Of a stretch of DNA of 33,289 bases, positions 1 through 33,289 are shown piece by piece. Location of the stretch: contig JADFYN010000012.1 in NCBI GenBank assembly GCA_015233055.1, positions 1 to 33,289 of the forward strand, given 5' to 3'. Source of the DNA: Deltaproteobacteria bacterium (GTDB lineage Bacteria; Desulfobacterota; JADFXK01). Position 1 is the first letter of the stretch. The number at the start of each line of letters is the position of its first letter. Made by a program: the position numbers and the translations under genes. The notes beneath the pieces are model-generated. The model was not told the origin of the DNA and ran no database searches. It saw nothing but the letters and a program-made list of their open reading frames with translations.

Positions 1-779
1 CTTATGATCCCATCCTTCAGGCCCGGAGCGGGTTAATGGATTTAACCGGGGAGCGAAACGGCCCCCCCCAAGTCCTGGGTATTCCTCTGCCGGATATGGG
101 GACCAGCGAGCACGCTTACGGCCTGGTGATGAAGGCCCTGTTGGAACGCCACATAACCGGGCAGGGCAGCCGGCTCGATGTGTCCATGTTTGAAAGCACT
201 GTCTCGTGGTTGACCGTGCCCATTACCCTGACCGAAACGTTTGGGAAAGACATCACCAGACGAGGCAACACCCATGAATTCTTTGCCCCGGTGTCCGTCT
301 TTAAAACCAAGGACGGGTTTGTGTACATCGCCGTCGGCAATGATCGGCAGTGGGAAAATATAACAAAATTACCAGGCTTTGAGGCCCTGGCCCGCGAAGA
401 ATACCGGAAAAACGAGGGCCGCATTGCTGATGTAATTAACCTGAACAAACAACTCGGTTTGATCATGGAAAAAATAGCCGGCGAAGAATTGATCATCGGG
501 TTCAACCAGGCCGGGGTGGCTATCTCGAAGATCAAAAACATACGTGACGTTATCGCCGATCCTCTGGTGGCCAGGCGGTTATTGCACGCCAAAGACTCAA
601 GGACGGATTGGGAGCTGACCCTGGCCCCGCCACCCTACATGACGCCGTACCTGAAGTCATGCGCTTCCCGTCTTTCTTTTCCTCCCCGGTTTGGCGAGCA
701 TAACGAAAAGATATACACGGGCACGCTGGGCTATTCATCTTGCAAGCTGTCCGAGTTCAAAGAGAAAAAGGTGATTTAA
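1..779 (+). CDS. CoA-transferase family III (CaiB/BaiF), 5'-truncated by window edge
   Basis: The protein is the C-terminal two thirds of a class III CoA-transferase, which moves CoA between a carboxylic acid and an acyl-CoA donor in the cytoplasm. The reading frame is open to the left edge: codons before the tracked ATG at 36 read YDPILQARSGLM, the usual family segment before 'TGE', so the true start lies outside the window. Family features seen are the 'GSRLDVSMFES' stretch and the C-terminal 'PPRFGEHNEKI' followed by a 'LGYSSCKLSEFKEKKVI' tail. The catalytic Asp of the family normally lies upstream of or near the missing part, so activity cannot be judged. It is co-directional with the mutase and carboxylase genes but separated from them by a repeat-bearing gap of about 360 bp. 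The substrate is unknown; activation of the pathway acid is an inference from context. Confidence 0.9.
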   Translation, partial: YDPILQARSGLMDLTGERNGPPQVLGIPLPDMGTSEHAYGLVMKALLERHITGQGSRLDVSMFESTVSWLTVPITLTETFGKDITRRGNTHEFFAPVSVFKTKDGFVYIAVGNDRQWENITKLPGFEALAREEYRKNEGRIADVINLNKQLGLIMEKIAGEELIIGFNQAGVAISKIKNIRDVIADPLVARRLLHAKDSRTDWELTLAPPPYMTPYLKSCASRLSFPPRFGEHNEKIYTGTLGYSSCKLSEFKEKKVI

Positions 780-815
780 GATGAACTCAAATGATCTATA
801 GTTATAGATGTCCGA

Positions 816-1008
816 GGTCCCGGCCCAATGCTGTTCAATTACGGCACGGTCCGACCACCTTCGGATGTGATTAAGATTCCTCACATTCGTTCGGAATGAC
901 AAACTTACATCGTCATTCCATATGGTCCACTTCCCTGTCATTTCGAGCGAAGCGAGAAATCTTCGCGTTGCATCCTTAAATTCAACAGCATTGGGGCCAT
1001 GGCCGGGG
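816..1008. repeat. Dispersed-repeat element with imperfect terminal inverted repeats
   Basis: The gap between the CoA-transferase and the mutase contains no credible gene. Its edges are imperfect inverted copies of about 20 bp (822-840 against 979-998, one mismatch and one indel). Inside are ggaatgac / gtcattcc (893-900 and 912-919) and the 'catttcgagcgaagcgagaaatc' type of sequence, which recurs widely as a dispersed repeat in many bacterial genomes. The 98-aa minus-strand ORF over it (735-1031) is a shadow. It resembles a REP or MITE-like unit. Its effect on transcription between the two genes is unknown. Confidence 0.6.
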
Positions 1009-1098
1009 ATGGGTAAAAGGTTCCAAAACACGCCCTGGACAGCTTAACGTATTGCTTTATGTATCAATTTGTTTATGATTAAATAACAAACTATTAAC

Positions 1099-1104
1099 TA
1101 TAAT
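1099..1104 (+). promoter_or_regulatory. Possible -10 element upstream of the mutase genes
   Basis: A perfect TATAAT lies 34 bp before the GTG start of the small mutase subunit in an A+T-rich patch. No good -35 hexamer sits 16-18 bp upstream (the best is TGATTA), so an activator-dependent or extended promoter is possible. It would let the mutase-carboxylase genes be expressed independently of the CoA-transferase. Confidence 0.35.
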
Positions 1105-1137
1105 TTATGCCAGTGGTAAGCGACCAGGAGGAAGCCC

Positions 1138-1542
1138 GTGACCAGACCAAGAACAATCCGTATCCTGTTGGCCAAGCCCGGCATGGACGGTCATGATCGC
1201 GGGGCCAAAGTGGTGGCTCAGGCTCTGCGTGATGCCGGCTTCGAAGTCATTTACACCGGGTTGCACCAGACAGTGGAAAGCATCGTGGCCGCGGCCATGC
1301 AAGAAGACGTAGATATCATCGGATTGTCCATTATGTCCGGGGCCCATATTCCTATTTCAAAAAAGCTGATCAGCCTGATGAAGGAAAAAGGGCTGGACGA
1401 TATCATGGTCGTGGTGGGCGGGGTGATTCCCAACAAAGACATCCCGGAACTGAAAGAAATTGGGGTTACGGGAGTCTTCCCAGGCGGTACTCCCTTTGAT
1501 CACATCGTGGACTTCCTAACCGAAAATGTTTCCCGGAACTGA
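1138..1542 (+). CDS. Methylmalonyl-CoA mutase-type, cobalamin-binding small subunit
   Basis: This 134-aa protein is a stand-alone B12-binding domain. The motif DGHDRG (residues 17-22) is the DxHxxG signature whose His replaces the lower axial ligand of adenosylcobalamin. The later 'GLSIMSG' and 'VVVGGVIP' segments are the other nucleotide-loop contacts of the Rossmann-like fold. It should pair with the large subunit encoded directly downstream. The GTG start is supported by a GGAGG ribosome-binding site 8 bp upstream. The length of about 130-140 aa is normal for separate small subunits of archaeal and deltaproteobacterial mutases; in enzymes such as E. coli Sbm this domain is fused to the C-terminus of the large chain. 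Reaction specificity is set by the large subunit. Confidence 0.95.
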
Positions 1543-1569
1543 GCGCCAATTGCCGGCAAGGAGAAGAGC

Positions 1570-3198
1570 GTGGGCGTAGCCAGATATGTGACGGATGAAA
1601 AAGGGGCGATCAAGGAAGTTGTTTTGCAGTCTGGAATCCAGGTCCAATCCCATTATGGCCCAAAAGATCTGGAGTCCCGAGGATTCGACTATGACCAGGA
1701 CCTGGGTGAACCAGGCGAGTATCCGTTCACCCGGTCGATTCATCCCCAGGGTTTCCGGTCTCGCCCCTGGACAACACGCCAGTACACCGGATTCGGGACG
1801 CCGGAAGAGACCAACGAGCGGTGCAAGTTAATGATTTCCCATGGTCAGACGGGACTTAACGTAGCCTTTGACCTGCCGACCCAGATGGGTTATGATTCTG
1901 ATGATCCCATGGCGGAAGGGGAAGTCGGCCGAGTGGGCATGGCCGTGGATTCCTTAAAGGACTTTGAAATCGCTTTCAAGGATATCAAACTCGACCGGAT
2001 CGGCGTCGGCCTGACCATAAACGCCGTGGCCACCATTGCCCTGGCCATGTTTCAAGCCGTGGCGGAAAAGTATGGCTATGCCAAAGACCGCATCAGCGCC
2101 ACCCCCCAGAATGACATTCTAAAAGAAATGATCGGCCGGGGCGCCTGGATCTTTCCAGTGGAACCCGGAGTTAAACTGGTCTGCGACTGCATCGAATATG
2201 CGGTCAAGGAACTGCCTCGGGCTAATCCCGTGTCTATTTGTGGCTACCACATCCGGGAATCCGGCGCCACTCCGGCCCAGGAGATCGGCTACGCCATTTT
2301 GATCGCCAATGCCTATATCGACAACCTGATCGCCCGGGGTTTGGCCCCAGACGATTTTGTCGGCCGGTTTTCGTTTAACTTGAACGTCTTCGGGAACCTG
2401 TGGGAACAGGTGGCCAAATTCCGGGCGGCTCGCAAGCTCTGGGCCAAAAATTTAAAAGAGAAATACGGCGTTAAAGATAAAAAGAACCTCTTCCTCCGGG
2501 GACTTTTCGGCGGCGGAGGCTATGGTTTGACCAAGGCCCAGCCGGAAAACAATATCATGCGGGGGGCCTACTATGCCCTGGCCGCGGCCTTAGGTGGCGC
2601 CCAGACCATTGCCTTGTGTTCCTATGATGAGGCCTACACCATTCCCCCGCCCCATTCGGCCTTGATCTCTCTTCGGACCTTGAATCTGCTGATGGATGAG
2701 GTGGGCTTGCGGGATACCGTGGACCCTCTGGCCGGGTCTTACTTCATCGAATCGCTGACCCTGGATATGGAAAAGAAAATCATTGCGGAAATGGACCAGG
2801 TGACGGAAATGGGCGGCATTGTCAAAGCCGTGGCCGACGGAGCCATTCAACGCCTGGTCTCCCGGCAGGCCTATGAATTTGAAAGAGGTATCCAGAACGG
2901 TGAGCTAATTAAGATCGGGGTAAACAAGGACGCCGACGAAGAGGCCAAGGACGTTGAGTTGCATGAATATAGCTATGAATCGGCCGAGCAGAAAATAGCC
3001 GAGTTACGGCAATTCAAACAAGCGCGGGATCAGCGGGCCGTAACCGAATCATTGAAGGAGTTGGAACGCGTTGTCCGGGCCGGTGAAAACGTCATGCCGG
3101 TTCTGGTCAAATGTTGCCATGCCTATGCCACGGTGGGTGAGATGTGCGGCATTTTTCGGCAAATTTACGGTGAATTTAAAGAGCCGGTTATTTTTTGA
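1570..3198 (+). CDS. Methylmalonyl-CoA mutase-type, catalytic large subunit
   Basis: A 542-aa catalytic (TIM-barrel) subunit of the acyl-CoA mutase family, starting at GTG with AAGGAG upstream and lying 27 bp after the small subunit. The family core is clear: 'RQYTGFGT', 'GQTGLNVAFDLPTQ', 'QNDILKE', 'GYHIRESGA' and 'DPLAGSYF'. Two specificity positions can be aligned from memory. Tyr72 in RQYTG and Arg190 in KEMIGR match the Tyr and Arg that hold the free carboxylate of methylmalonyl-CoA. Isobutyryl-CoA mutase has Phe/Gln and 2-hydroxyisobutyryl-CoA mutase Ile/Gln at these places. A dicarboxylyl-CoA substrate is therefore favoured: (R)-methylmalonyl-CoA to or from succinyl-CoA, or possibly ethylmalonyl-CoA. 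No MeaB-type chaperone gene or epimerase gene is present in the window. Confidence 0.93.
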   Translation: MGVARYVTDEKGAIKEVVLQSGIQVQSHYGPKDLESRGFDYDQDLGEPGEYPFTRSIHPQGFRSRPWTTRQYTGFGTPEETNERCKLMISHGQTGLNVAFDLPTQMGYDSDDPMAEGEVGRVGMAVDSLKDFEIAFKDIKLDRIGVGLTINAVATIALAMFQAVAEKYGYAKDRISATPQNDILKEMIGRGAWIFPVEPGVKLVCDCIEYAVKELPRANPVSICGYHIRESGATPAQEIGYAILIANAYIDNLIARGLAPDDFVGRFSFNLNVFGNLWEQVAKFRAARKLWAKNLKEKYGVKDKKNLFLRGLFGGGGYGLTKAQPENNIMRGAYYALAAALGGAQTIALCSYDEAYTIPPPHSALISLRTLNLLMDEVGLRDTVDPLAGSYFIESLTLDMEKKIIAEMDQVTEMGGIVKAVADGAIQRLVSRQAYEFERGIQNGELIKIGVNKDADEEAKDVELHEYSYESAEQKIAELRQFKQARDQRAVTESLKELERVVRAGENVMPVLVKCCHAYATVGEMCGIFRQIYGEFKEPVIF

Positions 3199-3215
3199 CC
3201 AGGCGCCGGATTTAG

Positions 3216-3256
3216 ACCGGCCGCGGCGCTCCAGGCATCGTGGCCGGCTTTCTTTT
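3216..3256 (+). terminator. Possible terminator or attenuator between mutase and hyuA
   Basis: The stem ccggcc (3217-3222) pairs with ggccgg (3242-3247) across a loop of about 19 nt and is followed by ctttctttt. The T-tract is interrupted and the loop long, so this may be a partial terminator or attenuator that lowers hyuAB expression relative to the mutase. Confidence 0.4.
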
Positions 3257-3311
3257 AGAATGCGGGAATTCATCATTGGATGAGCCCGGTGACCAGATGC
3301 GGAGGCGGTAA

Positions 3312-5417
3312 ATGAAATACAAGATCGGCATTGATGTGGGAGGGACATTTACCGATTTTCTGTTGGCTATGGAAGACGGCACATCACAGATTTACAAAGT
3401 TTTATCGACTCCTGATGATCCGTCCATCGCCACCATGAACGGTATCGGCGAAATGGCTGCGGACAGGCATATCACCGTCGAGGAGTTCTTGCGGGATGTG
3501 ACGGTGATCGTCCACGGCACCACCGTGACCACCAATGCCGTGCTTACCTACCGCGGGGCCAAGACCGGCTTACTGACCACCACGGGCGTCCGGGATGCCC
3601 TGGAGATGCGGCGGGGGATAAGAGAGGAACAGTACAACAACCGGTATCAGAACGTGACTCCGCTGGTGGAACGCTATCTCCGTCGGCCGATTACCGGTCG
3701 GCTGGATTATAAGGGCGATGAACTCGAACCTCTGAATCTCCATGACGTGCGGGAGGCGGTGGGACTCTTTCAAGCAGAAGGCGTTGAAGCCGTGGCCATC
3801 TGTTTTATGAATTCCTTTGCCCAGGACCTCCATGAGCGGGCTGCGGCGGCCTTAGTCCAGGAAATGATGCCCGACGCCTACCTGACCGTGTCACATGATA
3901 TCCTTCCCTCCATCAGGTTTTACGACCGGGTCAGCACCACGGTCCTTAATTCCTACGTTGGTCCTATCTTAAAGTATTACTTGAAGTCATTGACGGCCAA
4001 GTTGGCTGCAGTTCGATATAACGGGGTGTTACTGATCATGGCCTCCAACGGCGGAGTGATTTCTCCGGAAGTGGCCATCGAGAAAGCCGCCTTGACTCTC
4101 CTTTCAGGACCGGCCGGCGGTCCCGTGGCCGGCATTGCCTATACCGAAATTCAAGGGTACCAGGACTGCATCACGGTGGATATGGGCGGCACTTCCTTTG
4201 ACGCGGCCTTAATCAAGAACCGGACTCCTTTTGTCACTACGGTTGGGGAAATCAACCGGCTTCGCCTGGCCTTGCCCATGTTGAACGTGGTCACCATCGG
4301 GGCCGGCGGGGGCAGTATCGGCTGGATAGATGAAGGCGGGCTGCTGCGGATGGGGCCTCAGAGCGCCGGCGCCAAGCCCGGCCCGGTCTGCTATGACCTG
4401 GGTGGAACGGAACCCACCTGCACTGATGCGGATTTGATTTTAGGCTATCTGGACCAGGATTTCTTTGCCGGTGGCCGGATGCCGCTCAACATTGACCGGG
4501 CCGAGCAGGCCATCCGAGACAAGATCGCCCAGCCGTTGAAAATGGACCTGTATGAAGCGGCCCTGGGGATGTACCATGTGATCAATGTCAATATGGCCGC
4601 GGCCGTCCGGGAAGTATCCATCACCCAGGGGCAGGATCCCCGTGATTTTCCGCTGGTCGTGGCCGGAGGGGCCGGGCCCAACCATTCTTGCATGATCGCC
4701 CTGGAACTGGAGATTCCCGTCCTGGTTATTCCCCGTGAGTCATCCATCTTCTGCGCCGCGGGGATGCTCATGTCGGATTTAAAACATGACTTCGTCCGGT
4801 CTTATCCGGTGCGGCTGAACGATATTGAGCCCCGGAGATTTACGGGCGTCTTCGACGAGATGAAGGCCGAAGGGGTGTCTTTGTTGAAAAAAGAGCATAT
4901 CCCGGAGGATAAAGTCCGGTTCGTCTATCAGCTTGATTTGCGTTACGTCAAACAATATCACGAAGTGACCCTGGAGGTGCCGGAAGAGAGCGTTTACGCC
5001 GGTGATTATCAAGCCATGGCCGCGGCGTTCCACCCCGTGCATGATAAATTATTCGGCTATTCTTTGAAAGACCAGGGCACGCCCATAGAATTGATCAATA
5101 TGCGGCTGACCGCGGTGGGGATCACCAATAAACCTAAGTTCCTGGAACAAGAATTCGCCGGATCCGATCCTTCCTCGGCCTTCAAGAAAAAGCGCCGGGT
5201 CTTTTTACCCCTGGCCCGGTCCATGGCCGAGGTGCCCGTATATGACGCCCATAAACTTCGTTTCGGCCATGAAATCATTGGACCGGCCGTTCTGGAGCAG
5301 GTCAACACGACCGCCTTCGTCACCCCGGAATACGATGTCATGGTCGATCGTTTCGGTAGCTTTACCGTTTATCTCAAGGACCGGGCGGACGAGATCAAAA
5401 GGAGGATCTTCACATGA
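3312..5417 (+). CDS. Hydantoinase/oxoprolinase A-family subunit (HyuA; ketone carboxylase beta-like)
   Basis: A 701-aa member of the HyuA family, the ATP-using subunit of N-methylhydantoinases, 5-oxoprolinases and acetone or acetophenone carboxylases. The acetokinase-fold phosphate motifs are visible: DVGGTFTD at residues 8-15 and VDMGGTSFD at 289-297. 'GTTVTTNAVL', 'SGPAGGPVAG' and 'GAGGGSIG' are also typical of the family. The start is supported by GGAGG 8-12 bp upstream. Its last codons overlap hyuB by 4 bp (ATGA), which implies translational coupling and a HyuA-HyuB complex. No gene resembling the small AcxC or extra Apc subunits of known ketone carboxylases is adjacent. The reaction could be ATP-dependent carboxylation of a ketone or hydrolysis of a cyclic amide; the mutase and ligase context favours carboxylation, but this is inference. 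Confidence 0.92.
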   Translation: MKYKIGIDVGGTFTDFLLAMEDGTSQIYKVLSTPDDPSIATMNGIGEMAADRHITVEEFLRDVTVIVHGTTVTTNAVLTYRGAKTGLLTTTGVRDALEMRRGIREEQYNNRYQNVTPLVERYLRRPITGRLDYKGDELEPLNLHDVREAVGLFQAEGVEAVAICFMNSFAQDLHERAAAALVQEMMPDAYLTVSHDILPSIRFYDRVSTTVLNSYVGPILKYYLKSLTAKLAAVRYNGVLLIMASNGGVISPEVAIEKAALTLLSGPAGGPVAGIAYTEIQGYQDCITVDMGGTSFDAALIKNRTPFVTTVGEINRLRLALPMLNVVTIGAGGGSIGWIDEGGLLRMGPQSAGAKPGPVCYDLGGTEPTCTDADLILGYLDQDFFAGGRMPLNIDRAEQAIRDKIAQPLKMDLYEAALGMYHVINVNMAAAVREVSITQGQDPRDFPLVVAGGAGPNHSCMIALELEIPVLVIPRESSIFCAAGMLMSDLKHDFVRSYPVRLNDIEPRRFTGVFDEMKAEGVSLLKKEHIPEDKVRFVYQLDLRYVKQYHEVTLEVPEESVYAGDYQAMAAAFHPVHDKLFGYSLKDQGTPIELINMRLTAVGITNKPKFLEQEFAGSDPSSAFKKKRRVFLPLARSMAEVPVYDAHKLRFGHEIIGPAVLEQVNTTAFVTPEYDVMVDRFGSFTVYLKDRADEIKRRIFT

Positions 5418-7147
5418 GTCAGGCCAAGATCGATAAAATTCTGGTGTCCATTCTGCAGCGTCGATTTAAGTCGATTACCGAAGAGATGTCCATCGCCTTG
5501 ACCATGACGACGCGATCCCCCATCCTGTGCGAGGCCAAGGATTTCGTCACCGGCCTGTACGACGCCCAGGGTCGGATGCTGGAACAGAAAGAAAACCTGC
5601 CCATCTTGTCTTTCTCCCTGGCCCCGGTGTGTCAATACATCATCAAATACTTCGGCGAAGAGATCTATCCGGGAGACGTGATTTTCCACAACGACGTCTT
5701 TTCCATGGGCAACCAGAACAATGACGTGGCCGTATATAAGCCTGTTTTTTATCGGGACACTCTCATCGGCTGGTCGGCCTGTAAGGGACACCAGGCGGAT
5801 ATCGGCGGGGCCGTCCAGGGCGGGTATAACCCCCAGGCCACGGAAGTGTGGCAAGAAGCGCTGCGCATCCCACCGGTGAAGGTCTATGAGCGGGGGAAGC
5901 TCCGCAAGGACGTCTGGGACCTGATCTTCGCCAACATCCGGCTGGACATTGTGGCCGAGGACATGCGGGCCCAGATCGGTAGTTGCGTTGTGGGAGAACG
6001 GGGATTACTGGCCCTGGTCGAGAAATATGGACTGGACACGGTTGAGGCTCATAAGGAATATCTATTCGGCGCCACGGAAAAGATGATGCAGGCTGAAATC
6101 AGGACCATCCCCAACGGCGTTTATAAGGGGGAGGCCAGAGCCTATTATGATGGCAAGAATCCCGGATCAGTCTATACCATTCGGGTGACCATCACCGTTG
6201 AAGACGACCGGATCACCTTTGACTATACCGGAACCGACGTCCAGACCACCGGTTTTGTCAATGGCACATTTACTTCCAGCGCCTCGGCCACCATCCTGAC
6301 TTTTCTTCAGATGGTTAATCCGGACATTCCCCATAACGACGGGATGATCCGGCCGATTCAGATTATCATTCCCCCAGGGACCATCCTCAATGCGGCTTAT
6401 CCGGCAGCCACTACCTACGGTAACCATCTTTGTCCCAATAATGCCGATGCCATTATGCGGGCTTTGGCTCCGGTGATTCCGGACCGGGTTACGGCCGAGT
6501 GGAATGAACTGCTTTGTTCTCTCACCACCGGCATCGACCCCCGAAAGATGGAACCATACGTGGATATCGGGTTTATGGGCCTAAAGGGGGGCTCAGGCGC
6601 CATCAAGGGGGTGGATGGTTACGATCACATCGGCATGATCGACGCCTCAGGCGGGGTGCTGGATCAGGACTATGAGATGTTCGAGCAACAAACCCCCCAT
6701 TTGCTGCTCCATCATGAATACTGGACCGATTCCGCCGGGGCCGGGCAATGGCGTGGCGGCTTAGGGGTGGAGACCAGGTTCCGCATCGGGAGCGACCGGA
6801 CCAAACTGGTCACTTTTGGCGACGGCGACGTGGAACCGGCTTTTGGGGCCCATGGCGGTAAGGACGGAACGCTGAATAAGATTGAACTGACCTATCCTGA
6901 TGGACGGTATTATTTATGCACGACTAAAGACCTGGTCACGGATGTCCCGGCCGGGACGATCTACTTTCAACAGGCCGGCGGGGGAGGGGGCTACGGCGAT
7001 CCCAAACTGCGTCCGGTCCATCTGGTGGTCAAAGATGTCAGAAACGGAGTTGTCTCGGTGGACGCAGCCAGGAACGATTATGGAGTGATCATTGATCCTA
7101 AAACCTTTGATGTGGATGAGGCCGCCACGGCCGGATTGCGGAGGTAA
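5414..7147 (+). CDS. Hydantoinase B/oxoprolinase-family subunit (HyuB; ketone carboxylase alpha-like)
   Basis: A 577-aa HyuB-family protein, the partner of HyuA. Typical features are the N-terminal region 'RFKSITEEMSIAL', the 'DVIFHNDVFSMGNQNNDVAV' region, the 'GNHLCPNNADAIM' segment, and the Gly-rich C-terminal motif GGGGGYGDP near residue 521. The length matches simple HyuB proteins (about 520-600 aa) and is shorter than the acetone carboxylase alpha subunit AcxB (about 770 aa), so acetone carboxylase proper is unlikely. It starts at the ATGA overlap with hyuA. The next gene of the presumed pathway, the CoA-ligase at 9372, is now separated from it by a restriction-modification insert. Confidence 0.92.
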   Translation: MSQAKIDKILVSILQRRFKSITEEMSIALTMTTRSPILCEAKDFVTGLYDAQGRMLEQKENLPILSFSLAPVCQYIIKYFGEEIYPGDVIFHNDVFSMGNQNNDVAVYKPVFYRDTLIGWSACKGHQADIGGAVQGGYNPQATEVWQEALRIPPVKVYERGKLRKDVWDLIFANIRLDIVAEDMRAQIGSCVVGERGLLALVEKYGLDTVEAHKEYLFGATEKMMQAEIRTIPNGVYKGEARAYYDGKNPGSVYTIRVTITVEDDRITFDYTGTDVQTTGFVNGTFTSSASATILTFLQMVNPDIPHNDGMIRPIQIIIPPGTILNAAYPAATTYGNHLCPNNADAIMRALAPVIPDRVTAEWNELLCSLTTGIDPRKMEPYVDIGFMGLKGGSGAIKGVDGYDHIGMIDASGGVLDQDYEMFEQQTPHLLLHHEYWTDSAGAGQWRGGLGVETRFRIGSDRTKLVTFGDGDVEPAFGAHGGKDGTLNKIELTYPDGRYYLCTTKDLVTDVPAGTIYFQQAGGGGGYGDPKLRPVHLVVKDVRNGVVSVDAARNDYGVIIDPKTFDVDEAATAGLRR

Positions 7148-7313
7148 GCCTGTGAGAATTGCAGATGCCAACGCAAATGTTCGTCAGCTCGCCGGGAGCA
7201 TTTTCCTTAGACCTACACGACCGGCATCAAAAGGCGGCGTGGTGTATTGTTCTCTCTGATGCACGAAACGATTACAACCGGCAAAAATGGGGATTCGTAG
7301 GAGATGTCACATT

Positions 7314-8177
7314 ATGAAGACTTTTTCTAAGGGTGATCATAAGATTATTTGGGGTGATGCTCTGGAGGTTATGCAAAGCGAACTGCCTGATGGGTCGGTC
7401 GACCTGATTTTTGTAGATCCGCCGTACAATATTGGAAAGCAGTTTAATGACAGACGAGACAAATGGGAGTCGGAAGAAAATTATTTGACATGGTGTTATT
7501 CATGGTTCGATACTTGTATACGGAAACTAAAAAATAACGGCAGCTTCTATCTTATGAGCGCTACGCAAAATATGCCGTTTTTTGATATCTATTTGAGAAA
7601 GAAACTTCACATATTGTCTCGGATTGTGTGGTGCTATGACAGCTCAGGCGTTCAGGCCAAGAAATATTATGGTTCATTGTATGAGCCAATCCTCTTCGCA
7701 GTAAAAGACAAAAGCAATTATACCTTCAATGCCCAAGATATTCTTGTTGAAGCCAAGACAGGAGCAAAACGCAGATTAGTAGATTACAGGAAGCCGAACC
7801 CGTCACTGTATAATATTACTAAGGTCCCTGGGAACGTTTGGGAATTTCCGAGAGTGCGGTATAGAATGGATGAATACGAAAACCATCCTACACAAAAGCC
7901 CATCGCACTTATTGAAAGGCTCATAAGGGCAAGCTCAAATCCTGGTGATATTGTTCTTGATCCGTTTTCGGGCACATTTACCACGTCGTATGTCGCTAAG
8001 ATGTTAGGACGCAGTTCAATAGGTATTGAAGCAGAGGAAAGCTATGTTAAGATCGGTTTAAGACGGATCGGGATTTTAACCCATTACGATGGAATAGAGT
8101 TAAGAAAAGAACAGCGGTCTTTCGAGGTTGCAGGAAATTTGGACAGCCAACAACTTAAGCTCTTTCAGGAACGATGA
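7314..8177 (+). CDS. Site-specific adenine DNA methyltransferase, YhdJ-like (beta class)
   Basis: A 287-aa SAM-dependent N6-adenine methyltransferase. The catalytic motif IV DPPYNIG (residues 35-41) precedes the SAM motif DPFSG (216-220), which is the beta-class order. The 'DSSGVQAKK', 'NVWEFPRVRYRMDEYENHPTQKP' block and overall length closely recall E. coli YhdJ, which methylates ATGCAT; shared specificity is an inference from remembered similarity. The tracked ORF begins at 7287, but the ATG at 7314 has AGGAG (7299-7303) at good distance and is preferred. It overlaps the endonuclease gene by 4 bp. The DNA is visibly A+T richer than the catabolic genes on both sides, suggesting acquisition as a unit. 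It looks intact and should protect or mark the genome even if the endonuclease is dead. Confidence 0.93.
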   Translation: MKTFSKGDHKIIWGDALEVMQSELPDGSVDLIFVDPPYNIGKQFNDRRDKWESEENYLTWCYSWFDTCIRKLKNNGSFYLMSATQNMPFFDIYLRKKLHILSRIVWCYDSSGVQAKKYYGSLYEPILFAVKDKSNYTFNAQDILVEAKTGAKRRLVDYRKPNPSLYNITKVPGNVWEFPRVRYRMDEYENHPTQKPIALIERLIRASSNPGDIVLDPFSGTFTTSYVAKMLGRSSIGIEAEESYVKIGLRRIGILTHYDGIELRKEQRSFEVAGNLDSQQLKLFQER

Positions 8178-9295
8178 TGGATCACGAATTTACAGACCAA
8201 CTGAAGGGAATATTGCGAACACGTTTTGGGGAACACGCTGAAGATGTATACGAAAAAAGCCCCATGCTGCAATACCTCAACATAAAAAGTAGATCTGCGA
8301 ATAGAGGATCAAAGGCAAGGGGAAGCTTTGCGAATTTCTACGCTATTTACGTTTTGGTGGAGGACTATCTGGCGCATGGTTTTGACAAGGAGGGTGATTA
8401 CTCAGGATATGAGGGTGCTAGATTTAAAGATTTGTCTCTTCGGCAGAGAGAATTGCCCTTTGGGAACAGGCTGGAAAATCATGCCTTAAATCACCGGATG
8501 AACGAAGACTTCCGGAAATATTTTCCACAGTCAACATTCATCCCAATCTTACGGGATGTTAGTGCAAATCGTTATTGGATTAATGAGAACCTTCTGAAGG
8601 TGACGACTAACAGCAATCTATATAATATTGCGAGTGTTATCATTGATATAATTGACTTATATGTAAAAACAAAAAAACATGCTTTCAATGCGTTTATACA
8701 AACATGCGAACGATTGAGAAATATTGATAAAGAGAGTGCTAATGCTATAGAAGAATTCATACTGAGTCTCTTGGCTACGAACGTTGATGCGCGAGTCTTT
8801 GAAATCGTAACTTAAGCTATTTTAAAGTATTACTATGATGAACAGATGGTGTATCTCGGGTTCGAAATCGATCACATCACCAAAGAAAACCTGAAGCTAT
8901 ACAAGACAGGCAGAACAAATGCAAATGATGGAGGTATCGATTTTGTGATGCGGCCACTGGGAAGATTCTTTCAAGTCACAGAAACTCTGGACGTGAGGAA
9001 ATACTTCTTAGATATTGACAAAATAGAACACTATCCGATAACATTTGTCATCAAGTCGGAGAAATCGATCGACTATTTGAAGCGGCAACTTGAAGATAAG
9101 GCCAAGAAACAGTATGCTGTAGCGGCCATAGTCCGGCAATATCTCAACTGCATCGAAGAAATTATTAATATTCCTGCCTTGGAGGAGAGGTTCAGAGAGA
9201 CAGTGAAAAATAACCGCATTAGAGAAGTGTTAGAGGAAATCATCAAACAAAGCAAAGTTGAGTTTAATCATAGGGGGTCCGACGAAGACGGATAG
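8174..9295 (+). pseudogene. Restriction endonuclease interrupted by an in-frame TAA
   Basis: The ORF track splits this into 213-aa (8174-8815) and 149-aa (8846-9295) pieces, but both are in the same frame. After the TAA at 8813-8815 translation continues without break as AILKYYYDEQ and then the second piece, so a single original protein of about 373 aa was interrupted by one nonsense codon, possibly a Tyr codon (TAT or TAC) changed to TAA. The downstream half carries 'NANDGGIDF' and 'GRFFQVTE', which look like the acidic core of a PD-(D/E)xK-type nuclease. The upstream half alone therefore lacks the likely active site. It overlaps the methyltransferase by ATGA, the normal layout of a type II R-M pair. 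UAA is not a known Sec or Pyl codon, so recoding is unlikely. A sequencing error is the main alternative. Confidence 0.82.
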
Positions 9296-9371
9296 TTCAA
9301 TAAGCCTATATTTATTGCCTAACTATTTCGACTTCTGGGTTACTTATCGTAGACAAATTGGAGGTAACGGC

Positions 9372-10661
9372 ATGGCCCGTTTTATGCCTGAAATCAAGAC
9401 CACGGAAGAACTGGCCGCGCTGCAATTGGAGGGTCTGAAGTGGACGGTCAACCATGCCTATCATGGTTCCGACTTCTATCGGAAAAAACTGGATGCGGCC
9501 GGGATAAAGCCCGAAGACATCAAGTCATTGGCCGACTTGCCGCGGTTACCGATGACCATGGCCCATGAACTCCAGGGAGATTATCCCTTTCCGTTGCGGG
9601 CCGTTTCCCATGACCGGATTGTCCGGATTCATGCCTCATCCGGCACCACCGGCAAACGTAAGGTTTTTTGTTATACGGCCAAAGACCTCGAAGACTGGAC
9701 CTATTTTTTTGCCCGATGCTACGAGATGGCCGGTTTAACCGTGGAGGACCGCGTCCAGATTGCCGTCGGCTATGGTTTGTGGACGGCTGGAACGGGTTTC
9801 CAGGCCGGTTGCGAGCGATACGGAGCCATGGCCATTCCCATCGGTCCCGGCAATGTGGATCTGCAATGTGAATTCCTGGTGGATTTTCAAACCACGGTGC
9901 TCTGCTGCACGGCCTCCATGGGCCTGTTATTGGCTGAACGAGTGGAAGCTGAGAAACTACGGGACAAAATAAATCTCAAGAAAGTCATCTTCGGCTCAGA
10001 ACGGTCCTCCCAGGCCATGCGAGATAGGATCAAAGTTCTGCTGGGGGTGGAGCATCTGTTTGATATTCCAGGCATGACCGAACTCTATGGGCCGGGGACA
10101 GGCCTGGATTGTCTGAAGCATGAAGGCATCCACTACTGGGCGGACTATTACATTCTCGAAATAATCGATCCTGAAACCTTCCAACCGGTGCCGGAAGGCG
10201 AAACCGGCGAAATGGTCGTGACCACGTTGCGGAAAGAAGCCGCTCCCCTGATCCGGTATCGGACGCGGGACTTGACCAGATTGATCCCCCAGTTATGCTC
10301 CTGTGGTTCCGTCCTGCCCATGCATGGACCGCTTCTCGGCCGGACCGACGATATGATCATCTTCAGGGCGGTGAATATCTATCCCGGACAAATCGACCAC
10401 GTCCTGTCCCGCGTGGCCGGTGTCGGCAGCGAGTACCAGATTCATTTGGAGCGGAAAGATGACGGCAAAGACTATATGACGGTGGCGGTGGAAAGGGCCA
10501 AACAAGGCGATCCTGCCGATGACGGTAACCTCATTAAAGCCGTCTCGACCGGAATCAAAAAGCAGGCCATGGTCAGCGCCGATGTCCGGATTGTCAATTA
10601 TGGGGACTTACCTCGGAGTGAGCGAAAAAGCAAACGTGTCTTTGATCATCGGCCGGATTAG
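9372..10661 (+). CDS. Phenylacetate-CoA ligase-like AMP-forming acyl/aryl-CoA ligase
   Basis: A 429-aa adenylate-forming enzyme that activates a carboxylic acid with ATP and CoA. The P-loop-like motif SSGTTGKRKV (residues 89-98), 'MTELYGPG', 'RYRTRDLTRL' and the C-terminal 'RSERKSKRVFD' (with the adenylation Lys region) follow the order of PaaK-type ligases, and the length (about 430) is right. The track starts at 9258, but the ATG at 9372 is preceded by TTGGAGG and begins the normal N-terminus (MARFMPEIKT). Base composition matches the mutase and hyuAB genes rather than the R-M insert, so it likely belonged directly behind hyuB. The substrate may be an aromatic or oxo acid produced by the carboxylase; this is not provable from the sequence. 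Confidence 0.9.
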   Translation: MARFMPEIKTTEELAALQLEGLKWTVNHAYHGSDFYRKKLDAAGIKPEDIKSLADLPRLPMTMAHELQGDYPFPLRAVSHDRIVRIHASSGTTGKRKVFCYTAKDLEDWTYFFARCYEMAGLTVEDRVQIAVGYGLWTAGTGFQAGCERYGAMAIPIGPGNVDLQCEFLVDFQTTVLCCTASMGLLLAERVEAEKLRDKINLKKVIFGSERSSQAMRDRIKVLLGVEHLFDIPGMTELYGPGTGLDCLKHEGIHYWADYYILEIIDPETFQPVPEGETGEMVVTTLRKEAAPLIRYRTRDLTRLIPQLCSCGSVLPMHGPLLGRTDDMIIFRAVNIYPGQIDHVLSRVAGVGSEYQIHLERKDDGKDYMTVAVERAKQGDPADDGNLIKAVSTGIKKQAMVSADVRIVNYGDLPRSERKSKRVFDHRPD

Positions 10662-10788
10662 CCGGGCAGCCGCATCTGATCTGAGGTGATGTTTTGATCT
10701 TCCGGCTGCTCTCCGGCCGGGCCGCGATCTTCTCGACGCAGCATCCGTTCATGGCCTCCCCCAATGAGACCGTCAAGCCACTAGAGAC

Positions 10789-12183
10789 ATGAATATGAGA
10801 ATCACCGAGATAGCCGTCAACGGGCTCTTCGGCCTATTTGACCACCACATTCCGCTGAACTTGAGTGAACGCGTTACCATCATTCACGGGCCAAATGGAT
10901 TTGGGAAGACCGTCTTGTTGCAAATGATTGACGGATTATTCAATTATAATTACGAGATATTTTCCAGGGTCCCGTTCAGTCTCTTTCGAATCAGATTCAA
11001 TGACAAAACTTCGTTGAATGTAAAGAGAAATCGGCCCACATCAGCCGGTGTCGGCCCGGAAATCAAAGCTTATGGATTACAGCCGGAAGATGAATTAATC
11101 GATCTGGCCTCGTTAAGCCTGGAAGGGGTTACGGATTTTGCCGGTGATCTGGAAAATTTGTATCTCGAATTACGGAGGACCGGGCTACCAGGGTGGTTCA
11201 GCACAAAAACGGGTTCGACACCTGATGGTCTGGATAAAACAGGACTATACGTTTGGTGGCTGCTAAAAAGACATCCTCGCTACCCTGACTGGCTGGCCAT
11301 TATCCGCTCGGTTAATCCAGTTTGTTTGATAAATCGTGACCAATTGACGGCCTACCAACAGCCGGTGATGGACCCATGGTCAGGACCAGGCCAGGGCCCG
11401 ATGGGAGGCCCAGGTCTGACCGGCAGTTCGACGCCACTGCTGAATAAATATCCGGCCGTACCTGAATACGCCAGACAATTATCTGCTAACATCAACAAAA
11501 TATTGGCTGATTCAACCCAGTTATCTATGAGTCTGGACAGCACTTACCCGAAACGTCTGATTGGCGATTTGCGGGAGAAGAAATGGGCGGGAGTTAACGA
11601 AGGCGAACTACGTCGAGAACTGAGTGAGCTAGACAAGAAGAGGGCCCGCCTGGCCGCGGCGGGGTTTATGGACAAGCAACAGGACTCCGTCGAGATCCCC
11701 AACCAACCTGTGGGCCGGGAGACATTACATGTACTCATGACTTATGTGTCGGATGTTAAACAAAAGCTGGGTATTTTTGAGGAGATGCTTAAAAAAATTG
11801 AATTGTTGAAGCGAATTATCAACAAATATTTTTATGGCAAGGAATTAATTATCGACAGGCAAGAAGGGTTTGTCTTCATGATGCCCGATGGCCACAGGTT
11901 GCCGTTGAGCGGGCTGTCGTCGGGCGAGCAACACCTCCTGGTCCTGGTCTATAAACTTCTTTTTGAGGTGGAGACTGACAGCCTGGTAATGATAGATGAG
12001 CCTGAGACATCCTTACACCTTGCCTGGCAACAGAAGTTTTTGGACGATCTAATGGATATTACCGGGTTAGTTGGATTCGATTGCTTGATTGCCACGCATT
12101 CACCAGATATCATTAGCGATCATTGGGGGTTGACGGTGGCTATGGAAGCTCGTAAAAACCAGGCGGAAGCAAGACCGGCATGA
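10789..12183 (+). CDS. ABC/AAA15-type ATPase of a two-gene defence cassette (AriA/OLD-like)
   Basis: A 464-aa SMC/ABC-like ATPase. Walker A GPNGFGKT is at residues 34-41. The signature-like SGLSSGEQ is near 374-381, Walker B LVMIDEPETS spans 399-408 with Glu404 as likely catalytic base, and the switch His lies in THSPD (about 436-440). The middle (residues 60-370) carries charged helices and an odd Gly/Pro-rich loop near 193-216 (SGPGQGPMGGPG). The gene overlaps the DUF4435 gene downstream by 4 bp (ATGA), so the two products probably act together. ATPase plus DUF4435 is the pairing of PARIS (AriA/AriB), an anti-phage system that responds to phage anti-restriction proteins; related OLD-like ATPases are the alternative. 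ATG codons at 10789 and 10795 are both possible starts, with no strong ribosome-binding site. Confidence 0.85.
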   Translation: MNMRITEIAVNGLFGLFDHHIPLNLSERVTIIHGPNGFGKTVLLQMIDGLFNYNYEIFSRVPFSLFRIRFNDKTSLNVKRNRPTSAGVGPEIKAYGLQPEDELIDLASLSLEGVTDFAGDLENLYLELRRTGLPGWFSTKTGSTPDGLDKTGLYVWWLLKRHPRYPDWLAIIRSVNPVCLINRDQLTAYQQPVMDPWSGPGQGPMGGPGLTGSSTPLLNKYPAVPEYARQLSANINKILADSTQLSMSLDSTYPKRLIGDLREKKWAGVNEGELRRELSELDKKRARLAAAGFMDKQQDSVEIPNQPVGRETLHVLMTYVSDVKQKLGIFEEMLKKIELLKRIINKYFYGKELIIDRQEGFVFMMPDGHRLPLSGLSSGEQHLLVLVYKLLFEVETDSLVMIDEPETSLHLAWQQKFLDDLMDITGLVGFDCLIATHSPDIISDHWGLTVAMEARKNQAEARPA

Positions 12184-13109
12184 AAGATTTCATTACCCCG
12201 AGGCGAACCGCCAACGCCATACTCATGCTCAGGGCGCACGCTCAATATCGAAGTAAGAGCTTTCTTGTCGTTGAGGGGCCGACCGATCGTGATATTTTTG
12301 ACCGGCTCATCGACCAAAACAATTGTGATATCAAGGTGGCCTCTGGAAAAGATAACGTGATCATGGTGCTTAAGGAACTCCAAAAAGGAAAGGACAGGTT
12401 CGAGGGAGTCTTGGGCGTGATTGATACGGATTTCTGGATGCTGAATGGGACGGCGTCACCGGTTGACAACCTTTTCCTGACTGATACCCATGACCTGGAG
12501 ACGATGATTATTTCATCTCCGGCACTGGAAGAAGTGGTGCGGGACTACTCCCCTCCGGACTGTGTTCTGTCGCCTGAAGAGATGACTGCGATCATCCGAG
12601 GGACACTGATAAGTATCGGAAAAGACATCGGCTATCTACGGTGGTTGAACGATACGGAGTCTTTGGGATTAAGGTTTGAAGGGTTGCCGATCACCGACTT
12701 TGTCGAACCGATGACGCAGGTGATAGACATCGCCGGGCTGACATCGGCGACAAGAGTCGGCGGAAACGGAGATTCATTAGAAGAAGCTGTTATTAAACAT
12801 AAATTTTGTGAATTGCAGGAGGTGGCGGCGGATCCCTGGCAGCTTTGTCAAGGGCATGATCTTATGTCTCTATTAGAGATTTTCCTACCGTTGATTATAG
12901 AAGAGAATTGTGGCGACGATACCGCAGCCGGGCCCTCTGGTCAATTCGCCTCAGCAGAAATATCCCAAAGTCTTTTGGCCGCTTTTGGACCCGGGCTTTT
13001 CGCTGAAACCAAACTGCATGCTTCGATCCAAAAATGGGAAGAGGAGAATCACCCATATCTTGTATTGTCAGATGGGGCACCCCGTTCAGTTTTGGAAATC
13101 AGGATTTGA
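12180..13109 (+). CDS. DUF4435 TOPRIM-like protein (AriB-like effector)
   Basis: A 309-aa protein with the TOPRIM-type acidic pattern of DUF4435: Glu32 in 'VVEGPTDRDIF', the DxD pair Asp82/Asp84 in 'GVIDTDFWML', and a following 'TDTHDLETMI' block (102-110). In PARIS systems the DUF4435 partner AriB is the toxic nuclease (tRNA-cleaving) held by the ATPase until triggered; whether this protein is a nuclease is inferred from the intact acidic residues. The start at 12180 is set by the ATGA overlap with the ATPase. The C-terminal half is predicted helical, without recognisable motifs. Convergent with the GGDEF gene, whose stop is about 110 bp away. Confidence 0.85.
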   Translation: MKDFITPRRTANAILMLRAHAQYRSKSFLVVEGPTDRDIFDRLIDQNNCDIKVASGKDNVIMVLKELQKGKDRFEGVLGVIDTDFWMLNGTASPVDNLFLTDTHDLETMIISSPALEEVVRDYSPPDCVLSPEEMTAIIRGTLISIGKDIGYLRWLNDTESLGLRFEGLPITDFVEPMTQVIDIAGLTSATRVGGNGDSLEEAVIKHKFCELQEVAADPWQLCQGHDLMSLLEIFLPLIIEENCGDDTAAGPSGQFASAEISQSLLAAFGPGLFAETKLHASIQKWEEENHPYLVLSDGAPRSVLEIRI

Positions 13110-13221
13110 TCTTGTTTGCTGTGGCCGATATCAGCCACGAAAAAGGCCGGCGGATTGTCCGGACTAACAAACCTGGTGTGCCGACCGGCTGGTTTGGACT
13201 GTGTGGCCCATCATGACATGC

Positions 13222-14922
13222 TTAGCAGGTGGACACCTCCGTCCGGTTTCGTCCGAGATGCTTGGCCGAGAGCATGGCTTGATCTGCTCGTCCGATAGCA
13301 TCTCCGATTTCGTCATCGGGCTTGATACAACCTACGCCCAGGCAGATGGTCACCGGGACGCTCGCGGCGCCAAATTGGAAATCTATCAAAAAAATCATTT
13401 TTCTAATTTTTTCGGCGACGATATATCCTTCCTGGAGGGAGGTTTCCGGTAATACAATGACAAATTCGTCTCCTCCAAAGCGGGCAAAAAAATCCACCTC
13501 CCGGACATGTTCTTTCACCACTTCGCAGAGCTCTTTCAATATTTGGTCACCATTCAGGTGGCCGTACTTGTCATTTATGGCTTTGAAATTATCGACATCA
13601 AACATGAGCAGAGTGCACGGCCGGCCATACCGCTGATGCCGAATGATCTCGTCATTCACCCGCCGGTTCAAGGCGCGGCGGTTGGGGATTTGAGTCAGGT
13701 CATCCATTTCCGCCTTGCCTTTGGCTTCCTCAAATTCACGTCTGACCTCCGTAAATTTCTTCTGCAAACTATGGACGCTTTCTTCCAATTCAATAAACTT
13801 ATTCTTCTCTTGCGTGCGCTTTTTTCTAATGGTGGCCCTGATCAGGTCGAGACCCTTGATCGTCATATCTTTTAGCTCGGAAGGCGCCAGTCTCTTATCC
13901 AGATTTTCTCTGATACTGATTACTTCACTCCTGATAATCCGATTTAAGGCCAGGCCGTTCTCCAACGCACCTCTTTCCTTATCTAACAATTCATCAACAA
14001 ATTCTTGCTCCAATTCAAGCAGCCGATCTAATATCTCGTGCAACATCTTGGTTGTTTCTTCGTTCCTGCGGGTGTACTCTTTGATCAGCCTGGTGATCAA
14101 CCTCTTATAGTTGACTATATCGTTTAGATTAAAGTCAGTTAGCAATTCCGAAATAAAATGATCGAGCCGCTGATTGAATTCAGATTCATTCTCAGAATAG
14201 AGCTGGTTGATTATGCCCATCAGCAATTCTTGGAACTCGCCCTGCAATTTTTCCCGCGAGACTATAATCCGGGATAGGACTCTTTCGGCCATCGCATGGC
14301 TGATCCCTGAAAATTCCAGGCCATATATACATGGATGATCCGCTCTGTCATCCTTATGAACTACAGTGGCCTCAAGCTCGACATTCTGCTCGGCTGAATA
14401 AGGAATAGACAAAAATACCAGTTGGTTGATACTTAGGAACACATCCGTACTGATTTTGCAACCGGTTTTGCTCATGTCACGTACTATGGCGGTGAAAGGG
14501 CCGGCCGGACCGTCTTGGTCGCTGGACCGAATAGACAATCCAGCACTTATGCGGACTTCAAAGCGCCGATGGCGTCTTTTGTCCATCCGTTGGATATGAA
14601 TAGGAAAGGTCAAGAAAATGATCGGAGCAGGCGACAGAGTCGAACTAATGATCCGGCATTTGAACCCCAACAAGGTCTCGTCATCCAACAATCTGACGAT
14701 GTAATTATCGCTTCCGGCTAATGAGGTGATGAGGGCGCCCTGGACCGTGGGCGTATCAACGGCCAAATAGACACCCTTCTTGGCTCCCACAATAACTGAT
14801 CGACCGCCGATTCTCTTACCATCTCGGCCAATGGTTTCAATAAGAACTTTGGCCTCTAACGAAGGGAGGAAGCCGTCTTCCTTTGACTGTTCGGTTATCA
14901 TATTCATGTTTTTTCTATCCAT
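13222..14922 (-). CDS. PilZ-GGDEF diguanylate cyclase with intact catalytic and inhibitory sites
   Basis: A 566-aa soluble protein. Residues 15-110 look like a YcgR-type N-terminal PilZN fold. The PilZ domain follows, with both c-di-GMP-binding motifs: RRHRR (116-120, RxxxR) and DMSKTG (149-154, D/NxSxxG). A helical, coiled-coil-rich linker covers about 225-400. The GGDEF domain runs from about 403 to 566, with GGDEF at 483-487 and the RxxD inhibitory site REVD at 474-477, five residues before 'GGDEF'. It should make c-di-GMP from two GTP, sense product through the I-site, and respond through the PilZ module. PilZ upstream of GGDEF in one chain is less usual than PAS or REC sensors. The start has AAGGATGG just upstream. 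No membrane segment is seen. Confidence 0.93.
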   Translation of the reverse strand: MDRKNMNMITEQSKEDGFLPSLEAKVLIETIGRDGKRIGGRSVIVGAKKGVYLAVDTPTVQGALITSLAGSDNYIVRLLDDETLLGFKCRIISSTLSPAPIIFLTFPIHIQRMDKRRHRRFEVRISAGLSIRSSDQDGPAGPFTAIVRDMSKTGCKISTDVFLSINQLVFLSIPYSAEQNVELEATVVHKDDRADHPCIYGLEFSGISHAMAERVLSRIIVSREKLQGEFQELLMGIINQLYSENESEFNQRLDHFISELLTDFNLNDIVNYKRLITRLIKEYTRRNEETTKMLHEILDRLLELEQEFVDELLDKERGALENGLALNRIIRSEVISIRENLDKRLAPSELKDMTIKGLDLIRATIRKKRTQEKNKFIELEESVHSLQKKFTEVRREFEEAKGKAEMDDLTQIPNRRALNRRVNDEIIRHQRYGRPCTLLMFDVDNFKAINDKYGHLNGDQILKELCEVVKEHVREVDFFARFGGDEFVIVLPETSLQEGYIVAEKIRKMIFLIDFQFGAASVPVTICLGVGCIKPDDEIGDAIGRADQAMLSAKHLGRNRTEVSTC

Positions 14923-14998
14923 TGGCCATCCTTATAGCTCTGGAGACCAGAGATTTCTTCATCGTCAAACATCAAACCGACAGCATAGCGCGAGAAAC

Positions 14999-15037
14999 AA
15001 AAAAACGCAAAGAAATTTAATTATTCCTTTGCGTTTT
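14999..15037 (-). terminator. Intrinsic terminator after lon
   Basis: On the minus strand an 11-bp stem (15027-15037 with 15002-15012, aaaacgcaaag type) and a 14-nt loop are followed by an uninterrupted T7 run (complement of 14999-15005). It lies 64-102 bp beyond the lon stop codon and before the GGDEF start, so it should end the lon transcript and separate it from the downstream gene. Confidence 0.75.
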
Positions 15038-15100
15038 CTCGGGTTTTCGATTGTAACGAATAATTCCGGGAAATATCGACTCAAGCTGGGGCACCAGACA

Positions 15101-17548
15101 TCAATGAGTCCTTATCTCCGGAGAGGGAATTATATTTTCAAGCTGAAATAGGCTAAATGGTTCCGGCATAGGGTTAATGAACAACTCGTCGGGGTGATTT
15201 AGGGCCAGGGCTTCCCTTAATACCTGATCCATATGATCTACGGGAACAATGTTCATTGATCTCAAGATGTTATTTGGTATATCCTTAAGGTCTTTTTCGT
15301 TTTCTTTGGGAATGATGACCGTCTTAACGCCGGCCCGGTTGGCTGCGATCATTTTTTCCTTTAACCCACCAATCGGCAGCACCCGGCCGCGCAAGGTAAT
15401 CTCGCCGGTCATGGCAACATCGTTTTTGACCGGTTTTTTGAGCAGGGCGGAGACAATGGACGTGCCGATAGTGATTCCGGCCGATGGACCATCTTTAGGG
15501 ATAGCCCCTTCAGGGACATGGATATGAATGTCCACCTTTTGATAGAAATCCAAAGGCAGGCCGATACTGTTGGCCCGAGACCGGACGTAACTCATGGCCG
15601 CCTGAGCGGACTCTTGCATCACCTCGCCTAGTTTGCCGGTGATGATTAATCTGCCTTTGCCCGGCATTAAGACCACTTCAGTTTGGAGCAGTTCACCGCC
15701 CACTTCCGTCCAGGCCAATCCGGTGGTGAGCCCGACTTCATTCTTTTCTTCCGTCTTTCCATACCTGTATTTCTGCACGCCCAAATACTTGGCAATGGAG
15801 GAAGAAGACACCTTCATGAGCTTGTCGGTCCCCGACTTAAGAACTTCTTTGGCCACCTTGCGGCAAACAGAGGCTATTTCCCGTTCCAGGTTTCTGACTC
15901 CGGATTCTTTTGTGTATTCCCTGACAATGCTCAGGATGGCATTATCGGAAAACTCTATTTGTTCTGGTTTAAGGCCGTTGGCGTTTTGTTGTTTTCGGAG
16001 CAGGAACTGTTTGGCAATATTTAGTTTTTCATCTTCCGTGTACCCGGGCAGGCGAATGATTTCCATCCGATCCTGGAGCGGCAGGGGAATGGAGTAGAGA
16101 GTGTTGGCTGTAGTAATGAACATGATATCGGACAGGTCATAGTCGACGTCCATATAATGATCATTGAAGGCCATATTTTGTTCCGGATCCAATACCTCAA
16201 GCAAAGCGGCCGCGGGGTCGCCACGGAAATCGGTACTCATTTTGTCTACTTCATCGAGGCAAAACACCGGATTATTTGTCTTAACCTTACGCAATGACTG
16301 AATAATCTTCCCAGGCATGGCGCCTATGTAGGTCCTTCTATGGCCTCTGATTTCAGCCTCGTCGCGGACACCACCCAGTGATAACCGGATGAAGCTCCGC
16401 CCTGTGGCTCTGGCCACCGATTTGGCGATAGAGGTCTTGCCCACTCCAGGAGGCCCGACCAGGCACAAGATGGGCCCGCGAACCTTTTTAACCAGCGATT
16501 GAACGGCCAGGTACTCGGATATCCGCTCTTTCGGTTTTTTCAAACCATAATGATCCTCATCTAAGATTCTCTCGGCCTCGTTGATGTCGATCTTGGTCCG
16601 GGACAGGTTATACCACGGTAAAGCCAACAACCAGTCGATATAATTCCTGACCACAGTGGCTTCGGCCGACATGGGGGACATCAATTTCAGCTTTTTGAAC
16701 TCATTGCGAATCTTGGCGGCGGCTTCCTTAGACATTCTCTTACGGTTAATCTTTGTTTCTAACTCTTTTAGTTCACTCTTGAAGTCGTCCTTTTCCCCCA
16801 TCTCCTTCTGGATAGCCCGCATTTGTTCGTTAAGATAATAGTCCTTTTGGGTCTTTTCCATTTGCTTCTTGACCCGACTTTTTATGCGGTGTTCAATCTG
16901 GAGAATTTCGATTTCTGAGCGCATCAGGGCATACAGCTTTTCTAACCGGGCGCTGGGATCGGCAAGCTCCAACAGTTTTTGTTTCTCTTCTATTTTTACC
17001 CCCAGGTGGGCCGCGATGATATCCGCCAACCGGGAAGGATCGTTGATGCTTTCTATGGACTGGACTACTTCGTGCGGTATTTTCTTGTTTATTTTGGCAT
17101 AGGCTTCAAAGGTGGAGTTAATGCTCCGCAGCAAAGCCTTCAGTTCCAGGTCGTTTTTAAATTCATGAGCCAGCCGCTCTACCTCGACCAAAAAAAAGTC
17201 GGGGTTGGGAATAAAATGCTGGATACCGGCCCGTCTCTTTCCCTCGATCAAAGCCTTGACCGTGCCATCCGGGAGCCGGAGTAACTGGAGGATCGTCCCC
17301 AGGGTGCCGATATGGTGGATATCCTTTTCTTGAGGAATATCTGTCTTGGCGTCTATCTGGGTGGCCAGGAAGACGGTTCTGTCTTTGGTCATGGCATTTT
17401 CAAGGGCTTTGATGGACTTCTCGCGGCCAATAAATAACGGCGCCACCATGTGGGGGAAAATGACGATATCCCGGAGCGGCAGAAGAGGGACGGTGAGTCT
17501 ATTAATTCCAAGAAGATCCAAGTTTTTTTTCCTCGTTAAATTAAACAT
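15101..17548 (-). CDS. lon: ATP-dependent protease Lon (class LonA)
   Basis: An 815-aa LonA protease that degrades damaged and regulatory proteins in the cytoplasm. Domain order: N-terminal substrate-binding domain starting '[16 protein letters not shown]' (20-35), coiled coil about 190-290, AAA+ module with Walker A GPPGVGKT (365-372) and Walker B 'FCLDEVDKM' (429-437), and the peptidase domain with the Ser-Lys dyad Ser689 (KDGPSAG) and Lys732 (GGLKEK). Length is normal (about 780-820 aa). A weak GAGG sits 14 bp before the ATG. It is the last gene of the tig-clpP-clpX-lon block, but a 776-bp gap to clpX suggests its own promoter. Confidence 0.98.
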
Positions 17549-18324
17549 GGCGATGTGTTCTACCTCGATTACAGTTAGGGGTATCCGGTTTCGTCGGAAA
17601 CATTACAGCCTCAGTCAAACGACTATATCTCGGAGATAATGGCTAAGTAGTCCGGCAGGTAGCAAGCGATGCTCGGGCCATAGCGGCAAGGGCGAGATTT
17701 TCCTCGGGTATTATTCCTTCTGGAGGAACATCAACCCTGGTGCTATCATCCGTACCTCCCATCGCTCAGTCGTGTTCCGGTCCGGATGGTAACATGATCC
17801 CCAGTCCTAAGCCTGAGTCATGGAAATAAATTGGAATTATTTTAAATTAAAGCAATATCCGGTTGGGTGCCGGTCAGCGCCTGAAAGGTCAATAGTCAAA
17901 AATTGCCGGTAGAAGTTCTTTCCGGTGGAGGCCCTGACCGTGTTTATCAAGTTAATCACTCACTGGCCCTTTGTAAATGGGGAGGGTATAATTCGAGGGC
18001 GTATTTATCTTGTAACATATTCTATCTATCAGTCATTTCAGTTTGCGGAGAGGCAAAATCGGCTCTTCTTCGTCTCTGTCTTCGTGTTTATATTCTCCGC
18101 TGATCCAGTTAAAAAGCAAAACCGTAAAGGACACGGAGGTTTCGCAGAGAGTCTAGGGCGCTTTTGAGTGGTTTATTCATCACGTCAAAACCGCTGCGGC
18201 ATCTCTTAATGCTCTGCGTCCTTTACGGCTTGCCTATTTTCAAAATGCTGGAAGTCGACATGGGACAACCGCCGGTCATCGTCAGCCGATGTGTCGGTCG
18301 GTTGAACCGGCCATCTCGACCGGG
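17549..18324. other. 776-bp gene-free gap between lon and clpX
   Basis: No ORF in this stretch looks coding. The longer plus-strand ORFs (17903-18103, 17925-18167) have no family resemblance, and a 39-codon minus ORF (17643-17762) lacks a good ribosome-binding site. The gap must hold the lon promoter, but I could not place one with confidence. Its left third is compatible with the upstream region of lon; the right third carries a repeat (18116-18233). Confidence 0.6.
18116..18233. repeat. Imperfect inverted repeat of dispersed 'ctctgcgtcctttacgg' type
   Basis: The arm at 18116-18132 (gcaaaaccgtaaaggac) is matched by the reverse complement of 18218-18233 (gcaagccgtaaaggac) with one indel and one mismatch. 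The surrounding 'cacggaggtttcgcagagag' and 'atgctctgcgtc' sequences resemble dispersed repeats common between genes in this group of bacteria. It lies between clpX and lon. Confidence 0.5.
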
Positions 18325-19578
18325 TTAGGCGTATTCCGCCTTATTTTCATACAACAAAATCGGAGATTCACGGTTTAAGATCACTTCTTCACTGATCACG
18401 CATTCCCGGACGTTTTCCATCGAGGGAATCTCGTACATGATGTCGAGCATGGCGCTTTCCAAGATGGCGCGCAAACCACGGGCTCCCGTTTTTCTTTTCA
18501 GAGCCTCTTTAGCCACGGCGTGCATGGCCCCTTCGGTGAACTTTAGGTCAACGTTTTCAAATTCAAACAGTTTTTGATACTGTCGAATGATGGCGTTGCG
18601 TGGCTCAGTCAGGATGCGGATCAGGGCCTCTTCGGTTAGTTCGTCTAACGTGGCCACGATAGGTAACCGTCCGACAAATTCAGGAATCAGGCCGTATTTG
18701 AGGAGATCTTCCGGCTGCACCTTCTTGATGGTCTCGCCGTATTTCGCCTTGCTTTTACTAACGATATCGGCCCCAAAGCCCATCGTTTTGACACCGGTGC
18801 GGGCCCTGATGATATCCTCTAAGCCGTTGAAGGCGCCACCGCAGATGAACAATATGTTGGTTGTGTCAACCTTGAGAAACTCTTGTTGCGGATGCTTTCG
18901 CCCACCCTTGGGAGGGACGCTGGCCATGGTTCCTTCAATGATTTTAAGTAACGCCTGCTGCACCCCTTCGCCGGATACGTCGCGCGTGATTGAGGGGTTA
19001 TCGCTTTTCTTGGCGATTTTGTCTATCTCGTCAATGTAGACAATCCCCTTAGATGTTTTTTCGAGGTCATAATCCGCTCGTTGGAGGAGATTCAGGATGA
19101 TGTTTTCCACATCCTCTCCCACATAGCCCGCCTCGGTCAAAGTGGTCGCATCGGCAATGGTGAAAGGTACGTTAAGTATCTTGGCCAGCGTTTGGGCCAG
19201 CAAAGTTTTGCCGGACCCGGTGGGGCCGATAAGCAAGATGTTGCTTTTCTGGATTTCGATTCCATCGAGATCAACTTTGGATTCAATCCGTTTGTAATGG
19301 TTGTGGACCGCTACGGCCAATATTTTTTTGGCTTCTTCTTGTTCAATCACATACTCGTCTATAATCTTCTTGATTTCCATCGGCTTGGGTACAGAGGATT
19401 TAGACTTGTCCGATTCTTCTTTTTCGTATTCCTCAGCGATGATCTCGTTACATAGTTCGATGCATTCATCACAAATATAGACAGACGGGCCGGCAATGAG
19501 TTTTTTCACCTCATCTTGGCTCTTGCCGCAAAAGGAACACAGCAGATCGGTCGTTTTTCCGTTTTTGTCCTTTGGCAT
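18325..19578 (-). CDS. clpX: ATP-dependent Clp protease ATP-binding subunit ClpX
   Basis: A 417-aa AAA+ unfoldase that feeds substrates to ClpP. The N-terminal zinc-binding domain has Cys14, Cys17, Cys36 and Cys39 (CSFC...CDEC). Walker A GPTGSGKT is at 118-125, Walker B is '[10 protein letters not shown]', and the arginine sensor region '[10 protein letters not shown]' is present. The ClpP-docking loop reads MGFGA instead of the usual IGFGA, a conservative change. The tracked ORF begins at 19665, but the ATG at 19578 gives the normal N-terminus ([19 protein letters not shown]) with GGGAGA 8 bp upstream, so the 29 extra residues are rejected. It follows clpP by 49 bp and is probably co-transcribed with it. 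Confidence 0.97.
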
Positions 19579-19627
19579 TAATTTTCTCCCAAAGCTACCC
19601 TGTTGACCTGGGATGATTGTTGTCGTT

Positions 19628-20233
19628 TCACACCAACGAGGGCCCGGTAAGGCCTCGTCTCGCAAAAACTTCGTCTATAATCCCGTATGCCTTAGCTTCC
19701 TCACCGGTCATAAAAAAATCCCGGTCAGTATCATGTTCTACTTTTTCTAAGGTTTGTCCGGTATGCTTGACCATGATGTTGTTCAGCATCCGGCGCATTC
19801 TGATGATTTCCTTGGCCTGGATGTCAATATCAGTCGCCTGACCTTGGACTCCGCCCAGGGGTTGATGGATCAGGATCCGGGAATGGGGTAGGGCATATCT
19901 CTTGCCTTTTTCACCGGCTGCGAGAAGCAACGCCGCCATGCTGGCTGCCTGGCCCATGCACAGGGTCGAAACCTGGGGTTTAATATACTGCATGGTATCG
20001 TAAATGGCCATTCCGGAAGTTACCACGCCGCCAGGTGAGTTAATATAAAAGTTGATATCTTTGTCTGGATCTTCCGATTCCAGAAACAGCAACTGGGCGA
20101 TGATCAGGTTGGCCACCTGGTCGTCGATCGGGGTACCCAAAAAGATGATTCTGTCTTTTAGCAGCCTGGAGAAAATATCGTAGGCTCTTTCGCCTCGGCT
20201 ACTTTGTTCCACTACGATGGGAATCAGATTCAT
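19628..20233 (-). CDS. clpP: ATP-dependent Clp protease proteolytic subunit ClpP
   Basis: A 201-aa serine protease that forms the double heptameric chamber served by ClpX. The catalytic triad is visible as Ser98 (GQAASMAA), His123 (ILIHQPLGG) and Asp172 (DTDRDFFM). The N-terminus ([21 protein letters not shown]) has the usual axial-loop sequence and the length is standard. It sits 27 bp after the tig stop in the conserved tig-clpP-clpX order. Nothing unusual is seen. Confidence 0.98.
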
Positions 20234-20260
20234 GCGTTTTCCTGTCTCGCCTCCATTCGC

Positions 20261-21556
20261 CTAATCCAATTTATGCTCGGTAATCTTAGCATGTTCGATG
20301 ACAAATTTCAACGCCTTTTCTGTGAGCAACTGGGTCTTGAGCGACTCTTCTTCACCGTCCTTGCGGTACAATTCACGGATAATCGACACCTCTTGCTTGA
20401 CCTGGTCGGCCAATTTGCTATAGTAGGCAGTGAGATCTTCTTCCGTAACCTCAATGGACTCCAATGTGGCGATCTTTTCTAAGATTAAAGAAGCCTGGAC
20501 ATTTCTTTCGGCCCTGGGTTGAAATTCCTTAGCCAGTTGCTCATGATGAACTGCAGAGTCAGGTAGCTTTACTCCCTGGCGATTCAGATTTTCCGTAAAG
20601 TTTTGGATCAGGCGAGCCATTTCGCTGGAAACCATAGACTCCGGCATCATCAAGGTACTATTTTGAATTAGGAGGTTGATGGCCGCTTCCCGAAGACCGG
20701 TATCGGATCTCTCTTTTTCAATCAATTCCATTTCTTCGCGGACAGAGGCCTTGAACTGTTCCAGAGTTTCCAAGTCCCCCCCAAGATCTTTAACGAAGTC
20801 ATCGTCTAAAGTCGGCAGAATTTTTTCTTTTATTTCCTTCAAAGTAACACTAAAATGAATGGTTTTGCCGGCTATTTCTTTCTGATTAATGTCCGAAGGA
20901 TAGGTCACGTCAAATTCCCGCGTCTCACCCGTGGTCATTCCGGACAGATTATTGGAGAACTCCGGTAACGACCGGGCTCCGCCGATCTCAAAATCAGCGC
21001 CGTCAGTCTTGAGACTTTCCATTGACTTGCCCTGATCATACCCTTGGAAATCGACGGTGGCAAAATCACCCGTTTGAAGTGGCCGGGCTTCAGCGATGGG
21101 TTTTAATTGGGCGTGGCTTTCTCGGATTTGTTCGATCCTTTTATCAAGCGCCTCATCGGTTACGGGTGAGACCTCTTTGCTCAGTTCCAGGTCTTTATAC
21201 TCCGTAATCAGAATTTCAGGCTTGACTTCCACGGTCATGCTATATGTGAATTCTTGCTTGGGAATGATTGGAGATATGTCGACGTTGGGTTCCGACACGA
21301 TATCCAGGCCGGATTCTTCCAATGCCTGGCCAAGAGTTTCTTTGATAATGGTTCCGGATACGTTTTCAGCCATTTGCTTGCCGAAATATCTTTCCAAAAC
21401 ACTTTTAGGCGCCTTCCCAGGTCTGAAGCCTTTCAGACGAGCGGTCTTGCTCAACTCACGATAGGCGGAATTGAATCCATTGTCAACTTCCTCCACAGGA
21501 ATGCTCACCATGATTTTCTTTTTGACACCGTCGATGTCTTGAACACTTACTTTCAT
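20261..21556 (-). CDS. tig: Trigger factor, ribosome-associated chaperone and prolyl isomerase
   Basis: A 431-aa trigger factor. The ribosome-docking signature GFRPGKAP (43-50) lies in the N-terminal domain. An FKBP-type PPIase domain covers about 160-245 (starting near 'GDFATVDFQGYDQG'), and the rest is the helical C-terminal cradle. It holds nascent chains at the exit tunnel. It opens the tig-clpP-clpX block, and the tRNA-Leu gene is about 250 bp upstream on the same strand behind a terminator, so tig should have its own promoter in 21557-21748. A small inverted repeat (caatgt...acattg) is near 21613-21636. Confidence 0.97.
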   Translation of the reverse strand: MKVSVQDIDGVKKKIMVSIPVEEVDNGFNSAYRELSKTARLKGFRPGKAPKSVLERYFGKQMAENVSGTIIKETLGQALEESGLDIVSEPNVDISPIIPKQEFTYSMTVEVKPEILITEYKDLELSKEVSPVTDEALDKRIEQIRESHAQLKPIAEARPLQTGDFATVDFQGYDQGKSMESLKTDGADFEIGGARSLPEFSNNLSGMTTGETREFDVTYPSDINQKEIAGKTIHFSVTLKEIKEKILPTLDDDFVKDLGGDLETLEQFKASVREEMELIEKERSDTGLREAAINLLIQNSTLMMPESMVSSEMARLIQNFTENLNRQGVKLPDSAVHHEQLAKEFQPRAERNVQASLILEKIATLESIEVTEEDLTAYYSKLADQVKQEVSIIRELYRKDGEEESLKTQLLTEKALKFVIEHAKITEHKLD

Positions 21557-21748
21557 TCCAACCTCAAGTTTAGTCTGATGTGGTCTTGGTTAAGGTCTTG
21601 CGCCTAATTTAAACAATGTAAAAAAACATAACATTGAATAGGCTCAGCATGATATCTTAAGGAACCTCGGTCCCGGATTGGCATTAGTAACTTATTAGCC
21701 TATCGATTGCGGGCTATTACGGGTTATTAAAGGGATTGATAGGTATCG

Positions 21749-21784
21749 AAAAAAACAAAAAGGGCCTTTCCCGCCACGGCCCTT
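21749..21784 (-). terminator. Intrinsic terminator of the tRNA-Leu transcript
   Basis: On the minus strand, AAGGGCC (complement of 21778-21784) pairs with GGCCCTT (complement of 21760-21766) across an 11-nt loop and is followed by TTTGTTTTTTT. It starts about 24 bp after the tRNA 3' end. This is a textbook Rho-independent terminator separating the tRNA from tig. Confidence 0.88.
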
Positions 21785-21807
21785 CCATGGCGCATGCGCC
21801 AATTTTC

Positions 21808-21890
21808 TGGTGCGAGAGAGGGGATTTGAACCCCTACGGTTGCCCGCTGGATCCTAAGTCCAGTGCGTCTGCCAGTTCCGCCACTCTCGC
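21808..21890 (-). tRNA. tRNA-Leu (anticodon UAG)
   Basis: The reverse complement folds as a class II tRNA. The acceptor stem GCGAGAG pairs with CTCTCGC, the D-arm region is TGGCGGAACTGGCAGACGC, the anticodon stem-loop CTGGACTTAGGATCCAG has TAG in the loop, and a short variable arm is followed by the T-arm AGGGGTTCAAATCCCCT. Discriminator A and CCA are encoded, giving 83 nt in total. It reads CUA codons and, by wobble, other CUN. Confidence 0.96.
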
Positions 21891-22296
21891 TTGTGGTTAA
21901 GCCCATGCAATTCCACTTATAAAAAAAAAACGATACCTCTGTCAACCTTTTTTCGTTTAGCTCAAAAGGAATTAGTCGGTTATCGTCGCTACATTAGACG
22001 GTTCGGTTCATCTCTTGTTAAAGATATGCCGTTCTCATCGGTTCGTCAAGACCCAAATGAATTTGATCTGATTTTTGTCGGAGTAGATTTTGCCCGCTAC
22101 GGTCAAATTTACCGCAATCAAATAGCAGATGGAAAAAAACGTCATCCCTTCTCCGAGGGGCACCGTGCGTTTAAATGGACAAGTCTTCACTAATCAGTCC
22201 CGGCTCAGCATTAAAACAAATGGAATAACGATGTGATTTAAGTTCACCCCGCATCTGATCGGGTCAAGCCCAACTTCCAGCAATCGAAAAAAATGC
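21891..22296. other. Divergent intergenic region between tRNA-Leu and the rpsF operon
   Basis: About 400 bp upstream of the rpsF promoter. The 100-aa plus ORF starting with TTG at 21891 abuts the tRNA 5' end, has no ribosome-binding site and no family resemblance, so it is not called. The region should contain the tRNA-Leu promoter (minus strand). I see no other clear element. Confidence 0.5.
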
Positions 22297-22325
22297 TTGA
22301 CTCGTTCTCCAACCCAGAGTATAAG
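22297..22325 (+). promoter_or_regulatory. Sigma70-type promoter of the rpsF operon
   Basis: TTGACT (22297-22302), a 17-bp spacer and TATAAG (22320-22325) form a near-consensus promoter. Transcription would start near 22332, giving a leader of about 60 nt before rpsF. This is the best promoter match in the operon and fits strong expression of ribosomal protein genes. Confidence 0.82.
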
Positions 22326-22342
22326 AAATGATTTTACCCCCT

Positions 22343-22361
22343 CCCTTGCCTTGAGGCAGGG
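22343..22361 (+). promoter_or_regulatory. Leader hairpin upstream of rpsF, possible S6:S18 autoregulatory site
   Basis: CCCTTGCC (22343-22350) pairs with GGCAGGG (22355-22361) across a TTGA tetraloop with one bulged base. It sits in the short leader between the promoter and the GAGGAGG ribosome-binding site. Ribosomal proteins S6:S18 are known to bind leader hairpins of rpsF operons, but I cannot confirm the conserved binding bases here, so the functional claim is tentative. Confidence 0.4.
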
Positions 22362-22392
22362 CACCATAATTTGTCCATGAGGAGGCGTTAAC

Positions 22393-22854
22393 ATGCGCAG
22401 ATATGAAAACATTTACATTCTTCACCCGGAGCTCCCGGACGACGAGTACCCTAAGATCAATGAAAAGTTTCAAAATATTATCTCCAGCTTTGGCGGTCGG
22501 ATGCTCAGCTTTGATGATTGGGGCAAACGAAAGCTGGCCTATGAGATAAGCAAATTCAGCAAGGGTTACTATTTCGTCTATGATTTTGCCGGTAACGCGG
22601 CAACCGTCAACGAGCTGGAAAGAAATCTTAAAATTGATGAAAAGGTAATCCGGTTTCAGACCATCAAATTGGAAGATGAATTCGACATCGAAGATTACCT
22701 GGCCAGACGCGAAACTGAACAAAAAATGGAGCCGGAACGAAAGATTCCAGAAGAGTATGAACCCCCTGAAAAGGACGACAGCGAGTTGGATCGGGGTGAG
22801 GAATCATATGATGAAGGCGATGATTCATTTGAAAAAGACGAAGACCGGGAATAA
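22393..22854 (+). CDS. rpsF: 30S ribosomal protein S6
   Basis: A 153-aa S6 protein of the 30S platform, where it pairs with S18. The conserved core is residues 1-100 ('MRRYENIYILHP', 'WGKRKLAYEI', 'GYYFVYDF', 'NLKIDEKVIRFQTIK'). It is followed by a tail of about 45 residues made largely of Glu and Asp with few hydrophobics (for example DEGDDSFEKDEDRE). Core S6 is about 95-110 aa, and acidic tails of this kind vary between lineages. The start has a perfect GAGGAGG site 7 bp upstream. It is the first gene of the operon. Confidence 0.97.
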   Translation: MRRYENIYILHPELPDDEYPKINEKFQNIISSFGGRMLSFDDWGKRKLAYEISKFSKGYYFVYDFAGNAATVNELERNLKIDEKVIRFQTIKLEDEFDIEDYLARRETEQKMEPERKIPEEYEPPEKDDSELDRGEESYDEGDDSFEKDEDRE

Positions 22855-22895
22855 CCCCAATCAAGTCGCTATCTAAATATAAGTGAGGTGCCTTT

Positions 22896-23144
22896 ATGGC
22901 TTTCCAAAAGAAAAGACGACGGATGTATCCGCGGAGGAAAATCTGCCGCTTCTGTGCTGATAAGTCCCTTATGATCGACTACAAGGACGTCAGAACATTG
23001 AAATATTTTACCACTGAACGCGGGAAGATTATCCCCCGGCGAATTTCAGGTAACTGTGCCAAGCACCAGCGGGTATTAAATACGGCGATCAAACGGGCCC
23101 GGAACATCGCTCTTCTACCGTACGCCTCTAACATGGCTATTTGA
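22896..23144 (+). CDS. rpsR: 30S ribosomal protein S18
   Basis: An 82-aa S18. The core '[33 protein letters not shown]' and 'GNCAKHQR' retain Cys-x-x-Cys and Cys-x-x-His, the zinc-binding C+ form of S18. The N-terminus is Lys/Arg-rich. GTGAGGTG lies upstream of the ATG and the gene follows rpsF by 41 bp. The protein forms a heterodimer with S6. Confidence 0.97.
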
Positions 23145-23193
23145 TAATCAATTATTGCCATGGCAAATTATCAGGGGAAGGATAGGCGCAACG

Positions 23194-24228
23194 GTGGCCA
23201 TTGGTCTTCTGAAACAACGGAAAATAAAAGAGCCAACCGCTGAATCGGGTGGTAACAAGCCGGCAAGGGATGAGGTTGGTATTGTGGTTGATGACGCAAC
23301 TAGGTTAACCAACAAAGATATCTCCACAGGTGTCCTAGTCACCACTGCCATCTTTTGTTTTTCCGTCATCATTCCGGTGGTCGGGGTACTGCTTTACCTG
23401 TTCACCCCGCTGCCGGTCATGTTGTACAGGTTAAAGCTGGGTCGCAAGGCGGGCGCCTTTGTTCTTGCTGCGTCCACCTTGGCGGCCTATCTGCTATTGT
23501 CCTTGATCGGCTCCGGAGGAGAGGCTGTCTTTTTCATTCAGTTCGGAGTCTTAGGCTGGGCCGCCGGGGAAGTTCTTGATCGGAACGGCTCTATTGAGCT
23601 GGCCGTATCTTTGCCGGTATTGGCGGTCATTGGTTTGGGCGTGGTCTTGCTTGTGGCCGTGGCCATGAGCCGATCCACCGGACCTTACCAGCTCCTGACC
23701 ACCTACGTTGATGGACAGGTCAAAGAAACCTTAAGCTTATACCAGTCCATGGGGGTTGACGTCCCCGATCAGAATATGGCCCAGATCAAAACGGTCATGC
23801 TGGCCGTTTTCCCCGGACTGACAATCGTGGGACTGGGAATCGTCTCATTCCTTAACCTGATGGTGGCCAGGCGTCTGAGCGCAGTCTTTAAGATACCGTT
23901 TCCAGAGTTTGGTTCCCTTAATAATTGGCGGCCTCCGGAATATTTGGTCTGGCCGGTGATTGGGGCAGGGTTCACGCTGGTCGTCCCCGGATTAGGGCTG
24001 GCCATGATCGGCCTAAACATATTCTTGATTGCTTCCCTGATATATCTTCTAGCCGGGTTGGCCATTGTGGCTTATTTTTTTCAACAAAAAGAAGTTCCGC
24101 GGTTCATGCGTGTCTTTGGTTATACCCTCATTGCTCTAACACAGCTTGTCACCCTAGCCGTGATACTTATAGGGTTTATCGACACCTGGATAGACTTTAG
24201 AAAACCTCGCAATCAGGAAGAATCATAG
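23194..24228 (+). CDS. DUF2232 (YybS-like) polytopic membrane protein
   Basis: A hydrophobic protein of about 344 aa with around eight predicted membrane segments, for example 'GVLVTTAIFCFSVIIPVVGVLL', 'FVLAASTLAAYLLLSL', 'VLAVIGLGVVLLVAVAM', 'FPGLTIVGLGIVSFL' and 'LIALTQLVTLAVILIGF'. DUF2232 genes are commonly found between rpsR and rplI in Deltaproteobacteria and Firmicutes, and the family function is unknown. The start is uncertain: the track uses TTG at 23155, but GTG at 23194 has AGGGGAAGGA upstream and is preferred. A hydrophilic N-terminal stretch of about 45 residues precedes the first membrane segment. Co-transcription with rpsR is likely given the short spacing. Confidence 0.85.
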   Translation: MAIGLLKQRKIKEPTAESGGNKPARDEVGIVVDDATRLTNKDISTGVLVTTAIFCFSVIIPVVGVLLYLFTPLPVMLYRLKLGRKAGAFVLAASTLAAYLLLSLIGSGGEAVFFIQFGVLGWAAGEVLDRNGSIELAVSLPVLAVIGLGVVLLVAVAMSRSTGPYQLLTTYVDGQVKETLSLYQSMGVDVPDQNMAQIKTVMLAVFPGLTIVGLGIVSFLNLMVARRLSAVFKIPFPEFGSLNNWRPPEYLVWPVIGAGFTLVVPGLGLAMIGLNIFLIASLIYLLAGLAIVAYFFQQKEVPRFMRVFGYTLIALTQLVTLAVILIGFIDTWIDFRKPRNQEES

Positions 24229-24304
24229 GGTCGATCGGAATCTTATTTCGGAACGGCCAAATCCAGCGATCAGGTGTCCGGCTTTAGTCAGGGAATGGAT
24301 AACT

Positions 24305-24396
24305 ATACTGTGAACGGTCATACTTGTCCCTTTTAAAAGAGACGTGGTTGCTGGTTGCCTTTAACGAGTAACCAGTAACAAGCAACCAGAAACAGG
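24305..24396. repeat. Dispersed repeat, copy 1 (upstream of rplI)
   Basis: Contains gaacggtcatacttgtccc, followed by ttgctggttgcctttaacgagtaacc and internal gttgc / gcaac and ggtta / taacc complementarity that can fold. A second copy lies upstream of dnaB at 25109-25217 with most of the same order. It sits 90 bp before the rplI start, within the presumed operon. Confidence 0.7.
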
Positions 24397-24485
24397 TGTT
24401 TTGAAAGCAATCACAAAAGCCCATCTCAGCCGAATATGGTTTGTTTGGCGGATTGGAGCTGTTCGTAGATAGGAGGTTTGCCATC

Positions 24486-24932
24486 ATGAAGCTTATTCTT
24501 AAAGAAGATGTAGCCCAACTCGGCTCCAGGGGGACTTTGGTCAATGTGGCCCGTGGCTATGCCAGGAATTATCTGGTACCCCAAGGCCTGGCCATTGAGG
24601 CCTCAGAAAAAAATATCAAGCTGGTTGAAAGTGAAAAGCGGGTCATTTGGGCCAGAGAAGCCAAAGACAAAGAATCGGCGGAGCTGGTAGCCGCACAAAT
24701 TGGCGCCATTGTATTGAAAATTTACCAGAAAGCCGGTGAGTCCGAAAAACTGTACGGTTCCGTGACTTCTATGGACATAGCCGCTAAGCTGGCTGAAAAA
24801 GGCGTTGACGTGGACCGGAAGAAAATCATCTTGCCGGAGCCGATAAAGGCGCTGGGCACCTATGAGATCCCGGTGAAACTGCATTCCCAGGTTCAGGGCA
24901 AGATTAAGGTTGAAGTGCTGCCGGAAGAGTAG
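24486..24932 (+). CDS. rplI: 50S ribosomal protein L9
   Basis: A 148-aa L9 with the conserved N-terminal RNA-binding domain (MKLILKEDVAQLGSRG, then 'VNVARGYARNYLVPQGLA'), a long charged connecting helix (about 45-75) and the C-terminal domain ('KLYGSVTSMDIAAKL'...'LGTYEIPVKLHSQV'). The tracked ORF starts at 24441, but the ATG at 24486 has AGGAGG about 9 bp upstream and gives the normal N-terminus. It is separated from DUF2232 by 257 bp that include a dispersed repeat, so it may have its own promoter. Confidence 0.97.
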   Translation: MKLILKEDVAQLGSRGTLVNVARGYARNYLVPQGLAIEASEKNIKLVESEKRVIWAREAKDKESAELVAAQIGAIVLKIYQKAGESEKLYGSVTSMDIAAKLAEKGVDVDRKKIILPEPIKALGTYEIPVKLHSQVQGKIKVEVLPEE

Positions 24933-24948
24933 TTTTCGATTTAGCCCG

Positions 24949-24984
24949 AGTCCGGGTACCAGGCCCGGACTTTGGACTGTTTGG
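24949..24984 (+). terminator. Likely terminator after rplI
   Basis: A perfect 8-bp stem AGTCCGGG/CCCGGACT (24949-24956 and 24964-24971) with a 7-nt loop begins 16 bp after the rplI stop. The following tract (ttggactgtttgg) is only partly T-rich, so termination may be incomplete and allow read-through to dnaB. Confidence 0.5.
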
Positions 24985-25108
24985 TCTATCCTATCTTTCG
25001 TGATTTTTTCTTTTGCCGATCAATCAAGGCATCCCCAGCCAGATGGCCCGGCGCAGCAGATACAGGCTGTTTCTGTGTCCTGCAATCCGGCGATAGTTTA
25101 TATTATAC

Positions 25109-25217
25109 CTCGAACGGTCATAATTGCCCTTTTATAGAGATGACATGTTTGCCGGTTTCTCGTTGCTGGTTGTCTTTAAAGAGTAACCAATAACGAGCCC
25201 AGGAACGAGTAACCAGG
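25109..25217. repeat. Dispersed repeat, copy 2 (upstream of dnaB)
   Basis: Shares gaacggtcata.ttg.ccctttta.agaga and then gttgctggttg.cttta..gagtaacca with copy 1 at 24305-24396, plus an insertion of about 15 bp between the two blocks. The 318-bp gap between rplI and dnaB is otherwise without visible genes. Confidence 0.7.
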
Positions 25218-25250
25218 CAATATGAGTTCTCAGAAACGTCAATTGCGGCC

Positions 25251-26681
25251 GTGGCAAGTATATCTCCCCAGGAACATACTCTAGTGGCTCCCAAAAAAAA
25301 GCAAACCCAGGCCGACGCCATTCGAATTCCGCCTCAGAGCCTTGAAGCCGAGATATCTGTTTTGGGAGGCATCCTGGTTAATAATCGGGCGATCGACAAA
25401 GTCTTGGACGTCATCACCCGTGATGATTTTTATACGGAAGCTCACCGCAAAATATTTTCGGCCATGGTCAATTTGACCGAACGTAGCGAACCGGTAGACT
25501 ATTTGACTCTGTCTGAGGAATTAAAACAGAAGAGTCAATTGGATGACATCGGTGGTGAAGGATATCTGGCTTCTCTGACCAACGCTGTGCCGACTTCGGC
25601 CAATATTGCTTTCCACGCCAAGATTGTTTACGAAAAGGCCGTGTTGCGGCGTCTCATTAACTGTGCTTCCGACGTAGCCAACATGAGCTACGAGGCCGAC
25701 CGGTCGGTGGAGACCATTCTCGACGACGCCGAGAAGCTGATTTTCGAAGTGGCCGAGACCAGAATTCAACAGGGCTTCGTACCTATTGGAAAATTGGTCG
25801 AAACAACCTTTGCCAAGTTAGAAGCCATGAAGGATCAAGGTGGAATCATAACCGGAGTGCCCACCGGTTATCATGACCTTGACACCGCTACTTCCGGTTT
25901 CCAGCCTTCCGACCTGATCATCATTGCCGGACGCCCCAGCATGGGTAAGACAGCATTTGCCCTGAACATCGCCTTTAATGCCGCCCAGCAAGGTTATCCG
26001 GTCGGCGTTTTCTCGCTGGAAATGTCGAAAGAACAACTGGCCTTTCGAATGCTTTGTTCCGAGGCCCGGGTTAATTCCACCAATTTGCGCAAAGGTTTTT
26101 TGCCCCAGGGGGAATGGCCGACCCTGGTGGCCACGGTCAGCCGGCTGGGCGACGTACCTGTTTATATAGATGACACCCCGGCTGTGTCGGTGATGGAGTT
26201 GCGGGCTAAAGCCAGAAGAATGAAATCCAGCCAAAGACTGGCCATGGTCGTCATTGATTACCTGCAACTAATGAGAGGCCGGCTGGGCGAAGATTCCCGC
26301 GAACGCGAGATATCTGAAATATCGAGATCTTTAAAATCATTGGCCAAGGAACTGGATCTACCGGTGGTGGCGCTGTCACAATTAAACCGGAAAGTGGAGG
26401 ATAGGTCCGACAAGCGACCTCAGTTGGCCGACTTGCGGGAATCCGGGGCCATAGAGCAAGATGCCGATGTGATATTATTTATTTATCGAGACGAAGTTTA
26501 TAACAAATCTGAGGATAACCCGAACCGGGGCAAGGCAGAACTAATTATCGGGAAGCAACGTAACGGACCTACGCTCAAGATAGACCTGGCTTTTAACGGT
26601 AGCTACACCAGGTTTGACAATCTCTCCACCCGGACGGACGGCGGGGCGGTCAGCCGGCAGGAGGCCACGTCGGAGAAATGA
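25251..26681 (+). CDS. dnaB: Replicative DNA helicase DnaB
   Basis: A 476-aa hexameric replication helicase. The N-terminal DnaB domain spans about 25-130 ('[16 protein letters not shown]'). The RecA-like motor has Walker A GRPSMGKT (227-234), Walker B '[12 protein letters not shown]', and the '[17 protein letters not shown]' block with '[10 protein letters not shown]'. Length and domains are complete and there is no intein. Start choice is open: GTG at 25251 has no good ribosome-binding site, while GTG at 25284 has AGGA 10 bp upstream. It overlaps the NUDIX gene by 4 bp (ATGA). Confidence 0.96.
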
Positions 26682-27121
26682 GCCAGACCGTCAATTGTCC
26701 TTCATGTGGGGCGGAGGTCATGACCTACCGCAACCCCATCCCGACCGTAGATATCATTATAGAGGTGACGCCCGGCCGGTTTGTTTTGATTCAGCGGGCT
26801 AATCCCCCCTATGGGTGGGCCTTGCCCGGCGGCTACGTGGATTATGGCGAATCATTAGAAGCGGCGGCTGTCCGCGAGGCATTTGAAGAGACCGGTCTGC
26901 GGGTCAAACTTATGCGACAACTGGGTGCCTATTCGGACCCAAAGCGGGATCCCCGGCAGCACAACATTTCCATAGTCTTTGTCGCTTCGGCGTCAGGTGT
27001 GCCCCAGGCTGGTGATGACGCCAAAGATCTGGGTATTTTTACCGAGACCACCCTACCCATCGATCTGGCTTTTGATCATGCCCAGATACTGGCCGATTAT
27101 TTTACCTCCTTAAAATCATAA
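26678..27121 (+). CDS. NUDIX hydrolase, ADP-ribose pyrophosphatase-like
   Basis: A 147-aa protein with the full Nudix box G-x5-E-x7-REAFEETGL at residues 52-74. It should hydrolyse a nucleoside diphosphate linked to another group. The N-terminus has one CPSC pair (7-10), recalling the zinc-ribbon start of NADH pyrophosphatase-like relatives, but no second CxxC is seen. It is translationally coupled to dnaB by ATGA. Its substrate (ADP-ribose, oxidised nucleotides or others) cannot be told from the sequence. The gene ends the operon. Confidence 0.92.
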
Positions 27122-27456
27122 CTTCAGACGCTTCCTCTTCATTTCGTTTAAGGGTCATACCGCCGTGCCTATCCGTGCCATCAACGACTTGACAATTTGA
27201 CCCGTAGAGCGTTAACACCCGGATCGCTGCTGCTGTCCATACCCAAATCATTCAAACGTCTATTCGCGAAATATAAACTAAAAGTTGACCGGTGATGGGT
27301 CATCTTCGATGTATGCCATTCCCGCTACGGTCGATGTGGTCCGGCAGGTGTTTTATCCTAATCCATCCCACCAAGAAAGTGATTAATCCATTCGCGTGTT
27401 CAACGACGTGAATATGCCCCGGTATGGGGCCAAGCAGGATCTGAGTTGTGGCTGAA

Positions 27457-27476
27457 ACCCGGCACTATAGCCGGGT
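27457..27476 (+). terminator. Weak terminator-like hairpin
   Basis: A 7-bp stem acccggc/gccgggt with a 6-nt loop (actata) is followed by cctttgt. It lies about 335 bp after the NUDIX stop, so assignment to the dnaB operon is uncertain. Confidence 0.35.
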
Positions 27477-27699
27477 CCTTTGTCTGTCCGGGATCTCTAT
27501 TGTCGATTACCTGCATTATTGTCGATTATTCGGTGTTTCGCGTGAATTAGATGCTTCGAGATTATTTTAAGCTTGCTGGGCGGCCGGTCTGGACAAATAC
27601 ATGGCTTTATCCCGTCTGCATTTTTGTAAACAATATAACTATACTGTTGACATTGTAAACGGGTTTTGATAATGAACGGTGACAGCGTGTCGAATATAT

Positions 27700-27742
27700 G
27701 GGGCATAAGGTATTCACGATTTATAGGGGCATAAGGTGTTCA
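27700..27742. repeat. Two direct repeats of 17 bp, 26 bp apart
   Basis: ggggcataaggtattca (27700-27716) and ggggcataaggtgttca (27726-27742) differ at one base. They lie beside an A+T-rich tract upstream of the response-regulator promoters. A protein-binding site or a remnant of a mobile element is possible. Confidence 0.6.
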
Positions 27743-27954
27743 TAAGTTCAGGTGAGCCGAAATTTTTTTTGGGTGGTGCGGAAAAAAATTATATAATTTA
27801 TAACTAGCCATTGATTAAGAATATAGAATGTTGGTTTAAAACAGCTTTGTTAAATATATGGCCACTGATTTTACTACTAAAAAATGATAAACAACCCAAT
27901 AATACGACTATTTCTGCGGTGTACGAATGATATGTTGCAACATCCTAAGGTCGC

Positions 27955-27983
27955 TTGACAATCACCTTTTTTTGTGGTTTAAT
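27955..27983 (+). promoter_or_regulatory. Candidate promoter P1 upstream of the response regulator
   Basis: TTGACA (27955-27960), 17-bp spacer, TTTAAT (27978-27983). Transcription would begin near 27990, leaving a leader of about 315 nt before the response-regulator ATG. The -35 is perfect, and the long leader is the unusual part. Confidence 0.65.
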
Positions 27984-28110
27984 AACCTCGGGAACCAATC
28001 AGGTTCATTCGGAGAAATAATTACCTCAGGCTCCTGAATCTACGGCAATGGCCTACCGAAAATACGGCCTTATGTTCGCCTGACTTGGGAACCCACGGTT
28101 GCGGAACCTG
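27984..28110 (+). ncRNA. Possibly structured leader RNA, class unknown
   Basis: Just after promoter P1, CAGGTTC (28000-28006) can pair with GAACCTG (28104-28110), enclosing about 97 nt with further short hairpins (for example ggccta...acggcc and gggaaccc). The same CAGGTTC can also pair with upstream ggaacc (27991-27996), giving two mutually exclusive folds, as in attenuators or riboswitches. I do not recognise a known riboswitch consensus. Confidence 0.3.
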
Positions 28111-28180
28111 ACCGAAAAAGAAATACCGCGGCCGCCTGGAGTAACACCCCGACGAGTGTTTAATCTTTATGACGTTAGTA

Positions 28181-28208
28181 TTGACTGCCTGATTATTTGA
28201 ATTATAGT
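28181..28208 (+). promoter_or_regulatory. Candidate promoter P2 of the response regulator
   Basis: TTGACT (28181-28186), 16-bp spacer, TATAGT (28203-28208). The predicted start near 28215 would leave a leader of about 90 nt. It would bypass the leader region that follows promoter P1. Confidence 0.6.
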
Positions 28209-28307
28209 TTAATGGTTGGTTAGGGCTGTGGCTAAGGCCGTAACCAGGTGGGGATGTTGTCACTAATCCCTCTTCTCGATGACCGGACTAACCGATGGAG
28301 TGATCAT

Positions 28308-29327
28308 ATGGGCTTGGAGAATAGCACGGAATCTCTAAGGATTCTTCTGGTGGAAGACAATGAGAATGATGTGAAGGCCTTTAAACGTTCTTTTAAAACC
28401 AGCCGGATCCCCCATAAAATTACCTTGGTGGATAGGGCTGAGACGGCCTTGGAAACCCTTGAAACTGATGCTTCCCTTTTTGATGTCGTGGTCATTGACC
28501 ATGGCTTACCCGGCATGAACGGCCTGGAGTTGTGTGTCAGCCTTCGTGAACGAAGCGTCCCCTTACCCTTGGTGATGCAAACCGGCATGGGATCTGAGAA
28601 ACTTGCCGTTCAAGCCCTCAAATCCGGGGTGGATGATTACCTGATAAAGGATTCATCCAGCAATTATCTTGAGATATTGCCGATACATTTGTTAAAAGTT
28701 GTCCGCAACCACCGAGACCGTCTGGCCCGCCAAAAGGCGGAGGATGAACTTAAGAATTATCATATCCACCTGGAGCGATTGGTTGAGGAACGCACCGCCG
28801 ATCTGGTTCGCGCCAATGAACTGCTTGAAAAAGAAATTACCGAAAGAAAGCGGACCGAAGAGGCCTTACGTCGGAGAGAAATGGAGTTGGAGTCTCAATC
28901 GAAATACCTCGAAGAGGTCAATTCGGCCCTTAAGGTATTGTTGAGCCAGCGGGAGCAGGACAAGAAAGCCTTTAAGGAAAATGTGTTGTCATCCGTTAAA
29001 GAGCTGGTCATGCCTTACTTCAAGGATTTGAGAAAAACGGACTTGACCTCGCAACAACTGACTCTGGTCAATATTCTGGAATCCAACCTGGAAAACATCA
29101 TATCTCCTTTCGTCGGTAACCTGGCGTCGAGATTCTTAAATCTGACCCCCACGGAGATTCGAGTGGCCGGTTTGATCAAAGACGGCAAGAAAAATAGAGA
29201 CATCGCCCAGATGTTGGGACTCTCCGAAAACACGGTCATCTTTCATCGGGCCAATATTCGCGGAAAACTCAAACTGAAGAATAAAAAGGCCAACCTCAGA
29301 TCTTATCTCCTCTCGTTGAACCGGTAA
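28308..29327 (+). CDS. Response regulator: REC receiver, coiled coil, LuxR-type HTH
   Basis: A 339-aa regulator. The receiver (about 10-130) has the acidic pair in VEDNEND (Asp17), phosphoacceptor Asp64 (VVIDHGLPGMNG), Thr92 and Lys114 (DYLIKD). A long charged coiled coil follows (about 140-225, with 'LERLVEERTADLVRANELL'), like the signal helices of histidine kinases. The C-terminal LuxR/FixJ HTH covers about 275-339 ('LTPTEIRVAGLIKDGKKNRDIAQMLGLSENTV'). Usual NarL-type regulators join REC and HTH by a short linker, so the inserted coiled coil is unusual. The start at 28308 has GGAG 7 bp upstream and is preferred over the tracked 28248. No partner histidine kinase is adjacent. Confidence 0.9.
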   Translation: MGLENSTESLRILLVEDNENDVKAFKRSFKTSRIPHKITLVDRAETALETLETDASLFDVVVIDHGLPGMNGLELCVSLRERSVPLPLVMQTGMGSEKLAVQALKSGVDDYLIKDSSSNYLEILPIHLLKVVRNHRDRLARQKAEDELKNYHIHLERLVEERTADLVRANELLEKEITERKRTEEALRRREMELESQSKYLEEVNSALKVLLSQREQDKKAFKENVLSSVKELVMPYFKDLRKTDLTSQQLTLVNILESNLENIISPFVGNLASRFLNLTPTEIRVAGLIKDGKKNRDIAQMLGLSENTVIFHRANIRGKLKLKNKKANLRSYLLSLNR

Positions 29328-29389
29328 GACCCGGCCACAGGATGCGTCGGGCGCATCAAACCAAATGATGGATTAAAGTAGGGCTTAAC

Positions 29390-30460
29390 GTGTATATAAA
29401 AGAACATATCAAAGCCATGACTCCATATTTACCACCCTTGGAAGGTCGGGCCTCAGAAGGCAAGTATACCCTGTTGGATTTTAACGAAAGAACGGCGCCT
29501 CCCGGTCCGGCGGTGCTTAATGCCCTCCGGACTTTTATCGATTCAGGAGCCGTCCAGGCATATCCCGAATATGGCGATTTGGAGGCTAAGATCGCCAAAT
29601 ACGCCGAAGTTCCGGCCGGCCAGGTGATGGTCACCAACGGATCCGATCAAGGGATTGAGATCATCTACCGGGCCGGCGTAAGCTTCGGTGACGGAGTTAT
29701 TATTCCCTCACCCAGCTTCGCCATGTTTTATCAGGTGGCCGGGGTTGAAGGGGCCAGGCTCATCCGCCCCAGTTATCACGAGGACCTGTCTTTTCCCGCG
29801 TCGGACGTCCTGGCCGCTCTCTCTCCGGGAGTCAAGCTGGTGGTTATCGTTAGCCCAAATAATCCTACCGGATCGGTAGCCTCGGAAGAGCAGGTCAGGG
29901 CTATCCTGGATAAGGCGGCCGGCCTGGGCGCGGCAGTCCTGTTAGACGAAGCCTATTTCGAGTTCCACCGCCGGTCTTTCAAGCATCTGATTCTCTCTTA
30001 TGCCAATCTGTTCATTATCAGAACATTTTCCAAGGCGTTTGGGCTCCCTTCTTTACGGGTCGGGTACGTTATTTCCCGTGAAGAGAACATCAAAGAACTC
30101 CTCAAGATCAGAGGACCATATGACGTCAATATGCCGGCTCGAGTGGGGGTCATGGCGGCGCTGGATCAACTTGACTATGTTCAAGAATACGTCCAGGAGG
30201 TGATGGGTCGGTCCAAGCCCTTGTTGGAATCGTTTTTTGATCAGCACGGGGTGAGTTACTATCCTTCGTGGGCCAATTTTATCACATTTAGACCACCGGA
30301 TCAGATGGCCGCGTTTGAGGCTCTCAAGTTACAAGGTATCTTGGTTAGACCCAGATCCGGCCCCTGCATTGACGGGACGTTGCGAGTGAGTTTGGGAACC
30401 GTCCGTGAGACCCGGCTCTTTATTGATGCCTACAAGCATTATCTAGACCAGGGAACATGA
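29390..30460 (+). CDS. HisC-like PLP-dependent aminotransferase (histidinol-phosphate type)
   Basis: A 356-aa fold-type I aminotransferase. Features seen are 'NGSDQGI' (PLP phosphate region), SPNNPTG (155-161), DEAYFEF (186-192) and the PLP-binding Lys215 in RTFSKAFGLPSLRVGY. The sequence is most like histidinol-phosphate aminotransferase (L-histidinol phosphate + 2-oxoglutarate to imidazole acetol phosphate + glutamate), but no other his gene is nearby, so a related role such as aromatic amino acid transamination or a CobD-like activity is possible. Start is GTG at 29390 with a weak AGGG; ATG at 29417 is an alternative. Confidence 0.88.
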   Translation: MYIKEHIKAMTPYLPPLEGRASEGKYTLLDFNERTAPPGPAVLNALRTFIDSGAVQAYPEYGDLEAKIAKYAEVPAGQVMVTNGSDQGIEIIYRAGVSFGDGVIIPSPSFAMFYQVAGVEGARLIRPSYHEDLSFPASDVLAALSPGVKLVVIVSPNNPTGSVASEEQVRAILDKAAGLGAAVLLDEAYFEFHRRSFKHLILSYANLFIIRTFSKAFGLPSLRVGYVISREENIKELLKIRGPYDVNMPARVGVMAALDQLDYVQEYVQEVMGRSKPLLESFFDQHGVSYYPSWANFITFRPPDQMAAFEALKLQGILVRPRSGPCIDGTLRVSLGTVRETRLFIDAYKHYLDQGT

Positions 30461-30560
30461 ATAACCGGGGGCACTAATTGAACCGGCCCGGTCTGATTCA
30501 ACAGCCCCGGCATTCTAAAGAAAAGCCCGGCCGAGAGAGCGCAGAGTTTTTTTAGCTTAT

Positions 30561-30598
30561 AGCGGTTATTTCTATATTAACATAGCGAAATAACTGGC
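30561..30598. repeat. Small inverted repeat after hisC-like gene
   Basis: GTTATTTC (30565-30572) and GAAATAAC (30587-30594) form a perfect 8-bp inverted pair with a 14-nt spacer and partial flanking pairing. No T-tract follows, so it is not an obvious terminator. The rest of 30461-30749 shows no gene. Confidence 0.4.
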
Positions 30599-30749
30599 TA
30601 TGTCGAAAGCCGAGAAATGTCTGCGTTTTCTTTTTTTCTATCCTCCTCGATTAGGTTTCAAATAGCTCAATGGGGAACTCGGGGGGGGAATTAAGGAGTA
30701 ATGTCATTAACTTAATCTGAAAAGCTTTCTGTCGATGATAGCTCCTCTA

Positions 30750-30996
30750 AAGCCCCAACGGGGCGCTCTAGGTTAGCCCAGGGCAACGCCCTGGGAAATA
30801 CGGTTAGTTACGTGTCAGCAAGATGGTCAGGAGGTCGGCCAGCCCCCAAAGTCATTTTCTTTGAAGAGATATCCGGCTACGGCTGAAGTACGGAATTGCC
30901 GGAGATTTTATGTGGGCATTATAGGTTGTTTTATATGGCATTACACCCTACCCAGGGCGCTCCCCTGGGCTAACCTAGAGCGCCCCGTTGGGGCTT
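30750..30996. repeat. 247-bp element bounded by 46-bp inverted repeats
   Basis: The 46-bp arms at 30750-30795 and 30951-30996 are inverted copies with only two mismatches. Each arm is itself built from two palindromes, agccccaacggggc and gcccagggcaacgccctggg. The 155-bp interior has no ORF. This is the pattern of a REP doublet or MITE; the 'agccccaacgggg' and 'cccagggc' palindromes recur in many bacterial genomes. It lies between convergent hisC-like and chemoreceptor genes, where it could also act as a bidirectional transcription barrier. Confidence 0.8.
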
Positions 30997-31095
30997 AATC
31001 AGAATTGACCATATTAGATAAATCGATACATCTCAATCGCGACCTATCCGAATCATTTTTCACGAATTGTTTTTCTCACCTAAAACACTCAGTTA

Positions 31096-33219
31096 TCAAA
31101 CCTGAAATTTTTTGACGATCACTTCGAGGTGTCCCGCCACCTTGGCCAATTCGGATGCCGCCGCGTTGATCTGTCGGGCGCTGGTATTGCTGTCCGCTGC
31201 GGCGTAGCTGACGCCGTGAATGTTGGCTGAGGCTTCATGGACGCCACGCGCGGCTTCACCGACATTCTGAGACATGTCATTGGCCCCCTTGGCCACCTCG
31301 GCGATGGAGCCGGCGATGTCATTCACTCCGGAAGCCGCTTGAGAAACGTTGGAAGAAATCTCGTTGGCCGCTTTGGTTTGTTGTTCCACCGAAGAGGAAA
31401 TGAGGTCCACCGATTCACTAATGGTGGTTATAATGTTTGAGACCTCTTTTATGACCTTCACCGCCTCCTGCGTGTTCAGTTGTACCCCTTCTATTTTATT
31501 GGCAATGTCTTCTGCCGCTTGAGCGCTCTGATTAGCCAGTTCCTTGATTTCGTTAGCCACTACGGCAAAGCCCTTGCCGGCATCACCGGCCGATGCTGCT
31601 TCGATGGTGGCGTTCAGGGCCAGGAGGTTGGTTTGTTCGGCTATCCGTTTAATGACTTCGGTGACTTTGCCGATGGCCTGGGCCGCGGTTCCCAAGGTGT
31701 TCATGGTTGTGGTTGCGTTGGAAGACATCTTAGTGGCTTTGTTGGCTATTTTGGCGCCATCCTCGGCGCTTCTGGCCACATCGCTTATAGACATGGTCAT
31801 CTCTTCAATGGCGCTGGCCACGGTGTTCATATTCTGTGACATCTGTTCTGCGGCTGAGGATACGGTGGAGATATTGACGCTCATCTCTTCCGCCGCGGAG
31901 GCCATGGTGTTTATGTTCGATGACATCTGTTCCGTGGCCCCGGCGACATTATTGGCCTGAGTGGTCATCTCTTCAGAGTTGGCGACCAGGGTTGAAGAAA
32001 CGGCTGAAAGCTCTTCCGACTGGGAGGCCAGCGCCTTGGCGTTGTCCTGGATTTGTTTGATTAGAGTGGCCAGTTGATCGCAGGATTGGTCCAAAGAACG
32101 GGACATCTCTCCAATTTCGTCTTGTCTGTCCAGGTTCAGCCTTTTGGTCAGATCCCCGGCGGCAATGGCATTGGCTAAGCCGACAGCCTGACGAATCGGG
32201 TTAATAATGCCTCGGGCAATCAGTGTGGCGATAATAATCCCAAGAATCACCGCGAGGACCAGGCCGACGTTCATAATAATTGACGCCGAGGACATGGCCG
32301 CGACTGTTTTGTCCGCTCGGGTGATCGTCTCATTCGTGCCGCCCTGAGAAGTCTCCGCGGCCAGTTTCAACACTTCATGGGCCACGTCGTTTGCTTTTTT
32401 GTTCACGTCTTCCAATTGTTGCCAGGTTTTTATATAATCAGATATAGTTGTTCTATATTCCTCTGCTCCAGCTTGGGCTTCCTTGAGGAGTCGCAGATTC
32501 TCTTCTTGATGGGTGGCCGCCTTCATTTCGTCGAGGTCCTTAAAAATGATCTCGAAACTCTTCATCCCGTCTTGTACGAACTGAATATTATCAGTCGCTT
32601 GAGTTTTATAGTTGGCGATTCGGACATTATGGCCGGCTTCAATAACGTCATTTATTTCATTGACCTTTTGATACCGCTCCAGGAGCTTGGCCTGCTTCTC
32701 GGAGGACTTGATTTCCTTATCAAAGCTGGCTCGCTGAATATCTTCATACGCCGAACAATTATCCATGAATTTCTTAGCCGCGGCATTGGCCCGCTGGCGG
32801 ATATCGGCGATAGCTTTTTGACTCGATACTGTTTCATTGATCAGGCGTTCATATTCCTTGATCTTTTCCTCGGCTCCAGCCACGCCTTCCCGCAGTTTCA
32901 CCAGGTTTGGGTATTTGTTAGCCAGACTTTTCCCATCATCCAAGGCTTTTTTAACCTTGGCCAAAGAGGCCAATCCTTCTTTGAGATATTTTTCGTTCTG
33001 GCTCAAGGCGTACCCTCGAACACCGTACATGGTTTCTAGAGACAATTTTTCCACGTCACCGGCGACAGTCGTCTCGGGTATGAACTGTTGAGCCAGTTCG
33101 ATGGATTGCCTGCCTACGGTATTCATGTTCCAACTAGCCATGATCCCAAGAATTAGTGTGATGGCGATTAATACCCCAAATCCCAGGCCGATTCTTAGTG
33201 ACAGTTTCAGGTTTTTCAT
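31096..33219 (-). CDS. Methyl-accepting chemotaxis protein with large helical sensor domain
   Basis: A 707-aa chemoreceptor. TM1 is about 10-30, a long helical periplasmic domain spans about 31-312, TM2 is about 315-337, and HAMP follows (about 338-390, 'INPIRQAVGLANAIAAGDLTKRL'). The cytoplasmic signalling hairpin has its tip at 'EQTNLLALNATIEAASAG' (528-545) and contacts the CheA/CheW array. The sensor of about 280 residues and its all-helical composition suggest a helical bimodular (HBM) type rather than a PAS/Cache fold, an inference. The 420-500 stretch shows regular 14-residue repeats rich in E-E/E-Q pairs as methylation sites. No C-terminal CheR pentapeptide is seen. AAGGAG precedes the start. 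Confidence 0.93.
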   Translation of the reverse strand: MKNLKLSLRIGLGFGVLIAITLILGIMASWNMNTVGRQSIELAQQFIPETTVAGDVEKLSLETMYGVRGYALSQNEKYLKEGLASLAKVKKALDDGKSLANKYPNLVKLREGVAGAEEKIKEYERLINETVSSQKAIADIRQRANAAAKKFMDNCSAYEDIQRASFDKEIKSSEKQAKLLERYQKVNEINDVIEAGHNVRIANYKTQATDNIQFVQDGMKSFEIIFKDLDEMKAATHQEENLRLLKEAQAGAEEYRTTISDYIKTWQQLEDVNKKANDVAHEVLKLAAETSQGGTNETITRADKTVAAMSSASIIMNVGLVLAVILGIIIATLIARGIINPIRQAVGLANAIAAGDLTKRLNLDRQDEIGEMSRSLDQSCDQLATLIKQIQDNAKALASQSEELSAVSSTLVANSEEMTTQANNVAGATEQMSSNINTMASAAEEMSVNISTVSSAAEQMSQNMNTVASAIEEMTMSISDVARSAEDGAKIANKATKMSSNATTTMNTLGTAAQAIGKVTEVIKRIAEQTNLLALNATIEAASAGDAGKGFAVVANEIKELANQSAQAAEDIANKIEGVQLNTQEAVKVIKEVSNIITTISESVDLISSSVEQQTKAANEISSNVSQAASGVNDIAGSIAEVAKGANDMSQNVGEAARGVHEASANIHGVSYAAADSNTSARQINAAASELAKVAGHLEVIVKKFQV

Positions 33220-33238
33220 TAGGATCTCCTTGGTATTG

Positions 33239-33256
33239 ATGTTAACGTATTAACAT
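33239..33256 (-). promoter_or_regulatory. Palindrome in the chemoreceptor leader, possible operator
   Basis: ATGTTAA (33239-33245) and TTAACAT (33250-33256) form a perfect 7-bp inverted repeat with a 4-bp spacer, about 20 bp upstream of the chemoreceptor start codon in an A+T-rich region. Size and symmetry suit a dimeric repressor. No promoter hexamers could be fixed with confidence near the window edge. Confidence 0.4.
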
Positions 33257-33289
33257 AATTTTAAAATTAAATGATGATAGGCTATCCGG

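Follow-up and report, generated by a model that had tools for sequence, protein, structure and literature searches.

A probable divergent member of the two-gene PARIS family on a deltaproteobacterial chromosome contig

A pair of overlapping genes on a chromosome contig of an uncultured deltaproteobacterium (JADFYN010000012.1; the whole analyzed stretch of 33,289 nucleotides is termed the window herein) is probably a divergent member of the two-gene PARIS systems and, by analogy, would act as the Escherichia coli system does. The upstream gene encodes an AriA-like ABC ATPase and the downstream gene an AriB-like DUF4435/TOPRIM protein; the overlap of 4 bp (ATGA) and both open reading frames were found as originally predicted (Table 1). 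The pair is of a known kind, and nothing in the data requires a new mechanism.

Table 1 The cassette and neighboring features in the window
Feature	Position	Strand	Basis
AriA-like ABC ATPase gene, 464 aa, presumed sensor	10789..12183	+	PADLOC, PDB profile, fold match
AriB-like DUF4435/TOPRIM gene, 309 aa, presumed nuclease effector	12180..13109	+	PADLOC, Pfam, fold match, residue map
Gly/Pro-rich loop codons, ATPase residues 193-216	11365..11436	+	Predicted disordered, genus-specific insert
PAS/histidine-kinase gene remnant	13073..13160	+	blastn against L003/L002; HATPase_c and PAS in L003
N6-adenine DNA methyltransferase, type II restriction-modification (R-M), neighbor outside cassette	7287..8177	+	NF008572 1.9e-137; PADLOC MTase_II 3.4e-131
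Type II restriction endonuclease (REase) gene, neighbor outside cassette	8174..9295	+	PADLOC REase_II on both halves; translation
Phenylacetate-CoA-ligase-like gene between R-M genes and cassette	about 9372..10661	+	AMP-binding domains; synteny kept (L003 3120-4409)

The published detection rule for PARIS combines an AAA_15 match of ≥32 bits or an AAA_21 match of ≥27 bits with an adjacent DUF4435 match of ≥27 bits (PMC9122126); the window pair scores 71.9, 64.9, and 44.9 bits, respectively. PADLOC matched the ATPase to AriA (2.3e-27) and its partner to AriB (4.1e-19), and the partner also matched Pfam DUF4435 (1.5e-11); the DUF4435 and AriB profiles both score higher on the window AriB than on the solved AriB of E. 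coli. A profile of the ATPase family run against the PDB returned AriA (5e-30) and then PtuA (9e-13). A fold search with the AlphaFold model of the ATPase, which is of medium confidence (mean pLDDT of 68, TM-scores around 0.5), likewise gave AriA (E value of 1.1e-17), followed by retron/Septu PtuA at about 1e-9, and the best 16 matches were all PARIS AriA chains, ahead of any other protein. The reference pair was that of the E. coli P4 satellite (L035), a full-length match to the solved PARIS chains (8ux9, 8v45, and 8v46), and the AriA profile of the window's clade aligned to that of the E. coli clade at 3.9e-32.

For AriB, the link to the solved protein rests on the fold, the family profile, and a co-linear profile alignment, because neither phmmer nor a profile search of the PDB found sequence similarity between the two. 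The AriB model, again of medium confidence (mean pLDDT of 63, TM-scores around 0.5), gave PARIS AriB 8ux9_A as its sole PDB match below 0.001 (E value of 6e-4), which extends along the entire AriB chain (305 columns). The clade-to-clade profile alignment (2.4e-5, with an HHalign probability of only 75%) keeps both the TOPRIM core and the C-terminal G-H motif in co-linear order. In the window protein, the counterparts of E26, D88, E90, H119, E122, G237, and H238 of E. coli AriB are E32, D82, D84, H104, E107, G225, and H226. The TOPRIM acids among these (E32, D82, and D84), already considered intact from the sequence, are invariant in all relatives.

The ATPase motifs that had been read as intact were also all present, namely, Walker A (GPNGFGKT, residues 34 to 41), the signature LSSGEQ (376 to 381), Walker B (399 to 404, ending in D403/E404), and the switch histidine H437, and their key residues are invariant in an alignment of related ATPases. 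The Gly/Pro-rich loop proved to be a genuine feature: it contains no indels in the sister species, is a genus-specific insert, shorter or absent elsewhere in the clade, and is predicted to be disordered (pLDDT of about 26, inside a low-confidence segment spanning residues 185 to 222). Its dN/dS is about 0.5, calculated from few sites. Identity to E. coli AriA is 5.7% in variable region 81 to 190, compared to 34% in the C-terminal ATPase part; for the more distant relatives within its own clade, the values are 9 to 26% and 35 to 59%, respectively. This divergence fits a fast-evolving sensor region, without proving a different trigger.

The AriB tree contains two clades (support of 100/100): the solved E. 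coli system is in one and the window protein in the other. In the AriA tree, the E. coli group is isolated with full support, and an archaeal sequence (L006) on a long branch is its weakly supported neighbor. The solved PARIS structures come from one clade, and the window pair belongs to the other, the DUF4435-core clade, which includes members from Desulfobacterota, Zixibacteria, Methanomassiliicoccales archaea, P2-like phages of enterobacteria, P2-like prophages, and Enterobacterales and Vibrio plasmids. Among 395 genomes of the window's phylum, 5 (3 of the same genus) matched the family profile and 8 contained DUF4435. A narrow profile (A1) detected no viral relatives; a broader profile together with phage queries detected relatives on 13 distinct contigs. 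AriA lies directly upstream on the same strand in all 26 evaluable loci of this AriB type, a count that includes some near-identical and hence nonindependent phage loci, one locus where AriA survives only as a remnant (L007), and another whose AriA is broken (L002). Profile matches, fold matches from two independent models, the conservation of catalytic residues, and the joint conservation of the two genes back the PARIS assignment of the original prediction. This analysis could link no member of the window's clade to a published experiment; the DUF4435-core clade matters because its members bear on whether the sensing of anti-restriction proteins and the cleavage of tRNA are PARIS-wide or specific to the E. 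coli system.

In a locus from another genome of the phylum (L040, 10509 to 12732), a ParB-like gene lies, together with a D12-type adenine methylase, 1 to 3 kb upstream of the cassette, and a YhcG/DUF1016-like protein is encoded about 3.4 kb from an archaeal cassette (L004, 2113 to 3219); these assignments were made by eye. A fused ATPase-DUF4435 gene split by stops was also observed, beside a C5-cytosine methylase look-alike (L043, 5976 to 7356).

In the sister species (L003), the cassette occupies the same position, and so it does in L002 to the extent that a short contig covers it. A PilZ-GGDEF gene and a lon, clpX, clpP, and tig cluster adjoin it (13222 to 21556), and a promoter and terminator scan returned a number of sites similar to that in shuffled controls. 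Between the window and the sister species, AriA has a dN/dS of 0.19 and AriB one of 0.14 (dS of 0.35 to 0.46); both genes are under purifying selection, and the cassette has therefore been kept by selection. A PAS/histidine-kinase gene follows AriB directly and intact in L003 (391 aa) and L002; in the window (13072 to 13160), most of it has been lost through two deletions, one of about 470 bp and the other of about 640 bp, and the AriB 3′ end has become fused out of frame to the remnant, which supplies the last 11 residues of the window AriB. The AriB DNA (12200 to 13010) differs by about 10 to 17% among all three sister species; most flanking sequence is about 95% identical between the window and L002, and dS is 0.46 in AriB versus 0.15 in the GGDEF gene. 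This suggests exchange of effector alleles or strain mixing in the metagenome-assembled genomes.

The cassette had been described as lying next to a dying R-M system. The REase frame is indeed interrupted, by a single in-frame TAA (8813 to 8815); the system is not adjacent, however, as its genes (the methyltransferase being intact) lie about 1.5 kb upstream with the CoA-ligase-like gene between, and the loss amounts to one codon. The REase is intact in L003 (94% identity), and its dN/dS is 0.10 before the stop and 0.09 after it, with no sign of relaxed constraint, which makes the stop either very recent or an assembly error. Selenocysteine incorporation or other recoding was ruled out, since the codon in question is TAA and a sense codon stands there in the sister species. 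Because of the difference in GC content (R-M genes, 40 to 41%; cassette, 48 to 49%; CoA-ligase-like gene, 55%) and the intervening gene, the R-M system and the cassette look like separate acquisitions. Linkage to R-M genes is not a feature of most other relatives whose neighborhoods were read, and no type I methylase (N6_Mtase) was found in the window's genome, which is about 80% complete. The proposal that the trigger may differ because restriction has been lost was not supported: E. coli PARIS works in cells lacking EcoKI and guards no R-M system (PMC9122126), so a lost restriction function is silent on the trigger, and we discarded this argument on these grounds and on the even dN/dS across the stop.

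If the window pair works as its solved counterpart in E. coli does, AriA would be an ABC-ATPase sensor whose oligomer holds the TOPRIM nuclease AriB inactive. Binding of a phage protein to AriA, probably via its fast-evolving middle region, would free AriB, which would then cleave an RNA, most likely a host tRNA, and translation and growth of the infected cell would stop. For the window pair, the oligomer, the release, the substrate, and the growth arrest are all drawn from relatives.

The pair could also be PARIS by descent and nonetheless have changed its specificity, with AriB cutting another tRNA, another RNA, or DNA and AriA sensing a phage protein outside the anti-restriction class. We regard this as a real possibility, although we lean somewhat against it. 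Better hints in its direction than the R-M loss come from the two proteins themselves. The variable region of AriA, at about 6% identity, shows hardly any sequence relationship to its E. coli counterpart, which makes a different trigger plausible; the region is poorly conserved within its own clade as well, and divergence alone is insufficient. In AriB, the residues R28, K60, K64, and R236, which contact tRNA in the published E. coli model (PMC12409363), align with P34, E66, G70, and Q224 (the alignment being uncertain around K60/K64), the alignment of the window's clade contains no invariant lysine or arginine, and the AriB tree sets this clade apart from the solved one; the tRNA target may therefore differ from that of E. 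coli. Against this, the catalytic residues correspond, with one Asp for Glu, and the contact residues vary within the E. coli clade too. A more far-reaching version, which we consider doubtful, is that the phage proteins sensed by the DUF4435-type clade are not DNA-mimic anti-restriction proteins and that the RNAs it cuts form a different set, that the Gly/Pro-rich loop aids trigger recognition in the genus, and that AriB alleles are exchanged between species.

Two further readings would deny the pair a PARIS function, and the evidence speaks against both. A place in a different family of the ATPase/TOPRIM or ATPase/nuclease type (OLD, Gabija, Septu/retron PtuA, or MADS) could be argued from matches of the window ATPase to PtuA, MAD3, and further profiles; all of these rank below AriA in the PADLOC search (the best, PtuA, at 8e-22 versus 2e-27), in the PDB profile comparison, and by fold, and another family is highly improbable. 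A decaying, nonfunctional relic beside a dying R-M system would agree with the REase stop, the histidine-kinase remnant, and the AriB C terminus altered by that deletion, as well as with the broken ATPase gene in the assembly of sister genome G002. At that break, however, AriA is interrupted by part of AriB in inverted orientation (L002, 400 to 540), in a contig of 2.4× coverage, and the break is probably an assembly fault. With both genes open, under purifying selection, and invariant in their active sites, a relic is unlikely. A functional, divergent PARIS pair remains our preferred reading.

Compared with the PARIS system of the E. coli P4 satellite (PDB 8ux9 and 8v45 to 8v49), the window pair has the same gene order, the same 4-bp overlap, and nearly the same protein lengths (464 and about 308 aa in E. 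coli), and it shares the ATPase motifs, the TOPRIM acids, the H-x2-E and G-H motifs of AriB, and, as predicted by the models, both folds. It differs in its separate AriB clade, in the AriA variable region, apparently in the tRNA-contact residues of AriB, in the presumably disordered Gly/Pro-rich insert, and in its location on a chromosome contig instead of a satellite. The DUF4435-type PARIS systems of P2-like phages and of Enterobacterales and Vibrio plasmids (L016, L017, L018, L036, and L037) belong to the same AriB clade and, like the window pair, have TDxHDxExM and GHD motifs and AriA directly upstream; unlike it, they have a shorter AriA without the Gly/Pro-rich insert, share only 20 to 30% identity with it, and are found on mobile elements. 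Fused AriAB proteins of the same phylum (L041 and L042, the latter with the AriAB profile as its best PADLOC match) also combine the ATPase with DUF4435, but in a single polypeptide of about 540 aa. PtuA of Septu and retrons is a related ABC ATPase and the next best match by profile and fold, but its partner is the HNH protein PtuB and not a DUF4435 protein. OLD and Gabija GajA likewise join an ABC ATPase to a TOPRIM domain, but in one protein, whereas the window has two genes; Gabija has the GajB helicase in addition, and no helicase domain was found in the genes flanking the window pair on either side.
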